From assembly GCF_003688665.1 (NCBI RefSeq), contig NZ_REFO01000010.1, positions 186,001-250,000 on the forward strand: DNA of 64,000 bases, in the 5' to 3' direction. Numbering within the stretch: position 1 is the first letter of the stretch; every line of letters starts with the position of its first letter. The translations under genes and the position numbers were made by a program. Source of the stretch: Hydrogenothermus marinus (GTDB lineage: Bacteria > Aquificota > Aquificia > Aquificales > Hydrogenothermaceae). Below the pieces are notes generated by a model. That model did no database searches and was not told the origin of the DNA. It saw only the letters and a program-made list of their open reading frames with translations. Of this stretch, positions 1 through 64,000 are shown piece by piece.

Positions 1-1
1 T

Positions 2-1354
2 GAAAGAATTATATTAGCTAATTTTAAATTTAAAAAAGAAAAAGTTAAATCTATGATTAAAGAAAAAAAACCTGATAATCAAGAAAAAATAAAAACTAAA
101 AAAGAGGAAAAATTTAAAATAGTTAAAGATACAAAAGATATTTTGAGTTTGATTCCAGATATAAATATTAAAAATAAAACAGTAAAAATAGAAAAAACAG
201 AAAAACAGAAAATAAAAATACAACAAGATAAAGTACTAAATATAGAAATTAATGAAATAGATAAAGATGGAATAAACAAAACATTAAAAAAATACAAAGA
301 TACCTTACCTTATAGAGATAAAGTTTATGCAGAAGATATTGTTGGAAGAGTAAATGAAGCATTAAATACTTCTTATAGAAACTTAAAAAGAAGTAAGGAA
401 GATTACCTTGCATATAAACAATTTGTAGATTTATATACAAAATATTCAAACAGATTTAAATCTCATATTAATTATGAATATTTTGAAGATGTTTCAAGAT
501 TTTATCTTAAATATCAATTAAAAAAATATCTTTGGCTAAATAGTTATCTTTATATAGATAATGAAAATTATTTCACAAATTCTTATAAAAAAAGTAATTA
601 TAAAAAATTGCCAAGTATTGATAGTTTATTAACAATAGGAATAAAAAAAATATTTAATTCTTCAGATATAATCATAAAGTTAGGAGCAAGAAAATCTGTA
701 GAATTATTTCCTATTTTATCTATAGATTATAATTTCAAAACTAATAAATACTGGGATTCTACTTTATCCTTAGGAATAAATCAAAGAGCAGAAGAAAGTA
801 ATCTTTCTTTTTATGGAGCATCTAAAACTAATTTAAAATACAGTACAACAATATCAATAAACTCAAAAAATGTTATATCTGGTAGTACTTCAATTAATAA
901 TTATTATTCTCAAGATTTTAAAGAAATAGGTAATGGTTATTACTTTGAATCAAGATACTTACATAAATATAGAATAGGATATCCAGATTTTTCTAATTAT
1001 ATTCAGCTATCAGGAGGTTTTTATAATGAAAAATCAAATAAAACAGGTTCTATCAATAAAATTTTAATAACACCAAATACACAAGTTTTACCTGATAATT
1101 TTATAGAAGCATGTATAGGTTCTTTGTTTGGAATTAATTATATTGATAGTTATAAAAAACAATTAAGACCTTTTGTGGACACAAATATTTGCTACAATAC
1201 TGCTTATAACATCGGATATTCACTATTTTCTGGATTGGCTGGTGAAATGTTTGATAATGATAACTTATCTTTTGGAGTTTATATAGGTAAAGGATTTTTT
1301 GCAAATCCTTACACAATTTTTAGATTACAAATTTATTACACAAGATGGTTCTAA
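2..1354 (+). CDS. C-terminal part of an outer-membrane beta-barrel protein, possibly PelB-like (5' end outside window)
   Basis: The reading frame is open from base 2, so this is the 3' part of a longer gene; the first ATG (53) has no ribosome site and is unlikely to be the start. About 80 Lys/Glu-rich residues come first. Then comes a helical stretch with a YRDKVYAEDIVGR segment that looks TPR-like. From about residue 150 there are alternating aromatic/polar strands ending in a terminal Trp-Phe, as in barrels inserted by BamA. The order of helical repeats, then a barrel containing IGYPDFSNY and GLAGEMFDNDNLSFGVY, reminds me of the C-terminal porin of PelB, the Pel exopolysaccharide exporter. 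That match is from memory and unproven. The stop overlaps the convergent tsaD stop by 4 bases. A generic TPR/barrel protein is the alternative. Confidence 0.6.
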   Translation, partial: ERIILANFKFKKEKVKSMIKEKKPDNQEKIKTKKEEKFKIVKDTKDILSLIPDINIKNKTVKIEKTEKQKIKIQQDKVLNIEINEIDKDGINKTLKKYKDTLPYRDKVYAEDIVGRVNEALNTSYRNLKRSKEDYLAYKQFVDLYTKYSNRFKSHINYEYFEDVSRFYLKYQLKKYLWLNSYLYIDNENYFTNSYKKSNYKKLPSIDSLLTIGIKKIFNSSDIIIKLGARKSVELFPILSIDYNFKTNKYWDSTLSLGINQRAEESNLSFYGASKTNLKYSTTISINSKNVISGSTSINNYYSQDFKEIGNGYYFESRYLHKYRIGYPDFSNYIQLSGGFYNEKSNKTGSINKILITPNTQVLPDNFIEACIGSLFGINYIDSYKKQLRPFVDTNICYNTAYNIGYSLFSGLAGEMFDNDNLSFGVYIGKGFFANPYTIFRLQIYYTRWF

Positions 1355-2361
1355 ATCAATTCTACAAATTTATCCATTCTAATCCTTGCATAAGGTTTAA
1401 AGTCATAACTTACAAACTTACCTTTTTTAGCTCTTAAATATCCAGTATAAGCTACCATTGCTGCATTATCAGTACAGAGATATAAAGGTGGAAAATAAAC
1501 TTTTATACCTTCTTTTTTTGCTTCTTCAGTTAGCTTTTCTCTTAATCTTTTATTGGCAGAAACTCCACCGGCAACAACTATATTTTTAATATTAAACTCT
1601 GCAGCTGCATTTAAAGTTTTTTTTACTAAAACCTCTACAACTGCTTCTTGGAAACTTTTGGCTATATCTTCAGGTTTATATTTTTGTTTTTCTACTTCTT
1701 TCAATACTGCAGTTTTTAATCCACTAAAAGAAAAATTATATTTATGTTGTGGTTTTCCTTTTAATAAAGGTCTTGGAAGTTCTAAAGAGCAGATACCTTT
1801 TTCTGATAACTTGTCTATTATTGGTCCCCCTGGATATCCTAAATTAAGCATTCTTGCAACTTTATCATAAGCTTCACCAACTGCATCATCTATTGTTCCA
1901 CCAAGATATTTATAATCTTCAAAATTATTTATAATATAAAGCTCTGTATGTCCACCAGAAACAACTAAAGCTAAAAAAGGAAAATCTATTTTTTCTTCTA
2001 AAAAGTTTGAAAATATATGAGCTTCTATATGATGAACAGGTACTAAAGGTTTATCAATTGAAAAAGCTAAAGCTTTTGCTCCTACAACACCTATTACCAG
2101 AGAAACAATAAGTCCGGGAGCAGCTGTAAAGGCAATAGCATCTATATCACTTAAAGAAATATCTGCATCTTTTATAGCTTTATCTAAGACGGGCAAAATA
2201 TTTTTAGTGTGTTCCCTTGCAGCAAGTTCAGGAAAAACTCCTCCCCATTCAGAATGTATTTCAATCTGAGAAGAGACTACATTTGAAAGTAACCCCTTCT
2301 CACTATCATAAATAGCAACTGCTGTTTCATCACAGGAAGTTTCTATTCCTAAAACTTTCAT
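1351..2361 (-). CDS. tsaD: tRNA N6-adenosine threonylcarbamoyltransferase TsaD
   Basis: TsaD (Gcp/Kae1, ASKHA fold) transfers the threonylcarbamoyl group from TC-AMP to A37 of ANN-decoding tRNAs, working with TsaB and TsaE. The 336-residue length is normal for bacteria. It opens with MKVLGIETSCDETAVAIYD, has the metal-binding HHIEAH motif near residue 110 (VPVHHIEAHIFSN), the VVSGGHTELY loop, and the late NIVVAGGVSANKRLRE segment. It starts directly after the ctpA stop, so the two are probably co-transcribed. The identification is secure from full-length motif agreement. Confidence 0.97.
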   Translation of the reverse strand: MKVLGIETSCDETAVAIYDSEKGLLSNVVSSQIEIHSEWGGVFPELAAREHTKNILPVLDKAIKDADISLSDIDAIAFTAAPGLIVSLVIGVVGAKALAFSIDKPLVPVHHIEAHIFSNFLEEKIDFPFLALVVSGGHTELYIINNFEDYKYLGGTIDDAVGEAYDKVARMLNLGYPGGPIIDKLSEKGICSLELPRPLLKGKPQHKYNFSFSGLKTAVLKEVEKQKYKPEDIAKSFQEAVVEVLVKKTLNAAAEFNIKNIVVAGGVSANKRLREKLTEEAKKEGIKVYFPPLYLCTDNAAMVAYTGYLRAKKGKFVSYDFKPYARIRMDKFVELI

Positions 2362-3582
2362 TTATATACTTTCTTTTGCAAAATTTAATATCTTAATAGC
2401 ATTAATTGCCGCTTCAAGTTGAGGATCTTCTATTTTTATTTTTTTACCTTTGAGTTTAGCTTCTCGTTCTGCTTTCATTCTTTTAAGTTGTTCTTCTTGA
2501 GATTCATGCACAATAATATCAGGCATTATTCCTTTATACATAATCATTTTTCCACTTGGAGTGTAATAATGAGCTGTGGTAAGTTTTAATCCAGAACCAT
2601 CTGGAAGTGGCATAAGTGTTTGAACAGATGCTTTTCCAAATGTTCTATCTCCAACAACTAAAGCTCTATTATTATCTCTTAATGCACCAGTTAATATTTC
2701 AGAAGCACTTGCAGAACCTCGGTTAACAATTAAAACTATAGGAATTTTTGGATAAATTATAGGTTTAGATTCAGAATAATATTTTTCATTACTACTTGGT
2801 ATTCTTCCTTTTGTATAAACAATAAGTTTACCTTCAGGAAGAATCATATCTGCAATAGTAACAGCTGCTGATAAAAGGCCACCAGGATTATTTCTTAAAT
2901 CAACAATAATTCCTTTTTTGTTTTTAAATTTTTCTAAAGCTTTTTCAAATTCTTCTGCAGAATTTTCTTGGAATTGGGTTAATCTGATATAACCTATATC
3001 ATCTTTTAACTGTTTTGTTTTTACACTTTTTACATGGATAATATCTCTTACAATTGTTACATCAAAAGGTTTTTCTACTCCTTTTCTTAAAATAGTAAGA
3101 GTTACTTTTGTTCCAGGTTTTCCTCTCATTAATTTTACAGCTTGCATTAAAGTCATTTTTTCAACAGGCTTTCCATCTATTTTAAGAATAATATCTCCAG
3201 CTTTTAATCCAGCTCTCCAAGCAGGGGTATCCTCAATAGGAGCAACAATTATAAGTTTATGATTTTCCATAGTTATTTCTATCCCTAAACCACCAAATTC
3301 GCCTTTTGTTTCTGTAGTAAACTCTTTAAACTCATCAGGAGTAAAGAATGAAGAGAAAGGATCCAGAGCTTGCATCATTCCTCTTAAAGAACTATAAACA
3401 AGTTTTTTAGACTCTACTGGTTCTACATAATAATCTTTAACTAATTTAAAAACATGGGTATAAAGACCAAGTAATTTAATATCTTCTGATCTATCGTTTT
3501 CTGTTTTTGCATTAATACCAAAAGTAAATCCTGCAAAAAATAAAATTAATATTCCAGATACTAAAGCAAGTTTATTTTTCAA
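2362..3582 (-). CDS. ctpA: Carboxyl-terminal processing protease (S41 family, CtpA)
   Basis: This is a periplasmic, membrane-anchored serine protease that trims C-termini of envelope proteins. The start is TTG at 3582, preceded by GGAGATAAACC. An N-terminal hydrophobic segment (residues 6-24) is a signal or anchor. A PDZ domain (about 90-175) contains GGLGIEITMENHKLIIV and GDIILKIDGKPVEKM. The S41 core has the catalytic serine in NRGSASASEILTGAL and the lysine in VGDRTFGKASVQTL. A basic tail ends the 406-residue protein, normal for CtpA. It abuts tsaD without a gap and follows a 39-codon membrane peptide gene. Confidence 0.96.
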   Translation of the reverse strand: MKNKLALVSGILILFFAGFTFGINAKTENDRSEDIKLLGLYTHVFKLVKDYYVEPVESKKLVYSSLRGMMQALDPFSSFFTPDEFKEFTTETKGEFGGLGIEITMENHKLIIVAPIEDTPAWRAGLKAGDIILKIDGKPVEKMTLMQAVKLMRGKPGTKVTLTILRKGVEKPFDVTIVRDIIHVKSVKTKQLKDDIGYIRLTQFQENSAEEFEKALEKFKNKKGIIVDLRNNPGGLLSAAVTIADMILPEGKLIVYTKGRIPSSNEKYYSESKPIIYPKIPIVLIVNRGSASASEILTGALRDNNRALVVGDRTFGKASVQTLMPLPDGSGLKLTTAHYYTPSGKMIMYKGIMPDIIVHESQEEQLKRMKAEREAKLKGKKIKIEDPQLEAAINAIKILNFAKESI

Positions 3583-3602
3583 GGTTTATCTCCTTATAAT
3601 TT

Positions 3603-3722
3603 TTATTTTTTATATTCTATTTTAAATGAAAATTCTTTTAAATTCTTAATAAAAACAAAAAATCCAATTACCATTATAAATATTAATGATAAGGTAGATA
3701 CCAGAGCTATTTTCTTCTTCAA
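3603..3722 (-). CDS. 39-residue single-span membrane peptide upstream of ctpA
   Basis: A small frame starts at TTG (3722) after a good ribosome site (AGGAGATAAAT) and ends 20 bases before ctpA. The product begins MKKKIALVSTLSLIF, with one hydrophobic span at about residues 5-25 and a short charged tail (KNLKEFSFKIEYKK). Its ribosome site and first ten codons look like those of ctpA (GGAGATAAA, TTG, then KNKLALVSG), so it could be a partial duplication of the ctpA 5' end or an independent small protein. No family is recognised. Support is the ribosome site, position, composition and membrane span only. Confidence 0.5.
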   Translation of the reverse strand: MKKKIALVSTLSLIFIMVIGFFVFIKNLKEFSFKIEYKK

Positions 3723-3812
3723 TATTTATCTCCTAAAAATTTGTTTATTTTAATTTTAAAACAAATATAAGATTTATAAAATAACTAACAGTTTGATTAG
3801 ATTTTTAGAAAA

Positions 3813-5534
3813 TTATAAACGGAGATATCTTTTCTTTTTTGAAGGTTTAAGATAATTTAAATCAACAAATATAAAACCATCTACACAATTATTGAAATTT
3901 TCATCTATTCCAAAATCATGGAAAGCTACTCCTTCTCTTTCACAAGCTTCTGTATACTGTTTATATAAAGTTGGAACAGAAAATCCTAAAAAATTAAGTT
4001 CTCTTTTTAATGTTAAAAAGTCTTTTTTATAATCATTTCCTTCAAATATATACTTACAATACTCAACTATATCTTTTGGTATATAAAAAGGATTTTTATG
4101 TTTTACAAGCTTTTCTTTAGGACTAAAATATAATTTATAAAAATAAACAATTAATGATTTGGCTTGTAAAGTTAATCTATTACTTAAACTTACAGGACCA
4201 AATAAATATTTTATATTAGGATTTTCTCTTATATAAGCTCCAAGACCTTGCCATAAATAATCAAGGGTTTTACTGTTCCAGTATTTTGGTTGAACAAAAC
4301 TTCTTCCAAGTTCTAAGCTATTAGGTAAATATTTATGAAATTTTTCATCAAATCTAAAAAGGGTGCTTGTATATAAACCACTTATACCTTTTGATTCTAC
4401 AATATCTTTACATACTCCTATTCTATAAGCACCTGCAATTTCTAAATTTTCTTCGTCCCATATAATTAGATGTTTATAGTAAAAATCATATTTATCAATA
4501 TCTTTTCTATTTCCTGTTCCTTCACCAACAAAGCGGAATGTAATTTCTCTTAATCTTCCTATTTCTTTTATTACACTATTTTCAGTATCACTTTCATATA
4601 GGATTATACTTTTACCATCAAATGTTTTTCCTAAAAGTTTTCCATTTTTAATTTCTGACTTTATTTCATTTACTGGTTCTGGAAGACAGATACCTTTTTC
4701 TTCTTTAAATATACCTTTTTTATTTTTGGCAATTTTAAAAAGATGTTTTCTAATAAGTTTTACTTTCCTATCTGTATTTATACCTTGTATGTTATAGCTT
4801 TCATATGGTATTAAATTTCCTATTTTTACATTAACCTGTTTCTTTTTGAAATTAACAACCTCTCTTGGTAAAATTGCAGTAGAAATAGATTTATTTATCA
4901 TAGATAAAGCATAAAACAATAAAGAATGTTTAGCTTTTATATGTATTGGTAAGATAGGAGAATATGTTTTAGACGCTATTTTATAAAATCCTGGTCTCCA
5001 TTTTCCTTCTTTTATAACAAAACTTTTTTTAGAAGGCCTGCTTACTTCACCTGATGGAAATATTATAATTGCATGCTCAGAATTTAAATAATCTATCATC
5101 TCCCTAAAAGAAGATTTTTTTATAGATTCATTTACATTATCTACTTCTATTAATAAATCTTTTAATGGTTTTATATTTTGAAGGAAAGAGTTTGCTACAA
5201 TTTTAAAATCTTTTCTTACATTTTTTATTATTTGTATTAGAAATAATGAATCTAACACAGAAGGATGATTAGCTATAATTACAACTCTTCCAAATTGAGG
5301 TATTCTTTCTAATTCTTTTGTATTTATCTTTATTCCTATATCTAAATAATCTAAAATAGAATCTACAAAACTAAAACTATCTTTATTAATATTTTCATTG
5401 AGAAATTTGTTTATCTCATCCTCGTAAAGAAAATTTTTTATTGTATTAATGATAAAATTTTTTAAAGGTTTAGGATATTTTTCTATATTCGGATAATGAT
5501 GTATTAAAAACTCTTCAGCACTTAATTTATTCAT
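3813..5534 (-). CDS. Two-domain acyltransferase: PlsC-like domain plus GNAT/OlsB-like domain (OlsF type)
   Basis: The protein has 573 residues in two halves. Residues about 60-260 are a lysophospholipid acyltransferase (PlsC) domain with the catalytic H-x4-D motif at His90/Asp95 (ANHPSVLDS) and a second block, IIIFPSGEVSRP. Residues about 290-560 resemble the OlsB/hemolysin GNAT family, which N-acylates amino acids: REITFRFVGEGTGNR, then AGAYRIG and SLELGRSFVQPKYW. This arrangement matches OlsF enzymes, which carry out both acylation steps of ornithine lipid synthesis. The product could be ornithine lipid or another aminolipid; the amino acid substrate cannot be read from sequence. It is monocistronic, with its own AGGGAGGT ribosome site, divergent from the OsmC gene. 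Confidence 0.8.
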   Translation of the reverse strand: MNKLSAEEFLIHHYPNIEKYPKPLKNFIINTIKNFLYEDEINKFLNENINKDSFSFVDSILDYLDIGIKINTKELERIPQFGRVVIIANHPSVLDSLFLIQIIKNVRKDFKIVANSFLQNIKPLKDLLIEVDNVNESIKKSSFREMIDYLNSEHAIIIFPSGEVSRPSKKSFVIKEGKWRPGFYKIASKTYSPILPIHIKAKHSLLFYALSMINKSISTAILPREVVNFKKKQVNVKIGNLIPYESYNIQGINTDRKVKLIRKHLFKIAKNKKGIFKEEKGICLPEPVNEIKSEIKNGKLLGKTFDGKSIILYESDTENSVIKEIGRLREITFRFVGEGTGNRKDIDKYDFYYKHLIIWDEENLEIAGAYRIGVCKDIVESKGISGLYTSTLFRFDEKFHKYLPNSLELGRSFVQPKYWNSKTLDYLWQGLGAYIRENPNIKYLFGPVSLSNRLTLQAKSLIVYFYKLYFSPKEKLVKHKNPFYIPKDIVEYCKYIFEGNDYKKDFLTLKRELNFLGFSVPTLYKQYTEACEREGVAFHDFGIDENFNNCVDGFIFVDLNYLKPSKKKRYLRL

Positions 5535-5646
5535 AAAATTACCTCCCTTAAACTTATATTCTAATTTCTATTTATTAAAAATTTATTAAGTTTTTATTAA
5601 GTTTTTTTTAAGAAAATTATTTATTATGTACAATGTTTGTTTAGTG

Positions 5647-5652
5647 TATAAT
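5647..5652 (+). promoter_or_regulatory. Candidate -10 box for the OsmC/gatA/moxR run
   Basis: An exact TATAAT lies 30 bases before the OsmC start codon in a 147-base divergent intergenic region. The best -35 at 17-base spacing is TTATGT (5624-5629), which is weak. The ribosome site AGGAGGT follows at about 5673-5679. The rest of the gap is AT-rich with nothing else recognised. Confidence 0.45.
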
Positions 5653-5681
5653 AAGATTTAAATTTGAATTGTAGGAGGTAA

Positions 5682-6089
5682 ATGTTGGCACCAGTTAAAG
5701 AAGAAAAAAGAACAGTTTCTTTATCCTTAGAAGATGAAAAATGGCTTTCTAAAGCTTTAAATGCTGAAGAAATAAAAGATATAGATATATCAGATATGAA
5801 AGTAAAAGCTACAGACTTAATGTTAATGGCATTAGGATATTGTTTTGGTATAACTATTCAAGCTTATACAAACCATAAAGGTTATAAAATTGAAGATGTA
5901 AAAATAGAAGTAATTGGAGAAAAACATCCTAAGGAAAATAGATATGAGAGACTTTCTATAAATGTTTCCTTCAAATCTGATTTAACAGAAGAACAGATAA
6001 CAAGGGTTATGGAAATTGGAAAAAGAGGATGCACTGTTGGAAATACTCTTGAAAAAGGAGCAATTATAGAAAAAAAATATATTGGGTGA
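5682..6089 (+). CDS. OsmC family peroxide-detoxifying/redox protein
   Basis: The 135-residue OsmC/Ohr-fold protein has the two conserved cysteines of the family: one in the long central helix (MALGYCFGITIQ) and one in the C-terminal helix (GKRGCTVGNTLEKGA). OsmC/Ohr proteins reduce organic hydroperoxides by this cysteine pair. Subfamily (OsmC, Ohr or the less characterised YhfA type) cannot be fixed; the sequence looks closest to the YhfA type. The ATG at 5682 follows a strong AGGAGGT. It is the first gene of a plus-strand run continuing through two small membrane proteins to gatA. Confidence 0.85.
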   Translation: MLAPVKEEKRTVSLSLEDEKWLSKALNAEEIKDIDISDMKVKATDLMLMALGYCFGITIQAYTNHKGYKIEDVKIEVIGEKHPKENRYERLSINVSFKSDLTEEQITRVMEIGKRGCTVGNTLEKGAIIEKKYIG

Positions 6090-6093
6090 TTAA

Positions 6094-6345
6094 ATGGAAG
6101 TTTTAAACACAATTTTTTTAGGAATTATTGCATTTTGTATGCTATTTATTACTATTGGTATAGTGGTAGCTCTTTTTATGCTATCAAATATTCTTAAAAT
6201 TTTAAAAGATTTACTTTTAGAAGTTAAGACAGATTATAAGGCAGTTTCTCCTAAGGTAAGACGAGTTATAGAAAATTTAGAATTTACAACTTCTATTGTA
6301 GGATTACTTTCATTATTTAAAAGAAAAAAAAGAGGTGAAAAATGA
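6094..6345 (+). CDS. Small membrane protein, DUF948-like
   Basis: The 83-residue protein has one strong N-terminal transmembrane span (about residues 5-31), then a short amphipathic helix and a basic C-terminus (FKRKKRGEK). The pattern resembles DUF948-type general stress membrane proteins, but the match is only by shape. Its stop overlaps the next start (ATGA), and the next product is YtxH-like, so the pair probably acts together at the membrane. No specific function is known. Confidence 0.7.
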   Translation: MEVLNTIFLGIIAFCMLFITIGIVVALFMLSNILKILKDLLLEVKTDYKAVSPKVRRVIENLEFTTSIVGLLSLFKRKKRGEK

Positions 6346-6629
6346 GAAAAGGAGTTTTAGCATTTTTATTAGGAGTAATTTCAGCTTTAATAATTTCATA
6401 TTTACTTTATAGAAATAGGAAAGAACTTAAAGAAAGACTTAAAGAATTAGAAGAATCTATAAAAGATTTAGAAGTAAAAGAAAAGATTAAAGGCACTGTA
6501 AATGATGTAATCAATACTTTAAAAACAAAGATTAATGAGACAAAAAATCTTCCAAAAGAAGAAACAGAAGAGATTTTAGATATTGTTGAAGAAAAAATCA
6601 AAAAATTAGAGGAAGTTGTTAAGGGGTAA
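6342..6629 (+). CDS. YtxH-like small membrane protein with coiled coil
   Basis: The 95-residue protein begins MRKGVLAFLLGVISALIISY, a Gly-containing single transmembrane segment. It is followed by about 70 Lys/Glu-rich residues with heptad spacing (KERLKELEESIKDLEVKEK), a likely coiled coil. This is the layout of YtxH/gas-vesicle-like stress proteins. Translation is coupled to the upstream DUF948-like gene by a 4-base overlap, and gatA follows after 3 bases. Function is unknown. Confidence 0.7.
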   Translation: MRKGVLAFLLGVISALIISYLLYRNRKELKERLKELEESIKDLEVKEKIKGTVNDVINTLKTKINETKNLPKEETEEILDIVEEKIKKLEEVVKG

Positions 6630-6632
6630 GAA

Positions 6633-8087
6633 ATGGATTTCTGGAAAAAATCTCTACGAGAATTATCAGATTTAATAAAAAAGAAAGAAGTTAAGCCTTC
6701 AGAAGTTTTAGCAAGTTTTATAGAAAGAAAAGAAAAGTTTGAGCCAAAGATAAATTCTTATGTTACTGATTTATCAGAAAAAGCTTTAGAAGAAGCTAAA
6801 GCAAAAGACGAAGAGTTAACAAAACTGGATGATATTCCAGAGCTTTTTGGTATTCCTATAGCAATAAAAGATAATATTTCTACAAAAGGAATAAGAACTA
6901 CTTGTTCATCTAAAATGCTTGAAAATTATATACCTCCTTTTGATGCTACAGTAATAGAAAAACTAAATCAACAAGGATATATAATTACAGGAAAAACAAA
7001 TCTTGATGAATTTGCAATGGGATCTTCAACAGAAAACTCTGCATTTTTTCCTACAAAAAATCCATGGGATTTTGAAAGGGTTCCAGGAGGTTCTTCTGGT
7101 GGCTCTGCTGCAGCAGTTGGAGCAGGTATTGTACCTGCAGCATTAGGCTCTGATACTGGTGGCTCCATTAGACAACCAGCTGCTTTTTGTGGAGTAGTTG
7201 GATTAAAACCGACTTATGGTAGAGTTTCAAGATATGGACTTGTTGCTTTTGCATCATCTTTAGATCAGATAGGTCCTATTACAAGAACTGTTGAAGATTC
7301 TGCAATTCTTTTAAATATTATTTCAGGAAAAGATGAAAAAGATAGCACTTCTTCAGATGTAGAAGTACCAGACTTTACTAAATATTTAAGACAAGATATA
7401 AAAGAGTTAAGAATTGGTATTGCTGAGGAGTTTTTCAAAGGATTAAATAATGAGATAAAAGCTCTTATTAACAATGCTATAAAACAATTAGAAAAAGAAG
7501 GAGCAGAAATTATTTATATATCTTTGCCAACAGTAGAGTATGCAATTGAGGCTTATTATATAATTGCTCCTTCTGAAGCATCTTCTAACCTTGCTAGATT
7601 TGATGGTGTTAGATATGGATATAGGGCAAAAGATTATAAAGATCTTGAAGAGATGTACTCAAAAACAAGAGATGAAGGCTTTGGACCAGAAGTAAAAAGA
7701 AGAATAATGCTTGGTACTTATTCTTTATCTTCAGGATATTATGATGCATACTATCTAAAAGCTCAAAAAGTTAGAACTTTAATATATCAAGAGTTTATGA
7801 AAGCTTTTGATAATGTAGATGTAATATTAACTCCAACAACGCCAGATGTAGCATTTAAATTAGGTGAAAAATCTAATGATCCTATTCAGATGTATCTATC
7901 TGATATATATACTGTTTCTGTAAATATGGCTACTTTACCTGCTATAAGTATTCCATGTGGATTTAAAAATAATTTACCTGTAGGTATGCAGTTTATAGGA
8001 AAACCTTTTGATGAAGGTACAATTTTAAAAGTAGCCCATTATTTTGAAAGAATGAATGATTTTTATAAAAAGTTTCCTGAGTTATGA
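6633..8087 (+). CDS. gatA: Glu-tRNA(Gln)/Asp-tRNA(Asn) amidotransferase subunit A
   Basis: GatA hydrolyses glutamine and supplies ammonia to the GatCAB complex, which converts mis-acylated Glu-tRNA(Gln) and often Asp-tRNA(Asn). The 484-residue length is typical. The Ser-cisSer-Lys catalytic set of the amidase signature family is visible: Lys in [10 protein letters not shown], and the serines in [12 protein letters not shown] and [12 protein letters not shown]. The C-terminal block PAISIPCGF and [11 protein letters not shown] is characteristic of GatA rather than other amidases. gatB and gatC are not in the window. The last bases overlap the moxR start. Confidence 0.97.
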
Positions 8088-9013
8088 TAAAAAATGAAAA
8101 AATAAGGGAAGTTATTAATATATTATCTAAGTTTTTACATGGAAAAGAGGAAGCCATTAGGCTTTCCTTAATTACCTTTTTTTCAAAAGGACATCTATTA
8201 ATAGAAGATTTACCGGGACTTGGTAAAACAACTTTAGCAATAGGAATAGCAAAAACCTTAGGCCTTTCTTTTGGAAGAATTCAGTTTACAAGTGATTTAT
8301 TACCATCAGATATTATTGGAGTTTCTATTTTTAACAAAAAGACTGGAGAGTTTGAATTTCAAAAAGGCCCTATATTTCATAATATAGTTTTAGTTGATGA
8401 AATAAATAGAGCAACACCAAAAACCCAGTCAGCACTTCTTGAAGCTATGGGAGAAAAACAGGTTTCTGTAGAAAGAAAAACATATAAACTTGAAAAGCCT
8501 TTTTTTGTTATAGCAACTCAAAATCCTGTTGAACAATTTGGTACTTTCCCTCTTCCAGAATCTCAACTTGATAGATTTATGATGAAAATAAGTATAGGTT
8601 ATCCTACAAGAAAAGCAGAAAAAGAAATTTTAAAAGGTGGAAGTAAAAGAGAAGAGCTCTATAATATAGAGCCAATTTTCAATAAAGAAGAAGTATTAAA
8701 AATACAAGATCAAATTAGAAATGAGATTTATATATCTGATAAAGTTATAGATTATATTCTTGATATTGTAGAATTGACAAGAAAAACAAAATTTCTTTAT
8801 TCAGGACTTTCAATAAGGGGAAGTCTTTCTCTTGTTTATACTGCAAAAACAAATGCTTATTTTAAAGGTAGAGATTATGTAATTCCAGAAGATATAAAAG
8901 AGCTTGCTATTTATACAATCCCTCATAGAGTTATATTTAAAGAAGAGTTTGAAGAGAAAGACAAAAAGGAGATTATAAAATCTTTAATAGAAGAGGTAAA
9001 AGTCCCAGCTTAA
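8084..9013 (+). CDS. MoxR family AAA+ ATPase
   Basis: MoxR ATPases act as chaperones that assemble or activate partner complexes, usually encoded next to DUF58 or VWA proteins. The 309 residues hold Walker A ([11 protein letters not shown]), Walker B and sensor region ([22 protein letters not shown]), and the sensor-2/C-terminal lid with [13 protein letters not shown]. It ends in EEVKVPA, the usual MoxR terminus, so the gene looks complete. The start overlaps the gatA stop by 4 bases. DUF58 and transglutaminase genes follow immediately, the normal MoxR neighbourhood. Confidence 0.95.
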
Positions 9014-9873
9014 TAAAGATAACAAAAGCAGGTTGGATTTTTATTGGAATATCTATTATTCTTGGAATAGCAGGGGCAAATACAGGAAATAATCTTATAT
9101 ATCTAATAGATGCATCTTTTTTATCTTTTATGGGAATTTCAGGATTTTTTGGTAAAAGAAATATATCAGCCGTAGATATAGATATACAATTTTCAGAAGA
9201 AAAGTATGCAGGTAAGGAGTTTCCTTTAAAAATATTAATTAAAAATCAAAAAAGATTTTTACCGTCAATCCTTATAAAAGTTCATATAGAAGATAAACAG
9301 GTTTTAATTCCTTATATAAAAACAAGAACGACTGAAGAGATTGAGATTTTATATTTATTTGAAAATAGAGGAGTAGGAAAAATAGAAAATATTTATATAT
9401 GCTCAGTTTTTCCATTTAATTTTTTTGTAAGATGTTTTTCCTTTAATAAAAAATTTGAAACTATAGTTTTTCCAAAACCTGAAAAATGCAGTTTATACCA
9501 AGAAACAAAAAGTAGCAAAAAAAGAGAAAAGGATATAGGAAAATTAAAGGCTTACGAAGGAGAGATAGGAGGATTAAAAGAGTATAATTTAGGAGAACCT
9601 ATAAAATATATACACTGGAAACATTATGCAAAAACAGGGAAGCTTTTTGTAAAAGAGCTTTATTCTGATACAGATAGGCCTATAATTATAGATTTTGATA
9701 AATTAAAAGATAAAAATATTGAAAAATCTCTTTCATGTGCTACATATTTAATAAATAGTTTTTATAAGAAAAAAATTCCTGTTGGCCTTAAAATAGGTAA
9801 TAAGATTTTTAAACCTTCTTTATCTTATGGGCATAAAATTTCAATGTTAAAGGAGCTTGCCCTTTATGTATAG
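9013..9873 (+). CDS. DUF58 domain protein; full-length start appears to be a non-standard ATA
   Basis: DUF58 proteins are membrane-anchored partners of MoxR. The core is clear, with GEIGGLKEYNLGEPIKYIHWKHYAKTG split over the family's hallmark G-D/E-x-x-x-I-x-W region. The first ATG in frame is at 9130, but the codons before it encode the conserved DUF58 N-terminus (KITKAGWIFIGIS, then GANTGNNLIYLID), including the transmembrane hairpin. The frame is open back to a stop at 8950-8952 and contains no ATG, GTG or TTG before 9130. The ATA at 9013, overlapping the moxR stop by one base and followed by KITKAGW, is the most natural start and may be a mutated ATG. A sequencing error or frameshifting from moxR are alternatives. 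Confidence 0.75.
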   Translation: MKITKAGWIFIGISIILGIAGANTGNNLIYLIDASFLSFMGISGFFGKRNISAVDIDIQFSEEKYAGKEFPLKILIKNQKRFLPSILIKVHIEDKQVLIPYIKTRTTEEIEILYLFENRGVGKIENIYICSVFPFNFFVRCFSFNKKFETIVFPKPEKCSLYQETKSSKKREKDIGKLKAYEGEIGGLKEYNLGEPIKYIHWKHYAKTGKLFVKELYSDTDRPIIIDFDKLKDKNIEKSLSCATYLINSFYKKKIPVGLKIGNKIFKPSLSYGHKISMLKELALYV

Positions 9874-11761
9874 TATAAAAGATATTGTCAATATATTTTC
9901 ATATATTGCTTCAATTATTGCATTTTTATCTGTAATGAATTTTATAAATCCTATATACTCTATAATTTTTGCTTTATTTCTTGGACTTTCTTTTTACTTT
10001 GAAAAAAAACAAAAATTTCCAATAAAAAGAGTTTTCTTAAACATATTATCTATAGCTATTGTGTTATTTTCAGCTTTACAGGTTTCTTTGGAAAATCCTG
10101 TTGTACCAATAGTTGAAGCTTTAACTGTTTTACTTGGAATTAAATTAATAGAACAAAAAAAGTTTAGAGATTATATGCAGATATTTTTAATATCTGTGTT
10201 TTTACTTGCAGGTAGAGCTCTTTTATCTATTGATATTACTTTTTTAATCTATTTTTTGTTGCTTTTCTTTATAGTTTCAGTAGGAATTATATTTTTAACC
10301 TTTTATTCTCAAGAAGAAAATATTTATTTTACAAAAAATCAGTTTTTTTCATTATTAATAAAACTACTTGCAATACCTTTAATATCAATTCCTGCCACAA
10401 TTTTTTTATTTGTAATACTTCCTAGAACAGATTATCCACTTTTAAACTTTTTAAATAAATCCAGTTCAGGAATTACAGGTTTTTCTGATAAGGTATCCCT
10501 TGGAGATGTATCAGATATTCAAGAAGATAACAGTATTATTTTTCGAGTTAAAATGCCAAAACTAAATAAAGAGATTTATTTTAGAGGAATTACCTTAGAT
10601 TATTTTGATGGTAAAACTTGGCATAGAAGATATAAAAAACCTATAAAAATTTTTAGTATTTCAGGGGAAAAATTTAAATCAGTAGTATTTTTAAATCCTT
10701 ATGGCCAAAATTATCTGTTTGGACTTAATTATCCTATAAGAGTTTACGGAGTAGATAATATCCTTTATTCAGATTTTACATTTAAGTCAAGAAAAACTAT
10801 AAATAAAACAATAAAGTATGAAGTTTACTCAATATTAAAGCCAAAAATAAAACAAACATTAGAAAATAAATATATATACCTTCAAATTCCTAAAAATATT
10901 AACCCTAATATTATTAAGCTTGCAAAAAGATTAAGAGAAAATAAATCAGTTCCTGAATTTATAAAAAATCTAAAAACTTTTTTTAGAGATTTTAAATACT
11001 CGTTAAAAAATCTTCCAACAGGAGATGATGCCCTTTACAAATTTTTATTTAAAACAAAATCTGGAAATTGTGAATATTTTGCATCAGCTACTGCAATACT
11101 TTTAAGACTTAATAACATACCTGCAAGGGTAGTAATTGGTTATAAAGGCGGTGATTATAATGATTTTGGAGGATATTATGCAGTCTTTAATAAAAATGCT
11201 CATAGCTGGGTAGAGTATTATTATAATGGATATTGGAATACATTAGATACAACTCCTTCAGCATTACCTTTAGAACTTCAAAAAAAGGAATTATCTTTTT
11301 TATTTAAACTAAGACTAATGTTTGACACTATTAATTATTATTATATAAACTTTGTTATTGATTTTAATTTTCAAAAGCAAGTACATCTATTTAAATCTGT
11401 TTCAAAAAATATCTCAGATATAAAATCTCAAATCTATTTGATAATAGGATTTTTTAAAGAAAATATTATTTATATTTTGTTAAGTGGATTAATTTCCTTT
11501 GTAGGTGTTGTTTTATTTAGATATTATTCTATTCCTATAGAAGAAAGAATTTTAAATAAATTTTTAAAAAAACTTGAAAAGTATGGATATTTAAAGAAAG
11601 AAAATGAAGGACTTGAAGAGTTTATAAATAAAATAAAAGAAGAAGATTTAAAAGAAAAAGCAAATACTTTTGTAAAAGAGTTTGAAAGTATATACTATAA
11701 AGACAAAAAATTAAATAAAGAAGAAAAGACAAAATTAGAAAATTTAATAAAGAGGATTTGA
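9866..11761 (+). CDS. TgpA-like transmembrane transglutaminase (DUF3488 + transglutaminase core)
   Basis: The 631-residue protein starts with five or six transmembrane spans (to about residue 190), followed by a periplasmic transglutaminase-like domain and a final membrane span near residue 540. The catalytic Cys is in GNCEYFASATAILLR, the His in NAHSWVEYY and the Asp in WNTLDTTPS. This matches the TgpA family, found beside MoxR and DUF58 genes. I chose ATG 9866 over the in-frame TTG at 9857 because AGGAG lies at 9851-9855. It overlaps the DUF58 gene by 8 bases and hemH begins 1 base after its stop. The in vivo substrate is not known. Confidence 0.9.
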   Translation: MYSIKDIVNIFSYIASIIAFLSVMNFINPIYSIIFALFLGLSFYFEKKQKFPIKRVFLNILSIAIVLFSALQVSLENPVVPIVEALTVLLGIKLIEQKKFRDYMQIFLISVFLLAGRALLSIDITFLIYFLLLFFIVSVGIIFLTFYSQEENIYFTKNQFFSLLIKLLAIPLISIPATIFLFVILPRTDYPLLNFLNKSSSGITGFSDKVSLGDVSDIQEDNSIIFRVKMPKLNKEIYFRGITLDYFDGKTWHRRYKKPIKIFSISGEKFKSVVFLNPYGQNYLFGLNYPIRVYGVDNILYSDFTFKSRKTINKTIKYEVYSILKPKIKQTLENKYIYLQIPKNINPNIIKLAKRLRENKSVPEFIKNLKTFFRDFKYSLKNLPTGDDALYKFLFKTKSGNCEYFASATAILLRLNNIPARVVIGYKGGDYNDFGGYYAVFNKNAHSWVEYYYNGYWNTLDTTPSALPLELQKKELSFLFKLRLMFDTINYYYINFVIDFNFQKQVHLFKSVSKNISDIKSQIYLIIGFFKENIIYILLSGLISFVGVVLFRYYSIPIEERILNKFLKKLEKYGYLKKENEGLEEFINKIKEEDLKEKANTFVKEFESIYYKDKKLNKEEKTKLENLIKRI

Positions 11762-11762
11762 G

Positions 11763-12701
11763 ATGGCAAAAACAGGCGTTGTTCTTTTAAATATGGGTGG
11801 ACCTGATAGCTTAGAAGCTATACAACCTTTTTTATATAATCTTTTTTCAGACCATGATATTATAGAAATTCCAAGATTAATACAAAAACCTGTAGCTTAC
11901 CTAATATCTAAAACAAGAGCAAAAAGTACTAGAAAATATTATGAGTTAATGGGAGGAAAATCACCTCAAAAAGAACAAACATTAGAGCAAGCAAAAGAAT
12001 TGCAAAAAGCATTAGGAGATAAATATAAAGTTGTTGTTGCAATGAGATATTGGCATCCATTTACAGAAGAAGCTTTAAATGAACTTTTTAAAGATGATAT
12101 AGATAAAATAATCCTTCTTCCATTATATCCTCAATATAGTAGAACAACAACTGGTTCTTCTTTTAATGAATTTTATAGAGTTTTTAAAAAATTTAATAAA
12201 AATATTCCGGTAATAGAAATAAAAAGCTATTTTGATTATCCTACATATATACAGGCTTTAGTTGAAAATATAAAAGAAAATCTACCAGATTATAAAAATT
12301 ACTACTTTTTATTTTCAGCTCATAGTCTTCCAGAAAAAGTTATAAAAGAAGGAGATCCTTATCAGCTACAAGTAATGAAAACTGTAAAACTTGTGATGAA
12401 ACATTTTCCTGAAAATGAATATAATCTTGCTTATCAAAGTAAGATAGGACCTGTAAAATGGCTAGAACCTTTTACAGATAAAGAGATAGAAAGAGTTGCT
12501 AAAGAAGGTATAAAAAATCTTGCAGTAATACCTATATCTTTTGTTTCAGAACATTCAGAGACCTTATATGAACTTGATATTCAGTATGGAAACCTTGCAA
12601 AAGAAGTAGGAATAGAAAATTATGTAAGAATACCTACTTTACAAACTAGTAAAACTTTTATTAAAGCTTTAAAAGAACTTGTTGAAAATGTTAAAGGATA
12701 G
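11763..12701 (+). CDS. hemH: Ferrochelatase
   Basis: HemH inserts Fe2+ into protoporphyrin IX (or coproporphyrin III in some lineages), the metal insertion step of heme synthesis. The 312-residue sequence starts with VVLLNMGGPDSLEAIQPFL and contains YPQYSRTTTGSSFNEF, the catalytic His in LFSAHSLPEKVI, and the acidic metal path in SFVSEHSETLYELD. Length is typical. It is the last protein gene of the plus-strand run and is followed by tRNA-His, which has its own promoter. Confidence 0.96.
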   Translation: MAKTGVVLLNMGGPDSLEAIQPFLYNLFSDHDIIEIPRLIQKPVAYLISKTRAKSTRKYYELMGGKSPQKEQTLEQAKELQKALGDKYKVVVAMRYWHPFTEEALNELFKDDIDKIILLPLYPQYSRTTTGSSFNEFYRVFKKFNKNIPVIEIKSYFDYPTYIQALVENIKENLPDYKNYYFLFSAHSLPEKVIKEGDPYQLQVMKTVKLVMKHFPENEYNLAYQSKIGPVKWLEPFTDKEIERVAKEGIKNLAVIPISFVSEHSETLYELDIQYGNLAKEVGIENYVRIPTLQTSKTFIKALKELVENVKG

Positions 12702-12712
12702 AAAAATTTTTC

Positions 12713-12741
12713 TTGAAAAAAATAAAAAGTAAGATTATAAT
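12713..12741 (+). promoter_or_regulatory. Sigma-70 type promoter for tRNA-His
   Basis: TTGAAA (12713-12718) and an exact TATAAT (12736-12741) are separated by 17 bases, and the tRNA begins 15 bases after the -10 box. This is the best consensus promoter in the window. Confidence 0.75.
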
Positions 12742-12756
12742 ATATCTTCCTAATAT

Positions 12757-12830
12757 GGAGGGTGTAGCTCAGTCGGTAGAGCACAAGGTTGTGGCCCTTG
12801 TGGTCGCGGGTTCAAGTCCCGTCACCCTCC
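12757..12830 (+). tRNA. tRNA-His (anticodon GTG)
   Basis: The cloverleaf folds cleanly: acceptor GAGGGTG/CACCCTC, D stem GCTC/GAGC, anticodon stem CAAGG/CCTTG around loop TTGTGGC (anticodon GTG), and the T arm with TTCAAGT. An extra encoded 5' G (12757) faces C73 (12830), the G-1:C73 pair that is the identity mark of tRNA-His. No CCA is encoded (CTT follows), so it must be added after transcription. Confidence 0.97.
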
Positions 12831-12842
12831 CTTTACTGTTTT

Positions 12843-13187
12843 TTATTTTCCTTCCATAAATTCATCAATAGCTTTTTCAAGGGGTGTCATATACATGAGA
12901 GCTGGTCCTCCATGCATTAATACTGCTTGCATACCTGCTTCTAAAATCTCTTTCTTAGTTGCACCTTATTTTACTGCTTCTTGGGTATGTAAGGCAATAC
13001 ACCATTTACATTGAGCTGCTACTGCTAAGGCTACATTAATAAGAGCTTTATGTTTAGCATCTATTGTTCCTGATGCCTCTGTTAAAGTGGCAAACTTTAA
13101 AAATGTTTCAATTTCTACTGGAACTTCTTTTTTTAATCTTTCAATTAATTCTCCAATTTCTTTAAGTTTTTCTTTTGCTGATTCCAT
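12843..13187 (-). pseudogene. Carboxymuconolactone decarboxylase (AhpD-like) family gene interrupted by an in-frame stop
   Basis: Read through, the frame encodes a normal 115-residue CMD/AhpD-fold protein. The N-terminal part has the redox motif C-x2-C-x3-H (KWCIALHTQEAVK). After a TAA at 12966-12968 the same frame continues at once with GATKKEILEAGMQAVLMHGG, then ALMYMTPLEKAIDEFM, the usual family C-terminus, to a proper stop at 12843. A one-base change from GAA to TAA would explain it. The ribosome site (AGGAGGGTTTTAAG) and ATG at 13187 are intact. The 73-residue product keeps the CxxC, so partial activity, stop readthrough or a sequencing error cannot be excluded. CMD proteins are usually small peroxide-related oxidoreductases. 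Confidence 0.85.
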
Positions 13188-13279
13188 CTTAAAACCCTCC
13201 TTTATAACAGCTTTCTTCTTTTTTTAAAGATAAATCATTTATAATAAATAGGCAATAAAAAAATTTTTTTGAGGTTAAG

Positions 13280-13528
13280 GTGGCATTTAAAATTTATCAG
13301 ATTTTATGGGAAGCGTTATCTGTAGCTTTACTTTTATATGGTGTATATCTATTTTATGCATTTTTATGGTTTTCTATCTCAGAAGTTTTGCATATGCCTG
13401 TAAATCAAGCTAAACTTATATCAGGTTTAGTAGCAGTAGGAATTATTTTATACTCAAGTTTTAAATGGTTTACAAAAAAATACAAAGATATTCAAAACTT
13501 AGAAGAAGGAGCTGAAAGCAAAGATTAG
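13280..13528 (+). CDS. Small two-span membrane protein, unknown
   Basis: The 82-residue protein starts at GTG 13280 after GAGGTTAAG, with an exact TATAAT at 13240-13245 upstream. It has two predicted membrane helices (about 8-33 and 42-62) joined by an amphipathic loop (ISEVLHMPVNQAK), and a charged tail (EEGAESKD). I recognise no family. Its stop shares the tetramer TTAG with the convergent bioA stop. Evidence for coding is the ribosome site, promoter-like box and coherent membrane topology. Confidence 0.65.
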   Translation: MAFKIYQILWEALSVALLLYGVYLFYAFLWFSISEVLHMPVNQAKLISGLVAVGIILYSSFKWFTKKYKDIQNLEEGAESKD

Positions 13529-14895
13529 CTTTCAAGCTCTTTTATACTTTCTTTTAGGCTGTCTATAAAGTAATTTAGTTCTTCTTCTTTTATTACAAGT
13601 GGTGGCATTATTACCATTACATCTCCAAGAGGTCTAACCCATATACCTTTTTTTAACATACTTTTTGCAACTTTAAATCCTGTTCTTTCGCCATAAGGAA
13701 ATGGCTCATTTTTTTCTTTATCTTTTACAAGTTCTACTCCTGCCATAAATCCAAACTGTCTAACATCTCCAACATGTTTTAATTCCCAAAACTCTTTTAA
13801 TCTTTCTTCTAAAAGTTTTATTTTAGGCTGTAGTTTTTCTAAAGTATTTTCTTCTTCAAAAACATCCAAATTAGCTAAAGCTACATTGCAAGCTATTGGG
13901 TTTCCTGTATATGTATGTCCATGATAAAAATGTTTAGCCTCTCCAAACTCTCCTAAAAATTCTTTATAAATATCATCACTTACTAGTGTGGCAGCAAGTG
14001 GTAAATATCCTCCTGTAATGCCTTTTCCAAGGGCCATAATATCAGGTTCTACACCTTCTTTTTCACAAGCAAACATTTTGCCAGATCTTCCAAATCCTGT
14101 AGCAACTTCATCTACAATCATTAAAATATTATATTCATCACATATTCTTCTTATTTCTTTTAAGTATCCTTCTGGAAATGGAAGAATTCCTGCGGCACCT
14201 TGAACACCTGCTTCTAAAACAAATCCTGCTATTTCTTGATGGAGGTGAAATACAAAATCTTCTACTTCTTCAATTAAAAGTTTTGTTGTTTTATATTCTA
14301 AAGCTTTCTCTCTTCCTACTTTTTTTACTGCTTCAAGATATGGAGATGGCATTTTATAAACATCAAATAATAAAGGTTTATATTTTTCATGGAAAATATT
14401 TATTCCACCAACAGAAACACTTCCTATTGTATCTCCATGATAAGCTTCAGAAAGGGTGATAAATTTATTTTTTTCTTTTTCTCCTTTATTATGCCAATAA
14501 TGGTATGCAATTTTTATAGCTATCTCCATTGCTTCAGAACCATCTTCACTATAAAAAACATGTTGAAGTTTTTTAGGAGTAATATCTACTATTCTTTTTG
14601 CAAACTTTATTGCTGGGATATTTGATGCTCCTAAGGTCGTAAAATGAGCTATCTTTTTTGTTTGCTCTATTACTGCTTGATTTAATTTAGGATGATTATG
14701 CCCATGAACATTACACCATAAAGATGCAACTCCATCTAAATATTTATTTCCATAAATATCATATATATAAACTCCTTCTCCTCTCTCTACAATAACATTC
14801 TCTTCTTCTTCATAAACCTTCATTTGAGTAAAAGGATGCCAGAAATATCTCTTATCCCATTCTTCATAAAGTTTTAATTCTTCTTTTTTTTCCAT
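13525..14895 (-). CDS. bioA: Adenosylmethionine-8-amino-7-oxononanoate aminotransferase
   Basis: BioA converts KAPA to DAPA in biotin synthesis, using S-adenosylmethionine as amino donor; it is a class III PLP aminotransferase. Supporting segments are RYFWHPFTQMKVYEEEE at the N-terminus, the BioA-type SLWCNVHGHNHP, the PLP region DEVATGFGRSGKMFACE, and the lysine in MALGKGITGGYLPLAATL. I prefer ATG 14895, which follows AAAGGTGATGAG, over an ATG eight codons upstream. No other bio gene is nearby. Its end overlaps the convergent small membrane protein gene by 4 bases. Confidence 0.95.
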   Translation of the reverse strand: MEKKEELKLYEEWDKRYFWHPFTQMKVYEEEENVIVERGEGVYIYDIYGNKYLDGVASLWCNVHGHNHPKLNQAVIEQTKKIAHFTTLGASNIPAIKFAKRIVDITPKKLQHVFYSEDGSEAMEIAIKIAYHYWHNKGEKEKNKFITLSEAYHGDTIGSVSVGGINIFHEKYKPLLFDVYKMPSPYLEAVKKVGREKALEYKTTKLLIEEVEDFVFHLHQEIAGFVLEAGVQGAAGILPFPEGYLKEIRRICDEYNILMIVDEVATGFGRSGKMFACEKEGVEPDIMALGKGITGGYLPLAATLVSDDIYKEFLGEFGEAKHFYHGHTYTGNPIACNVALANLDVFEEENTLEKLQPKIKLLEERLKEFWELKHVGDVRQFGFMAGVELVKDKEKNEPFPYGERTGFKVAKSMLKKGIWVRPLGDVMVIMPPLVIKEEELNYFIDSLKESIKELES

Positions 14896-14979
14896 CTCAT
14901 CACCTTTGATATATATCATCTTTTATTTTTATAACAATTATTATAATGTATAAACCTAATACTAAAAAGGCAGGTTCTA

Positions 14980-15546
14980 ATGAAATATTATTTAAAAGAA
15001 GGAGCTATAAAAGGAGAAAGTAGATATATAATTGCTACAGAAGATTATATAGACCCTGAAAATATTGGAAAATCTATGCAAAATGCAAAATGGGCAATAT
15101 ATGATTTTGAAAAAAAGGAAAGATTAACAGATTTTTTTGATTGGATTTCTCCTAATGGCCTTGTCAAAGGGCAATCAAAATATTTTAGAGCAACTTTTAA
15201 TAAAAAAGAGGCTATTTTTTCTCTTGAAAAGCAAGAAACAAAATGGTTTAGAAAAATAAGAGATAGAGGAGCTATTACTGGAGAAAGTAATTTTTACTGG
15301 GCAAAAGAAAAAACTCATTATGCTTTATATGATATAAATACAGGAGAAAAATTAACTCCTGATTTTAAATCTTCAGTAATTGCAGGTGCATTAATAGGAA
15401 ATTCTGATAATTTAGTTATTGGGAGTTTTGGTGAAGAAATATTTTTTATATATGATATAAAAGAAAAAAAGATAGTTTCAAGAGAGTTTGATGAAGATTA
15501 TCTTATAGAACTTTTAAAAGATGGAGACTTGGCAAGGGCTCTTTAA
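14980..15546 (+). CDS. Unknown protein with four copies of a GxIxGxS repeat
   Basis: The 188-residue soluble protein is built from four related units beginning at about residues 8, 60, 97 and 136. Each opens with a Gly-(Ala/Leu)-(Ile/Val/Leu)-x-Gly-(Glu/Gln/Asn)-Ser motif (GAIKGES, GLVKGQS, GAITGES, GALIGNS). Each then has an aromatic strand and an A/F-I-Y/S-D/L strand (KWAIYDFE, KEAIFSLE, HYALYDIN, FFIYDIK). Unit length is 37-39 residues, with an insertion in the first. This suggests a repetitive beta fold such as a small propeller or solenoid. There is no signal peptide or membrane span. It is divergent from bioA, with TATAAT at 14942-14947 upstream. Function is unknown. Confidence 0.8.
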   Translation: MKYYLKEGAIKGESRYIIATEDYIDPENIGKSMQNAKWAIYDFEKKERLTDFFDWISPNGLVKGQSKYFRATFNKKEAIFSLEKQETKWFRKIRDRGAITGESNFYWAKEKTHYALYDINTGEKLTPDFKSSVIAGALIGNSDNLVIGSFGEEIFFIYDIKEKKIVSREFDEDYLIELLKDGDLARAL

Positions 15547-16004
15547 GAGCTTTCTTGCCATCTTTCTTTTTCTTTAGAAGTCTTAATAGCTTTATACATT
15601 AAGTAAATTATTCCTAAAATAAGAAGTATTTCTAAAAGTCCCGGAGCTCCAAAATGAAAACCATGTCCCATTAATAGTGATAAAATAGCTCCAAAAATCA
15701 TACTACCTATTAACCATTTAAATAAAGGGCTTGATAAAAATCCTCTATTACTTTGTCTATTTAATGCAGTTGTTTTTGAAGTTTGAGTTTTATTATTTTG
15801 GAATTTCTGTTTTAGTTTTGTAGTATCATATTTTTGAGAAACTGGCTTATCTGAAGTAGATTTTTTAATAAAAGGACTATTTCCATGTTTTAATGTTGAT
15901 GAACCTTTATAATATTTAAATCCTCCAATTCTAAAGCCTTTTGCAAAAGATATATTAGAAAATACTAATCCAGCTATTAAAATTAGTGATAAAAATTTCC
16001 TCAT
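15543..16004 (-). CDS. Secreted/inner-membrane protein resembling the N-terminal part of bacterial Tim44-like proteins
   Basis: The 153-residue protein has a signal peptide (MRKFLSLILIAGLVFSNISFA), then a basic Ser/Thr/Asn/Gln-rich low-complexity stretch. A Gly-rich membrane segment (about 94-113, WLIGSMIFGAILSLLMG) and a second span (LLEILLILGIIYLMYKAI) follow, with a short charged tail. Bacterial Tim44-domain proteins begin in the same way, but the globular Tim44 domain is missing here, so it is either a short relative or truncated. It is the last gene of the long minus-strand series, 1 base after fmt. Confidence 0.65.
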   Translation of the reverse strand: MRKFLSLILIAGLVFSNISFAKGFRIGGFKYYKGSSTLKHGNSPFIKKSTSDKPVSQKYDTTKLKQKFQNNKTQTSKTTALNRQSNRGFLSSPLFKWLIGSMIFGAILSLLMGHGFHFGAPGLLEILLILGIIYLMYKAIKTSKEKERWQESS

Positions 16005-16005
16005 T

Positions 16006-16944
16006 CTAACCTCCTAATTTTTCTCCAATCTTTATATGATAACCTCTAACTGCATCATCTGCTGATATTGCCTTTGAGTTTGGAAACTGCAATTTTTCAA
16101 CTAAAATTTTTCCTTTTCCTGTTTGAACTACAAAACCTTTACCTTTTATAATATCTGTAATTTCTCCAAATTTTCCAGTGGAATTTTCATCTATAACTTT
16201 TGCTTCTAATATTTTTATCTCTTTATCTCTAAAAGTTGTAAATGCTTTTGGCCATACTTTAAAAGCCCTTATCTGATTAAAAATATCCCTTGCTGATTTT
16301 TCCCAGTTTATTTTACCTTCTTCTTTTTTTATTGGCTTTGCATAAGTTGCTTTTTCATTCTCTTGAGGTTTCTTATTTATTTTTCCAGTTTCTATTTTAT
16401 CTAAAACTTTTATTAATAAATTTGCTCCTTCTTTTGCAAGTTTGTCATGTAAAGTGATAATATCATCTTCTTCAGTTATTGGAACTTCGCTACATTCATA
16501 AATATCTCCTGCATCAAGTTCTTCTGTTATTTCCATAATACAAACACCTGTTTTTTCTTTTCCTTCAAGAATTGCTCTATGGATAGGTGCAGCTCCTCTA
16601 TATTCTGGTAGCAATGAAGCATGTACATTAATTGTTTTATATTTTGGAAGTTCTATTATCTGTTTTGGAAGTATCTTTCCATAAGCAACAACAACTGAGA
16701 TATCAGGGTTTAGTTCTTTTAAAATATGTAAAATTTCAGGATTATTTTTTATTTTTTCAGGTTGATACACAGGAATATTATTTTCTTGAGCTATTACTTT
16801 TACAGGTGGAGGTGTTAATTTTTTACCTCTTCCTTTTGGCTTATCTGGCTGTGTAATTACTGCTAAAACCTTATGTTTTGAATTTATTAAAGCTTTTAAA
16901 CTTTCTGCTGCAAAATCTGGTGTTCCCCAAAATACTATATTCAA
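16006..16944 (-). CDS. fmt: Methionyl-tRNA formyltransferase
   Basis: Fmt formylates initiator Met-tRNA using 10-formyltetrahydrofolate. The 312 residues include [18 protein letters not shown] at the start, the catalytic Asn/His region [20 protein letters not shown] and the later [11 protein letters not shown], plus the C-terminal tRNA-binding domain. Length is normal. A peptide deformylase gene is not adjacent. It follows the DeoR-NosL regulator by 2 bases and probably shares its transcript. Confidence 0.97.
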
Positions 16945-16946
16945 TA

Positions 16947-17558
16947 TTATTCTCCTTTTTTCAAATCTGAAAGCTTAATTGTTTGAGGTTGGCAACAACT
17001 TTTTATATTTCTATTTGTTGAGTTTACTATCTCATTATAAGCTTCAAAAAAGTTTAATACCTTTCCTCCAAAACCTTTTGCAAATTTTTCTGCATCTTCT
17101 TTTGAAGAAAATGGAATTACACTTGGACTGCAACAAGGCTTTGCACTGCTTGCTACAACAAAATATGCATTAAATGCAGTTATTGGATTTTCTGTAATAA
17201 AATCATATGTTATTGCAGAGACTTCTTTGTCTTCATACTTTTTATGAAGTAAAAATCCACAATGTTCACAGCAAGCTTCTAAAGTTTTTTTATCTTCTAT
17301 CACAATTTTATAAGGATGGCTTCTTGTAATAGCTTTTTCACATATAGGACATGTATCAACTGTTTTAGATTCTTTATTTTCTTTTGTATTTAATAATATA
17401 GAGCCATGTTTTCTTATTATCTCTCCAGTTTTTTCTAACTGTTTTATATCTCTATAAATAGTCATTTCAGAAACTTTAAATACATTTGCAAGCTCTTTTG
17501 CAGTAACTTCATTTTTTTCTCTTAAAATTTCTAATATCCTCTTTTTTCTATCCATCAT
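16947..17558 (-). CDS. DeoR-type helix-turn-helix fused to a NosL-like cysteine-rich domain; candidate metal sensor
   Basis: The 203-residue protein has a DeoR winged helix (residues 1-57: [20 protein letters not shown], recognition helix). It then resembles NosL, the copper-handling accessory lipoprotein of nitrous oxide reductase, with TCPICEKAI (Cys70, Cys73), EACCEHCGF (Cys96, 97, 100), and the NosL-type end [16 protein letters not shown] with [20 protein letters not shown]. Extra cysteine pairs sit at 142-143 and 188-189. It lacks a signal peptide, so unlike NosL it should be cytoplasmic. A DNA-binding domain joined to a thiolate-rich domain points to a copper or other soft-metal responsive regulator. 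Target genes are not evident. Overlaps hisB by 4 bases. Confidence 0.8.
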
Positions 17559-18142
17559 AAACTTCCTTTTGTAGAAGGTATTTCATCCTTTCTTCTTTTA
17601 TCTATTTCTATAGCATTTCTAATTGCTACTGCAAATGCTTTTGTTAAACATTCAGCAATATGGTGTAAATTTTTACCTGATAAAGCTTTTAGATGAACTG
17701 TTATTCCTGCAGAAAGGGTAAAACCTTTAAAAAATTCTTCCATAAGTTCAAAATCAAACTCTGTAATTTTTCCTTTAAATCCTAAATCATCATAAAAAAT
17801 AAGTGGCCTTCCTGATAAATCTATAGAACATAATGCAAGAGCTTCATCCATAGGTATAATTGCATATCCAAATCTTTTTATTCCTTTTTTATCTCCAAGA
17901 GCTTTTTTTAATGCCTCTCCAAGAACAATACCTGTATCTTCTACTGTGTGATGATGACTTATATGGACATCTCCAGATGCTTTTAGATTTATATCTATTA
18001 ATGAATGCTTTGAAAAACTTTCTATCATATGATTTAAAAATCCAACAGGTGTATCTATATTATTTTTTCCTGTTCCATCTAAATTTATCTCTGCTTCTAT
18101 CTGAGTTTCTTTTGTTTCTCTTTTTATATATGCTTTTCTCAA
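17555..18142 (-). CDS. hisB: Imidazoleglycerol-phosphate dehydratase
   Basis: HisB dehydrates imidazole glycerol phosphate to imidazole acetol phosphate in histidine synthesis. This is the 195-residue monofunctional form, without the phosphatase domain of the enterobacterial enzyme. Manganese-binding motifs are clear: [31 protein letters not shown], and [20 protein letters not shown] near the end. It sits between dnaC and the DeoR-NosL regulator with 4-base overlaps at both ends, so it is translationally coupled to unrelated genes. hisA lies at 46.7 kb, so his genes are scattered. Confidence 0.97.
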
Positions 18143-18873
18143 TCTTCATCTTCCTCCTGAAGTCTATTCAAGAAATTTCTTCCTCTAACATCTGGGCCTT
18201 TAACATATATTACTTCACAGATTTCTCTAATCCTTGATGCTATAGAACTTCCTAATTTTTCTTCTAAGGAAGTTTGCATTTCATCATCTGAACTTAAATC
18301 TAAGTTAGATGTAATTATAATTGGTTTTTGCTCATTATATCTATGAATTATTACATAATGTAGGATATCTTTTGCCCAATCTGAAAGTCTTTCTGAACCT
18401 AAGTCATCTAAAACTAAGATAGGTGCATCTAAAACCTCTTCTAAAAGCTCTCTACTTGATGCAGAACCATCAAATGTAAGTTTTAAATCAAAAAGAAGGG
18501 TTCTTGTATCTCTAAATAAGCCTACAATACTTCTTTTTAAAAAGAAATCTTTTAGTATAGAAACTGCAAGATGAGTTTTACCAACACCAGGTGGCCCTAC
18601 AAATAAAATACCTTTTCCTTCTTTATAATCATTGCTTAATACATACTGTTTTGCTTTATTTAATACTAAATCTTGTCCATATGCTTTTGTTGGCATAAAG
18701 TTTTCAAAAGAAACATCTCTATATCTTTTAGGAATTTTCATTCTGTTATAAATATTTTCTGTTATCTCTTTAAGTTTACATTTACATTTATATACAATAT
18801 TTCCTTTTTTTACCCAACCTGTATCTTTGCATATTTTACATTTTATTTTTTCTTCTTGTTTTATAGGCTTCAT
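18139..18873 (-). CDS. dnaC: DnaC/DnaI-type replicative helicase loader ATPase
   Basis: The 244-residue AAA+ protein loads DnaB helicase. The N-terminus has a zinc-binding cluster (C12-x2-C15, then C30-x-C32). The AAA+ core carries Walker A ([14 protein letters not shown]), Walker B ([11 protein letters not shown]), sensor 1 (IIITSNLDL) and an arginine finger region (ASRIREICE). Similar loaders are encoded in Aquifex. The IstB transposition helper family is related, but there is no transposase nearby, so the replication role is preferred. It starts 9 bases after the TetR gene and overlaps hisB. Confidence 0.88.
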
Positions 18874-18882
18874 ATCTATTTC

Positions 18883-19485
18883 TCATCTTTCAAGAATTCC
18901 ATAAAATATCTCATCTATAAAAGAATCAGGATCTGGAACTACAGGGCCTTCTCTTTTTTCTATTACTTTTGCAAAAACTTTTGCTTGTATTGAACCTAAA
19001 ACAAACATAGCAATCTCTTCTGGATCTGATTTTTGTCTTACTATTCCTTCCTTTTGGCCTTCTTCTAAAACTTTTGCTAATGTTTTTTTATAATTTTGAA
19101 CAAAAGAGTGTAAAATGCTTGTAAATTTTTCATTTTCAGACCTTGAAAACTCAAAACATAGTATAGGTACAGCACCTTTTGTCTCTTCTAAAACTTGAAT
19201 ATGTGCTTTTAAAACAAGTTCTAACTTTTCTTTTACTGTTTTTCCTTGTGAAATACCAACTTCAGCACTTTTACTACATCTGATAACATACTCATTTATT
19301 AAGGTTAAAATAATATCATCCATTGTTGGAAAATGCTTAAAGATTGCCGCATCAGTAATTCCAAGTCTTGAAGCTATATTTTTAGCAGTAAATCTTCTAA
19401 GCCCTTCATTAACAATTATATCTGCAGCAACTTTAACAATCTTTTCCTTTGTAGATAACTTTTCAAATTCTACGTCATTAATCAA
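18883..19485 (-). CDS. TetR family transcriptional regulator
   Basis: The 200-residue protein has an N-terminal TetR helix-turn-helix (residues about 13-60: FTAKNIASRLGITDAAIFKHF, recognition helix at its end). A helical ligand-binding C-terminal domain follows, typical in size. Ligand and targets are unknown. It overlaps the DHH phosphoesterase stop by 4 bases, so it is in an operon rather than divergent from a target gene, which argues against simple neighbour control. Confidence 0.9.
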   Translation of the reverse strand: MINDVEFEKLSTKEKIVKVAADIIVNEGLRRFTAKNIASRLGITDAAIFKHFPTMDDIILTLINEYVIRCSKSAEVGISQGKTVKEKLELVLKAHIQVLEETKGAVPILCFEFSRSENEKFTSILHSFVQNYKKTLAKVLEEGQKEGIVRQKSDPEEIAMFVLGSIQAKVFAKVIEKREGPVVPDPDSFIDEIFYGILER

Positions 19486-20354
19486 TCATTAACCTCCTTA
19501 ACAATTATATTGCAAAATTCATTTAGCGATATTCCAGCTCCTGCTGCATGCTTATGCCCACCACCTTTAAGTATTTTGGCTAATTCTAATGCTGTTGGTT
19601 TTTGGCCTTCTATACTTCTAAAACTTAATTTTACGAAATTACCACTTATATTAAATAAAGCTACTGCTTCACCATATTTATCAGATAAAATATTACCTAT
19701 TTCTGACTGAAATAGACCAGTATTAAAAGATTTTACATTATAATTTCCTATTTTCAAAATTGTTGGCTCTGCATTTTCTACAAATTTATTGATTAAATAA
19801 TCTGTAAATTCTGTTATTATCTTGCCTTTCTCTTCTATATCTTTAGTATCTATATCTAATAACCCTTTTAATTTTTCTGGATTATTTACAAAGATAGAAA
19901 TATAGTTATTTAAATATTTGGTTTCCTCTCCAAATTCCCATTTCCATATATCTTTGTCTTCAACAAGTTTTATAAATTTAGGAATTGGCTCTCCAAATAG
20001 ATATTTCCAAGTTAAAGATGCTCCACTACTATTATTATCAAATACAAATACGAAATTTTCATATTTCTTAGCTAAATTCTCAAGTTCCTCTTTTACACCA
20101 ATATGATGATCTATATTTATTACTTTTTTTGCTTTTTCTAAAATTCTTTTTGCATCCTCTTCTCTTAATGCAAAATCAACAATATAAACTACTGTATCTT
20201 TATCTATATTATTTAAAATTTCTTCAAAATCTTCTTCTTTATAATTATGACTTAAAGGAAATAATTTAGCATTAGGAAATTTTTTTAGTAAAACTGATGC
20301 AGACGTTGTACCATCATTACAATTTTTATGATAAATACCTATCACTTTTTCCAT
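19482..20354 (-). CDS. DHH/DHHA1 family phosphoesterase
   Basis: The 290-residue protein has the family motifs: NCNDGTTSAS in place of the usual DxDG motif, VYIVDFAL, the name-giving VINIDHHIG, DNNSSGASLTW, and the DHHA1 nucleotide-binding end GGGHKHAAGAG. It resembles oligoribonuclease/phosphoesterase types (NrnA and relatives) and could degrade nanoRNA or cyclic dinucleotide breakdown products; the exact substrate is undetermined. The first metal motif is unusual: Asn replaces the usual first Asp (HKNCNDGT rather than HxDxDG). Confidence 0.85.
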   Translation of the reverse strand: MEKVIGIYHKNCNDGTTSASVLLKKFPNAKLFPLSHNYKEEDFEEILNNIDKDTVVYIVDFALREEDAKRILEKAKKVINIDHHIGVKEELENLAKKYENFVFVFDNNSSGASLTWKYLFGEPIPKFIKLVEDKDIWKWEFGEETKYLNNYISIFVNNPEKLKGLLDIDTKDIEEKGKIITEFTDYLINKFVENAEPTILKIGNYNVKSFNTGLFQSEIGNILSDKYGEAVALFNISGNFVKLSFRSIEGQKPTALELAKILKGGGHKHAAGAGISLNEFCNIIVKEVND

Positions 20355-20398
20355 ATTACACCTTTTTTTTTAAGAAAGATAATTAAAAATATTATAGA

Positions 20399-20980
20399 TT
20401 AATTAATTTCTAATTTTGGATACTTTTTTTCTTTATCTACTATATGAATATCTTCTACTGCAAATTTGTTTTCTTTTAATAGGTTAAATAAACCTACTGC
20501 ATCTTCCTTTTTCTTTAAGCCAAAAACAAGACCACAGTGAGGATAAATTTCTTTTGGAACAGGTAGCATAACATATTTTTTATTTAGTTTTTTTTCTTCA
20601 AGCCATTTATTTGCCCTTAAACCTTCGGCAACTGAAACAAATGTTATTAAATATTTTGGCTTTTTTGTGAAAAAAATATCAAGAAGATGTTTTTTTATAT
20701 GAAGTTTTACACCAAGAGAAATAAACTTAATTTTATCAATTAATTTCTCTCCTTTAAAACCTTTTCCTCTTTCTATTATTGCTACATAATAACCATTTTC
20801 TTCTTTAAACTCTATTAGTTTATTACCTGTTTCAAAAGCCCATGAAGAAATATCCTTTTTAAATGCTTTATCATCTGCAATAACTTTTATTTTCTCCCCA
20901 ACAGGTATATTTTTTAGTTCTTTAGAAACAATAGTTAAAGGAATAGGACAGAATAAGCCTCTTGTATCAACTACTTTCAT
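20399..20980 (-). CDS. TusA-like sulfur carrier domain fused to a DUF3343-like domain
   Basis: The 193-residue protein is two small sulfur-related domains joined. Residues 1-72 form a TusA/SirA domain with the active C-P-x-P motif (RGLFCPIPLTIV, Cys11). Residues about 108-180 resemble DUF3343, proposed to be a Se/S carrier: YLITFVSVAEGLRANKWL, then MLPVPKEIYPHCGLVFG with one conserved cysteine (Cys149). Two cysteines in one chain suggest an internal persulfide relay, for example in tRNA thiolation, molybdopterin or sulfur oxidation. Its stop is followed by a 1-base overlap arrangement with the HIT gene upstream. The linker (residues 75-105) is basic and amphipathic. Confidence 0.8.
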   Translation of the reverse strand: MKVVDTRGLFCPIPLTIVSKELKNIPVGEKIKVIADDKAFKKDISSWAFETGNKLIEFKEENGYYVAIIERGKGFKGEKLIDKIKFISLGVKLHIKKHLLDIFFTKKPKYLITFVSVAEGLRANKWLEEKKLNKKYVMLPVPKEIYPHCGLVFGLKKKEDAVGLFNLLKENKFAVEDIHIVDKEKKYPKLEIN

Positions 20981-21339
20981 TATTTACAGATTAACCTCCC
21001 TAAGGGTTCTCCACCAAGTAAGTGCCAATGTATATGCGGAACTTCTTGACCAGCATCTGTACCATTATTTACTATTAATCTAAATCCAGTTTCTGCTATA
21101 CCTAATTTTTTCGCTATCTCATTTGCTTTTAAGATTATATGTCCAATTAAAGGTTTATGACTTCCTTCTAAATAAAGATTATTTGGGATATGAACTTTTG
21201 GAACAAGAAGAATATGAACTTTTGCCTGAGGATTTATATCTTTAAATGCTATCATTAAATCATCTTCATAAACAATTTCTGCAGGAACTTCTTTTGCTAT
21301 TATCTTACAAAAAATGCAATCTTCTATTACCTTTGACAT
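20980..21339 (-). CDS. HIT family (HINT-like) hydrolase
   Basis: The 119-residue protein is a histidine triad nucleotide hydrolase. It begins with an HINT-type zinc-like CIFCKI segment and ends with the catalytic triad H-x-H-x-H in VPHIHWHLLGG. HINT enzymes hydrolyse AMP-lysine and other purine phosphoramidates. It lies 2 bases after hflX and overlaps the TusA-DUF3343 gene by one base. Confidence 0.93.
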   Translation of the reverse strand: MSKVIEDCIFCKIIAKEVPAEIVYEDDLMIAFKDINPQAKVHILLVPKVHIPNNLYLEGSHKPLIGHIILKANEIAKKLGIAETGFRLIVNNGTDAGQEVPHIHWHLLGGEPLGRLICK

Positions 21340-21341
21340 TT

Positions 21342-22469
21342 TTATCCTCCTACTACCAATTTTTTAGAATATTCTAAAGCCTTTTCTTTTAATATCTCAT
21401 AAATTTTTTCTAAATTCCATCCTTTTTCTACTGAAACTACAATAGCTTTTTTACCATTTGAAATTAAAGTTTCATCTGTTGCATCTAAATATTCTTTAGA
21501 AGGTATTACTTTATCAATTTTATTTAGGATTAAGATAGTTTCTTTATCTAATGCTCCTATTTCATTTAAAACCTTTTCTACAGCTTCTACTTTTTTAAGC
21601 CAGTTTTCATCTGATACATCTACAACATGTAAAATAATATCTGCTTCTTGAATTTCTTCTAAGGTTACCATAAATGCATCCATTAATTCTTGAGGCATAT
21701 TTTGTACAAAACCTACTGTATCTGTAATTAATATCTTTTGAGGTATATCTGGAAACTGGATATATGAAGTTTTTGTATCTAAGGTTGCAAAAAGCTGATC
21801 TGAAATAAATGTTTCTCTTTTTGTAAGTCTTTTTAAAAGAGTAGATTTTCCTGCGTTTGTATATCCAACAAGAGATACTTTAAGTATATTTGGATTTTTA
21901 TTTCTCCATTTTCTTTGTTCAAATCTTTGTTTTTCTATCTCTTTTAGCTCTTTTTTTATTTTAGATATTCTATCTTTTATAGTTCTTGCTTTTATTTCTC
22001 CTATTTTTTCTCCGGAACCTTTTGTTTTAAATCCTCCACCAATACGAGATAGCTTTTTTCCTTTTTGTCCATAAACTCTTGGAAGTTCATGTTCAAGAAG
22101 TGCAAGTTCTACTTGTAATTTTGCTTGTTTTGTTTTAGCTCTTTCTGAAAAAATAGATAATATTAAATCTGTTCTATCATAAACATCAACCATTACAATA
22201 TTTTCTAAATTTACTACCTGAACAGCAGAAAGCTCTCCATCTACAATTACAAAATCTGCTTTTGTTCCTTCAATTAATTCTTTTAATTGTTTTGCTTTTC
22301 CTTTTCCTATATAAGTAGCAGGATCTATAGAATCTCTTTTTTGATAAAGTTTACCAATTACTTTACCATCTAAAGCTTTTACTAATCCTTCAAGCTCATT
22401 AAGGGAATATTTAACCTCTTTCTCTGTTTTATCTTTAGTTTGAAGTCCAACTAATATTGCTCTCATCAT
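21342..22469 (-). CDS. hflX: Ribosome-associated GTPase HflX
   Basis: HflX binds the 50S E site and can split stalled or heat-damaged 70S ribosomes. The 375-residue protein has the N-terminal HflX domain (TYIGKGKAKQLKELI; DRTDLILSIFSERAKTKQAK), a coiled linker (IGEIKARTIKDRI), and the G domain: G1 GYTNAGKSTLLKRL, G3 DTVGFV, G4 NKID. Clustering with miaA and hfq is conserved with proteobacteria. The start is ATG 22469; an ATG one codon later is also possible. Confidence 0.96.
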   Translation of the reverse strand: MMRAILVGLQTKDKTEKEVKYSLNELEGLVKALDGKVIGKLYQKRDSIDPATYIGKGKAKQLKELIEGTKADFVIVDGELSAVQVVNLENIVMVDVYDRTDLILSIFSERAKTKQAKLQVELALLEHELPRVYGQKGKKLSRIGGGFKTKGSGEKIGEIKARTIKDRISKIKKELKEIEKQRFEQRKWRNKNPNILKVSLVGYTNAGKSTLLKRLTKRETFISDQLFATLDTKTSYIQFPDIPQKILITDTVGFVQNMPQELMDAFMVTLEEIQEADIILHVVDVSDENWLKKVEAVEKVLNEIGALDKETILILNKIDKVIPSKEYLDATDETLISNGKKAIVVSVEKGWNLEKIYEILKEKALEYSKKLVVGG

Positions 22470-22493
22470 AGATGAAAATTTAGTAAAAATAGT

Positions 22494-22685
22494 TTACATG
22501 TCAATAACAATAGTACTGATTGCATGTTTAAAAATAAGCTGCTTTTCTCCAGCAACATCTAAAAGTATTGTAAACTGGTCAAATGCCTCTATTTTCCCTG
22601 TAATTCTTGTACCTCTTGTGAGATATATTGTAATCTCTTTACCTTCTTCTTTAATCTCAGTTAGAATTTCAGTTTGTATATCCAT
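22494..22685 (-). CDS. hfq: RNA chaperone Hfq (short form, 63 residues)
   Basis: Hfq is a hexameric Sm-like protein that pairs sRNAs with mRNAs. The Sm1 motif is visible in IYLTRGTRITGKIEAFDQFTI and the Sm2 motif in LIFKHAISTIVI (KH box), giving an essentially complete Sm core. The protein stops right after Sm2 and has only about 15 residues before Sm1, so the C-terminal tail of enteric Hfq is absent. Gene order miaA-hfq-hflX supports the assignment. It implies sRNA regulation, though I see no sRNA gene here. Confidence 0.93.
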   Translation of the reverse strand: MDIQTEILTEIKEEGKEITIYLTRGTRITGKIEAFDQFTILLDVAGEKQLIFKHAISTIVIDM

Positions 22686-23597
22686 CTATTTCCTCCTTTT
22701 TATTATTTCTAATATATAGTTTACCAAATTATATTCATCTTTTATATCTATAAAATACCATTTATCATCCTTAAATTTTTTACGGAATGTTCTTATCTGT
22801 CTTTTTGCAAATGCTTTTGTATTTTTTATTATATTTTCTTTTGCTTCTTCTAAACTACATTTTCCTTTAAAATAAGGAATAAGCTCTTTATATCCTATTG
22901 CTTGCATAGATGTTATGCTATTTTCATATCCTTTGTCCAATAAAAATTTGACTTCATCTAAAAGACCTTTTTCTATCATTTTATCAACCCTTTTTTCTAT
23001 TCTTTCCATTATCTGATTTCTATCTCTTTCAAATACAAAACCTATAAAATCATATAAAGGCTTATCTTCATTTTTATGAAAAGATGAAAAAGGTTTTCCT
23101 GTAAGGTAATAAACTTCTAAAGCTCTAACAACTCTTTTTTTATCATTTGGATGTATTTTTTCTGCATAGACTGGATCTACTTCTTTTAGTTTTTCATAAA
23201 GCAATTCAGATGATTCTTTATATAGTTTATTTCTTAAATTCCAGTCTGCTGTTGGAATTTCTGATAATCCGTATAAAAGGGAGTTTATATAAAGCCAAGT
23301 TCCTCCAACTACAATAGCTGTTTTTCCTTTTTCTGTTATTTCTTTTATTTTTTCTTTTGCTAAACTAATAAAATCTTTTACATCAAAAAACTCATTTGGA
23401 TATCTAATATCTATTAAATAATGGGGAATGCCTTCCATTTCTTCTTTTGTTGGTTTTGCAGTTCCAATATCCATATATTTATATACCATCATGGAGTCTG
23501 CACTTATTATTTCTCCATCTATTTCTTTTGCTAAATTTATAGCTGTCTCTGTTTTACCTGTAGCAGTAGTTCCTGTAATTATAATTAATTTATTCAA
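22686..23597 (-). CDS. miaA: tRNA dimethylallyltransferase
   Basis: MiaA adds a dimethylallyl group to A37 of tRNAs reading UNN codons. The 303-residue protein has the P-loop GTTATGKTETAINLA, the DSMMVYKYMDIGTAKPT segment that binds substrate, and the C-terminal KRQIRTFRKKFKDDKWYF region. It is the first gene of the miaA-hfq-hflX group and probably of the whole minus-strand series reaching 15.5 kb. hfq begins right after its stop. Confidence 0.97.
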   Translation of the reverse strand: MNKLIIITGTTATGKTETAINLAKEIDGEIISADSMMVYKYMDIGTAKPTKEEMEGIPHYLIDIRYPNEFFDVKDFISLAKEKIKEITEKGKTAIVVGGTWLYINSLLYGLSEIPTADWNLRNKLYKESSELLYEKLKEVDPVYAEKIHPNDKKRVVRALEVYYLTGKPFSSFHKNEDKPLYDFIGFVFERDRNQIMERIEKRVDKMIEKGLLDEVKFLLDKGYENSITSMQAIGYKELIPYFKGKCSLEEAKENIIKNTKAFAKRQIRTFRKKFKDDKWYFIDIKDEYNLVNYILEIIKRRK

Positions 23598-23680
23598 TAA
23601 TGCTACCTCTTGCCTTTTTTTATTTTTTATAATATAAAATAATAATAATTAAATATATAAAATATAGGGATTTTTAAAAT

Positions 23681-24343
23681 TTGGTCAAAAAAAGAGAAAC
23701 TCAAAGCTCTATAGAGAAAGCTTTAAATTTAATAGAGATTTTGAAAGAAAAGGAAAGGTTAGGAGTAACAGATCTTAGCAGATTACTTGGTTTAAATAAA
23801 AATAATGTATTTAGACTTCTAGCAACTTTACAGGTTGAAGGTATTATAGAACAAGATGAAGAAACTGAAGAGTATAAATTAGGAACAAAGGTTTTATATT
23901 TAGAATATGCTTATCTTCAAGGAAGAAACTTTTTGAAAAAATCAAAACCTTATTTAAGACAACTTAGAAGAGAGTTAAATGAAACTGTTTATATATCAAT
24001 CTTAGATAAAGATGATATTATTTATATATATAGTGAAGAAGCAAATAGATCAGTTTTAGTTCATTCAAGAATAGCAAAAAGATTTAAAGCAAAAGATACT
24101 GCTCCCGGTAGAGCATTATTAAAAGCAAAAAAAGGAAAAAAACAAGAAATTATAGAATATGATTTCCAAGGATTAGAATTAGAAGTTTCTGAAGTAGCAA
24201 CAGTAATTTATGAGGATAAAATACCTAAAGCTGCTATATCTGTAGTTGCTCCTATAAGTAGATTAAATCCATCTAATGTTCTTGAAGTTAAAGAAAAAAT
24301 TTTAAACTGTGCAAATAAAATTTCACAATCTCTTTCTGTTTAA
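23681..24343 (+). CDS. IclR family transcriptional regulator
   Basis: The 220-residue protein starts at TTG 23681. It has the N-terminal IclR winged helix (EKALNLIEILKEKERLG; DLSRLLGLNKNNVFRLLATL) and the C-terminal effector domain (GRNFLKKSKPYLRQL; DTAPGRALLKAKKG; AISVVAPISRLNPS). IclR regulators respond to small carbon compounds; the effector here is unknown. It is monocistronic, divergent from miaA and convergent with lptD. Its stop and the lptD stop share the tetramer TTAA. Confidence 0.92.
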   Translation: MVKKRETQSSIEKALNLIEILKEKERLGVTDLSRLLGLNKNNVFRLLATLQVEGIIEQDEETEEYKLGTKVLYLEYAYLQGRNFLKKSKPYLRQLRRELNETVYISILDKDDIIYIYSEEANRSVLVHSRIAKRFKAKDTAPGRALLKAKKGKKQEIIEYDFQGLELEVSEVATVIYEDKIPKAAISVVAPISRLNPSNVLEVKEKILNCANKISQSLSV

Positions 24344-26361
24344 TCTTCAGTTGGTTTTAATAATGGAAAATTGTAGCTAAAGTTTATTATATTTAATGTA
24401 AGAGTTATAACTTTATAGCTTTTTCCTGTAGTTTTATTAAAATCTTTAATATAATCTAATTTTACATACCAGCATTTTCTATTAAAGGTTAGACTTCCCC
24501 TTTTTTGCTGAATATACCCTTCTTTTATATTAGATAATATAGAAAAATTTAAAGAAATATTTTTATAATTTGCAGATATACTATTTAACAACTGATTTGT
24601 TGAATTTTGTTCTCCTTTATCAAAAGAATGAGACATAGAGTATCTAAAGTATTTAGTTATAGGAAAACTAAAACTTGATATAGTTCTTACTATCTGATTT
24701 TTTTTAAAATCATAAAATAAAGTATTTTCACCTGTAAAGCTATTTATACTATATATAAAACTATTTCTAAAAGGTTTTTTTCTACCTTCATAAAGGTTAT
24801 CACCTATATAATATTCATTTAAAAATGTATATCCTGTAGATATTTCCCATCTAAAATAGTTATTATTTTGAAAATCAAATATGTTATATAAAGACAAATC
24901 TATATCTTTTTTGGCTGGTATTCTATCTTCTTTGTCAAAGATAGGAAGTTTTTCTTGATTTACTTTATTTATATAATTAAACTGGATTATAGGGATTATG
25001 TTATGTGTAAAATTTGAATATTTTTTTTGAAAAATAGAGCTTACTCTATCTTTTATTTCTACCAAATTTCTTGATGGATTTTTTTCTGGATTTTCTTTAA
25101 CATTAGCATATAAAGTACTTCTTGGGATAAATTCAAAAGAGTTTGTAATATATTTATAAGGAGTTGAAAGTATAAATCTAAATTGGTTATCAGATCTTAA
25201 TCCTCGTGTTCCTTTTTTTCTATAAAAGTTTGTATTTACACTTAAAAAATCATAATAAATATTTGAAAATAAAGGCCTTTCTTTCCAGTAAAATCTAACT
25301 TCTGGAAGTCTTTGTAGAGTATACTCGTTATTTTTGGTAGATAAATCATATAAAAAATCAAAATTTATTTCTACGGTAAAATCCTTAGTTTCTGTTAAAG
25401 CTAAAATCTGAGATTTTGTATATGAAGTATATCTTAAAGTTGAAGTATTATAAAAATCTTCATAAAAATATTTATCACTTGGAATATTTAATCTTAAAAA
25501 TAGCTTTGTATTATTAAACAGATTAAATCTACCATCACTTTCTAAAAGCCAGCGATTTTCTAAACTTCCTATATTTCTACCTTCCCACCAAGAACCATTT
25601 GATTTTTCTTTAAAAAAGAATGTATTTAGATTTATATATTCTGAAGGTGAAAATTTTTTCCTATATTCAATATCAATACCTTTACCTTGTTTATTTCTAT
25701 AATCTAAGGTAAAAGTTGAGTCAGAACTTTTATCTATTACTAAATAAAAAGGAATTTTTAATATAAAATCATTATAGGTGTCTTGAGAGATTAAAAAAGG
25801 TAAAAATCCTGTTTTCCTTCTTGCAGTTGGATATTTAAAATAAGGAGTATAAAATAAAGGAGCTTTACAGAAAAAGAAGAATACATTTTTTGCAGTCAAA
25901 TAATCATTCTTTTTAAAATTTCCATCAAATGAGTAAATAAACCAGTCATATTGATCAAATGAGCAACTTGAAAACTTAGCTTTTTCAAAATAAAAAATAT
26001 CTTTTTGTTTTTCTATTTTTTTAGCTTTTATAAAATATTTATTTTCAAAAGATATTTGAACTTGATAAAACTCTCCATTTTTAGTCTCAAAGTTATACCA
26101 ACCTTTACGTGCTATTAAATGATACTTAGGAGATTTTATATCTGTTTTTGTATCAAATTTTATTATTTTCTTTGTTTTATTAAAAATTAGTTTTTCTGAG
26201 TTTACTGTAATATCTTGATACTTTAAAACAACCTTTCCTTTAGCAATAATATTATCCTTATCTATTTTTTCTATAGAATTTGCTTCAAGATATACCTTTT
26301 CTGCAAAAGAGAAAGAAAAAATTAACAGTGTTAAAATAAATAACCTAAAAAATTTTGCCAA
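24340..26361 (-). CDS. lptD: LPS-assembly protein LptD
   Basis: LptD is the outer-membrane barrel that inserts lipopolysaccharide at the cell surface. The 673-residue protein has a signal peptide (KFFRLFILTLLIFSFSFAE). An N-terminal OstA/LptA-like beta-jellyroll follows (KVYLEANSIEKIDKDNIIAKG; residues 20-130). A plug-to-barrel transition contains cysteines (FSSCSFDQYDW; FFFFCKAPLFYTPYFKYP) and the conserved RRKTGFLPF. The rest is a long beta barrel. It is shorter than enteric LptD (about 780), as is common outside proteobacteria. It shows the organism has LPS. Confidence 0.93.
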   Translation of the reverse strand: MAKFFRLFILTLLIFSFSFAEKVYLEANSIEKIDKDNIIAKGKVVLKYQDITVNSEKLIFNKTKKIIKFDTKTDIKSPKYHLIARKGWYNFETKNGEFYQVQISFENKYFIKAKKIEKQKDIFYFEKAKFSSCSFDQYDWFIYSFDGNFKKNDYLTAKNVFFFFCKAPLFYTPYFKYPTARRKTGFLPFLISQDTYNDFILKIPFYLVIDKSSDSTFTLDYRNKQGKGIDIEYRKKFSPSEYINLNTFFFKEKSNGSWWEGRNIGSLENRWLLESDGRFNLFNNTKLFLRLNIPSDKYFYEDFYNTSTLRYTSYTKSQILALTETKDFTVEINFDFLYDLSTKNNEYTLQRLPEVRFYWKERPLFSNIYYDFLSVNTNFYRKKGTRGLRSDNQFRFILSTPYKYITNSFEFIPRSTLYANVKENPEKNPSRNLVEIKDRVSSIFQKKYSNFTHNIIPIIQFNYINKVNQEKLPIFDKEDRIPAKKDIDLSLYNIFDFQNNNYFRWEISTGYTFLNEYYIGDNLYEGRKKPFRNSFIYSINSFTGENTLFYDFKKNQIVRTISSFSFPITKYFRYSMSHSFDKGEQNSTNQLLNSISANYKNISLNFSILSNIKEGYIQQKRGSLTFNRKCWYVKLDYIKDFNKTTGKSYKVITLTLNIINFSYNFPLLKPTED

Positions 26362-26422
26362 ACTAAAGCCTCAGAATATATTTTTACAGAAAATAATTAT
26401 AAAACATTAAAAGAGGTAAATT

Positions 26423-27202
26423 TTGGAGAAACCAAGAGAATGGCTTAGAGAAAAAAGTATTGCTAAACAAGTTTTAAAAGATTCAAATGTTATTTTGCAA
26501 GTATTAGATGCAAGAATTCCTTTTGAAACAAGAAATAAAACAGTAGAGCAACTTGCAAAAGAAAGAAATAAAAAATTAATATTTATTTTAAATAAATCTG
26601 ATTTAGTTGATAAAAGTTTTTTAGAAAAAGCAAAAAAAGAGCTTGAAAAAGAATATCCAACAATTATTTTTTCTGTAAAAAATAATAAAGGATTAAAAGA
26701 GTTATTATCCTTATTAAGAAAAATAGCAAAAGAAAAAGGTATTATAAAAGTTGGTATACTTGGATATCCAAATGTTGGAAAATCTTCACTAATAAACTCT
26801 TTGAAAAGAAAGAAAGTAGCAACTACATCTCCTAAACCTGGTATGACAAGAGGTAAACAGCTTATAAAACTTGATGAAAATATATTTTTAATAGATACTC
26901 CTGGTATTATTACCCTTGAATATCCAGAAGATTTGGCACTAAAAGGTTCTTGGATACCAGATAAGTTAGAATATCCAGTAGATGTTGCAATAAAACTTTT
27001 AGAAAAAATTTTAGAAAAAAAACCTGATGCTTTAGAAAAAGCATATAAAATAAAGGTAGATAATAATCCTGTAAAAACATTAGAAAATATTGGAGAAAAA
27101 CTTAACTATAAAATTTCCGGTGGAGATATAGATTATGATAGAGTAGCTAAAAAAATTCTATGGGATTGGTTAAAAGGTAATTTAAAAGCATATTGGATAT
27201 AA
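26423..27202 (+). CDS. rbgA: Ribosome biogenesis GTPase (YlqF/RbgA family)
   Basis: The 259-residue circularly permuted GTPase is involved in late 50S assembly. The motif order shows the permutation: G4 (LNKSDLVDK) comes before G1 (GYPNVGKSSLINSL), then G2 region (TSPKPGMTRGKQ) and G3 (DTPGI). Start is TTG at 26423 after GAGGTAAATTT. Its C-terminal helical domain is somewhat short compared with Bacillus RbgA (about 280). It heads the rbgA-dnaX-ybaB-recR run. Confidence 0.9.
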   Translation: MEKPREWLREKSIAKQVLKDSNVILQVLDARIPFETRNKTVEQLAKERNKKLIFILNKSDLVDKSFLEKAKKELEKEYPTIIFSVKNNKGLKELLSLLRKIAKEKGIIKVGILGYPNVGKSSLINSLKRKKVATTSPKPGMTRGKQLIKLDENIFLIDTPGIITLEYPEDLALKGSWIPDKLEYPVDVAIKLLEKILEKKPDALEKAYKIKVDNNPVKTLENIGEKLNYKISGGDIDYDRVAKKILWDWLKGNLKAYWI

Positions 27203-27253
27203 TTATAATAATGCTTATATTTAAGATATAAAGCTAAATTTGAGGTAAATATT

Positions 27254-28705
27254 TTGACTTATGAAGCTTTTGCAAGAAAGTATAGACCAAAAGATTTTAA
27301 ATCTGTAGTTGGTCAAGAGCATGTTGTAAATACCTTAAAAAATGCAATTAGACTAAACAAGGTTTCCCATGGATATATTTTTGCAGGACCTCGTGGTGTT
27401 GGTAAAACAACAATAGCAAGAATATTAACTAAAAGTTTAAACTGTCAAAAAGGTATTACAGATGAGCCTTGTGGAGTTTGTGAAAACTGTATAGAAATAG
27501 ATAAAGGCTCATTTCCTGATATGTATGAGATAGATGCAGCATCAAATAGAGGAATAGATGATATAAGAGCTTTAAAAGAAAATATAAATTATGCACCTAT
27601 TAAAGGAAGATATAAAGTTTATATAATAGATGAAGCTCACATGCTTACAAAAGAAGCTTTTAATGCACTTTTAAAGACCTTAGAAGAACCACCACCAAAT
27701 AATATATTTATTTTAGCAACTACAGAACTTCATAAAATACCAGATACTATAAAATCAAGAACTCAAGTTTTTCTATTTAAACCTATAAAAGAAAACCAGA
27801 TAAAACAGTATTTAATAAAAATTTTAGAAAATGAAAATATACCTTATGAAGAAGAAGCTGTTGAGCTTATAGCAAAATTTAGTGAAGGTGGAGTAAGAGA
27901 TTCTGCAAGCCTTTTAGACCAAGCTACTACCTATGCAGGAGAAAAACTTACCTTAGAAAAAACTCAGCAACTACTTGGAGTAATATCTTCAAATGTAATA
28001 AATCAGTTTTTAAAGTATTTAAAAGAAAAAGATATAAAACAGATGATTATTCAAATAGAAAATCTCTATAAAGAAGGACAAGACTTAACAGTATTTTGGA
28101 AACAGATACTAAATGAAATCCATAATGAACTTATAAATATAGCAATTGAAGAAAAAGGGAAAATATTTGAAAAAGAAGATTTAAAGTATTTAATATATGT
28201 TCAATCAGTTTTTAATAAAGCTTTCATAGAAGCTAAAAGCTCTGGAAATGAAAAAAATATATATGAGCTTGCAATATTAAAAATTAAATATATAAAGGAA
28301 CTTACTAATATAGATGATATTTTAAAGGACAATGTAAAAATAACAAGTTCTATAAAGCAAGAAGTTAAAGAAGAAAAAAAAGAAGAAGCAAAGGAAGAAA
28401 AAAAAGATAATCTGGAGTATATATTAGCAAAAATAAGTAAAGAAGCTGGAGCTATTGTTGCTTCAGCAATAAAAAAATCAAAAATTGAAGATAAAGGTAA
28501 TATATTAGAAATAAAAGCTCCAGAAATTTTATATGATAATTTAGTGGCAAAAAAAGATATAATTGAGAAATATTTCAATAAAGAAGTTTCTATAATAAAA
28601 ACACAGCCAGAAAATAAGAAAAAAAAGAGCAAAAAAAGAGACGAGGCAGTAGATAAGGTTTTAAATTTATTTGAAGGAAAAATTATAAATTATAAGGAGG
28701 AATAA
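27254..28705 (+). CDS. dnaX: DNA polymerase III subunit tau/gamma
   Basis: DnaX is the ATPase of the clamp loader. From TTG 27254 (after GAGGTAAATATT) the 483-residue product starts TYEAFARKYRPKDF and has Walker A (GPRGVGKTTIAR), a four-Cys zinc module (LNCQKGITDEPCGVCENC), Walker B (YIIDEAHMLT), sensor 1 (ILATTELHK) and SRTQVF arginine finger. From about residue 365 the chain is Lys/Glu-rich, then a final basic domain. Two runs of eight A (28374-28381, 28398-28405) lie in this linker and may be slippage sites. ybaB and recR follow, a gene order widespread in bacteria. Confidence 0.96.
   Translation: MTYEAFARKYRPKDFKSVVGQEHVVNTLKNAIRLNKVSHGYIFAGPRGVGKTTIARILTKSLNCQKGITDEPCGVCENCIEIDKGSFPDMYEIDAASNRGIDDIRALKENINYAPIKGRYKVYIIDEAHMLTKEAFNALLKTLEEPPPNNIFILATTELHKIPDTIKSRTQVFLFKPIKENQIKQYLIKILENENIPYEEEAVELIAKFSEGGVRDSASLLDQATTYAGEKLTLEKTQQLLGVISSNVINQFLKYLKEKDIKQMIIQIENLYKEGQDLTVFWKQILNEIHNELINIAIEEKGKIFEKEDLKYLIYVQSVFNKAFIEAKSSGNEKNIYELAILKIKYIKELTNIDDILKDNVKITSSIKQEVKEEKKEEAKEEKKDNLEYILAKISKEAGAIVASAIKKSKIEDKGNILEIKAPEILYDNLVAKKDIIEKYFNKEVSIIKTQPENKKKKSKKRDEAVDKVLNLFEGKIINYKEE
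28374..28410 (+). promoter_or_regulatory. Candidate dnaX slippage/frameshift region for a short gamma form
   Basis: Two runs of eight A's sit in frame (GAA-AAA-AAA, then G). A -1 shift on either run leads to the same TAA at 28408-28410, right after the second run, giving a product of about 385 residues that would keep the three clamp-loader domains. AAAGGA just upstream of the second run resembles the stimulating ribosome-site element of E. coli dnaX. No downstream hairpin is obvious. Confidence 0.45.
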
Positions 28706-28710
28706 AATAA

Positions 28711-29043
28711 ATGTTTAATTTTGGTGATCTTGGAAATATGATGAAAATGCTTAAAGATTTACAAGAAAATGTAAAAAAAGCAAAAGAAGAATTAAAAAAA
28801 GAAGAGATTGAAGTTGAAGTTGGTGGAGGAATGTTAAAAATAGTTGAAAATGGACTTGGAGAAGTAATAGATATACAGATAGACAAATCATTATTAAATG
28901 AAGAAAATGAAGAGGTTTTAAAGGATTTATTAATAGCTGCTTTAAATGAAGCAAATGCAAGAGCTAAAGAAGTTATGAGTAAAAAAATGACAGAAGCATC
29001 AGGATTGCCTGCAAATTTACCTGGAATGGATAATTTATTTTAA
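28711..29043 (+). CDS. YbaB/EbfC nucleoid-associated protein
   Basis: The 110-residue DNA-binding dimer is usually encoded between dnaX and recR, as here. It has the long N-terminal helix (MKMLKDLQENVKKAKEELKKE), the central strand VEVGGGMLKIVENGLGEVIDI, and the typical C-terminal MTEASGLPANLPGM. Start is ATG 28711 after AAGGAGGAATAAAATAA. The stop overlaps the recR start by one base. Confidence 0.95.
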   Translation: MFNFGDLGNMMKMLKDLQENVKKAKEELKKEEIEVEVGGGMLKIVENGLGEVIDIQIDKSLLNEENEEVLKDLLIAALNEANARAKEVMSKKMTEASGLPANLPGMDNLF

Positions 29044-29642
29044 TGGAAAAAGAGATTCTTCCTGAAGCTTTACATAAAGCAATAGAGCATATATCAAAAC
29101 TGCCGGGATATGGAGAAAAATCTGCTCAAAAATTTGTAGAAAATTTATTAAAACTTCCAAAAGGAGAGTCTATAGATACTATTAGGGCTCTCCTTGATAT
29201 GTTAAATAAAATAAATCCTTGTAAAGAATGTGGACTTTTAACAGAACATGAAATATGTAATATATGTTCAGATGAAAATAGAGATAAATCTATAATCTGT
29301 GTAGTTGAAGAAAGCTTTGATGCTTTTGCAATAGAAAAAACAGGTAAATTTAAAGGTGTTTATCATGTTTTACATGGAAGACTTTCACCACTTGAAGGAA
29401 TTACAGAAAAGGATTTAAATATTCCTTCTCTTGTAAAAAGAGCAGAAAAAGCTACGGAGATAATAATAGCTACAAATCCAACAATAGAAGGTGAAGCAAC
29501 TTCAACTTATATTTATAATCTTTTAAAAAATAAAGATATAGAAATTTCAAGAATAGCTTATGGCCTTCCATTTGGTGCAAGTCTTGAAAATGCAGATACT
29601 TTTACCCTTTCTAAAGCATTAGAAGGAAAAAGAAGAATATAA
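29043..29642 (+). CDS. recR: Recombination mediator RecR
   Basis: RecR acts with RecO/RecF to load RecA on SSB-coated gaps. The 199-residue protein has the helix-hairpin-helix (SKLPGYGEKSAQKFVENLL), the four-Cys zinc finger (CKECGLLTEHEICNIC), and the Toprim domain (ICVVEESFDAFAIEKTG; LHGRLSPLEGI; ATNPTIEGEATSTYI). Length is normal. It is the last gene of the rbgA-dnaX-ybaB-recR run, followed by the nitrogen-operon control region. Confidence 0.97.
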   Translation: MEKEILPEALHKAIEHISKLPGYGEKSAQKFVENLLKLPKGESIDTIRALLDMLNKINPCKECGLLTEHEICNICSDENRDKSIICVVEESFDAFAIEKTGKFKGVYHVLHGRLSPLEGITEKDLNIPSLVKRAEKATEIIIATNPTIEGEATSTYIYNLLKNKDIEISRIAYGLPFGASLENADTFTLSKALEGKRRI

Positions 29643-29643
29643 A

Positions 29644-29683
29644 TTGCACCAATAATATATAAGTTGCACAATTTTTATGCAAC
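29644..29683. promoter_or_regulatory. Candidate NtrC-like enhancer: TTGCAC repeat and inverted repeat
   Basis: A perfect 6-base inverted repeat (GTTGCA at 29663-29668 and TGCAAC at 29678-29683, 9-base spacer) lies about 80-90 bases before the sigma-54-like promoter of glnB. A further TTGCAC half-site lies at 29644-29649. Arms and spacing resemble NtrC sites (TGCAC-N-GTGCA type). The binding protein is not known. Confidence 0.45.
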
Positions 29684-29695
29684 ATTTCAATATAA

Positions 29696-30148
<453 letters not shown>

Positions 30149-30173
30149 AAAATTAATATTAGGAGGTTTTAGT

Positions 30174-31466
30174 ATGAAAAGCAAAATTATGTTATTGCTA
30201 ACAGCCTTAGTCCCTTACATTTCTTTTGCAGGAGAATCAAAGCTGGATACAGGAGATACTGCATGGATGATAACAGCTACTGCTTTTGTTGTTTTAATGA
30301 CAGTAGGGGGATTAATTCTTTTCTATGGTGGAATGACAAGATTTAAAAATGTAGTTAATACAGTAATGATGGTTCTTATGGCTTATGCAGTTGCTATTGT
30401 TGTCTGGTTTTTATGGGGATATTCTTTAGCTTTTACAGAAGGTGGAAGTTTAAATGCTATTGTTGGAGGCTTAAGTAAATTTTTAATGAATGGAGTTGAT
30501 TATAAAGCTTTATCTGGAACATATCCTGAATGGGTTTTTGCAACATTTCAATCAACTTTTGCTGCAATAACAATAGCCCTTGCTGCAGGTGCTGTAATTG
30601 AAAGAATGAAATTTTCAACTTGGATTATATTTGTAATTTTATGGATAACATTTGTATATGCTCCAATAGCTCATGTAGTTTGGGGTGGTGGATTTTTATT
30701 TGAAGCTGGTGCTTTAGATTTTGCAGGTGGTACTGTTGTTCATATTAATGCAGGGGTTACAGGTTTAGTTTTAGCTCTTTTAGTTGGAAAAAGAAAAGAT
30801 TACAAAAAAACAGCTATTCTTCCATCTTCAGTAGTGTTAACAGCTCTTGGTGCAGGTCTACTTTGGTTTGGATGGTTTGGTTTCAATGCAGGTTCAGCTT
30901 TTGGTGCAAATGAAGTGGCAGGAGTTGCTTTATTAACTACAAATTTAGCAACAGCAGCAGCAGTAATATCCTGGGTATTAATGGAATGGATAACTGCTAA
31001 AAAACCTACTTTACTTGGTGCAGCTTCAGGTGCAATTGCAGGACTTGTAGCAATTACTCCAGCAGCTGGTTTTGTAGATGCTATAGGAGCTTTAATTATA
31101 GGTCTTGTGGCTGGTATAGTAGGATGGTTTGGTGTTTATGTCCTTAAAAAAGCTCTTGGATATGATGATTCTTTAGATACTTTTGGTGTTCATGGACTCG
31201 CAGGAATGTGGGGGGCTTTAGCTACAGGAATTTTTGCTCTTCAATCTTTAGCATGGGATGGTTCTCCTTTACAAAATGGAGATAGATTAGGTCAGATATG
31301 GGTACAAGTAGAATCAATACTTTTCACAATTATTTATACTGCAATAATGACTACTATCTTATTTTTTGTAGCTAAGGTATTAACTAAAGGTGCAAGAGTT
31401 GACGAAGAATCAGAAACTGTAGGACTTGATGAAACAACCCATGGAGAAAGAGGCTTTAATTTATAA
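30174..31466 (+). CDS. amtB: Ammonium transporter
   Basis: AmtB is a trimeric ammonium channel of the inner membrane. ATG 30174 (after AGGAGGTTTTAGT) gives 430 residues with a cleavable-looking signal (SKIMLLLTALVPYISFAGE) and eleven membrane spans. Family signatures are visible: TAFVVLMTVGGLILFYGG, the Trp/Phe gate region, DFAGGTVVHINAGVTGLVLAL (first pore His) and DTFGVHGLAGMWGALATG (second pore His). It ends with a cytoplasmic tail where P-II would act. The glnB-amtB pairing is the standard layout. Confidence 0.97.
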   Translation: MKSKIMLLLTALVPYISFAGESKLDTGDTAWMITATAFVVLMTVGGLILFYGGMTRFKNVVNTVMMVLMAYAVAIVVWFLWGYSLAFTEGGSLNAIVGGLSKFLMNGVDYKALSGTYPEWVFATFQSTFAAITIALAAGAVIERMKFSTWIIFVILWITFVYAPIAHVVWGGGFLFEAGALDFAGGTVVHINAGVTGLVLALLVGKRKDYKKTAILPSSVVLTALGAGLLWFGWFGFNAGSAFGANEVAGVALLTTNLATAAAVISWVLMEWITAKKPTLLGAASGAIAGLVAITPAAGFVDAIGALIIGLVAGIVGWFGVYVLKKALGYDDSLDTFGVHGLAGMWGALATGIFALQSLAWDGSPLQNGDRLGQIWVQVESILFTIIYTAIMTTILFFVAKVLTKGARVDEESETVGLDETTHGERGFNL

Positions 31467-31494
31467 AATTTTATATCTAAAGGAGGTATGTAGT

Positions 31495-32445
31495 ATGAAA
31501 AAATTAGTAGGATTTTTAACAGTAGCAGGACTCTTAACTTCAGTAAATGCTGCTGAGGTTAATTTAAAACTTCCAGTTAAAGTAAGTGGCGGAATTTCTG
31601 CAGGATACTCTTATGCAGATTCTACAGCAGAAGGATTTGAACTAAATAACTTTTTACTTGAATTTTCAAAAGATGCTGAAACAGGAGATATAGGTTTTAC
31701 TGCAGCAATCGGATATTTATCATCAAATAAGCCATCTACTACAGGAGATCAATTTGGATTCCAATATGGATATTTAACAATAAAACCTATAGAAAATATA
31801 ACCCTTGATGCTGGAGTTCTTACAACGAATGTTGGTTATGAAGTTGCAAACACATATGCAAATCCAAATATTACACTAGGTAAAGTATGGAGTGCACAAC
31901 CTGTTTATTATGGTGGTGCAAGATTAACATATTCTTTCACTGAAGATTTAAATGTTTTTGCGGAAGTTAATGATGATGGAAATAGCGGTGCTTGGTCAGT
32001 TGGTTCTATAGGAAAATTAAATAATATAGAATATGTAGCTTCTTATTATGATAAGAATAATCCATCTGAACCTGATATTGTAGATATTATTTTATCTACA
32101 TCTTTAATGGAAAACTTAGATGTAGCAGTAAATGGAGATTATCAAATAGGAAAAAATAATAATGGTTATGGAGTAGCTTTTTATATAATTCCAAAAGCTG
32201 GAAATATATCTTTACCAATCAGATTAGAATCTTTTGATGATAATGGTTCAGGCGCTTATAATAACAATAAAGGATATGATATTGCTATTACTCCAACTTA
32301 CAAATTTAAATCTGGTTATTTAAGAGCTGAAGCTTTTTATTATAACTATGATAAGAAAGAAGGAATATCTGGCTCTGATGCAGCTGGGGGATATGTTGAT
32401 GATTCAAATGTAGTATTTAGAGTAGAAGCAGGATATACATTTTAA
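31495..32445 (+). CDS. Outer-membrane porin-like beta-barrel (BBP2/OmpL-like) in the nitrogen operon
   Basis: ATG 31495 (after AAGGAGGTATGTAGT) gives 316 residues with a signal peptide (KKLVGFLTVAGLLTSVNAAE). Alternating beta-strand segments follow, ending in VFRVEAGYTF with the C-terminal Phe needed for BamA-mediated insertion. The segment ENITLDAGVLTTNVGYEVANT and the following strands resemble the OmpL/'beta-barrel porin-2' group. Its position 28 bases after amtB, without a terminator between, suggests it lets ammonium or an organic nitrogen source across the outer membrane. Substrate unproven. Confidence 0.85.
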   Translation: MKKLVGFLTVAGLLTSVNAAEVNLKLPVKVSGGISAGYSYADSTAEGFELNNFLLEFSKDAETGDIGFTAAIGYLSSNKPSTTGDQFGFQYGYLTIKPIENITLDAGVLTTNVGYEVANTYANPNITLGKVWSAQPVYYGGARLTYSFTEDLNVFAEVNDDGNSGAWSVGSIGKLNNIEYVASYYDKNNPSEPDIVDIILSTSLMENLDVAVNGDYQIGKNNNGYGVAFYIIPKAGNISLPIRLESFDDNGSGAYNNNKGYDIAITPTYKFKSGYLRAEAFYYNYDKKEGISGSDAAGGYVDDSNVVFRVEAGYTF

Positions 32446-32450
32446 ATAAG

Positions 32451-32470
32451 CAGGATGCTATAGCATCCTG
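32451..32470. other. Perfect 20-base palindrome after the porin gene
   Basis: CAGGATGCTATAGCATCCTG begins 5 bases after the porin stop. It can form a strong hairpin but no U-run follows, so it is more likely an mRNA 3' stabiliser, a processing site or a protein-binding site than a terminator. The true terminator hairpin lies 28 bases further on. Confidence 0.6.
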
Positions 32471-32498
32471 TTGCTGCTGCTAAACCTATGCTTGACTT

Positions 32499-32525
32499 AA
32501 GGAGGCTTTAAGCCTCCTTCTTTTT
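32499..32525 (+). terminator. Intrinsic terminator of the glnB-amtB-porin operon
   Basis: AAGGAGGCTT and AAGCCTCCTT pair perfectly with a one-base centre (32499-32519), followed by CTTTTT. It also sits at the 3' end of the convergent YjbQ gene, and may stop both transcripts. An almost identical hairpin ends tpx at 60130. Confidence 0.85.
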
Positions 32526-32922
32526 AATCTTTTATTATTTTTATATAAACCTTTCTTGTTCTTGGACCATCAAATTCAGCAAAAAATATCCCTTGCCAAG
32601 TTCCAAGTAATAATTTTCCATTTTCTATTGGCACAAAAGTATTTGTTCCTACAAGAATAGATTTTATATGGGCTGCAGCATTTCCTTCTATATGTTTATA
32701 GTCATCATTCCAAGGTACAAGTTTTTCAAGGGTTTGCTCTACATCCCATTTTACATCTGGATCTGCATTTTCATTTATAAATATCCCTGCAGTAGTATGA
32801 GGAACATATAGATAACATATTCCATCTTTTATTCTTATCTCATCTAAAACTTCTTGAACTTGATCTGTAATATCTACAAAATGAGTTCTTTTTTGAGTTA
32901 TTACTTCTAAAATTTTAATCAT
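32524..32922 (-). CDS. YjbQ family (UPF0047) protein
   Basis: The 132-residue protein has the family's conserved motifs: [22 protein letters not shown] split across the centre, [20 protein letters not shown], and [20 protein letters not shown] at the end. YjbQ proteins show weak thiamine phosphate synthase activity in vitro; the physiological role is uncertain. I choose ATG 32922, which follows AAAGGGGTAAAA, over an upstream ATG at 32964 that lacks a ribosome site. It is divergent from the glycogen operon. Confidence 0.9.
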
Positions 32923-32969
32923 TTTTACCCCTTTCTTTTTTATACTTTCATAAAATTTTAACAAAATTT

Positions 32970-32978
32970 TGATATAAT
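32970..32978 (+). promoter_or_regulatory. Extended -10 promoter of the glycogen operon
   Basis: TGATATAAT (extended -10, TG-N-TATAAT) lies 31 bases before the glgP start in the 87-base gap shared with the divergent YjbQ gene. No good -35 is found at 17 bases, as is usual for extended -10 promoters. It is the only promoter-like site seen before this operon of eight close-packed genes. Confidence 0.5.
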
Positions 32979-33009
32979 CAGAGCTAATATAAAAAATTGG
33001 GGATGCAAA

Positions 33010-35136
33010 ATGAATAAAGATCCTTCTGCAAATATTATAATACCATCTTTACCTGAAGAAATAAAAGGTTTAAGTGAAATTGCTCTAAATTTATGGTGGA
33101 CATGGAATCCAAGAGGAGAAAATCTTTTTAGAATTTTAAATCCATATTTATGGAAAGAAAGTGAAAATAATCCTATTGCAGTATTAAAAAATTTACCTAA
33201 GGAATACTTAGAAAGTCTTACTAAAGATGAAAACTTTATGAAAGAGTATAAATATGTTTATGCTCTTTTTAAAGATTATATGAATGATACTAATATATAT
33301 GCTAAAGAAAAACCTCTTCCAATTGCTTATTTTTGTGCAGAATTTGGATTACATCATACAATTCCTATATATTCAGGGGGACTTGGGATATTAGCAGGAG
33401 ATATCTTAAAAGAATCTAGTGATATGAATATACCAATAGTTGGAATAGGATTTATGTATCCTCATGGATATGTAAAACAGGTAATAGGTTCAGATGGCTG
33501 GCAACATGGAACAAAAGAAGAGCTACAAAAAGATTTAGCTCCAATAGAAAGGGTTTTAGATAAAAATGGAAATCATTTTATAATTCAAGTGCCTTTTATT
33601 GATCCTCCTGTTTATGCGGCAATATGGAAAGTAAATGTAGGGAAGGTTTCTTTATATTTACTTGATACAGATATAGAACAAAATGATCCTTGGGATAGAG
33701 AAATTTCTTATAGACTTTATACACCTGATTTACAACAAAGATTAAGACAACAGATAGTTTTAGGAATTGGTGGTTATAAAGTTTTGAAAGAGCTTGGTAT
33801 TGAGTATTCAATATTACACTTAAATGAAGGACATCCAGCTTTTGCTATATTTGAAAGAATTAGAAATTTTGTAGAAGATGAAAATTTAACATTAGATGAA
33901 GCTATAGAAAAGGTTAAAAGAAGTTCTATTTTTACAACTCATACACCTCTACAAGCAGCAACAGATGTATATAGTTTTGATATGATGAGCAAATATTTTC
34001 AAGATTATTGGCAACATTTAGGAATGACAAAAGAACAGTTTTTAAGTTTTGGAATAAATCCAGATGATCCTTCTGGTTTTAATATGACTGTTTTTGCCCT
34101 TAGAATGTGTAATTATAGAAATGCAGTAAGTAAAAAACATTGTGAAACTACAAAGAAAATATGGAAACATGTATTTGAAAAAGAAAATGAAAAAGATGTA
34201 CCAGTTGATTATGTAACAAATGGAGTACATATACCTACTTGGCTTGATGAAGAGCTTTACGATATTTATGAAGAAATATTAGGAGATAGATGGCTAATAC
34301 TTCAAGATAATCCTGATATATGGGAAAAGATTTTAGATATAGATGATAAAAAACTTTGGGAAATTAAATACAAAAACAAAGTAAGGATGATTAATTTTAT
34401 AAGAGAGAAAGCAAGAAAGAAATGGGCAAATGAAGAAGCAGATCCATCTGTTATTATTGCTGAAGGGGTTATGCTTGATCCTGATATTTTAACAATTGGC
34501 TTTGCCAGAAGAATGACTTCATATAAAAGGCCAGATTTAATACTTTATGATTTAGAAAGATTAGAAAAGATAATAAACAATGAATCAAAGCCTGTTCAGA
34601 TTATATTTGCAGGTAAAGCACATCCAGCAGATATTCCAGGTAAAAAGATCATCCAAAAAATATTTAAAATAGCTCAAGATCCTAAATTTAAAGGAAGAAT
34701 AGTATTTATTGAAGATTATGGAAAATTAGTAGCAAGATATTTAGTAAAAGGTGTTGATTTATGGCTTAATACTCCAAAACCTCCTCTTGAAGCTTGTGGA
34801 ACAAGTGGAATGAAAGCATCTATGAATGGAGTTTTACATTTATCATCTAATGATGGCTGGTGGGTAGAAGGATATAATGGTAAAAATGGTTGGGTTTTTG
34901 GACAAGAGCCTGCAGATGATTCAAAAGATGCAGAAGAACTTTACAACCTATTGGAAAATGAAGTTATACCTCTTTATTATGATAGAAATAGTGACGGTAT
35001 TCCTTACAAATGGATAAGAAAAATGAAAGAAGCAATGATTTCAGTATCTCCAAGATTTAGTGCAAGAAGAATGATGAAAGATTATTTAGAAAAATTTTAT
35101 ATTCCAATTACAAAAGAAATAACTAAAAAAGATTAA
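33010..35136 (+). CDS. glgP: Alpha-glucan (glycogen) phosphorylase, GT35
   Basis: The enzyme releases glucose-1-phosphate from alpha-1,4-glucan. The 708-residue protein is the short type that begins with a DUF3417-like region ([20 protein letters not shown]). It has [21 protein letters not shown], the glucose site [16 protein letters not shown], and the PLP-lysine region [19 protein letters not shown]. It heads the glycogen operon. Substrate range (glycogen versus maltodextrin) cannot be told. GTP-binding or phospho-regulatory sites of animal enzymes are absent. Confidence 0.95.
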
Positions 35137-35191
35137 TATAGACAGCTTAAAGCTTAAAAGCTATATTTATTTTAAAAGGAGGGAAAAAAGT

Positions 35192-35470
35192 TTGGTAAAG
35201 ATAGCTAAAAAAGGAAATAAAGCTTGGGTTACTTTTACTACTCCTGTTTTAGAATGCGAAAAAGTAGAGATAAAAGGAAGTTGGAATGACTGGCAACCGG
35301 AAGAAATGAAAAAAAAGAAAAATGGAGAATTTTATATTAGAAAATATTTACCAGCTAACCAAACATATGAGTTTGGTTATCTTATTGATGGTAATAAATG
35401 GATTTGGGACGATACAGTGGAAACTGTTTATAGTCCTTTTGGTAGTAAAAATTCTGTTTTAAAAATATAA
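35192..35470 (+). CDS. Stand-alone glycogen-binding module (CBM48/AMPK-beta type)
   Basis: The 92-residue protein, from TTG 35192 after AAAAGGAGGG, is only a carbohydrate-binding module. It shows VEIKGSWNDWQPEEMKKKKNG with the two Trp residues that stack on glucan, then YEFGYLIDGNKWIWDD. No enzyme domain is attached. In this operon it probably tethers or targets a partner enzyme to the glycogen granule, or has a regulatory role like AMPK-beta. It is separated from glgP by 55 bases and from the nucleotidyltransferase by 15. Confidence 0.88.
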   Translation: MVKIAKKGNKAWVTFTTPVLECEKVEIKGSWNDWQPEEMKKKKNGEFYIRKYLPANQTYEFGYLIDGNKWIWDDTVETVYSPFGSKNSVLKI

Positions 35471-35485
35471 GATAAAGGAAGGTTC

Positions 35486-37999
35486 ATGTCAAATGTAAAA
35501 GCAGTTTTAATGGCTGGTGGTTTTGGTACAAGAATTCAACCTTTAACTGCATCTGTACCAAAACCAATGCTTCCAGTTGTAAATTTTCCAATGATGGAAC
35601 ATATACTAAAAAAGTTAAAAAGAACAGGAATTGATGAAGTTGTAATTTTACTATATTTCAAACCTGATGTGATAAAAAACTATTTCAAAGATGGTAGTAA
35701 ATGGGGAGTAAAAATACATTATGTTTTACCTGATGATGATTATGGTACTGCAGGAGCAGTAAAGTTTGCACAAGAGTTTTTAGATACTACATTTATGGTT
35801 GTAAGTGGAGATTTAGTAACAGATTTTGATTTTAAAAAGATTATCTCTGAACATAGAAAGAAAAACTCAAAACTAAGTATTGCTTTAACCTCAGTTGAAA
35901 ATCCTTTAGAGTTTGGAATTGTTATTACAGATGAAAATCAAAAAATAGAGAAATTTTTAGAAAAACCAAGTTGGGGTGAAGTTTTTAGCGATACCATAAA
36001 TACAGGAATATATGTAATAGAACCTGAAATCTTAGATTTTATTCCATTAAAAGAAAATTTTGATTTTGCTAAAAATCTATTTCCACTACTTATGGAAAAA
36101 GGTATTGATTTATATGGAATAAATATGGAAGGCTACTGGAGAGATGTTGGAAATCCAGATAGTTATAGAGAAGTCCATCAAGATATTTTAAATGAAAGAT
36201 TAAATTTTGAAATTCCAGGAAAGGTTGTAGAATATCCTGATGGAAAACTTTATTTAACTGGAGATAGTCAAATAGATAACTCTGTAGAGATTGTTGGAAA
36301 TGTAGTAATTGGGAATAATGTAAAACTTGGAAAAGGTGTAAAACTTAATAATGTGGTAATAGGTGATAATGTAGAAATAGGAGAAAATGGAAAAATAAGA
36401 AATTCTGTTTTATGGCATGATATAAAAATAGGTAAAAACTTTATTTTAGATAATGGGGTTATATGTGAAAATAATGAAATAGGAGATAATGTTGAAGCAA
36501 AAGCAGGATTAATACTTGCAAGAAATTGTAAAATTGGAGATTTAGTAAAAATAGAGCAAGATGTTACTATATGGCCAGATAAAAAGATAGACCCAGCTTC
36601 AATAGTAAATAATAATATTGTATTTGGAGATAGATATAAAAGCTCTATTTTTGAACATGGTAGTGTCGTAGGTAAAAGTAATATTGAATTTAGTTGTGAT
36701 ATGGCAACAAAATTAGCAGAAGCTTTTGCTACTGTTTTACCTGTTGGAGCAAAAATAGCTACTGCAAGAGATAAAGATAAAAGTGCTAGAATGCTTAAAA
36801 GATCATTCTTAGGAGGTCTTTTATCTTCTGGTATAAATGTTGTTGATTTAGGAGGAGTTCCTATCTCTGTATTAAGACATGAGATTTATACAAACCCAGA
36901 GATTGTAGGTGGGGTTTATTTTAAACAAAGTTCTGTTGATCCATTTTCAACAGAGGCAACCTTTTTTAATGAGCATGGACTTAGAATAAGTACAAATACT
37001 GCTAAAGCAGTAGAAAAAGCATTCTTCAAAGAGAAATTTAGAAGAGTTGATTATTATCAAATAGGAAAAATTTATGAAAATGATTATGCAGTAGAAATAG
37101 AAAAATATAAAAATGCGGTTAAAGAAACAGTAGATTTTAAAATCATCACAAGTGAAAATTTTAGAATTGCAGTTGATATGATGCATGGAATTTTAGGAGA
37201 AGTATTTCCTGAAATACTAACTGAGTTAGAAATAGAACATATTACATTAAATAGTTATTATGATGAAAGAAAACTATTTAACTTGCCTCATTTAGAGAAT
37301 ATTTCTAAAAAAGATATGTCAAATATAGTTAAATCCTTAGGGCTAAAAGCTGGTTTTATGCTTTATCCAAATGGAGAGAAAATCCTAATAATTACAGAAG
37401 AAGGAGAAGTACTTGATAAAATCAAAGGTTTACTTGTTGTTTTAAATCTTGTTGATATACATGCAAAAAATCTAAATACTAAACTAAAAGTATTTTTACC
37501 TGTGTGGGCGCCAGATATTGTTAAGTTTGAAAATTTAGAAATAACTTATGGTAAATATACAGATTTTAAACTTGAAGATCTTCAAAAATACTATTTAGTT
37601 GCAACTGTAGAAGGTAGTTTTGCATTTACAGAGTTTGTACCATATAGAGATACTATGTATGCAACATTAAAAATATTAGAATTTTTAAACAGATATAAAT
37701 TAAGTTTAGCTGAAATTTCTAAAAATATAGTTAAATTCTTTTATAAACATTGCGAAATTCCTTGCCCTCAAATAAAAAAAGGGAAAATAATGAAAAAATT
37801 TATACAAGAAGCAAAAGGAAAAAAACATTCCTTAGTTGATGGAGTGAAAATATGGGAGAATGATACTGATTGGATACTTTTAATTCCAGATCAGTATGGG
37901 GAATTTTTACATTTATATATGCAAGCAAAGAATGAAGAAATAGGAAATAAATTACATAAAAAATATGAAGAAAAGATAAAAAACTGGATGGAAAACTAA
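35486..37999 (+). CDS. NDP-sugar pyrophosphorylase fused to left-handed beta-helix and degenerate phosphoglucomutase domain
   Basis: The 837-residue protein has three parts. Residues 1-235 are a sugar-1-phosphate nucleotidyltransferase with intact signature (AGGFGTRIQPLTASVPKPML, then VVSGDLVTDFD). Residues 250-370 are a hexapeptide-repeat helix. Residues about 385-835 have the phosphohexomutase fold but have lost its motifs: the serine loop reads YFKQSSVDPFS rather than SHNP, the metal loop YPNGEK rather than DGDxDR, and the phosphate loop LIPDQYGE rather than RPSGTEP. The transferase may make the glucosyl donor of this operon, which lacks glgC; the mutase half is probably structural or regulatory. 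Annotated relatives are called GMPP/PMM. Confidence 0.88.
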   Translation: MSNVKAVLMAGGFGTRIQPLTASVPKPMLPVVNFPMMEHILKKLKRTGIDEVVILLYFKPDVIKNYFKDGSKWGVKIHYVLPDDDYGTAGAVKFAQEFLDTTFMVVSGDLVTDFDFKKIISEHRKKNSKLSIALTSVENPLEFGIVITDENQKIEKFLEKPSWGEVFSDTINTGIYVIEPEILDFIPLKENFDFAKNLFPLLMEKGIDLYGINMEGYWRDVGNPDSYREVHQDILNERLNFEIPGKVVEYPDGKLYLTGDSQIDNSVEIVGNVVIGNNVKLGKGVKLNNVVIGDNVEIGENGKIRNSVLWHDIKIGKNFILDNGVICENNEIGDNVEAKAGLILARNCKIGDLVKIEQDVTIWPDKKIDPASIVNNNIVFGDRYKSSIFEHGSVVGKSNIEFSCDMATKLAEAFATVLPVGAKIATARDKDKSARMLKRSFLGGLLSSGINVVDLGGVPISVLRHEIYTNPEIVGGVYFKQSSVDPFSTEATFFNEHGLRISTNTAKAVEKAFFKEKFRRVDYYQIGKIYENDYAVEIEKYKNAVKETVDFKIITSENFRIAVDMMHGILGEVFPEILTELEIEHITLNSYYDERKLFNLPHLENISKKDMSNIVKSLGLKAGFMLYPNGEKILIITEEGEVLDKIKGLLVVLNLVDIHAKNLNTKLKVFLPVWAPDIVKFENLEITYGKYTDFKLEDLQKYYLVATVEGSFAFTEFVPYRDTMYATLKILEFLNRYKLSLAEISKNIVKFFYKHCEIPCPQIKKGKIMKKFIQEAKGKKHSLVDGVKIWENDTDWILLIPDQYGEFLHLYMQAKNEEIGNKLHKKYEEKIKNWMEN

Positions 38000-40012
38000 A
38001 TGTTAACCCTTAATTTTATATGGCATATGCATCAACCAAGCTACTTAAATGAAGATGGAATAATGCATATGCCATGGGTTTTTCTACATTCTATAAAAGA
38101 TTATTTTGATATGCCTTTTTTAGTGTCTAAATTTGAAAATATAAAAGCTACTTTTAATTTAACACCTACTTTAATAGAGCAAATTCTATTATATGAAGAA
38201 TATAAAACAGAAAAGGATAAATTTTTAATCTTATTAAAAAAAGATACAAAAGATTTAACTAAAGAAGAAAAAAATTTTATTATAAAAATATGTAAAAGCT
38301 CACCATATAAAACAATGGTAGAGCCTTATGAAAGATATAAAGAACTGTATCAAAAAGATATTTTAAATAATAAAGAGTTACTTGATTTAGAAGTTATATA
38401 TTTACTGTCTTGGACTGGAAATTATCTAAAAGAAAACTCTGAAGTTGTAAAAGAACTGCTAAAAAAAGGAAAAAATTTTACATCTGAAGATAAAAATAGC
38501 CTAATTGAAGAGTTAATAAATTTTATTCCAAAAATTTTACCTTTTTATAAAAAACTTCAAGAAGAAGGAAAAATATCTATATCTACAACCCCTTATTTCC
38601 ATCCAATACTTCCACTTTTAATAGATATAAATGTTGCAAAAGAAGCAGATAAAAATATTAAACTACCAAAAAATCCGGAAAGCTTGAAAGAGGATGCAAT
38701 ATTACATATTAAAAAAGCAAAAAAACTATATGAAGAAATTTTTGGTATAAAACCAAATGGATTTTGGCCAGCAGAAGGAGCAGTAGATGAAAAAAGTATA
38801 TTCTTATATATTGATGAAGATATTAAATGGATAGCTACAGATGAGGCTATTCTTTTTAAATCTTTAAAAGATAACAATAGAAAAAATCTATATAAACTAT
38901 ATAACCATAAAGGTATAAAAATAGTTTTTAGAGACCATAATTTAAGTGATTTAATAGGTTTTGTCTATAAATTTTGGGATTTTGAAAAGGCAGTAAACGA
39001 TTTTATAACTCATTTAAAAAATATTAATAACAATTTTGAAAATTCTATTGTATCTGTAATATTAGATGGTGAAAACCCTTGGGAATACTACAAAAATAAT
39101 GGAAAAGATTTTTTAAATAAACTATATGAAGAAATATCTTCTTTAGATTTTTGTAAAACAAAAACAATGGATGAGATACTAAGTACAGAACCTAAAAATT
39201 TAGAGAATATAAAACCTGGATCATGGATATATGGGAATTTTAATACCTGGATAGGAGATGAAGAAAAAAATAAAGCTTGGGAGCTTATATTTCAAACAAA
39301 AAGAGATTTTAAACATCATTTAAATGAATTAAATGAAGATACTATAAAACAGATAGAAGAAGAATTTTTGAAATCAGAATGTAGTGATTGGTTTTGGTGG
39401 TATGGAAAAGGACATTTTACAAAATTTAATTTAGAATTTGATTTTCTTTTTAGAAACCATCTTATTAAAATTTATAAATTAATAGGCTTACCTGTTCCAT
39501 CTAATCTCTATATACCAATTGCAAAATCTAAAAATATAGAATCTTTTGTGATGGAGCCAAAATCATATATATCACCAGTTATAGATGGTAAAGAAACTTC
39601 TTTTTTTGAATGGCTTGATAGTGGACTTATAGATGAAGAAAAAGCTTATACAACAATGCAAAAACAAAAAAACATTATTAGTAAAATCTACTGGGGAGAA
39701 GATGAAGAAAATATATATTTAAGACTTGATGGAGATATAAAAAAATTAAAAGGCTCAAAAATCAATATATTCTTAAGAGAAAAAAACCTATTTTCATTAA
39801 ATACAGATAAAAATGTATATGAAGATGATTGTATTAAGATGGCAATAAATGAGATTGTAGAAATAGCTATAAAGAAAAAATGTATAAATCAACAGCTTGT
39901 TTATTTTAGGATAGAGATTCAAAAAGATAATAATATTTTACAAGTTCTACCTGGAATAACTGAACTAAAAATTAATTTAAATGAAGATTTTAAAAGGTGT
40001 TGGTTTGTATGA
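38000..40012 (+). CDS. GH57 glycoside hydrolase (amylolytic, amylopullulanase-like)
   Basis: The 670-residue protein begins right after the previous stop. GH57 motifs: FIWHMHQPSY at the N-terminus (motif 1), the nucleophile Glu in GFWPAEGAVDEKS, and the acid/base Asp in VILDGENPWEYY. A C-terminal beta domain (YISPVIDGKETSFFEW; YWGEDEENIYLRLDGD) follows, as in the GH57 alpha-amylase/amylopullulanase group. It has no signal peptide, so it works in the cytoplasm on storage glucan. Exact bond specificity (1,4 or 1,6) is not readable. Confidence 0.9.
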   Translation: MLTLNFIWHMHQPSYLNEDGIMHMPWVFLHSIKDYFDMPFLVSKFENIKATFNLTPTLIEQILLYEEYKTEKDKFLILLKKDTKDLTKEEKNFIIKICKSSPYKTMVEPYERYKELYQKDILNNKELLDLEVIYLLSWTGNYLKENSEVVKELLKKGKNFTSEDKNSLIEELINFIPKILPFYKKLQEEGKISISTTPYFHPILPLLIDINVAKEADKNIKLPKNPESLKEDAILHIKKAKKLYEEIFGIKPNGFWPAEGAVDEKSIFLYIDEDIKWIATDEAILFKSLKDNNRKNLYKLYNHKGIKIVFRDHNLSDLIGFVYKFWDFEKAVNDFITHLKNINNNFENSIVSVILDGENPWEYYKNNGKDFLNKLYEEISSLDFCKTKTMDEILSTEPKNLENIKPGSWIYGNFNTWIGDEEKNKAWELIFQTKRDFKHHLNELNEDTIKQIEEEFLKSECSDWFWWYGKGHFTKFNLEFDFLFRNHLIKIYKLIGLPVPSNLYIPIAKSKNIESFVMEPKSYISPVIDGKETSFFEWLDSGLIDEEKAYTTMQKQKNIISKIYWGEDEENIYLRLDGDIKKLKGSKINIFLREKNLFSLNTDKNVYEDDCIKMAINEIVEIAIKKKCINQQLVYFRIEIQKDNNILQVLPGITELKINLNEDFKRCWFV

Positions 40013-42003
40013 AAACTTTACTTTTATTTGGTGTTCATATGCACCAACCTGTAGATAACTTAAAAGAAGCTATAGATAATGCCATAGAAAAATGTTATGC
40101 ACCATTTTTTGAAGTATTAAAAGATTATCCAGAATTTAAGTTCTCTTTACATTGTAGTGGATGGCTTTTTGAAAAAATAAAATATGAATATTCTACAGTT
40201 TTTGAAAATATAAAGTATTTAATTAATAAAGGTAGTATTGAGATATTTGGAGGAGGATATTACGAGCCGATTTTAAGCTCAATTCCAAAAGAAGATAGAA
40301 TTAATCAGTTAAAAAAATTAAATTCATTTTTAAAAAAAGAGTTTAATCAAGAACCAAAAGGTATTTGGCTTACAGAGAGAGTATGGGAAAGTGGGATAAT
40401 ATCAGATTTGAAAGAAACTGGTTTTGATTATTGTATGGTAGATGATTACCATTTTATAAATGTTGGATTTGATGAAAAAGATTTAAATGGTTATTACCTA
40501 ACAGAAGAAGGTGGAGAAATCATAGGACTTTTTCCAATATCAAAAAGACTTAGATATGATATTCCATTTAAAGAAGTTGATATAGCTATAAAAAGTATAA
40601 AAAGTAGAAAAGAAGTAGCAATAATATTTGATGATTTAGAAAAGTTTGGATTATGGCCAAATACTTATGGATGGGTTTATGAAAAAGGTTGGCTAAAACA
40701 GTTTATAGAAAAAATCTTAGAAAATAAAGAAATTATACCAATCCATTATAATGAATATTTTAATCAGTATAAACCAAAAGGATTAGCTTATATCCCTAAT
40801 GTTTCTTATTATGAAATGGGAGAATGGAGCTTAAATACAGAAGAAGCTATAGAAATAAAAAAGTTAAAAAAACAGCTTGGAGAAGATATAGCAATAAAGT
40901 TTTTAAAAAGTGGTTTATGGAAAAACTTTTTTGTTAAATATGAAGAATCAAATAGAATTCATAAAAGAATGTTAGAATGTTCTAAAAATAAACTAAAAGA
41001 TGAAAAATATCTAGATTATCTATATAAATCTCAATGTAATGATGTTCTTTGGCATGGAGTATTTGGTGGTTTATATCTTCCAAATTTAAGAGATAATGCA
41101 TATAGATACATTATAGAATGTGAAAATTTAAGATATAAAAATAAAAATATAATTGAGATTAATGATAATGATTTAGATGGATTTGAAGAAGTAAAGATAA
41201 TTACAGAAAACTTAATAGCTCGTTTTTACTCAAAATATGGTGGACAGCTTATAGAACTTGATGATAGAAAAAGTTGTTTTAATTTCCAAAACACCTTAAC
41301 AAGAAGAAAAGAAGCTTATCATGAAGAACTAATAAATAATAATCAAAACAAAAAAGACAAAAAAGTAGTAACAATCCATGAAATACATCCAACTATTGAT
41401 GAAAAAACAAAAAATGAGATAGTTTATGACTGGTATATAAAAAATTCCTTTATAGACCATATTAGTGATAACTCTTTTAATTTAGAAAATTTTAAAAAAT
41501 GTAGTTTTAAAGAACTTGGAGATTTTACAAATCAACCATTTCAGCTAAAAAAAGAAGGCAATACAATAAAATTTAAAAGGATTGGTGGGATATATCAGGA
41601 CAAAACCTATCCTACAACAATAGAAAAAAGATATATTACTGAAAAAAATAAAATAGATTTTAATATTAAAGTAGATACTGAAAGTATAAATAAATATTTA
41701 TATATCCTTGAGTTTAATTTCCATTTTGCAAATTTAGAAAATATTTTTATAAATAACAAAAATTCTCTTAACGATTTGGAAATAAATAATATAAAACAGA
41801 TAGAGATTTTAGATTTATACACCAAAAATAAGATTTTAATTTCTACAGATAATAGTTTTTCATTTTATTCAACATTAATAAAAACCCTTTCTCAAAATGA
41901 AAAAGGAGTTGATTTTATTATTCAAGGAGTAAGTTTTGCCTTAATCTTTTCCTTAGAAAAACAATTAAATATAAATGGGAGTTTAAGCATAGAAAATGTC
42001 TGA
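40009..42003 (+). CDS. GH57 4-alpha-glucanotransferase-like enzyme
   Basis: The second GH57 protein has 664 residues from ATG 40009, coupled by an ATGA overlap to the first; a GTG at 39997 is in frame but less likely. Motifs match the Thermococcus 4-alpha-glucanotransferase: LFGVHMHQPV, nucleophile Glu in GIWLTERVWESG, acid/base Asp in IFDDLEKFGLWPNTY, followed by WVYEKGWL. Its C-terminal half has the DUF1925/DUF1926-like region (SQCNDVLWHGVFGGLYLPNL; FYSKYGGQLIELDDRK). It probably disproportionates maltodextrins during glycogen turnover. Cytoplasmic. Confidence 0.9.
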   Translation: MKTLLLFGVHMHQPVDNLKEAIDNAIEKCYAPFFEVLKDYPEFKFSLHCSGWLFEKIKYEYSTVFENIKYLINKGSIEIFGGGYYEPILSSIPKEDRINQLKKLNSFLKKEFNQEPKGIWLTERVWESGIISDLKETGFDYCMVDDYHFINVGFDEKDLNGYYLTEEGGEIIGLFPISKRLRYDIPFKEVDIAIKSIKSRKEVAIIFDDLEKFGLWPNTYGWVYEKGWLKQFIEKILENKEIIPIHYNEYFNQYKPKGLAYIPNVSYYEMGEWSLNTEEAIEIKKLKKQLGEDIAIKFLKSGLWKNFFVKYEESNRIHKRMLECSKNKLKDEKYLDYLYKSQCNDVLWHGVFGGLYLPNLRDNAYRYIIECENLRYKNKNIIEINDNDLDGFEEVKIITENLIARFYSKYGGQLIELDDRKSCFNFQNTLTRRKEAYHEELINNNQNKKDKKVVTIHEIHPTIDEKTKNEIVYDWYIKNSFIDHISDNSFNLENFKKCSFKELGDFTNQPFQLKKEGNTIKFKRIGGIYQDKTYPTTIEKRYITEKNKIDFNIKVDTESINKYLYILEFNFHFANLENIFINNKNSLNDLEINNIKQIEILDLYTKNKILISTDNSFSFYSTLIKTLSQNEKGVDFIIQGVSFALIFSLEKQLNINGSLSIENV

Positions 42004-43018
42004 AATAAGATATGATTTAATAAATGATGAATATGTAATAATAGCACCTGAAAGATTAAGAAAACCAGATAGTTTTAAAGAAAAAAAAGAGATAAAAGAA
42101 ATTTCCATAAAAGATTGTCCATTTTGTCCTGGAAATGAACATCTAACACCAAATGAGATTTACTCTTTAAGAGATGGGAATAAATGGAAAGTAAGAGTTG
42201 TTCCAAACTTATATAAAGCTTTAAAAATTGAAGCACCTTTAATATCAACCCAGATTGGAATCTTTGAAAAAATAGAAGGATTTGGAGCCCATGAAGTTAT
42301 TATAGATACACCAAGACATCTTTTTAAAATGAATGATTTTACATTAGAAGAGTATTATAACTGGCTTTATGTAATAAGAGAAAGAGCAGTAGATTTAAAA
42401 AAAGATACAAGATTGATATATTTAGTTTTTTTCAAAAACCAAGGAAAATTAGCAGGAGCAAGTCAAAGCCATCCACATACACAGCTTATAGCTCTTCCAA
42501 TAGTTCCTAAAAGCTCTTTATGGATATTAAAAAGAGCATTTAATTATTACAAAGAACATGGAAGAACTATTTTTGAAGATATAATTACAAATGAAGAGTT
42601 TGAAAATAAAAGAGTAATAATATCAACAGATTTTTTTATAGCTTTTGCACCATTTGCAAGTAGTTTTCCATTTGAGATAATGATAATTCCAAAAAAACAA
42701 AAATCATCTATAATTGATTTAGATAATCAAGATTTAAAAGAGTTATCTAATATCCTAAAAAAAGTAATAGATGCCCTTTATGAAGAACTTGGAGATTTTG
42801 ATTTTAATATATCTTTTGGAAATCCACCAATAAATAAAAATTTTGAGATAGAAGAGTTTTTTGAAGATATAAAATATTTTTGGAGATTTTATATAAGGAT
42901 AATGCCAAGAATTTACAGATTAGCAGGATTTGAGCTATCAACAAATATGAAAATAAATCCTGTATTACCTGAAAAAGTAGCAACCTTATTAAGAGGAGTT
43001 ATGGAAAATGGGATTTAA
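41996..43018 (+). CDS. galT: Galactose-1-phosphate uridylyltransferase family (HIT superfamily)
   Basis: The 340-residue protein has the GalT zinc motif (CPFCPGNEHLTPNE) and the active-site His triad in SQSHPHTQLIALP. GalT swaps UMP between UDP-glucose and galactose-1-phosphate. There are no other Leloir genes here and the gene is embedded in a glycogen operon, so it could instead be a related nucleotidylyl transferase acting on glucose-1-phosphate (such as an ADP- or UDP-glucose phosphorylase). It overlaps the previous gene by 8 bases and glgA by 11. Confidence 0.88.
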   Translation: MSEIRYDLINDEYVIIAPERLRKPDSFKEKKEIKEISIKDCPFCPGNEHLTPNEIYSLRDGNKWKVRVVPNLYKALKIEAPLISTQIGIFEKIEGFGAHEVIIDTPRHLFKMNDFTLEEYYNWLYVIRERAVDLKKDTRLIYLVFFKNQGKLAGASQSHPHTQLIALPIVPKSSLWILKRAFNYYKEHGRTIFEDIITNEEFENKRVIISTDFFIAFAPFASSFPFEIMIIPKKQKSSIIDLDNQDLKELSNILKKVIDALYEELGDFDFNISFGNPPINKNFEIEEFFEDIKYFWRFYIRIMPRIYRLAGFELSTNMKINPVLPEKVATLLRGVMENGI

Positions 43019-44474
43019 TATACTATTTACAATATCAGAAGTTGCATCTTTTGCAAAAACTGGAGGATTAGCAGATTTTGGAGAGGCTTTACCAAAAGCA
43101 TTAAAAAAGTTAGGACACAATATAATTGTTGTAATGCCAAGATATTATGAAATAGATAGAAAGAATTTAGAGCATATTCCTGGCCCATTATCTGTGCCTA
43201 TGGGTAAAATGGGAGAATTATATGCAGGAGTTTATAAAAGTTATATTCCAGATTCAGATGTTGAAATATACTTTATAGATTATGAACTATTTTTTGGAAG
43301 AAAAAATCTATATACAAATGAAAATGGATACTCATATGGAGATAATGACAAAAGATTTATATTTTTTTCTAAAGCAAGTATGGAACTTTGTAAAAAAATA
43401 GGATTTAAACCAGATATATTACATGCAAACGATTGGCATACAGCGGCAATACCTATTTTAAAAAATACAAGATATAAAAATGAAGATATTTTTAAAGATT
43501 CTAAATCTGTTTTAACAATACATAATCTGCAACATCAAGGAATTTTTCCAAAAGAAGATATGGAAATATTAGAAATAGGATGGGAGCATTTTAATCCTTA
43601 TGAGATGGAAGCCCTTGGAGCTATTAATATATTAAAAGGCGGAATTTATCATGCAGATGCAATAACAACTGTAAGTAAAAAATATGCCCAAGAAATTCAA
43701 ACAAAAGAGTATGGATTTGGATTAGATGACCATATTAAAGCTCATAGTTATAAGCTTTATGGAATATTAAACGGAGTTGATTATACAAAATGGAACCCAA
43801 AGATAGATAAATATATAGTTAAAAATTATGATATAGATAACATGGATGGCAAAAAAGAATGTAAAAAAGATTTACAGAAAATATTTAATCTTCCAGAAAG
43901 GAATGATATTCCTTTAATTGGATTTATAGGAAGATTAGTAGAACAAAAAGGGATAGGATTAATAGCAGGAGCTATTGATAAACTTTTAGAATTAGATGCT
44001 CAGTATGTAATTCTTGGAACAGGAGAGAAATGGGCAGAACATTTTTTCAGCGAAATATCTTCAAAATATCCAAAAAAATTTGGATGCTATATAGGATATA
44101 ACAACCAGTTAGCCCATAAAATAGAAGCAGGAAGTGATTTATTTTTAATGCCTTCATTATTTGAACCTTGTGGCTTAAATCAGATTTACTCTTTAAGATA
44201 TGGAACTATTCCTATAGTTAGAGCAACTGGAGGTCTTGATGATACTATAGAAAATTTTAATCCAATTACAAAAGAAGGAACAGGTTTTAAATTTTGGGAT
44301 GCAACACCAGAAGCTTTATATAACACAGTAAAATGGGCAGTAGATACTTGGAAAAATGATAAAGATGCTATAAAAAAAATGCAAGAAAGAGGAATGAGGA
44401 AAAGATTTAGTTGGGAAAACTCAGCTAAGAAATATGAAAAAGTTTATAAAAAAATAAGAGGTATAGATGCATAA
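43008..44474 (+). CDS. glgA: Glycogen synthase (GT5)
   Basis: GlgA extends alpha-1,4-glucan from a nucleotide-glucose donor. The 488-residue protein has the donor-binding N-terminal loop [18 protein letters not shown] (KxGGL), [26 protein letters not shown], the catalytic [12 protein letters not shown] region, and [21 protein letters not shown], typical of bacterial GT5. glgA and glgB overlap by 8 bases. The donor is probably ADP- or UDP-glucose, but no glgC is in the window. Confidence 0.97.
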
Positions 44475-46371
44475 AATCTATTACGATATATCAAGGTTTA
44501 CAGATTTTGATATATATCTTTTTAAAGAAGGAACCCATAGAAAACTTTATGAAAAGTTTGGTGCTCATTTTATGGAAAGAGAAGGTAAAAAAGGAGTTTA
44601 TTTTAGTGTATGGGCACCAAATGCAGAAAAAGTAAGTGTTATTGGGGATTTTAATAATTATGATGATAAAGTACATCCATTAAAGAAAAGAGAAGATGGA
44701 AGTGGAATATGGGAAGGATTTATTGAAGGCGTTCAAGAAGGATTAACATATAAATACAAAATATACTCAAAACATAATGGAATAGTAAATGAAAAAAGTG
44801 ATCCTTATGGATTTTTCTTTGAAAAACCACCAAAATCAGCAACTATTACCTATGATATAAAAGGATACCAATGGAAAGATAAAGATTGGATGGAAAATAG
44901 AATAGAAAAAAATAATCATTTAGCACCAATCAATATTTATGAAGTTCATTTAGGTTCATGGAAAAGAAAATTAAACAATCAGTATTTAACATATACAGAA
45001 TTAGCTGAAGAGCTTGTTAAGTATGTAAAAGAAATGGGTTATACTCATATTGAATTAATGCCAATTACAGAATATCCATTTGATGGTTCTTGGGGTTATC
45101 AAACTGTTGGATATTTTGCACCAACTTCTAGGTTTGGTACGCCAAAAGAGTTTATGCAGTTTGTAGATATTATGCACCAAAATGATATAGGAGTTATTAT
45201 AGACTGGGTTCCTTCTCATTTTGCAGTAGATGGACATGGACTTATAAATTTTGATGGAACGCCTCTTTATGAGCATCCAGATCCAAGAATGGCTTATCAT
45301 CCAGAATGGGGAAGTGCAATATTTGATTATGGAAAAAATGAAGTTAGAGCATTTTTAATATCAAGTGCAATGTTTTGGTTTGAAAAATATCATATAGATG
45401 GAATTAGAGTTGATGCAGTAGCATCAATGCTTTACCTTGATTATGCAAGAAAAGAAGGAGAATGGATACCAAACAAATATGGAGGAAATGAAAATTTAGA
45501 AGCAATAGAGTTTTTAAAACAGCTAAATAAAGCAGTTTATGAAGAATTTACTGATATTATGACTATTGCAGAAGAATCTACTGCATTTCCAATGGTATCA
45601 AAGCCTGTATATTTAGGAGGTCTTGGATTTGGTTTTAAATGGAATATGGGATGGATGCATGATACTTTAAATTATATGAAAGTTGATCCTTTATTTAGGC
45701 AGTATCACCATCATCAATTAACTTTTAGTTTTGTGTATATGTACAATGAAAATTATATACTTCCTTTAAGTCATGATGAAGTTGTTCATATGAAAGGTTC
45801 TCTTATAAATAAAATGCCCGGTGATTATGACCAAAAATTTTCAAATTTAAGAGCTTTATTTGCATACATGACTGCATTTCCAGGAAAAAAATTATTATTT
45901 ATGGGTGGAGAAATTGCCCAGTGGAAAGAATGGAATTATAAAGAAAGTCTTGACTGGAATTTATTAGATTACCCAAAACATAGAGGAGTTCAAAATTTAG
46001 TAAAACAACTAAATAATCTTTATAAAAATGAAAAAGCATTACATCAGTATGATTGTGAAGCAAAAGGTTTTGAATGGATAGATGAACTTGATTATAAAAG
46101 TAATGTAATTAGCTTTATTAGAAAAAGTGATAATGATTTTATTATTATTGTTTGTAATTTTTCTGGTATTACAAGAGAAAATTATAGAATAGGTGTTCCA
46201 GAAGAAGGCATTTATAAAGAGATATTTAATTCTCAGTATAAAGAGTTTGGTGGATTAGATATAAAAAATGAAAAACCAATAAAATCTAAAAAAGTTGAAT
46301 GCCATGGAAGAAAAAACTCTATCAGTTTAACCCTTCCACCTTTATCAGTAATATATTTAAAAAAATTATAA
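44467..46371 (+). CDS. glgB: 1,4-alpha-glucan branching enzyme (GH13)
   Basis: GlgB makes alpha-1,6 branches. The 634-residue protein has a CBM48 N-terminal domain ([20 protein letters not shown]) and the GH13 core: [20 protein letters not shown]-like region [15 protein letters not shown], nucleophile Asp in [15 protein letters not shown], Glu in [10 protein letters not shown], and [20 protein letters not shown]. It lacks the long N-terminal extension of the E. coli enzyme (about 730). It ends the operon and its stop shares TTATAA with the convergent ridA stop. Confidence 0.97.
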
Positions 46372-46740
46372 GCCTGCTATAGCTTCTATCTCTACTAAAG
46401 CACCCTTAGGTAGATTTGAAACTTCTATGGTAGCTCTTGCAGGTTTATGCTCTGTAAAATATTTTCCATAAACTTCATTTAAAGCAGGAAAATCATTTAT
46501 ATTTTTTAGATAGATAGTAGTTTTTATTACATGATTTAAAGATAATCCTGCTTCTTCTAAAATTGCTTTAATATTTTCCATAATCCTTTCAGTTTGCTTT
46601 TTTATATCACCTTCTATCAATCCTTGAGTTTTAGGATCTATTGCTATCTGACCTGAGATAAAAATTAAATTTTCATACTTTATAGCTTGTGAATAAGGAC
46701 CTATAGCTTTTGGAGCTTTATCTGTATTTATCATCTGCAT
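46366..46740 (-). CDS. ridA: RidA family enamine/imine deaminase
   Basis: RidA hydrolyses reactive 2-aminoacrylate and related enamines from PLP enzymes. The 124-residue protein shows [17 protein letters not shown] at the start, and the catalytic Arg in [21 protein letters not shown] at the end, the sign of an active RidA. It begins right after the hisA stop and ends at the shared stop with glgB. Confidence 0.95.
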
Positions 46741-47463
46741 TTAATCTACCTCTTCTAAATTTATCTTTCCTTCATAAAGAGCTTTTCCAACTACTACACC
46801 ATAAATTCCAACATCTTTTATTTCATAAAGTTTTTTTACATCTTCTAAACTTGAAACACCACCTGATGCAATTACAGGTTTATTAAGATTTTCTGCAAGA
46901 TATTTTGTACCTTCAATATTTGGACCAACTAAAGCACCATCTCTATTTACATCTGTGTATAAATATCCCCATATAGGAAAATTTTCAAACATTTTTGCAA
47001 AATCTAAAGGAGTAAAATCTGTTTTTTCAAGCCATCCTTTTATTGCTACTTTACCATCTTTTGCATCTATTCCAAGAATTACTTTTTCAGGAAAATCATT
47101 TACAATTTTTTCAAATAGCTCTTTATCTTGGTAAGCTAAACTTCCTATTACAACTCTTTCAACACCTATTTCTATCATAGTTTTAACTGCTTCATAAGTT
47201 CTAAGACCACCACCAAACTCTATAGGTATTGAAACATTTTTTACTATCTGCTCAACAATCTTATAATTTTTTGGAATTCCTTCAAACGCCCCATCAAGAT
47301 CAACTATATGTAAATGTTTTGCTCCTTTTTCTTCCCATATTTTTGCCATATCTATAGGATTATCTGCATAAACTTTAACTGCATTTGGATCACCTTTAAA
47401 AAGTCTTACTGCTTTTCCATCTTTTATATCTACTGCAGGAATTATAAAATCTTTTAAACTCAA
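46741..47463 (-). CDS. hisA: ProFAR isomerase (HisA)
   Basis: HisA catalyses the Amadori rearrangement of ProFAR to PRFAR in histidine synthesis. The 240-residue (beta/alpha)8 barrel has the catalytic Asp in IIPAVDIKDGKAVRLFKGD and the second in YTDVNRDGAL, and phosphate loops VIASGGVSSLED and EFGGGLRT. It is coupled with ridA and the PRTase gene (3-base gap) rather than with other his genes. Confidence 0.97.
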   Translation of the reverse strand: MSLKDFIIPAVDIKDGKAVRLFKGDPNAVKVYADNPIDMAKIWEEKGAKHLHIVDLDGAFEGIPKNYKIVEQIVKNVSIPIEFGGGLRTYEAVKTMIEIGVERVVIGSLAYQDKELFEKIVNDFPEKVILGIDAKDGKVAIKGWLEKTDFTPLDFAKMFENFPIWGYLYTDVNRDGALVGPNIEGTKYLAENLNKPVIASGGVSSLEDVKKLYEIKDVGIYGVVVGKALYEGKINLEEVD

Positions 47464-47466
47464 AAT

Positions 47467-48126
47467 TTACTCCTTTTCTAAAAATATTTTTTCTTTTTTT
47501 GCTTTTTCTATATAATCAAAAAATTCTTCATCTTCAACTTGATGAAAATCTTCATAATACATACCAACTGCAAAATAAGGGCTATCTATTCTTTCTAAAC
47601 AGATAATATCATTAAAATAATCTTTTAATCTATAAATAGCATCAGAAGGACAAACAGGTACAGCCAGTATTACTTTTTTAGCTCCTTTTTTCTTTGCATA
47701 AAGAGATGAAACAATAGCAGTATATCCTGTAGCAACTCCATCATCTACAATTATAGCTATTTTATCTTTTAAATCTATATCTTTAAATCCATATTTTTTT
47801 GCTTTTTCTTTATTTTTTTCTAAAGCCATTTTTTTGAATATTTCTAATTGTTCTTGATTATATATTCTTCTTGCAAAATCTGATATTACATAATTTCCTT
47901 CAATATCAACAGCTCCAAGGGCAAGCTCGGGATCAGAAGGAGATGTTATCTTACTTGAGATTACAAAATAAAAAGGAATTCCTGTTTCTTTTGCTACATA
48001 ATAAGCAACTGGTACTCCACCTCTTGGTATGGCAAGGATTATTGCATCTTCTTTATCTTCAAGATATTTGTTTAAATATTTTCCTATTAAATTGCCAGCT
48101 TCTTCTCTATTTTTAAATAACTTCAT
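47467..48126 (-). CDS. Phosphoribosyltransferase-domain protein
   Basis: The 219-residue protein has a type I PRTase fold, with the PRPP loop AIIVDDGVATGYTA and an upstream AILAIPRGGVPVAYYVA. This is the group of orphan PRTases often fused to or near dienelactone-hydrolase-like domains. The substrate base is unknown, and a role in purine/NAD salvage or regulation is possible. Its start overlaps the HerA-like gene by one base. Confidence 0.85.
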   Translation of the reverse strand: MKLFKNREEAGNLIGKYLNKYLEDKEDAIILAIPRGGVPVAYYVAKETGIPFYFVISSKITSPSDPELALGAVDIEGNYVISDFARRIYNQEQLEIFKKMALEKNKEKAKKYGFKDIDLKDKIAIIVDDGVATGYTAIVSSLYAKKKGAKKVILAVPVCPSDAIYRLKDYFNDIICLERIDSPYFAVGMYYEDFHQVEDEEFFDYIEKAKKEKIFLEKE

Positions 48127-49703
48127 TATATATAATCTAACTCATCTAAAATATCTGAAGAATTTTCTTTTATATTAGTATTAGCCCATTCATCTACTAC
48201 ATTTATATCGTTTCCTTCTATTTTTTCCTTAGCTTTATCTATTTTTACAAGTAAAGGTATTTTAGTCATATTACCAAGTAGGATAGCTTCTCCCGGATTT
48301 AAAGAAGGTAGGTATTCCATTAACTCAGCAGAAAGAGATTCACTTGCTCTTTGAACATGTTTTTGATCTTCTGGTTCAACAAGTTTTAATATAATCATAT
48401 TATTCATTTGTGAAAGAATCTCTTTATCAAGTCCTTTTGGTCTTTGAGTAACAATTGTAAGTCCTAATGCAAATTTTCTACCTTCCCTTGCAATTCTTCC
48501 TATCCAGTATTTAGATTCTGTATTTCTTTTTTCCCCTGCTAAAATATGAGCTTCTTCTATTACTATTAATATAGGAAACGGAAGTTTAGAACCACCTTGC
48601 CTTACTGCTTTTTTTCTTTCTTCTAAACTCCATCTTAAAATATTTGATGCTATTGTATCTGCTACATCTTCATCAAGTTCTGAAAAATCAAAAACATTTA
48701 TATAACCTTCCTTAATTACATCAATTAATGGTGGTACTCCAAGCTTTATAATATGTCCAAGTTCCAAGTATGTATCTTCAAGTTTATTTAAAACTTCATA
48801 TAAAGAATCATCTTTTACTTTTCCTTTAATCTTTTTCTTATTTGATTCTTCATCTGTATTTGCAATATTTTCTACTTCTTCTTTTAATCTATCTAAAAAC
48901 TCTTCTGTGGATAAAAATCTTTCCCAGTCCTCACCTTTTTCTTCTTTTAAATCAGAAAGTAGATTTTCTAAAGCAAGTCTAAAATATCTATACTGAACAT
49001 GGGCATTTTGTTTTATTCCTATTAAAGATGCAAACTCTTTTACTTTAAGATGTACAGGATTTATAAAAGGTTTTATATGATTTACTGCAATTTTTCCATT
49101 TCTTGTAATTTTTGTTTTAGTATATTCTCCATGAAAATCAAAAACTACTGCTGTTCCTTTTTTATCAACTATATTTTTCAGTAATACTGAAACTGTATTT
49201 GATTTCCCTGCTCCTGTTACTGCTAATATGGCAAGATGTCTTAAAACAACCTGATTTATATCTATATAAACTGGCACTTCTTCTTTTTCAGAAAGTAATG
49301 TTCCAATTTTCACAAAGCTTTCTTTTTTGGAACCAAAAAGTTTTTTTAAAAGCTCTGGATCTGCCTCATATATAGGAGATGCTGGAAGTGGTGGTGTTCT
49401 TGGTACTTGTAAGAAAATCTCATTATCAGTTTCCACTATAAGTCCTAATATATTTATCTCTCCTCTTATAATAGTTTCAGGATTAGAAAATTCTCTCATT
49501 CCTTCTACTTGAGAAACAAAAGCAACATCCTTTAAAAATGGATTTTCCCTTTCAAGTTTTTGAATCATTCCAAGTAGTTGGTGATTTTTACCATTTTCTT
49601 CATACTCAAGAATAACAAACTGACCAAGCCTTACAGGAAAATCTGTAATAAATTCTATTCTATTTGGCCTTGTAATACCTATGCTATATCCTATCTTTTT
49701 CAT
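48126..49703 (-). CDS. HerA-like ATPase (DUF87)
   Basis: The 525-residue protein has a HerA-type beta-barrel N-terminus (residues 1-95), then a FtsK/HerA P-loop ATPase: Walker A AVTGAGKSNTVSVLL, Walker B PILIVIEEAHILA, and arginine-rich ESKYWIGRIAREGRKFALGLTIV. HerA proteins are hexameric DNA pumps that act with NurA nuclease in end resection in archaea, and occur in some bacterial defence systems. No NurA nuclease or other defence gene is adjacent, so its role is open. A charged insertion lies at about residues 250-300. Confidence 0.88.
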   Translation of the reverse strand: MKKIGYSIGITRPNRIEFITDFPVRLGQFVILEYEENGKNHQLLGMIQKLERENPFLKDVAFVSQVEGMREFSNPETIIRGEINILGLIVETDNEIFLQVPRTPPLPASPIYEADPELLKKLFGSKKESFVKIGTLLSEKEEVPVYIDINQVVLRHLAILAVTGAGKSNTVSVLLKNIVDKKGTAVVFDFHGEYTKTKITRNGKIAVNHIKPFINPVHLKVKEFASLIGIKQNAHVQYRYFRLALENLLSDLKEEKGEDWERFLSTEEFLDRLKEEVENIANTDEESNKKKIKGKVKDDSLYEVLNKLEDTYLELGHIIKLGVPPLIDVIKEGYINVFDFSELDEDVADTIASNILRWSLEERKKAVRQGGSKLPFPILIVIEEAHILAGEKRNTESKYWIGRIAREGRKFALGLTIVTQRPKGLDKEILSQMNNMIILKLVEPEDQKHVQRASESLSAELMEYLPSLNPGEAILLGNMTKIPLLVKIDKAKEKIEGNDINVVDEWANTNIKENSSDILDELDYI

Positions 49704-49768
49704 TTTTTACCATAAATTAAAGCTTTTTTTCTTAAAAGAATTTTACTACAAATTTATGATAAAAACAG

Positions 49769-49796
49769 TTGATAATATTTTGATTTATACTAAAAT
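49769..49796 (+). promoter_or_regulatory. Candidate promoter of mtaB
   Basis: TTGATA (49769-49774) and TAAAAT (49791-49796) are 16 bases apart in the divergent gap between the HerA-like gene and mtaB. The GAGG ribosome site follows near 49821. The rest of the gap is AT-rich without other signals. Confidence 0.4.
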
Positions 49797-49830
49797 TTCA
49801 ATAGATTATTATTTAATACTGAGGAAATAA

Positions 49831-51144
49831 ATGGAAAATTCTATGAAGGTTGCATTCTCTACTCTTGGTTGTAGGATGAATCAGTTTGAAACCTCTGCTT
49901 TAGAAGAAAAGTTTAGCAATAAAGGTTATCAGATTATACCTTTTGATGAAAAAGCAGATATATATATTGTAAATACATGCACAGTAACAAATGATGCAGA
50001 TAGAACTTCAAGAAAGGTTTTAAGACAAGCAAAAAGAAGAAACCCTAATGCTATAGTAGTAGCTACAGGTTGTTATGCACAAGTAAGCCCTGAAAAACTT
50101 GCTCAGATAGATGAGATAGATTTAGTAATAGGAAATTCCCATAAAACTACTGTTTATGAAATAGTAGAGAACTATATAAATGAAAGAAAAGAAGAAAAAG
50201 TTTTCATAGATAATATTTTCAGGAAAAATGAGTTTGAAACTTTCCAAATAAGCACTTTCTATGAAGGAGCAAGACCTATACTAAAAGTTCAAGAAGGATG
50301 TAATAGTTTCTGCTCATTTTGTATTATCCCATTTGCAAGAGGAAAAGTAAGAAGTGCAAAAATAGAAGATATAGAAAATCAAGTAAAAATATTAGTAAAT
50401 AAAGGTTTCAAAGAGATAGTTTTAACAGGTACTCAACTTTCTCAATATGGATACGACCATAAAGAAGGATATTTATATAATTTATTAAAAAGATTAATAA
50501 ATATAAAAGAACTTTACAGAATAAGACTTTCATCTATGGGAATAAATGAGATTGATGAAAATCTACTTTCATTATTAACTTCAGAAGAAAAAATAGCTCC
50601 TCATTTTCATCTTTCTATGCAGTCTGCAAGCGATAAAGTATTAAAAGATATGAAAAGAAATTATACAGTTTCTCAATATATTGATATTGTAAATAAGATT
50701 TTAAAAAGAAGACCAGAGACAGCAATAGGTACAGATATAATTACAGGTTTTCCAACTGAAACAAGAGAAGAATTTGAAAAAAGTGTAAAAATTATAAAAG
50801 AAATACCTTTTGCTTATATGCATATATTTACCTATTCACAAAGAGAAAATACTTCAGCAGTAAAATTTGGAGATAAAGTACATCCTACAGAAAAAAAAGA
50901 AAGAACTAAAATTTTAAGAAAGATTTCAGAAGAAAAAAATTATAACTTCAGAAAAAAGTATTTAAATAAAGATTTAGAAGTTTTAATTATTGGTGAAAAA
51001 AATGGAAAGAAATTAGGACTTACAGGAAATTATATCCACATAAATTTTGATTCAGATAAAGATATAAATGAAATAACATATGTTAATATGTTTAAAATAG
51101 AAAAAGATAGAGAAAAAAATTTTGGAAAAGAGGTGATAAAATGA
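49831..51144 (+). CDS. mtaB: tRNA (t6A37) methylthiotransferase MtaB
   Basis: MtaB is a radical SAM enzyme that converts t6A37 to ms2t6A. The 437-residue protein has the N-terminal methylthiotransferase domain with three cysteines (STLGCRMNQ; VNTCTVTND; ATGCYAQ) for the auxiliary cluster, the radical SAM CxxxCxxC in VQEGCNSFCSFCIIPFARG, and a C-terminal TRAM-like end. The VNTCTVTNDADRTSRKV pattern is MtaB (YqeV) rather than MiaB or RimO. Its substrate is made by TsaD, encoded at 1.3 kb. Confidence 0.92.
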   Translation: MENSMKVAFSTLGCRMNQFETSALEEKFSNKGYQIIPFDEKADIYIVNTCTVTNDADRTSRKVLRQAKRRNPNAIVVATGCYAQVSPEKLAQIDEIDLVIGNSHKTTVYEIVENYINERKEEKVFIDNIFRKNEFETFQISTFYEGARPILKVQEGCNSFCSFCIIPFARGKVRSAKIEDIENQVKILVNKGFKEIVLTGTQLSQYGYDHKEGYLYNLLKRLINIKELYRIRLSSMGINEIDENLLSLLTSEEKIAPHFHLSMQSASDKVLKDMKRNYTVSQYIDIVNKILKRRPETAIGTDIITGFPTETREEFEKSVKIIKEIPFAYMHIFTYSQRENTSAVKFGDKVHPTEKKERTKILRKISEEKNYNFRKKYLNKDLEVLIIGEKNGKKLGLTGNYIHINFDSDKDINEITYVNMFKIEKDREKNFGKEVIK

Positions 51145-51812
51145 GAATAAAAAGCTTATTCTTAGCAATTTTATTTGTCCTTGGTTTTTCTTTTGCTTAC
51201 GAAGAAAATATCTTAATAGGAGAAAAAGCTCCAGATTTCACGTTCTTATCTGAAGAATGCCAGTATGGTCCTAGTGAGATTTATTATAAAGAAAATGGAG
51301 AATGGAAAAAAAGATGTAAAGAATATCATTTTTCAGATATTTTGAAAGAAGAAAAAAAAGAAGGAAAACCTATATTAATAATATTTTGGGCTATAGGAGA
51401 TAGACCAGGAACTTATTATTTCTTACCAGAAATGAATAAACTTTATGATAAATATAAAGACAAAATAAAATTTATGGCTGTTCTACTTAGTAAGTCAAAT
51501 GGTGAAGAATTGCAAGAAGCTAAAAGAAAACTTCCGTTAAAAATCCCTGTATATAGAGCATACTCAGATGCAATTAGAAATTACAATATTGCAAAGGTAG
51601 ATGTTCCTTATCTTGTTTTTATAAAGCCTGATGGAAAGATTGTAAGAATTTTACTTAGACCTGCATCTGTATATAAAGAAATGGAAGATGACAAAGGTTT
51701 ACATAAAGAATACAGAGAATTTAAAAAAGAAGAGAGATTCAAAATTAGATATGACATAATTGCAGAAAGTATAAAAGAGATAGATAGCTATTTAAAACAG
51801 CTTTTAAATTAA
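51141..51812 (+). CDS. Secreted thioredoxin-fold (TlpA/AhpC-like) protein lacking the CxxC active site
   Basis: The 223-residue protein has a signal peptide (RIKSLFLAILFVLGFSFAY) and a thioredoxin fold of TlpA/redoxin type: GEKAPDFTF, then ILIIFWAIGDRPGTYYF and VPYLVFIKPDGKIVRIL with the cis-Pro. Where TlpA has W-C-x-x-C the sequence is W83-A-I-G-D-R-P-G, so it cannot act as a normal thiol oxidoreductase. Two other cysteines (40 and 59) lie in an N-terminal insertion. It may be a metallochaperone or cytochrome-assembly helper. It overlaps mtaB by 4 bases. Confidence 0.75.
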   Translation: MRIKSLFLAILFVLGFSFAYEENILIGEKAPDFTFLSEECQYGPSEIYYKENGEWKKRCKEYHFSDILKEEKKEGKPILIIFWAIGDRPGTYYFLPEMNKLYDKYKDKIKFMAVLLSKSNGEELQEAKRKLPLKIPVYRAYSDAIRNYNIAKVDVPYLVFIKPDGKIVRILLRPASVYKEMEDDKGLHKEYREFKKEERFKIRYDIIAESIKEIDSYLKQLLN

Positions 51813-53209
51813 TCTGTAACTTGAACTTGATTTCTACCACCTTCTTTTGCTTTATAAAGGGCTTTATCTGCCCTTACTATAAAGTCATCTGGAGTATCAT
51901 CTTCTTTTAATTGGGCTACACCTAAGCTTATAGTAACTTTTTTAACAGTTGGAAATTCATAGTTTTCAACAGCTTGTCTTATCTTTTCTGCTAATTTTTT
52001 AGCTCCTTCTAAGTCTGTTTCTGGAGCTAAAATTACAAACTCTTCACCACCCCATCTTGCTACAAAATCTGTCTTTCTTACCTTTTTCCTTACTAATTTT
52101 GCTAAAGCCTTTAAAACTTCATCTCCAACTTTATGTCCATAAGTATCATTAATCTTTTTAAAGTGATCTATATCAAAAACAATTAAAGATAAAGGCCTTT
52201 TATATCTTCTTGCTCTTTCAATCTCTTGAGATAAAACTTCATTAAATTTACCTTTATTATATAAATCTGTAAGCCTGTCTGTTTCTGCTAAATATCTAAA
52301 TCTTTCTATATTTTTTATAGTTATATAAACTAAAATAGCTAAAACAATAGAGATTAAAAAAGTTAATATTATATTTAAATAGTAAGATTTTATAATTACA
52401 CCATAAGTATTATCTACTGAATAAGAAACTAAATATCCTATAAATTGTTGTTTTAGATTATATACAGGATAAAAAGAAATTAAAATATAGTTATTTTTGT
52501 ATTTATAAACTAAAGAAATAGGCTTTTTTAAACTTAAAAATGGTTGTACTTCTTCTTTAATTTTGCTATTAATTAAACTAATAGGAATATTTTTTAAAGT
52601 CATATTTTCATAGTAAAAATTAGCTGATATTTCAGAAGGAATTGCAATTTTTGTAGTTTTTCTTTTAATTTTATCTACAATAATATCTTTATTTAATAAA
52701 AAAAGATAAGTTTCAGGAAAAATTTTATTTAGCTCTTCCTGAATAACAGAAAATGGAATTGAAAAATATATATTTCCTAAAAAACTATTTTTATAGGTTA
52801 ATGGATAAACATATTGAATAGATGCTAACTTTTCAGGCTTAAATTGATTTGAGAGTTTATCCTTAGACACACCTGCTATAAGCTTTCCAGTAAGATCTAA
52901 TATAAAGATTTTATCTACATTTTCTCTTCTTAAATAATTAAAAATTCTTTTAAGCTCATAGGTTAGCTTCTTTTTATTTTTTTTCTTTATTAATCTTAAT
53001 ATGTATTTGTTATTTATATCTTTATAAAATGCATAATTTATTAATTTTTTGTATTGACGTTTTACAGAGTTAAAATTTGATCTTAAATTTTTAATGGAAT
53101 TTTTATATAAAATATCTTCTTTTTCTTTTTTATCTTTATAAAATACACATATACCAAGGCCATTTACAAAAAGCAGTATAAAAAGTATTATAATTATATA
53201 TTTCTTCAT
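51809..53209 (-). CDS. Membrane diguanylate cyclase (GGDEF) with periplasmic sensor domain
   Basis: The 466-residue protein has a transmembrane span at 4-22, a periplasmic sensor region of about 250 residues resembling a Cache domain, a second span (about 277-296), and a C-terminal GGDEF domain. The active motif is GGEEF (387-391), with an RxxD inhibitory site five residues before it (R-K-T-D in VRKTDFVARW), so it should make cyclic di-GMP under product feedback. DIDHFKKINDTYGHKVGD is intact. Ligand unknown. It is divergent from argH by 41 bases. Confidence 0.92.
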   Translation of the reverse strand: MKKYIIIILFILLFVNGLGICVFYKDKKEKEDILYKNSIKNLRSNFNSVKRQYKKLINYAFYKDINNKYILRLIKKKNKKKLTYELKRIFNYLRRENVDKIFILDLTGKLIAGVSKDKLSNQFKPEKLASIQYVYPLTYKNSFLGNIYFSIPFSVIQEELNKIFPETYLFLLNKDIIVDKIKRKTTKIAIPSEISANFYYENMTLKNIPISLINSKIKEEVQPFLSLKKPISLVYKYKNNYILISFYPVYNLKQQFIGYLVSYSVDNTYGVIIKSYYLNIILTFLISIVLAILVYITIKNIERFRYLAETDRLTDLYNKGKFNEVLSQEIERARRYKRPLSLIVFDIDHFKKINDTYGHKVGDEVLKALAKLVRKKVRKTDFVARWGGEEFVILAPETDLEGAKKLAEKIRQAVENYEFPTVKKVTISLGVAQLKEDDTPDDFIVRADKALYKAKEGGRNQVQVTD

Positions 53210-53250
53210 ATATTTAGTATATCAGACAAATTTTAATCTTAGAGGTGAAA

Positions 53251-54633
53251 ATGGAAAAGAAAAAGTTATGGGGCGGTAGATTCTCAGAAGGAACAGATGA
53301 GTTTGTAGAAGAGTTTACAGAAAGTATTTCTTTTGATAAAGAACTTGCTCTTTACGATATAAAAGGAAGTATTGCTCATGCAAGAATGCTTGGTAAACAA
53401 GGGATAATACCAAAAGAAGATTCTGAGAAAATAATAAAAGGATTAGAAGAAATAAAAAAAGAAATAGAAGAAGGGAAATTTGAATGGAAAAAAGAGCTTG
53501 AAGATGTACATATGAATATAGAAAAAGCTTTAATTGAAAAAATTGGTGATACTGGAGGAAAACTTCATACTGGAAGAAGTAGAAATGATCAAGTAATTAC
53601 AGCTTTTAGACTTTATTTAAAAGAAGAAACTAATAATATAATAAATCTTTTAGAAGAATTAAAAAAAGCTTTACTAAAAAAAGCAGAAGAAACTGTTGAT
53701 ATTGTTATGCCTGCTTATACACATCTTCAAAGAGCACAACCTATAAGACTTGCCCATTATTTCTTAGCATATCTTGAAATGTACAACAGAGATCAAGAGA
53801 GATTTAAAGATAATCTAAGAAGAATAGATCAGATGCCTCTTGGAAGTGGAGCATTAGCAGGAGTAGATTTTCCTCTTGATAGAGAAATGACAGCAAAAGA
53901 GCTTGGATTTTCAAAAATTATGAGAAATTCCTTAGACGCAACTGCCTCAAGAGATGCAATTATAGAATTTTTATCAAACAGTGCAATATGTATGTCTAAC
54001 CTATCAAGACAGTCTGAAGATTTAATAATATGGAATTCTACAGAGTTTTCTTTTGTAGAACTTCCTGATAAATTAACTACAGGCTCTTCTATAATGCCTC
54101 AGAAAAAAAATCCTGATGTCCTTGAGCTTATAAGAGGTAAAACAGGTAGAGTTTATGGAGATTTAATAGCACTTTTAACTATAGTTAAAGGACTTCCTAT
54201 GGCATATAACAGAGATTTACAAGAAGATAAAGAACCAGTTTTTGACGCAGTTAAAACATTAAAAGGTTCAATTATCGGTATGACTAAAATTATAGAAGGA
54301 TTAAAACCTAAAAAAGAAAACATGGAAAAATCAGCAGGTGGATTTGCTTTAGCTACTGATTTAGCAAACTATCTTGTAAATAAAGGATTACCTTTTAGGC
54401 AAGCTCATCATGTTGTAGGACAAATAGTTGGATATTTAACAGCTCAAAATAGAGAGCTTGAAAGCATAACTTTAGAAGAGTTAAAGAAATTCTCTGAACT
54501 TTTTGAAGAAGATGCATTAAATATTTTAAACCCGAAATATGTAGCAGATGCGAGAAAAACCTTCGGTGGAACTGCCAAAGAAAGAATTTTAGAACAGATA
54601 GCTTTTTGGAAGGAAAATCTAACTGAAAAATAA
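53251..54633 (+). CDS. argH: Argininosuccinate lyase
   Basis: ArgH cleaves argininosuccinate to arginine and fumarate. The 460-residue protein has KLWGGRFSEGTDEFVEEFT at the start, TGRSRNDQV, the THLQRAQPI region, and the fumarase/aspartase signature GSSIMPQKKNPDVLELIRG with the mobile-loop Ser. ATG 53251 (after AGAGGTGAAA) is preferred over the GTG at 53245, which overlaps the ribosome site. It is monocistronic. Confidence 0.97.
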   Translation: MEKKKLWGGRFSEGTDEFVEEFTESISFDKELALYDIKGSIAHARMLGKQGIIPKEDSEKIIKGLEEIKKEIEEGKFEWKKELEDVHMNIEKALIEKIGDTGGKLHTGRSRNDQVITAFRLYLKEETNNIINLLEELKKALLKKAEETVDIVMPAYTHLQRAQPIRLAHYFLAYLEMYNRDQERFKDNLRRIDQMPLGSGALAGVDFPLDREMTAKELGFSKIMRNSLDATASRDAIIEFLSNSAICMSNLSRQSEDLIIWNSTEFSFVELPDKLTTGSSIMPQKKNPDVLELIRGKTGRVYGDLIALLTIVKGLPMAYNRDLQEDKEPVFDAVKTLKGSIIGMTKIIEGLKPKKENMEKSAGGFALATDLANYLVNKGLPFRQAHHVVGQIVGYLTAQNRELESITLEELKKFSELFEEDALNILNPKYVADARKTFGGTAKERILEQIAFWKENLTEK

Positions 54634-54774
54634 AAATCTAATTGAGACTAAAAAAATATGAATATTATAGCTTGTAGATAAGTAAAGTTAATTTATAGGG
54701 ATTTTAGCTGTTTAGCTTCTTGAATCTTAATTAGCTAAATTTTTATATAAAAATAATTTTTAGGAAAAAAGCTT
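54634..54774. other. Intergenic, weak hairpin only
   Basis: This 141-base gap lies between argH and the convergent P-type ATPase gene. It holds a TTTAGCT direct repeat (54703-54709 and 54711-54717) and an AGCTAAA complement (54733-54739) followed by TTTTT. That could be a weak argH terminator with a 15-base loop. No open frame with a ribosome site is seen. Confidence 0.3.
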
Positions 54775-56859
54775 TTACCAATTTTTAACTCTTATAGAAT
54801 TACCTATTACAAATGCACTGCTTAAAACCATAGCAAGAGCGGCTAAAATAGGACTTAAATTACCAGTTAATGCATATCCTATTCCAATTATATTATAAAT
54901 AAAAGCCCAAAATATATTTGTATAAATTACTCTTTTAACTTTTCTTGCAAGTAAAATCATTAAAGGAACTTTTCTTAAATCATCACTTACTAAACTTATG
55001 TTTGCACTTTCTTTTGTAATGTCTGTACCACAACCCATAGCAATTCCAATATCTGCTTTTGCAAGAGCTGGAGCATCATTTATACCATCTCCAACCATTG
55101 CAACTACTTTAGCTTTTTGTTTTTCTTTTTCTATTTCCTTAATTTTATCCTCTGGTAAAAGATTTGCTTTAACTTCTTCAATTCCAAGTTTTTCTTTTAT
55201 TATCCTTGCGAAATACTCTGTATCTCCGGTTAAAACTTTTATTTTTAACTTTAATTTTTTCAAAGCCTTTATGGCAATAGGAGCTTCATCTTTTATTTTT
55301 TGAGAAAATGTAATTATTCCAAGAACTTGTTTATCATTAAATATAAATACTGGAATTTCTGCATTTTTTTCTGCTTCTTTCTCTATCTCTTCTAACTGTT
55401 GGGGTATTGTTAAGCCTAATTTTGAAATAAATTGTTTATTTCCAATATATAATTTTTCTCCATTTACTATACCTTCAATTCCATAACCAAAATGGGTTTT
55501 AAAATCTTTTACATTACAATCAGCAGTTAGATTTTTTGATTTACAATAATAAACAAAACTTATAGCTAAAGGATGTTGAGACATTTTTTCTAAGCAGTAA
55601 GCTTTTTTTATAATATCTTCATCTTTTGCTTTGACTTTACTTACCATTAAAAATCTTTCTGTAATTGTGCCTGTTTTATCAAAAAATATAGTTTTTACAG
55701 ATGATAATTTTTCAAGAACATCAGCTCCTTTGATAATAATTCCTTCTCTAAAAGCCTCACTTAAACCAATCCATAAAGCAAGAGGAGCTCCAATACTAAA
55801 TGCACAAGGACAAGATATTAATAAAACAGACATTGAAGTTATTAATGCTTTTTCAAAACCTGCTTCAACATACCAGTATGCAAAAGCTCCAGCTGATAAA
55901 GAAAGCATTACAGGTAAAAAGTATGCTGAAACTGTATCTGTAATTCTGTTAATAGGTGCTTTTGAGTTTCTAATTTCTTTCATCATTTTAATAAATTTAT
56001 TTAAAGCCCATTCTTCTTGAGGTTTTATAACTTTAATTTTTAAAAATCCATTATTAAGTATAGTTCCTGCATAAACTTCATCTTCTTCTTTTTTAGAGAC
56101 TGGTTTTGATTCTCCGGTAAGCATACTTTCATCTACATATCCATTTCCTTCTAAAACAATACCATCAGCAGGTATTTTTTCTCCTTCTTTAACAAGAACA
56201 ATATCACCTAGTTTTAATTTATCAGCATTAACTTCTATCTCTTTACCATCTTTTAATAAAGTTGCTTTTTGAGGTACTAATCTTAAAAGCTGTTTAGCAA
56301 AATTTGAGGCTTTAACTCTTGAAGATGTTTCTAAATATCTACCAAATGTAACTAAAACAAGTATCATTGTTGCAGTTTCAAAATATATAGAAGGTTTATT
56401 TGTAAATACAGAATAAACTGATAAAAAATAAGCAGAAAAAGCGCCTATAGCAATTAATGTATCTGTATTAAAATTTAGCCAGTTATGTCTTGAAAATGAG
56501 TTTTTTAATATAGGAATCCCAAGTAAAATCATTACAGGGGTAGAAAGAATTAAAATAATATATTTTATAACCTTTGTAAAAGCTTGAGCCTCTGGATCAT
56601 CAGGAGTCATATGTGCTCCATAAAGGTATGTAGAAAGCATAAAAACAATCATAGCTAAAAAATAACCGAAGCCAAATTTACCAAGAAAAGCTACTGCATT
56701 TCCTTCTTCTCCTCTTAAACCGGTAGTTTTATTTATTAAATAACAACCAAAACAACAAAAATCTTCAACTTGGCCATTTCCAATATCATATCTTAAAGAT
56801 TTTCCAGTAATTGGTATTCCACATTGATAGCATTCTTTATTTGCCAACTTTTCCCTCAA
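54775..56859 (-). CDS. Copper-type P1B ATPase, CcoI/FixI-like
   Basis: The 694-residue protein begins with a cysteine module (C10-x2-C13 ... FCCFGC at about 34-39), as in CcoI/FixI, but has no HMA (GMxCxxC) domain. The membrane core has the metal-binding CPC (LLISCPCAFSIGAPLA). Catalytic parts are intact: TGES in ESMLTGESKPVS, phosphorylated Asp in FFDKTGTIT, SQHPLAIS, and MVGDGINDAPALAKADIGIAMG. Such pumps move Cu(I) out to the periplasm, for cytochrome oxidase assembly in the FixI group. No oxidase genes are in the window. Divergent from pyrK. Confidence 0.92.
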   Translation of the reverse strand: MREKLANKECYQCGIPITGKSLRYDIGNGQVEDFCCFGCYLINKTTGLRGEEGNAVAFLGKFGFGYFLAMIVFMLSTYLYGAHMTPDDPEAQAFTKVIKYIILILSTPVMILLGIPILKNSFSRHNWLNFNTDTLIAIGAFSAYFLSVYSVFTNKPSIYFETATMILVLVTFGRYLETSSRVKASNFAKQLLRLVPQKATLLKDGKEIEVNADKLKLGDIVLVKEGEKIPADGIVLEGNGYVDESMLTGESKPVSKKEEDEVYAGTILNNGFLKIKVIKPQEEWALNKFIKMMKEIRNSKAPINRITDTVSAYFLPVMLSLSAGAFAYWYVEAGFEKALITSMSVLLISCPCAFSIGAPLALWIGLSEAFREGIIIKGADVLEKLSSVKTIFFDKTGTITERFLMVSKVKAKDEDIIKKAYCLEKMSQHPLAISFVYYCKSKNLTADCNVKDFKTHFGYGIEGIVNGEKLYIGNKQFISKLGLTIPQQLEEIEKEAEKNAEIPVFIFNDKQVLGIITFSQKIKDEAPIAIKALKKLKLKIKVLTGDTEYFARIIKEKLGIEEVKANLLPEDKIKEIEKEKQKAKVVAMVGDGINDAPALAKADIGIAMGCGTDITKESANISLVSDDLRKVPLMILLARKVKRVIYTNIFWAFIYNIIGIGYALTGNLSPILAALAMVLSSAFVIGNSIRVKNW

Positions 56860-56959
56860 AAACTAACTTTTTAGCAATTTTACTATAAAAATTAAGAAAT
56901 ATTTAGCGAGTTTCAAATAATGATAAAATATTTTCAAAAGCTAAATTTGAGGCAACTTG

Positions 56960-57742
56960 ATGATAAAAGATTACAAGGTAAAAATTACAGAAAATAGATT
57001 TATCAGTGGAATTACTTGGCTTTTAAAATTTAGGAATGAAGAGATAGCAAAAAAAGCAAGACCTGCACATTTTGTAATGGTAAAAGGTATTCCTGAATAT
57101 CAATATGATCCTATGATGAGAAGAGCTTTTGCTATTGCAGATGTTATAGATGATGAAATATGGATTTATTATGATGTATATGGAAAAGGAACAAAAGTAT
57201 TAACAGAAAGAAAAGTTGGAGAAGAGATAAATGTTTTAGGGCCTCTTGGAAAAAATCTATTTCCTGAGAATTTTGATTATTATCTTTTGGTAGGTGGTGG
57301 AATAGGTTTTGCAGGACTATCATTTTTAATGAAAGAGTTTAAAAAGAAAAATATTCCATTTAAAGCAATATATGGAGTAAGAAGAAAAGAACAGCTTTCA
57401 ATGCTTGATTGGATAAAAGATAATAATTTAGAAAAAGATGTAATTATATATACAGAAGATGGAAGTTATGGAGAAAAAGGACTTGTTACAAGAGATTTAG
57501 AGAAATTAGCATTAGAAAAAGAAAATACTGCTATATTTACCTGTGGCCCAAAAGGAATGATGAAAGCAGTTGATAAAATAGCTAAAAAGCTAAATATCCC
57601 ATGTTATGCATCTTTAGAAAGTAAAATGGCATGTGGATTTGGAATATGTATAGGATGTGTAGTAAAAGATATAGAAAAAAACAATTATGTTAGAGTTTGT
57701 TATGAAGGGCCAGTTTTTGATACTTATAAAATAGAGCTTTAG
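56960..57742 (+). CDS. pyrK: Dihydroorotate dehydrogenase electron-transfer subunit
   Basis: PyrK passes electrons from dihydroorotate dehydrogenase B to NAD+ by FAD and a 2Fe-2S cluster. ATG 56960 gives 260 residues; the TTG just before is rejected in favour of spacing to GAGG. It has a FAD/NAD-binding reductase fold (LLVGGGIGFAGLSFLM; AIFTCGPKGMMKAV), and the iron-sulfur end ACGFGICIGCVVK with a later Cys in VRVCYEGPVFD, the PyrK signature. pyrD is not adjacent. It is followed by queD and further small genes. Confidence 0.93.
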   Translation: MIKDYKVKITENRFISGITWLLKFRNEEIAKKARPAHFVMVKGIPEYQYDPMMRRAFAIADVIDDEIWIYYDVYGKGTKVLTERKVGEEINVLGPLGKNLFPENFDYYLLVGGGIGFAGLSFLMKEFKKKNIPFKAIYGVRRKEQLSMLDWIKDNNLEKDVIIYTEDGSYGEKGLVTRDLEKLALEKENTAIFTCGPKGMMKAVDKIAKKLNIPCYASLESKMACGFGICIGCVVKDIEKNNYVRVCYEGPVFDTYKIEL

Positions 57743-57752
57743 GAGGAAAACA

Positions 57753-58241
57753 ATGAGATATGAAATAACAAAAAAATTTAAGTTTGAGGCAGGTCATAGA
57801 GTTTGGAAACAGAACCTCATGGCAGGAAAAGGTGCTAAATTAATGGGGAATGAAATTCCTCCAAATCCTTGTTTAAATATACATGGACATAGTTATAAAC
57901 TTGAAGTGACAGTTGGTTCTGATACATTAAATGAACAAGAAATGGTAATAGATTTTTATCATATAAAAGCGGCGTTAAAAGATTTAATAGATAATCAGAT
58001 AGATCATTCTTTCATAATAGATAAAAATGATCCTTTATATCCTAAGTTTAAAGAAGATTTTGGATTTTTAAAATTATTTATTGTTGATTTTTGTCCTACA
58101 GCAGAAGCAATTGCTAAATTTATATATGAATTTTTAGAGAAAAAATTAGAAGAAGCAGGACTTCTTGAAGATATTAAAATTGTCTCAATTACTGTTTGGG
58201 AAACTGAAACAGGAAAAGCAACATATAAAGGTGAAAAATGA
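57753..58241 (+). CDS. queD: 6-carboxy-5,6,7,8-tetrahydropterin synthase (QueD family)
   Basis: QueD makes 6-carboxytetrahydropterin in queuosine synthesis. The 162-residue protein, after AGGAGGAAAAC, has the zinc ligands in FKFEAGHRVWK and NIHGHSYKLEV and the catalytic Cys in PPNPCLNIHG. An insertion of about 15 residues (NLMAGKGAKLMGNEI) before the Cys is unlike E. coli QueD and could shift substrate preference. Its stop overlaps the next small gene by ATGA. Confidence 0.92.
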   Translation: MRYEITKKFKFEAGHRVWKQNLMAGKGAKLMGNEIPPNPCLNIHGHSYKLEVTVGSDTLNEQEMVIDFYHIKAALKDLIDNQIDHSFIIDKNDPLYPKFKEDFGFLKLFIVDFCPTAEAIAKFIYEFLEKKLEEAGLLEDIKIVSITVWETETGKATYKGEK

Positions 58242-58360
58242 AGATTATTTATTTAATTCCTGCAACTTTTATAATGTTATCAATGTTTATTTTATATCTT
58301 GTTGTAGGATATAAATTTTTAACAAAAAATAAAGAGGATAGAAAGGATGGCAATAATTAA
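58238..58360 (+). CDS. 40-residue single-span membrane peptide between queD and the carbonic anhydrase gene
   Basis: ATG 58238 overlaps the queD stop (ATGA) and the frame ends at 58360, 14 bases into the next gene, so translation of all three is probably coupled. The product starts MKIIYLIPATFIMLSMFILY, a single membrane span of about 23 residues, followed by a short charged tail (KNKEDRKDGNN). The tail coding overlaps the next ribosome site. I know no family. Evidence is the tight overlap and clean membrane-helix pattern. Confidence 0.5.
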   Translation: MKIIYLIPATFIMLSMFILYLVVGYKFLTKNKEDRKDGNN

Positions 58361-58883
58361 AGCATATAAGGGCAAATATCCAAAAATCCATCCTACTGCA
58401 TTTATTGCAGAAAATGCAGTAATTATAGGAGATGTTGAAATAGGAGAAGACTGTTCTATATGGTATAACGTTGTAATAAGAGGAGACGTTAATTATATAA
58501 GAATTGGAGATAGAACAAATATCCAAGATGGGACAATAATTCATGTAGATCATAAAAAGTATCCAACAATTATAGGAAAAGAAGTAACAGTAGGCCATAA
58601 TGTAATGCTACATGCTTGCACTATTGAAGATAGATGTTTAATAGGTATGTCTTCTACAGTAATGGATGGAGTAGTTGTAGGAAAAGAAAGTATTATTGGA
58701 GCAGGTGCCTTAGTTACTCCCGGAAAAAAAATTGAACCAAGAAGTTTATGGACAGGCTCACCTGCAAGATTTAAAAGAAGTCTAACAGAAGAAGAAATAA
58801 AATGGCTTGAAAAATCTTATCAAAACTATATTAACTATAAGAATGAATATCTAAAACAAGAGAATGATTTAATTGAAAAATAA
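58347..58883 (+). CDS. Gamma-class carbonic anhydrase family protein
   Basis: The 178-residue left-handed beta-helix protein has the zinc histidines in IIHVDHKKYPTIIG and EVTVGHNVMLHACTIED, and hexapeptide repeats from IGDVEIGEDCSIWYNVVI. The family includes Cam and YrdA/PaaY-like proteins; many short members without the acidic loop have little carbonic anhydrase activity. In an autotroph it could help bicarbonate supply. The next gene starts 11 bases before its stop. Confidence 0.88.
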   Translation: MAIIKAYKGKYPKIHPTAFIAENAVIIGDVEIGEDCSIWYNVVIRGDVNYIRIGDRTNIQDGTIIHVDHKKYPTIIGKEVTVGHNVMLHACTIEDRCLIGMSSTVMDGVVVGKESIIGAGALVTPGKKIEPRSLWTGSPARFKRSLTEEEIKWLEKSYQNYINYKNEYLKQENDLIEK

Positions 58884-59415
58884 ATTTTTATTTATTGCAG
58901 TTTTTTTACTATTAAATAAAACTGTTTATGCCTCTATAGAAAATTTTTTAGGTGTTGAATTTGGAAGTGCAAGCATAAATGCCAATACAGATGCTATAAA
59001 TAATAGTGAAGATAGCTATGTAATACTAAAAATTGGTGGTACTTCTAATAATAAACATAGATTTAGCTTTCTTGGAATAATTTATAATAGTAAAAGTAAT
59101 GAAGATAGATATTCAGTAAATTTTTTTTATGATTATTTATTTGATTTTAGTAAGTTTAAAACTTATGTAGGTGCAGGCATAGGCTCTTTTAAAGATTATT
59201 CAAATAGAGATATTAAAAGAGAAGGAGTTGGCATAGGTATTGGATTAGAAAGTGGTATAATATTTCCTATTTTTGAGAAATTTAGTTTAGAACTAAATTT
59301 AAGAGTTGATGATTTTTATAGTTATTATATTTTAAAATACGAAGGAAATAGTCAAGGAAAAAACTATAATGTAATTATTTCCAATGTAGGTATAGGAATA
59401 AATTACTCTTTTTAA
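58873..59415 (+). CDS. Small outer-membrane beta-barrel protein, unknown
   Basis: From TTG 58873, overlapping the previous stop, the 180-residue protein has a signal peptide (KNKFLFIAVFLLLNKTVYAS). It then has about eight amphipathic strands with glycine (TYVGAGIGSFKDYS; GVGIGIGLESGIIF) ending in IGINYSF, a C-terminal Phe typical of barrels. It looks like the OmpA/OmpX-like small 8-stranded type. Function unknown. The tRNA-Pro gene follows within 10 bases. Confidence 0.75.
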   Translation: MKNKFLFIAVFLLLNKTVYASIENFLGVEFGSASINANTDAINNSEDSYVILKIGGTSNNKHRFSFLGIIYNSKSNEDRYSVNFFYDYLFDFSKFKTYVGAGIGSFKDYSNRDIKREGVGIGIGLESGIIFPIFEKFSLELNLRVDDFYSYYILKYEGNSQGKNYNVIISNVGIGINYSF

Positions 59416-59424
59416 GAAAAAAGT

Positions 59425-59500
59425 CGGAGCGTAGCTCAGGCGGTAGAGCACTGGCATGGGGGGCCAGAGGTCGCAGGTTCGAGTCCTGTCGCTCCGACCA
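59425..59500 (+). tRNA. tRNA-Pro (anticodon GGG)
   Basis: Acceptor CGGAGCG/CGCTCCG, D stem GCTC/GAGC, anticodon stem CTGGC/GCCAG with loop ATGGGGG (anticodon GGG), T stem GCAGG/CCTGT with TTCGAGT. Discriminator A and an encoded CCA (59498-59500) follow, unlike the tRNA-His gene of this window. The C1-G72 pair fits proline tRNA. Confidence 0.97.
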
Positions 59501-59536
59501 TTTCCTTTTTCTTCAATAAAATTTTCAAATTAGGAC

Positions 59537-59566
59537 AAAAATCATATAACGCTATTTGATTTTTTT
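59537..59566 (+). terminator. Possible AT-rich terminator after tRNA-Pro
   Basis: AAAAATCA (59537-59544) pairs with TGATTTTT (59557-59564), loop 12 bases, and a run of T continues. Stem has only two G-C pairs, so this is tentative. Confidence 0.35.
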
Positions 59567-59608
59567 ATAAACTAATTTCAAATATTAAAACTGAAGGAGG
59601 TTAGCTTT

Positions 59609-60121
59609 ATGGCAACAACAGTAAATTTAAAAGGAAATCCTGTAGCACTTGTAGGACCAGAAATTAATGTAGGAGATAAAGCTCCTGAAGCTATTGTAGT
59701 AGCTTCTGATTTATCAGAAAAAACAGTAGGAGGAGCTAAAGGTAAATACCAAGTAATAATCACTGTTCCATCTCTTGACACACCTGTTTGTGAAAAAGAA
59801 ACAAAAGAATTTAATGAAAAATTAGCAGGGCTTGATGTTGATGTAACAGTAGTTTCTATGGATTTACCATTTGCAGAAAAAAGATTTTGTGAAAGCTATA
59901 ACATTGGAAATATAACTGTAGCTTCTGATTTTAGATACAGAGATATGGAAAAATATGGAGTATTAATTGCAGAAGGTGCATTAAAAGGAATTCTTGCAAG
60001 GGCAGTATTTATAGTTGATCCGGAAGGTAAAGTTTGCTACAAACAATTAGTACCTGAAATCACAGAAGAACCAAACTATGACGAAGTAATAAACACTTTA
60101 AAATCTGCTCTTGGAGCATAA
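59609..60121 (+). CDS. tpx: Thiol peroxidase (2-Cys peroxiredoxin Tpx)
   Basis: Tpx reduces hydrogen and lipid peroxides with thioredoxin. The 170-residue protein has the peroxidatic Cys61 in VPSLDTPVCEKETKEF, the resolving Cys94 in KRFCESYNI (the Tpx spacing), and ARAVFIVDPEGKVCYKQLVPEI. Start ATG 59609 follows GAAGGAGGTTAGCTTT. It is single and ends with a good terminator. Confidence 0.96.
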   Translation: MATTVNLKGNPVALVGPEINVGDKAPEAIVVASDLSEKTVGGAKGKYQVIITVPSLDTPVCEKETKEFNEKLAGLDVDVTVVSMDLPFAEKRFCESYNIGNITVASDFRYRDMEKYGVLIAEGALKGILARAVFIVDPEGKVCYKQLVPEITEEPNYDEVINTLKSALGA

Positions 60122-60129
60122 TTAACAAT

Positions 60130-60158
60130 AAGGAGGCTTAAAGCCTCCTTTTATATTT
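60130..60158. terminator. Bidirectional terminator hairpin between tpx and the iron transporter gene
   Basis: AAGGAGGCTT (60130-60139) and AAGCCTCCTT (60141-60150) form a perfect stem, followed by TTATATTT. It lies between the two convergent stops and nearly equals the hairpin at 32499. Confidence 0.8.
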
Positions 60159-61230
60159 CAATTCCAAATACAGTTTGTACAATTTTTCCAAATATATATG
60201 AAAGTCCTGCTGCAGAAAATCCTGCAAGAACCATTTCAAGAACTTTTTTCTTAATATTAATTCCTGAAAATAATGAAATAAAAATACCAACTGTTGCTAA
60301 AGCTAAACCTGCAAATAATATACTGAATGGTAATGCAACTAAAGAAGATGGAGCAAAAAAGTAAGGTACTATAGGAAAGAAAACACCAAAAAGATATGCA
60401 AATCCCGTAAATAATCCTGATTTTAATTCATTTTCATCTTCTTCTTTTAACAATAGTTTTGCTATACTTTTTTTATCATCTATATTTTCTAAAACTTTTT
60501 TTACAATTTCAGGTGGAATACTTAGTTTTTCTAAATAATCTTTAATTTCCTCTACAGCTAAATCTGGAGATACCTCAAAAATAATTTCCATTTTTTCTTT
60601 CATTGCCTGATTTACTTGTTTTTGAGAACGAACAGATATAAATGCACCAATTCCCATAGATAAAGCACCTGCTATTCCAACAACTAAACCTGAAGAAGCA
60701 ACTATTAAAGGATTATTTATATAGACAGCAGAAAGACCTGTAACTGCTCCAAGAATCTCTACAAGTCCGTCATTCATTCCAAGAACAAAATCTCTTACAT
60801 TAGAAAGTCCAAGTTTTTCTGCTTCTTCTGAAAAGAATGTTTCATGTTTTATCTCATCTATTATTATTTTTTTCAGTATTTCTCTTTCTTTATTATCAAG
60901 ATTAGATTTATCTAAAAATTCTTTATACTCTTTAACTCCAGATGCTTCTCCAAGTTCCAAAAAAGATACCATTACCGCTGGATTTGGGAATTTACTTAAA
61001 ATATTTACTAAAATCTTTTTTAAACTTGAGATACTAACTTCAGGTACTTTTTCTCCCCTTCTTTCTAAAAAACTTTTCCAAAACTCAGCATGAGTTTTTT
61101 CCATATTAGAAATTCTTATTAGATTTTCCCTAAAATTTCCATCTTTTACTTTTTCTGCTAAAAGCTTATAAAACATATAATCATTTATCTCATTAATAAA
61201 AAACTGTTTTGCTTTCTTTATATAATCCAT
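60151..61230 (-). CDS. Ferritin-like domain fused to VIT1/CCC1 iron transporter (MbfA type)
   Basis: The 359-residue protein has an N-terminal rubrerythrin-like four-helix domain (residues 1-140) with E/H iron ligands (NMEKTHAEFW; IIDEIKHETFFSEEAE). The rest is a membrane domain of the VIT1/CCC1 family with the hallmark GMNDGLVEILGAVTGLSAVY and GIAGALSMGIGAFISVRSQ, and five membrane spans. MbfA proteins of this layout export iron and protect from peroxide. A cytoplasmic linker (KEKMEIIFEVSPDLAVEEI) is also typical. No Irr box or similar control site is recognised. Confidence 0.9.
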   Translation of the reverse strand: MDYIKKAKQFFINEINDYMFYKLLAEKVKDGNFRENLIRISNMEKTHAEFWKSFLERRGEKVPEVSISSLKKILVNILSKFPNPAVMVSFLELGEASGVKEYKEFLDKSNLDNKEREILKKIIIDEIKHETFFSEEAEKLGLSNVRDFVLGMNDGLVEILGAVTGLSAVYINNPLIVASSGLVVGIAGALSMGIGAFISVRSQKQVNQAMKEKMEIIFEVSPDLAVEEIKDYLEKLSIPPEIVKKVLENIDDKKSIAKLLLKEEDENELKSGLFTGFAYLFGVFFPIVPYFFAPSSLVALPFSILFAGLALATVGIFISLFSGINIKKKVLEMVLAGFSAAGLSYIFGKIVQTVFGIEI

Positions 61231-61237
61231 AACTTAC

Positions 61238-61729
61238 CTACTTTAACTTTTTTAAAATTTTTTTAACTTCTTTAAAAAAATCTGCCTTTAACTCATAATC
61301 TTTATATGTCCACAAAAATGGTTTAAATTCTTTATTATAGTACCAAAGCTCAATTTCCATATATAAATCTTTATCTATCTGTATTCTATTTCCTCTATAT
61401 TTTGTAGTAGCTACTAAAACTTTTTCCATATCAAGTAAAATAGGATCTATATTTACTGTTCTTTTTTTATTTAATCTAAATTTATCTTCTATAAACATAC
61501 AATGCTTTTTTATATTTGCTAAAGCCAAATGATTTGTTAAAAATTCTGTAGCTACAAATTTTTTAAATAAGGGTTTCCCCATTTCATCATAATAATATTT
61601 AGAAAAAGGAGGCTCAAAAGCCTCTGATTCTTTAATAAATTTTCCATAAAAATTTTGTAAATAATTTTCTACTTTTTTTAAATATTCTTTATCTTTCCAC
61701 ATTAGAGCAAAAAGAAGGAGAGATTTCAA
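61238..61729 (-). CDS. DUF4416 family protein
   Basis: The 163-residue protein matches the DUF4416 pattern as I know it: an early SLLLFALMWKDKEYLKKVE, then FSKYYYDEMGKPLFKKFV, the central NIDPILLDMEKVLVATTKYRGNRI, and the final WTYKDYELKADFF. No function is known for the family. Its start overlaps the moaCB stop by 4 bases. In many thermophiles DUF4416 genes lie among unrelated housekeeping genes. Confidence 0.8.
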   Translation of the reverse strand: MKSLLLFALMWKDKEYLKKVENYLQNFYGKFIKESEAFEPPFSKYYYDEMGKPLFKKFVATEFLTNHLALANIKKHCMFIEDKFRLNKKRTVNIDPILLDMEKVLVATTKYRGNRIQIDKDLYMEIELWYYNKEFKPFLWTYKDYELKADFFKEVKKILKKLK

Positions 61730-62646
61730 TGCTTTTTCTCTCCTCTTGCCATTCTAATAGCATGTTTTACCATAGGTGCAAGCATTCTTAAATTATCTTT
61801 AACACCACCTCTACTACCTGGCATATTTATAATTAATGTGTCTTTACCTATAATGCCTGCAGTAGCTCTTGAAAGTAGAGATTTTGGAGTAAATTTAACA
61901 CCTATTATTCTCATTGCTTCTCCAAATCCTACTGCTTCTGTTCTTATAACTTCTTTTGTAGCCTCTACTGTCTGATCTCTTTCACTAAAACCAGTTCCTC
62001 CAGTTGTAAATATAACATCTACTTTTCCTTCTAAGGATTTTAACTCTTCTACAATTTTATCCTTATCATCTGGTAGTATCTTATAATGGACAACCTCTCC
62101 ACCAAACTCATTCTCAATTATATCTATTGCAGTTTTACCACTTTTATCTTCTGCTTCACCTCTTGAACAGCTATCTGATAAAGTAATTACAGCACATTTT
62201 AAACCTGATAAATCTTCTGCATAATCAGATTTTCCACCTCTTTTTGAAACAAGTTTTATATCTCCAATTACCATATTTTTATCAAAAGCTTTTAACATAT
62301 CATAAACATTTAATAAAGCAGCAGAAACAGCTGTTAAAGCTTCCATTTCAACTCCAGTTCTTCCTACATTTTTAACCTCAGCACTAACATATACTCCATC
62401 TTCATCTAATCTTGTATCAACAACAACATGATCTATCATTATGTTATGGCAAAACGGAAGAATATCAGGAGTTCTTTTTGCTCCATACATTCCTGCCATC
62501 TGAGATGCAAGTAAAACATCTCCTTTTGGCACTTTCCCTTCTTTTATCATTTCTACACTTTCCTTAGAAAGGTATATTTTACCTTCTGCTTTAGCAGTTC
62601 TTATTGTTTCAAACTTTCCTGATACATCAACAGGTTTAAACCCCAT
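61726..62646 (-). CDS. moaCB: Bifunctional MoaC/MoaB molybdenum cofactor protein
   Basis: Residues 1-150 are MoaC, cyclic pyranopterin monophosphate synthase: ASQMAGMYGAKRTPDILPFCHNI-type segment, then VKNVGRTGVEMEALTAVSAA and GDIKLVSKRGGKSDY. Residues about 155-306 are a MoaB/MogA molybdopterin adenylyltransferase domain with ITLSDSCSRGEAEDKSG, FTTGGTGFSERD and MPGSRGGVKDNLRML. Fused MoaC-MoaB occurs in several bacteria. The cofactor is needed by molybdo- and tungstoenzymes such as sulfur or nitrate reductases. ATG 62646 follows a GGAGGATTAAT ribosome site. Divergent from rpmB. Confidence 0.95.
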   Translation of the reverse strand: MGFKPVDVSGKFETIRTAKAEGKIYLSKESVEMIKEGKVPKGDVLLASQMAGMYGAKRTPDILPFCHNIMIDHVVVDTRLDEDGVYVSAEVKNVGRTGVEMEALTAVSAALLNVYDMLKAFDKNMVIGDIKLVSKRGGKSDYAEDLSGLKCAVITLSDSCSRGEAEDKSGKTAIDIIENEFGGEVVHYKILPDDKDKIVEELKSLEGKVDVIFTTGGTGFSERDQTVEATKEVIRTEAVGFGEAMRIIGVKFTPKSLLSRATAGIIGKDTLIINMPGSRGGVKDNLRMLAPMVKHAIRMARGEKKH

Positions 62647-62700
62647 ATTAATCCTCCAAAAATTAATTTTTAATAGTTTATATGAAAAAATAAATCTTTT

Positions 62701-62724
62701 ATATAAGATATATCAATCTTATAT
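62701..62724. promoter_or_regulatory. Inverted repeat between moaCB and rpmB
   Basis: ATATAAGAT (62701-62709) and ATCTTATAT (62716-62724) form a perfect inverted repeat with a 6-base centre in the 157-base divergent region, about 55 bases before the moaCB start. It could be an operator. No regulator is identified. Confidence 0.35.
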
Positions 62725-62759
62725 ATTCTATCTGCAAAAACTAAATTTAATAATTATGT

Positions 62760-62765
62760 TATAAT
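62760..62765 (+). promoter_or_regulatory. -10 box of rpmB
   Basis: An exact TATAAT lies 39 bases before the rpmB start. The -35 is not clear. The strong ribosome site AAAGGAGGAAAT follows at about 62787. Confidence 0.45.
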
Positions 62766-62803
62766 ATTTATTTCTTAATGAGAAAAAAGGAGGAAATGAT
62801 ATA

Positions 62804-62995
62804 ATGGCTGTATGTCAAATATGTGGTAAAAAAACTGCTCATGGAAATTCTGTAGCACACTCTGCAACAACAACTAAAAGAACATGGAAACCAAATATTC
62901 AAAGAGTAAGAGCAAAACTTAAAGATGGAACTGTTAAAAGAATTTATGTTTGCACTAAATGTTTAAAAGCTGGCAAAGTAGTAAAAGCTGTTTAA
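62804..62995 (+). CDS. rpmB: Ribosomal protein bL28
   Basis: The 63-residue L28 has VCQICGKKTAHGNSVAHS at the start and keeps the four-Cys zinc-binding pattern (Cys4, Cys7, Cys50, Cys53), the so-called C+ form. It has a clean strong ribosome site. It is followed by a terminator hairpin, then obg. Confidence 0.96.
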   Translation: MAVCQICGKKTAHGNSVAHSATTTKRTWKPNIQRVRAKLKDGTVKRIYVCTKCLKAGKVVKAV

Positions 62996-63000
62996 CAAAC

Positions 63001-63030
63001 TTGGAGAGGTTAAATCCTCTCCAATATTTA
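63001..63030 (+). terminator. Terminator hairpin after rpmB
   Basis: TTGGAGAGG (63001-63009) and CCTCTCCAA (63016-63024) pair perfectly around a 6-base loop, 5 bases after the rpmB stop. A short AT tract follows rather than a pure T-run. The remaining gap to obg (63025-63135) shows nothing else. Confidence 0.65.
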
Positions 63031-63135
63031 TAAATCTTCCTTCATAATTAACAATATCCAATTCTTTTCAATTGCAATTTTTCTCATAAAGAATAAATTT
63101 CTTAACTAAAAATCCCATAAAAAAAGGAAATAACT

Positions 63136-64000
63136 ATGTTTGTAGATAAAGTAAAAATATATGTAAAAGGTGGAGATGGTGGTAATGGCTGTGTAGCTTG
63201 GAGAAGAGAAAAATTTGTTCCAAAAGGTGGACCAGCAGGTGGTAATGGTGGAAATGGTGGTAATGTTATATTAAAAGCAGATAGTAGAATGAAAACTCTT
63301 TATGATTTTAAACTAAAAAGACATTTTAAAGCAAAAAGAGGACAACATGGCTCTGGTTCTAATAAACATGGTAAATCTGCTGAAGATTTAATTATAAAAG
63401 TACCAGTAGGAACTGTAGTAAAAGATGCTGAAACAGGCGAGATACTTGCAGATCTTGTAAATGAAGGAGAAGAGGTTGTTGTTGCAACAGGTGGAAAAGG
63501 CGGAAAAGGAAATGCAATGTTTAAATCTGCTACAAATCAAGCACCTGATTATGCAGAAGAAGGAGAAAAAGGAGAAGAAAGATGGATAGAGCTTGAGCTA
63601 AAACTTATTGCTGATGCTGGAATTATTGGATTTCCAAATGCAGGAAAATCTACTTTAATTTCTGTTTTATCCCATGCAAAACCAAAAATAGCAGATTATC
63701 CATTTACAACCCTTTCACCAGTTCTTGGAGTTTTACAGCTTGATTATGGAAAATCAATAGTATTAGCTGACATTCCAGGCCTAATAGAAGGGGCATCTCA
63801 AGGAGCTGGTTTAGGACATGAGTTTTTAAGACATATAGAAAGAACAAAATTTTTAATTCATGTAATAGATATATCTGATTTTAGAGAAAGAGATCCGATA
63901 CAAGCTTTTGAATCTATAAATAAAGAGATGAAAGAATATAATCCTAAGCTACTTGAGAAACCTCAAATAATTGTAGGAAATAAAATAGATATGCTTTCAA
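63136..64000 (+). CDS. obg: Obg family GTPase CgtA (3' end outside window)
   Basis: Obg is an essential GTPase for 50S assembly and stress responses. The 288 codons present include the glycine-rich Obg fold ([50 protein letters not shown]) and the G domain: G1 [11 protein letters not shown]2 [11 protein letters not shown]3 [10 protein letters not shown]4 NKID at the very edge. Start ATG 63136 follows AAAAAGGAAATAACT. Truncated only by the end of the window. Confidence 0.96.

Follow-up and report, generated by a model that had tools for sequence, protein, structure and literature searches.

In Bacillus subtilis, YcnK is the copper-dependent repressor of the ycnKJI operon and acts through a helix-turn-helix (PMC8424229, PMC12154828); it has also been published as a copper regulator of this organism in PMC13344008. 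The operon goes down when copper is replete (PMC12154828), and copper has been proposed to antagonize YcnK (PMC13344008), so that these two reports disagree on whether the metal works with or against the protein. No solved structure of YcnK was found. The archaeal regulator CopR combines a helix-turn-helix with a TRASH domain (PMC7830388), and NosL and TRASH proteins have been proposed as relatives of MerB, being aligned with it too poorly to root its tree (PMC8261052).

The window analysed here, a 64,000-nucleotide stretch of the Hydrogenothermus marinus genome (contig NZ_REFO01000010.1, positions 186,001 to 250,000), contains a YcnK-type regulator gene on the minus strand at 16947..17558. 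The gene is a single clean ORF encoding 203 amino acids with an ATG start, and a second ATG 3 nt in is an alternative start. Directly upstream lies hisB (17555..18142, minus), the stop codon of which overlaps the regulator start by 4 nt (ATGA), and this in turn follows a gene for a DnaC/IstB-like ATPase (18139..18873, minus), the first of a conserved trio. Downstream, a gap of 2 nt separates the end of the regulator ORF from an fmt-like gene for methionyl-tRNA formyltransferase (16006..16944, minus). All three neighbours were named by eye from their sequences. Embedded in the dnaC-hisB operon, the regulator gene is not preceded by a separate upstream region. Elsewhere in the window, positions 20399-20980 encode a fusion of a TusA domain (Pfam E 2.9e-21) with a Se/S-carrier-like domain (E 1.2e-12), and a fusion gene of this kind lies near the regulator in many Hydrogenothermaceae.

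An earlier note on this DNA had placed a DeoR helix-turn-helix at residues 1–57 of the protein, and Pfam recovered this DeoR-type winged helix-turn-helix at residues 4–59 (17382..17549, minus; PF08220, HTH_DeoR, E 6.6e-14, 51.8 bits against a cut-off of 21). In the AlphaFold2 model, which was built on an 18-row alignment, it features helices 2–15, 20–27 and 31–43 plus wing strands. The NosL features that the same note had described belong to a predicted NosL-like cysteine-rich sensor domain spanning residues 65–184 (17007..17366, minus) by Pfam, hhalign and Foldseek. Pfam matched NosL at residues 122–174 (E 2.3e-9, 38.1 bits against a cut-off of 24), profile-profile comparison of the regulator family with three NosL proteins encoded in nos operons of relatives covered residues 65–184 (hhalign E 1.8e-13), and a PDB sequence search matched NosL chains at residues 126–174 (E 0.002). 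The model has a mean pLDDT of 83 with disordered linker and tail, pLDDT falling below 50 at residues 184–203, and its best Foldseek match in the PDB is NosL 7og7 (E 4e-6, TM-score 0.65 by target, 2.7 Å over 120 columns), so that predicted structure and profile comparison both bear out the NosL assignment; further NosL chains and ten MerB chains follow below it. A DeoR-type sugar regulator was considered and rejected, since the Pfam matches comprise HTH models and NosL only, with no sugar-phosphate sensor domain. In NCBIfam the matches to sugar regulators score far below cut-off and centre on the HTH.

The fold of residues 65–184 is that of NosL, the periplasmic copper chaperone of nitrous oxide reductase, from which the regulator differs in its fused HTH, in having hisB and fmt as neighbours instead of nosZ, and in lacking both signal peptide and lipobox. 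By eye, nothing at the N terminus resembles a signal peptide, in agreement with the cytoplasmic location suggested beforehand. Separate true NosL genes are found in the nos operons of some relatives and there is none in this genome, where a genome search returned the regulator protein as the sole NosL-family match.

The motifs that the earlier note had named are present, and the NosL-like domain contains strongly conserved ligand-type residues. Cys 70 and Cys 73 of a CPIC motif (residues 70–73, 17340..17351, minus) and Cys 96, Cys 97, His 99 and Cys 100 of an ACCEHCG motif (residues 95–101, 17256..17276, minus) are invariant in 92/92 distinct homologues spanning Aquificota, Bacillota and Chloroflexota. 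The pair Cys 142–Cys 143 (17130..17135, minus) is present in 91 of the 92, the sole exception having a gap there, and its loop falls in the alignment on the MGMN loop of the relatives' nos-operon NosL, so that the regulator differs from these proteins in having a cysteine pair at this place. A further pair, Cys 188–Cys 189 (16992..16997, minus), lies in a lineage-specific C-terminal tail that is disordered in the model. Both of the extra CC pairs noted earlier are thus present, but the second is not a general feature, being confined among Aquificota to the Hydrogenothermaceae branch. The spacing C73-x22-C96-x3-C100, counted from the sequence, follows the C-x22-C-x3-C rule for TRASH-type metal sites and is shared with archaeal CopR/CopT. 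These archaeal proteins would also be alike in working, coupling an HTH to a cysteine-rich domain that senses metal (PMC7830388), and they differ in having a smaller TRASH sensor unit instead of a NosL domain. Because the ligand set is kept across three phyla, cytoplasmic metal sensing by a NosL-type fold should be easy to test.

Outside the Aquificota, an alignment-based scan of species genomes found homologues in the Bacillus group, in Chloroflexota and in one Limnochordaceae genome. Two genomes of the B. subtilis group (L112 and L117) have two genes directly behind the homologue, in synteny with ycnK-ycnJ-ycnI; in L117 their products are a CopC-CopD-YtkA protein and a protein with DUF1775. 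The Bacillus homologue itself is matched by HTH_DeoR and NosL in Pfam, and the Chloroflexota homologues directly precede pcuAC, which encodes the PCuAC copper chaperone. The window protein has the YcnK-family layout of an N-terminal DeoR-type HTH and a C-terminal NosL-like domain in about 190–205 amino acids, shares with YcnK its length and all eight core Cys/His positions, and aligns collinearly over its full length with the Bacillus-group members, though at only 30–37% identity. The differences are the additional C-terminal CC pair of the Hydrogenothermaceae proteins and the position of the window gene in the dnaC-hisB operon, with neither ycnJ nor ycnI beside it. Linkage to the copper import genes ycnJ and ycnI was not taken as defining the family, as the Chloroflexota members have pcuAC instead and no CopCD gene adjoins the homologue at two of the six Bacillus-group loci. 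Judged by its sequence, the window gene is a YcnK-family member, ordinary in type. The earlier note had presented the fusion of HTH and NosL as a candidate new type of regulator; the ycnKJI arrangement around homologues, the domain content of the Bacillus protein and the pcuAC linkage all indicate that it is not new, and the architecture is that of YcnK as published (PMC8424229, PMC12154828, PMC13344008). The suggested link to soft metals, on the other hand, is well supported by the homology to YcnK, the copper-gene synteny of homologues and the invariant ligand-type residues.

Sixty-one relatives were searched at the outset and then all 136 genomes of the phylum, with two partial matches set aside. 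Full-length homologues are present in 96/136 Aquificota genomes, all of them in the Hydrogenothermaceae-type and Aquificaceae-type families; the genomes of the phylum's other three families gave none. This distribution together with the invariant cysteines places the reality of the gene far beyond chance, and the gene is conserved and almost ubiquitous among aerobic Aquificales. In the regulator tree the Hydrogenothermaceae branch forms one group and the other Aquificota another, which is consistent with vertical descent within the phylum. On a contig labelled Acidobacteria (L099), which is probably misbinned, the regulator is of Aquificaceae type and falls within the Aquificaceae branch. Presence of the regulator follows that of the heme-copper oxidase subunit COX1, with 93 genomes having both, 32 neither and 11 discordant (three with the regulator only and eight with COX1 only, several of these eight coming from incomplete assemblies). 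Fisher's test gives p 3e-20 for this association, a value that ignores relatedness and is not to be taken literally. Few independent losses, mostly of whole families, lie behind the co-occurrence. CsoR-family regulators occur in 23 of the 136 genomes and in 19 of the 96 regulator carriers. The only CsoR-family gene of this genome (locus L167, 3091-3384) precedes a merA-like gene, named by eye, with an HMA-type N terminus and is for this reason probably not the copper sensor of the genome.

We consider it probable that the protein, as a member of the YcnK family, regulates transcription in response to copper in the cytoplasm. Its domain make-up, the synteny around YcnK, the invariant ligands, the co-occurrence with COX1 and the presence of CsoR in only 19/96 carriers point to a cytosolic copper sensor of aerobic Aquificales as the most likely role. 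For the Aquificota proteins, Cu(I) as the metal, the identity of its ligands, the direction of the regulation and the position of the targets in trans are inferences. The N-terminal DeoR-type winged helix would bind the operator and the C-terminal NosL-like domain would bind Cu(I) via C70/C73, C96/C97/H99/C100 and C142/C143, the bound metal altering DNA binding. By analogy with B. subtilis YcnK, copper would most likely be a co-repressor of genes needed under copper scarcity. A copper sensor of known type would thereby be assigned to the aerobic Aquificales, nearly all of which carry this conserved gene, and, because most of these organisms have no CsoR-family protein, it is a concrete candidate for adjusting the copper supply of the oxidase.

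The order dnaC-like gene, hisB, regulator is found in nearly all Hydrogenothermaceae, whereas the genes that come after vary and the fmt-like gene is not generally kept beside the regulator. In Aquificaceae the position of the regulator varies; one group has it divergent from tusA-dsrE-hdr-like genes, and others have it near pyrB (pyrimidine), flagellar or nuoG-like genes (all names by eye). None of the Aquificota genomes examined has a copper gene beside the regulator. Of the copper-gene neighbours anticipated for homologues, those of the Bacillus group (ycnJ/ycnI) and Chloroflexota (pcuAC) were thus found and none in Aquificota, while the consistent linkage to sugar genes that would have spoken for another function was seen in none of these groups. 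With neighbours in Aquificota of housekeeping or sulfur type, the copper link there is made by homology and co-occurrence and not by neighbourhood, and the embedding of the regulator in a housekeeping operon suggests that its targets would lie in trans.

These sulfur neighbours raise the alternative that the Aquificota branch was repurposed, its vicinal cysteines sensing reactive sulfur species (persulfide, sulfane sulfur) and the protein controlling sulfur-carrier or sHdr-type genes. Members of the phylum are often sulfur oxidisers, the TusA/Se-S-carrier fusion gene is near the regulator in Hydrogenothermaceae, and in many Aquificaceae the regulator and the divergent tusA-dsrE-hdr genes are separated by an intergenic region of 94–152 nt with the conserved stretch TTAGATTATCACCATATTTTTATAA (one group, L080-L104). 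The sulfur neighbours are not kept across Aquificaceae genera, however, and the ligand residues are exactly those of YcnK, the homologues elsewhere sitting with copper genes, so that we regard this alternative as unlikely. It is similarly improbable that the cysteine-rich domain holds a structural zinc site in a protein that represses constitutively or responds to another signal. The treble-clef/TRASH-like fold is often used for structural zinc, and C70/C73 with C96-C100 has such spacing, but YcnK is reported to be copper-dependent (PMC8424229) and C142-C143, at the NosL MGMN loop, adds two invariant cysteines beyond the need of a single Zn site. Sensing of a soft metal other than copper, for example Hg(II), Ag(I) or As(III), to which the thiol-rich site, the MerB-like fold match and hydrothermal habitats that can be rich in soft metals might point, is very improbable given that the regulator follows the heme-copper oxidase and that it is the lone CsoR-family gene, not the regulator, that precedes the merA-like gene (by eye).

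The copper sensor favoured here shares with the organomercurial lyase MerB a winged helix plus a NosL/MerB-type domain, and differs from it in being a regulator, MerB being an enzyme. The ten MerB chains matched the model at Foldseek E 1e-5 to 6e-4 with poor full-length superposition (rmsd 14–16 Å), as different domain orientations would give. The MerB sequence used agrees with PDB 1s6l (212/212 residues), and sequence comparison with the regulator family was made for nine plasmid-borne MerB proteins. MerB and the regulator family align collinearly from the HTH to the C terminus (hhalign E about 0.02, 144–152 columns), with 2/60 column-shuffled controls scoring higher, whereas NosL and MerB give a weaker match (E 0.18, 7 columns). 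In this alignment C97 falls on the catalytic C96 of MerB and C100 on D99 (MerB catalytic set C96, D99, C159), at a score of 21.6 that some column-shuffled controls exceeded. As the match is not above shuffled controls, it was rejected as proof of kinship by sequence. It is nonetheless a tentative possibility that MerB has no closer full-length relatives than the YcnK-type regulators; MerB would then have arisen as an enzyme from a wHTH-NosL metal sensor, its N-terminal winged helix a DNA-binding relic and its Cys-Asp-Cys site derived from C97-C100-C142/143. If so, YcnK-type proteins would supply the outgroup that the mer phylogeny said was missing (PMC8261052), and with the two-domain layout of MerB they might, as a weak lead, be usable for rooting its tree.

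For a YcnK-family operator one would expect direct repeats close to the controlled promoter; YcnK-like direct repeats were found in none of 14 Aquificaceae regulator upstream regions. T[C/A]ACA direct repeats are present in 5/11 non-Aquificota upstream regions, a pattern chosen after viewing the sequences, so that its score against shuffles is biased. The upstream regions of genes for copA, FixI-type and copB P-type ATPases, PCuAC and CopD in relatives, inspected mostly by eye, share no element with the regulator's own. By eye, the 'CopD' matches in Hydrogenothermaceae looked like HemJ and not like copper importers. The window itself encodes at 54775-56859 a P-type cation ATPase that carries the motif CYQCG..FCCFGC at its N terminus, is matched by the copper-ATPase model and is FixI/CcoI-like by eye. 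Upstream of the Aquificaceae copB-type P-type ATPase genes (L146-L149, L151, L152, L161, L163) there is a shared, conserved element GTTAAATTAAC..TTTAACGTTAAATAAAC, likely the operator of a regulator yet to be assigned. The Hydrogenothermaceae copB-type ATPase genes (L138, L139, L141, L142) have upstream ACTACA..TAGTAGT inverted repeats resembling CopY/BlaI operators, and copA of this family (L168-L176) is preceded by a separate small gene whose product has a hydrophobic stretch at the N terminus and the HMA-type motif GMHCAGC.

Follow-up and report, generated by a model that had tools for sequence, protein, structure and literature searches.

GlgC (TIGR02091), which serves the GlgA/GlgB pathway of glycogen synthesis, combines an NTP_transferase domain with a beta-helix. 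The same pairing of nucleotidyltransferase and left-handed beta-helix (LbH) occurs in GMPPA/GMPPB and in eIF2B gamma/epsilon, where the nucleotidyltransferase is the degenerate part; GMPPA is a non-catalytic relative that serves regulation. A longer architecture is that of the fused 'mannose-1-phosphate guanylyltransferase / phosphomannomutase', which we take to be KEGG K16881, with SCO1388 of Streptomyces coelicolor as an example. CugP is a cyanobacterial non-GalU UDP-glucose pyrophosphorylase, and sll1558 of Synechocystis is presumably itself a fused protein. PMC5982138 treats SCO1388 as a putative GMP/ManB fusion whose disruption conferred no resistance to phage phiC31; double mutants behaved like single mutants, and in its authors' conclusion the protein 'probably contributes little' to GMP activity. 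A transposon screen places SCO1388 with mannosylation genes in which insertions alter actinorhodin production (PMC6585502). For Synechocystis, PMC7401256 attributes UDP-glucose pyrophosphorylase activity to sll1558, annotated as a GMPP, and states that cugP is coded by sll1558, with slr0207 also named, as ugp. According to PMC5247666, S. venezuelae has a GMPP homologue that produces GDP-glucose, and the organism is without an obvious glgC. Within the portions of the literature on the fused family covered here, we found nothing published about its dead mutase or about replacement of GlgC, the work on SCO1388 and on CugP coming closest, and a word search for 'glycogen' found nothing in the text searched of a Sulfurimonas review and a Thermovibrio genome paper.

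The window, the whole stretch of 64,000 nucleotides of Hydrogenothermus marinus DNA that was analysed, contains a fusion gene at 35486..37999 (+ strand, as are all features below) that is supported by its open reading frame, its domains and full-length relatives. Its 837 aa product is best read, from sequence, as a predicted glucose-1-phosphate nucleotidylyltransferase followed by an LbH and a pseudo-phosphohexomutase. The nucleotidyltransferase domain (Pfam NTP_transferase, motifs intact) spans residues 5-236 (35498..36193), the LbH, of eIF2B-epsilon type, residues 254-356 (36245..36553; PF25084, 70 bits against a cut-off of 54), and the four-domain pseudo-phosphohexomutase, assigned by Pfam, Foldseek and alignment, residues 385-837 (36638..37996). 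Pfam detects PGM_PMM_I (390-519) and PGM_PMM_II (540-640). In a Foldseek search with the AF2 model (mean pLDDT 62.9 overall; C-terminal half mostly confident, N-terminal half poor) the C-terminal half covered whole mutases, the seven best hits, all of them archaeal mutases, giving 464-471 columns and TM 0.84-0.87 by target. Thus, the chain also has mutase domains III and IV, which have diverged beyond Pfam detection, and the four-domain alpha-D-phosphohexomutase fold is present. Nucleotidyltransferase, LbH and a full mutase fold form one chain, the same full-length architecture as in proteins of the SCO1388 type. The whole fold is shared with the archaeal phosphohexomutases 9du5 and 1wqa (TM 0.84-0.85 by target), but all four active-site loops are replaced in the fusion. 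The degenerate part of the fusion is the mutase, not the nucleotidyltransferase as in GMPPA/GMPPB and eIF2B gamma/epsilon.

The mutase motifs were aligned with those of an intact mutase from the same genome (C15) and of a Streptomyces PMM. Relative to the intact enzymes, TASHN is changed to KQSSV (480-484) in the serine loop (KQSSVDP, residues 480-486, 36923..36943), DGDGDR to YPNGEK in the metal loop (627-632, 37364..37381), GEESGG to ATVEGS in the sugar loop (706-711, 37601..37618) and RASGTEP to IPDQYGE in the phosphate loop (800-806, 37883..37903). The earlier note had described the serine, metal and phosphate loops as degenerate, and the alignment bears this out; the GEESGG loop is a fourth lost motif. 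The column of the catalytic Ser still holds a Ser (S482), around which the serine loop, the metal ligands and the phosphate ligands are all lost.

The extent of this loss was assessed in 64 fused proteins, namely the window protein, 17 of 22 from Aquificota, 42 of Campylobacterota type and four of the five actinobacterial full-length plasmid matches (H5 was left out). The underlying alignment has 67 rows, from which three duplicate records (L063, L065 and L067) were removed for the motif counts; comparisons of conserved columns and of the sugar-pocket and base-side residues use all 67. Of a set of 13 loci, four lie outside the 64, namely L012 and L013, whose frames are broken, and L014 (in A1) and L016, which are partial. 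The mutase Ser, the three Asp and the phosphate-binding Arg occur together in 0/64, and the dead-mutase fusion is a widespread family, not the one odd gene that had originally been described. Decay of one single gene is ruled out, the same loss being found in 64/64. We considered whether the C-terminal half might retain enzyme activity, with altered chemistry, which would make the protein bifunctional. A Ser is found at the catalytic position in 38/64 and the fold is complete, but metal Asp 2 and 3, the sugar-loop Glu and Ser and the phosphate-loop Arg and Ser are each retained in none of the 64, no protein keeps more than one of the five core residues, and an intact mutase exists elsewhere in the genome, as does an intact Pgm-type one in the operons of relatives. 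We regard this reading as very improbable. Since the mutase is dead in every protein compared, the four actinobacterial ones included (SCO1388 itself is not among them), the label 'bifunctional' of the fused family looks unjustified.

The fusion gene lies in a glycogen operon. Upstream is an alpha-glucan phosphorylase gene of glgP type (33010..35136; TIGR02094, 822 bits). Immediately past the fusion stop codon begins a gene for a GH57 protein (38000..40012; PF03065), followed by a GH57 alpha-amylase / 4-alpha-glucanotransferase gene (39997..42003; PF09095, PF09094, PF03065), a GalT-like gene (41996..43018), glgA (GT5; 43008..44474; TIGR02095, 561.5 bits against a cut-off of 328.5) and glgB, for the branching enzyme (44467..46371; PRK05402, 974 bits). 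The nearest solved relative of the GalT-like protein is a plant ADP-glucose phosphorylase, 1z84 (178 bits, versus 69 bits for 1hxp); we take 1z84 to be Arabidopsis At5g18200 and 1hxp to be E. coli GalT. For GlgA the nearest solved relative is Starch synthase I (4hln), presumably the barley enzyme and of ADP-glucose type.

The operons of relatives contain pgi, a Pgm-type phosphoglucomutase with intact motifs, a ROK kinase, GH57 genes, glgA and glgB. The Ser, metal and phosphate loops of the Pgm-type mutases are intact, by Pgm-type patterns, in 13 of 15 rows, which come from 12 distinct loci because three of the rows are repeats; the remaining two each have one unmatched loop, the metal loop in L013 and the phosphate loop in L103, whose ORF is cut by the locus edge. 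A relative of the GH57 protein at 38000..40012 was found in 19/19 Campylobacterota regions counted, these being the regions of at least 14 kb among 22 retrieved. Most of them were picked for a nearby glgA, so that the presence of glgA in 19/19 is by choice; the three regions left out (L100, L117 and L118; 10-12 kb) are without glgA. No relatives of this genome's GalU, GlmU, RmlA or HddC were recognised in 84 fusion-bearing loci. A plasmid copy of the fusion in Sulfuricurvum lies among phospholipase genes, with no glycogen genes within the 12-14 kb examined on each side, and none were found within 2-4 kb of three annotated actinobacterial plasmid copies. Conversely, glgP, GH57 and glgA adjoin one another without the fusion in one member of the Aquificota (G017).

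The genome has five PF00483 genes including the fusion, the other four of which we would read, from motif and length, as GalU, GlmU, RmlA and HddC-like. The earlier note had placed the fusion in a glycogen operon without glgC and had held that a glgC elsewhere in the genome would speak against its role; none was found in the operon, and none is recognisable among the five PF00483 genes. A search with TIGR02091 at E <= 1e-80, a cut-off that could miss a strongly diverged glgC, gave 0/121 Aquificota and 0/347 Campylobacterota genomes, with glgC detected in 7/14 control genomes. Among the 347 Campylobacterota, 58 have the fusion and 57 have glgA; both are found in 57, the fusion without glgA in one, glgA alone in 0 and neither in 289, counts that are not independent of phylogeny or operon transfer. 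All 58 matches were counted, including three partial ones (G440, G130 and G372) and one with an in-frame stop (G171). In 47 of the 57, fusion and glgA share a contig, and there they are less than 10 kb apart and on the same strand without exception (47/47). In the 121 Aquificota, where the same dependence applies, glgA is present in 21/22 fusion genomes versus 33/99 others; two of the initial 24 matches were dropped, G022 being broken (residues 1-152) and G069 having only the nucleotidyltransferase part. G012 and G061, of one genus, have 388 and 545 kb between fusion and glgA, which shows that co-occurrence does not need linkage; in six further Aquificota drafts the two are on separate contigs. 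These data give good support to the proposal, made with the first description of the gene, that the fusion supplies the glucosyl donor in place of GlgC. The 33 Aquificota with glgA but with neither an intact fusion nor glgC (one of them, G022, with the broken fusion) must have some other donor route, in which GalU probably provides UDP-glucose.

The N-terminal half retains the nucleotidyltransferase motifs GGFGTR (11-16), PKP, D109, EKP (159-161) and D220, as had been noted from the sequence, and has a GlgC-like sugar pocket formed by E159, Y176, D193, F194, W218 and D220. In E. coli GlgC we take the glucose-1-phosphate site to comprise E194, S212, Y216, D239, F240, W274 and D276; of these, 6/7 residues are matched in the fusion, Ser212 being replaced by Asn172. 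Every one of the 63 non-actinobacterial rows (60 distinct) has the D193-F194 pair, the counterpart of GlgC D239-F240. The pair is Ser-Ile in three solved GMPPs, Asp-Ile in 8x7s and Asp-Trp in the actinobacterial fusions (four rows), which share 29-32% identity with the window protein. The base-side segment is PDDDYGT-like in 63/63 non-actinobacterial rows (60 distinct), whereas the three solved GMPPs and the four actinobacterial fusions have E-x-x-P-L-G-T. The fusion differs from GlgC in its additional C-terminal pseudo-mutase, in the Asn and in this base-side segment, and scores 129.7 bits with TIGR02091, under the cut-off of 424.9.

The best NCBIfam score of the fusion is with man1P_GTase_Rv (NF052502; 255.7 bits), as might be anticipated if it were a GDP-mannose pyrophosphorylase whose mutase has decayed and which works for glycoconjugates and is merely located in glycogen operons. 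The descriptions of SCO1388 as a putative GMP/ManB fusion (PMC5982138) and its grouping with mannosylation genes (PMC6585502) would fit such an enzyme. However, the score is under the cut-off of 440, the pocket has Asp-Phe and not the Ser-Ile of the three solved GMPPs, whose pocket and base-side residues the fusion does not share, and the fusion tracks glgA in 57/57 Campylobacterota. Moreover, disruption of SCO1388 gave no phiC31 resistance, and PMC5982138 concludes that the protein probably has little share in GMP activity. We consider a GDP-mannose enzyme improbable and predict, with strong confidence, that the substrate is glucose rather than mannose.

The nucleotide base is not fixed by the sequence. 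The closest solved structure of the N-terminal half, 8x7s, is named UTP--glucose-1-phosphate uridylyltransferase and is probably CugP; the INTGIY motif is common to both proteins, but the solved chain is without a mutase domain and its pocket has Asp-Ile in place of Asp-Phe. The fusion might thus make UDP-, GDP- or dTDP-glucose, with GlgA using that donor, a less likely alternative for which the reported activities of sll1558 (UDP-glucose pyrophosphorylase; PMC7401256) and of the S. venezuelae GMPP homologue (GDP-glucose; PMC5247666) are precedents. The Aquificota with glgA and neither fusion nor glgC likewise suggest that some GlgA need no ADP-glucose. On the other hand, GalU is encoded in the genome, so that a second UDP-glucose enzyme would be redundant, and the PDDDYGT-like base side is unlike that of the three solved GMPPs and the four actinobacterial fusions. 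GlgA and its GalT-like partner are also nearest to solved proteins of ADP-glucose type, for 4hln presumably so. We therefore favour ATP with moderate confidence. Overall, we think it likely that the fusion takes the place of GlgC as a glucose-1-phosphate nucleotidylyltransferase, with a catalytically dead mutase attached; its occurrence in all 57 Campylobacterota genomes with glgA, the 0/347 result for glgC and the GlgC-like pocket all agree with this role.

In the mechanism that we envisage, a separate intact phosphoglucomutase would supply glucose 1-phosphate, which the N-terminal domain would couple to a nucleotide, most probably ATP, to give the ADP-glucose that GlgA and GlgB would use. 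Assembly of the oligomer would fall to the LbH domain, as in GlgC and the GDP-mannose pyrophosphorylases. The C-terminal phosphohexomutase fold would have lost catalysis early in the fused family and been retained as a non-catalytic module, which we best read as regulatory or for assembly. Seven new basic positions (R428, R435, K438, R439, R464, R519 and K765) are retained in 61-64 of the 64 proteins; the two intact mutases have no Arg or Lys there, and the Streptomyces one has His at two. The old pocket and these Arg/Lys residues would most likely bind an anionic ligand or the partner domain, and by this means adjust the transferase in the way that classical effectors tune GlgC. Sensing of sugar phosphates by the dead mutase, as the earlier note had proposed, is a possibility with indirect support from the dead active site of all 64 proteins and from the seven basic residues. 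We tentatively speculate that, in two phyla without GlgC, a dead phosphoglucomutase, whose fold formerly turned glucose 6-phosphate into glucose 1-phosphate, binds such a sugar phosphate or the bisphosphate through its old cleft and the new Arg/Lys and switches on or off the separately derived NDP-glucose pyrophosphorylase to which it is fused, the following enzyme of the pathway; the indications of a regulatory role are weak. A structural spacer or oligomerization part that binds no ligand is quite possible, an alternative that bears only on the regulatory reading. No ligand is known for the pseudo-mutase, and its conserved columns in the 67-row alignment include many Gly and Pro, both in keeping with a spacer; the seven basic residues, however, look like a charged binding surface. 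Domain-domain contacts would equally explain these residues.

The window fusion nests inside Campylobacterota among its alignment relatives, and the operon was acquired horizontally from that phylum. A chimeric contig as the cause of the odd phylogeny is ruled out by the kinship of the upstream AmtB gene, which has 89% identity to that of G006, of the same family, and 90% to those of G005 and G003, of the same genus; there is no close match in G001, G002 and G004, also of that genus.

Many vent and hot-spring bacteria probably rely on the fusion for the sugar-activating step that their glycogen storage otherwise lacks, with the mutase half perhaps being retained as a regulatory or holding part. 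If this is true, it would fill the missing step for glycogen-forming Campylobacterota and part of the Aquificota, and would correct the reading of a Streptomyces relative as a mannose enzyme and bifunctional mutase. It would also provide an accessible example of an enzyme that has become a non-catalytic module attached to the next enzyme of its own pathway, and opens the regulation of carbon storage in autotrophs of vents and hot springs to direct testing.

The fusion gene (35486–37999, + strand) is an open reading frame of 837 residues, in which Pfam places an intact nucleotidyltransferase domain (residues 5–236), a left-handed beta-helix of the eIF2B-epsilon type (residues 254–356) and, in the C-terminal half, phosphohexomutase domains I and II. 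The mutase fold is complete, since in a Foldseek search with the AF2 model the C-terminal half matches whole archaeal mutases (9du5, 1wqa, 2f7l, 9ix8) over 464–471 columns (TM 0.84–0.87 by target). The model is weak in the N-terminal half, and our claims about that half are based on sequence.

The earlier note described a mutase domain without active-site motifs. Alignment with two functional references, the genome's own intact mutase and a phosphomannomutase (PMM) from Streptomyces, bears this out: all four loops are substituted relative to both, with KQSSV for TASHN (serine loop), YPNGEK for DGDGDR (metal loop), ATVEGS for GEESGG (sugar loop) and IPDQYGE for RASGTEP (phosphate loop). Among 64 distinct fused proteins (67 rows minus three duplicate records: the window protein, 17 from Aquificota, 42 of Campylobacterota type and four from Actinomycetota) the core set is incomplete in every one. 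Each retains at most one of five core mutase residues, all of which are present in the Streptomyces PMM control. The second and third metal Asp, the sugar-loop Glu and Ser, and the phosphate-loop Arg and Ser are retained in none, the first metal Asp in four and a Ser at the catalytic position in 38. Pro628 and Pro801, in the substituted metal and phosphate loops, are almost invariant in the alignment of fused relatives, most of which have IPDQY-type phosphate loops; these two loops are under constraint. Seven basic positions (R428, R435, K438, R439, R464, R519 and K765) are conserved in 61–64 of the 64 proteins, and neither Arg nor Lys occupies them in the two intact mutases. As read from the alignments, the pattern is the signature of a mutase domain retained for a purpose other than mutase chemistry.

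SCO1388 of Streptomyces coelicolor, which has the same architecture, is described as apparently bifunctional in PMC5982138, where its disruption gave no phage resistance and double mutants behaved like single ones; insertions in it are listed among those altering actinorhodin production in a transposon screen (PMC6585502). For the four actinobacterial proteins aligned, the sequences contradict the bifunctional reading. Neither replacement of GlgC by this fusion family nor its dead mutase turned up in the open-access papers searched.

The H. marinus genome (1.60 Mb, 99.95% complete) has five PF00483 genes, the fusion among them; by motif and length the others are assigned as GalU, GlmU, RmlA and HddC-like, and none is a recognisable glgC. 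Its only other PGM_PMM_I gene has intact motifs. At E ≤ 1e-80, no glgC (TIGR02091) was found in 121 Aquificota genomes or in 347 Campylobacterota genomes. None exceeded the cut-off in 13 genomes with fusion loci (MAGs, completeness not stated), where a search at E ≤ 1e-40 matched only the fusions themselves.

Fusion residues E159, Y176, D193, F194, W218 and D220 align with E. coli GlgC E194, Y216, D239, F240, W274 and D276, which, together with S212, are known residues of the glucose-1-phosphate site; the sole difference among them is Asn for Ser212. The Asp-Phe pair occurs in all 63 non-actinobacterial fusion rows (60 distinct) and in all three aligned GlgCs, but in none of nine other reference enzymes: three solved GDP-mannose pyrophosphorylases (GMPPs) have Ser-Ile, and 8x7s, the closest solved structure to the N-terminal half, has Asp-Ile. 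The base-side segment of these 63 rows is PDDDYGT or a near variant, whereas that of the three GMPPs and the four actinobacterial fusions (L036–L039) is E-x-x-P-L-G-T. The Asp-Phe pocket and PDDDYGT-type segment argue for glucose 1-phosphate and against a plain GMPP, leaving the nucleotide unfixed. Since the actinobacterial fusions combine an Asp-Trp pocket with the GMPP-like segment, they may make another product than the branch found in vent bacteria.

In the 347 Campylobacterota genomes, taken evenly around a Sulfurimonas MAG, glgA occurs in 57, the fusion in 58 and both in 57. The two share a contig in 47 of the 57, always on the same strand and less than 10 kb apart. The nominal Fisher p of 5e-65 is not usable as a probability, given the kinship of the genomes and the transfer of the operon as a unit. 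Of the 57 glgA-bearing genomes, 31 (e.g. L112, L113) contain two glgA genes, mostly near each other. Among the 121 Aquificota genomes the fusion is found in 22, glgA in 54 and both in 21. In 13 of these 21 the two genes lie no more than 15 kb from each other, in six they are on separate draft contigs, and in two of one genus (G012 and G061) they are on one contig but separated by 388 and 545 kb. A strict rule is contradicted by 33 Aquificota genomes that carry glgA but no intact fusion. In four of five such glgA regions inspected (L094–L098, genomes without glgC) the operon is missing around glgA, save for one galT-like gene; in the other (L097, genome G017) glgP, GH57 and glgA lie side by side. 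These organisms must rely on another donor, and our guess is UDP-glucose made by GalU. In genome G022 (L099) a broken fusion gene, matching only over residues 1–152 and containing stops, adjoins galT-like and glgA genes.

The window operon (33010–46371) reads glgP, fusion, GH57, GH57, galT-like, glgA, glgB and contains no pgi. In 19 Campylobacterota fusion regions (those of at least 14 kb among 22, with gene identities from Pfam on examples), the first GH57 gene is found in 19, galT-like and ROK kinase genes in 16 each, the second GH57 gene and glgP in 15 each, glgB in 12, pgi in nine, pfkA in seven and phosphoglucomutase in six; glgA, in all 19, follows from the choice of regions, most being picked for a nearby glgA. 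The phosphoglucomutases belong to the Pgm type, and their loops (TPSHNPP, DTDxDRHG, GEESAG, RPSGTED) are intact. Pgi, phosphoglucomutase, the fusion, GlgA and GlgB make up a full route from fructose 6-phosphate to glycogen, in which the fusion is the sole candidate seen for the nucleotide step. No GalU, GlmU, RmlA or HddC relative was recognised in 84 partly overlapping fusion-bearing loci. An RmlA gene adjoins galT-like and glgA in genome G012, at a great distance from the fusion. A fusion copy on the Sulfuricurvum kujiense plasmid pSULKU01 (L035, 12035–14572) is flanked by phospholipase A and patatin-like genes; the 12–14 kb shown on either side contain no glycogen gene.

The window galT-like protein (41996–43018) scores 178 bits to 1z84 versus 69 bits to 1hxp, which we take to be Arabidopsis At5g18200 and E. 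coli GalT respectively. The closest solved relative of the window GlgA is Starch synthase I (4hln). At5g18200 is reported to be an ADP-glucose phosphorylase (PMC11066809, PMC6329318), and the galT-like protein may control the ADP-glucose pool. The affinities of the galT-like protein and of GlgA point to ADP-glucose as donor in the window operon. Other papers bear on other nucleotides. One (PMC7401256) credits sll1558, which carries a GMPP annotation, with UDP-glucose pyrophosphorylase activity; if sll1558 were a fused protein, UDP-glucose would be favoured. In S. venezuelae, which reportedly has no obvious glgC, a GMPP homologue makes GDP-glucose (PMC5247666) and is therefore a precedent for NDP-glucose synthesis by non-GlgC pyrophosphorylases.

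The window fusion is 79% identical to the copy in a MAG labelled Nitratiruptor, 57–61%, in full-length alignments, to seven further MAG copies of Campylobacterota type, and 49–52% to four from its own family. It is nested within Campylobacterota (SH-aLRT 99–100; quick method, midpoint root), which indicates Campylobacterota descent in a genome placed in Aquificota, as does identity to locus L006 for the rest of the operon (33010–46371). It is absent from five same-genus genomes (76–99% complete), and the adjoining AmtB, 89–90% identical in one same-family and two same-genus genomes, looks native. Given these identities, the nesting, the same-genus absences and the conserved AmtB neighbour, the operon was most likely gained by horizontal transfer.

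The proposal of the earlier note that the fusion supplies the glucosyl donor is supported by the absence of glgC, the association with glgA, the GlgC-like pocket and the operon context. As that note also proposed, the dead mutase domain may sense sugar phosphates. On this sequence evidence the fusion is a known fused architecture whose mutase is dead across the whole sample, and it probably fills the role of GlgC in glycogen-forming bacteria of two phyla.
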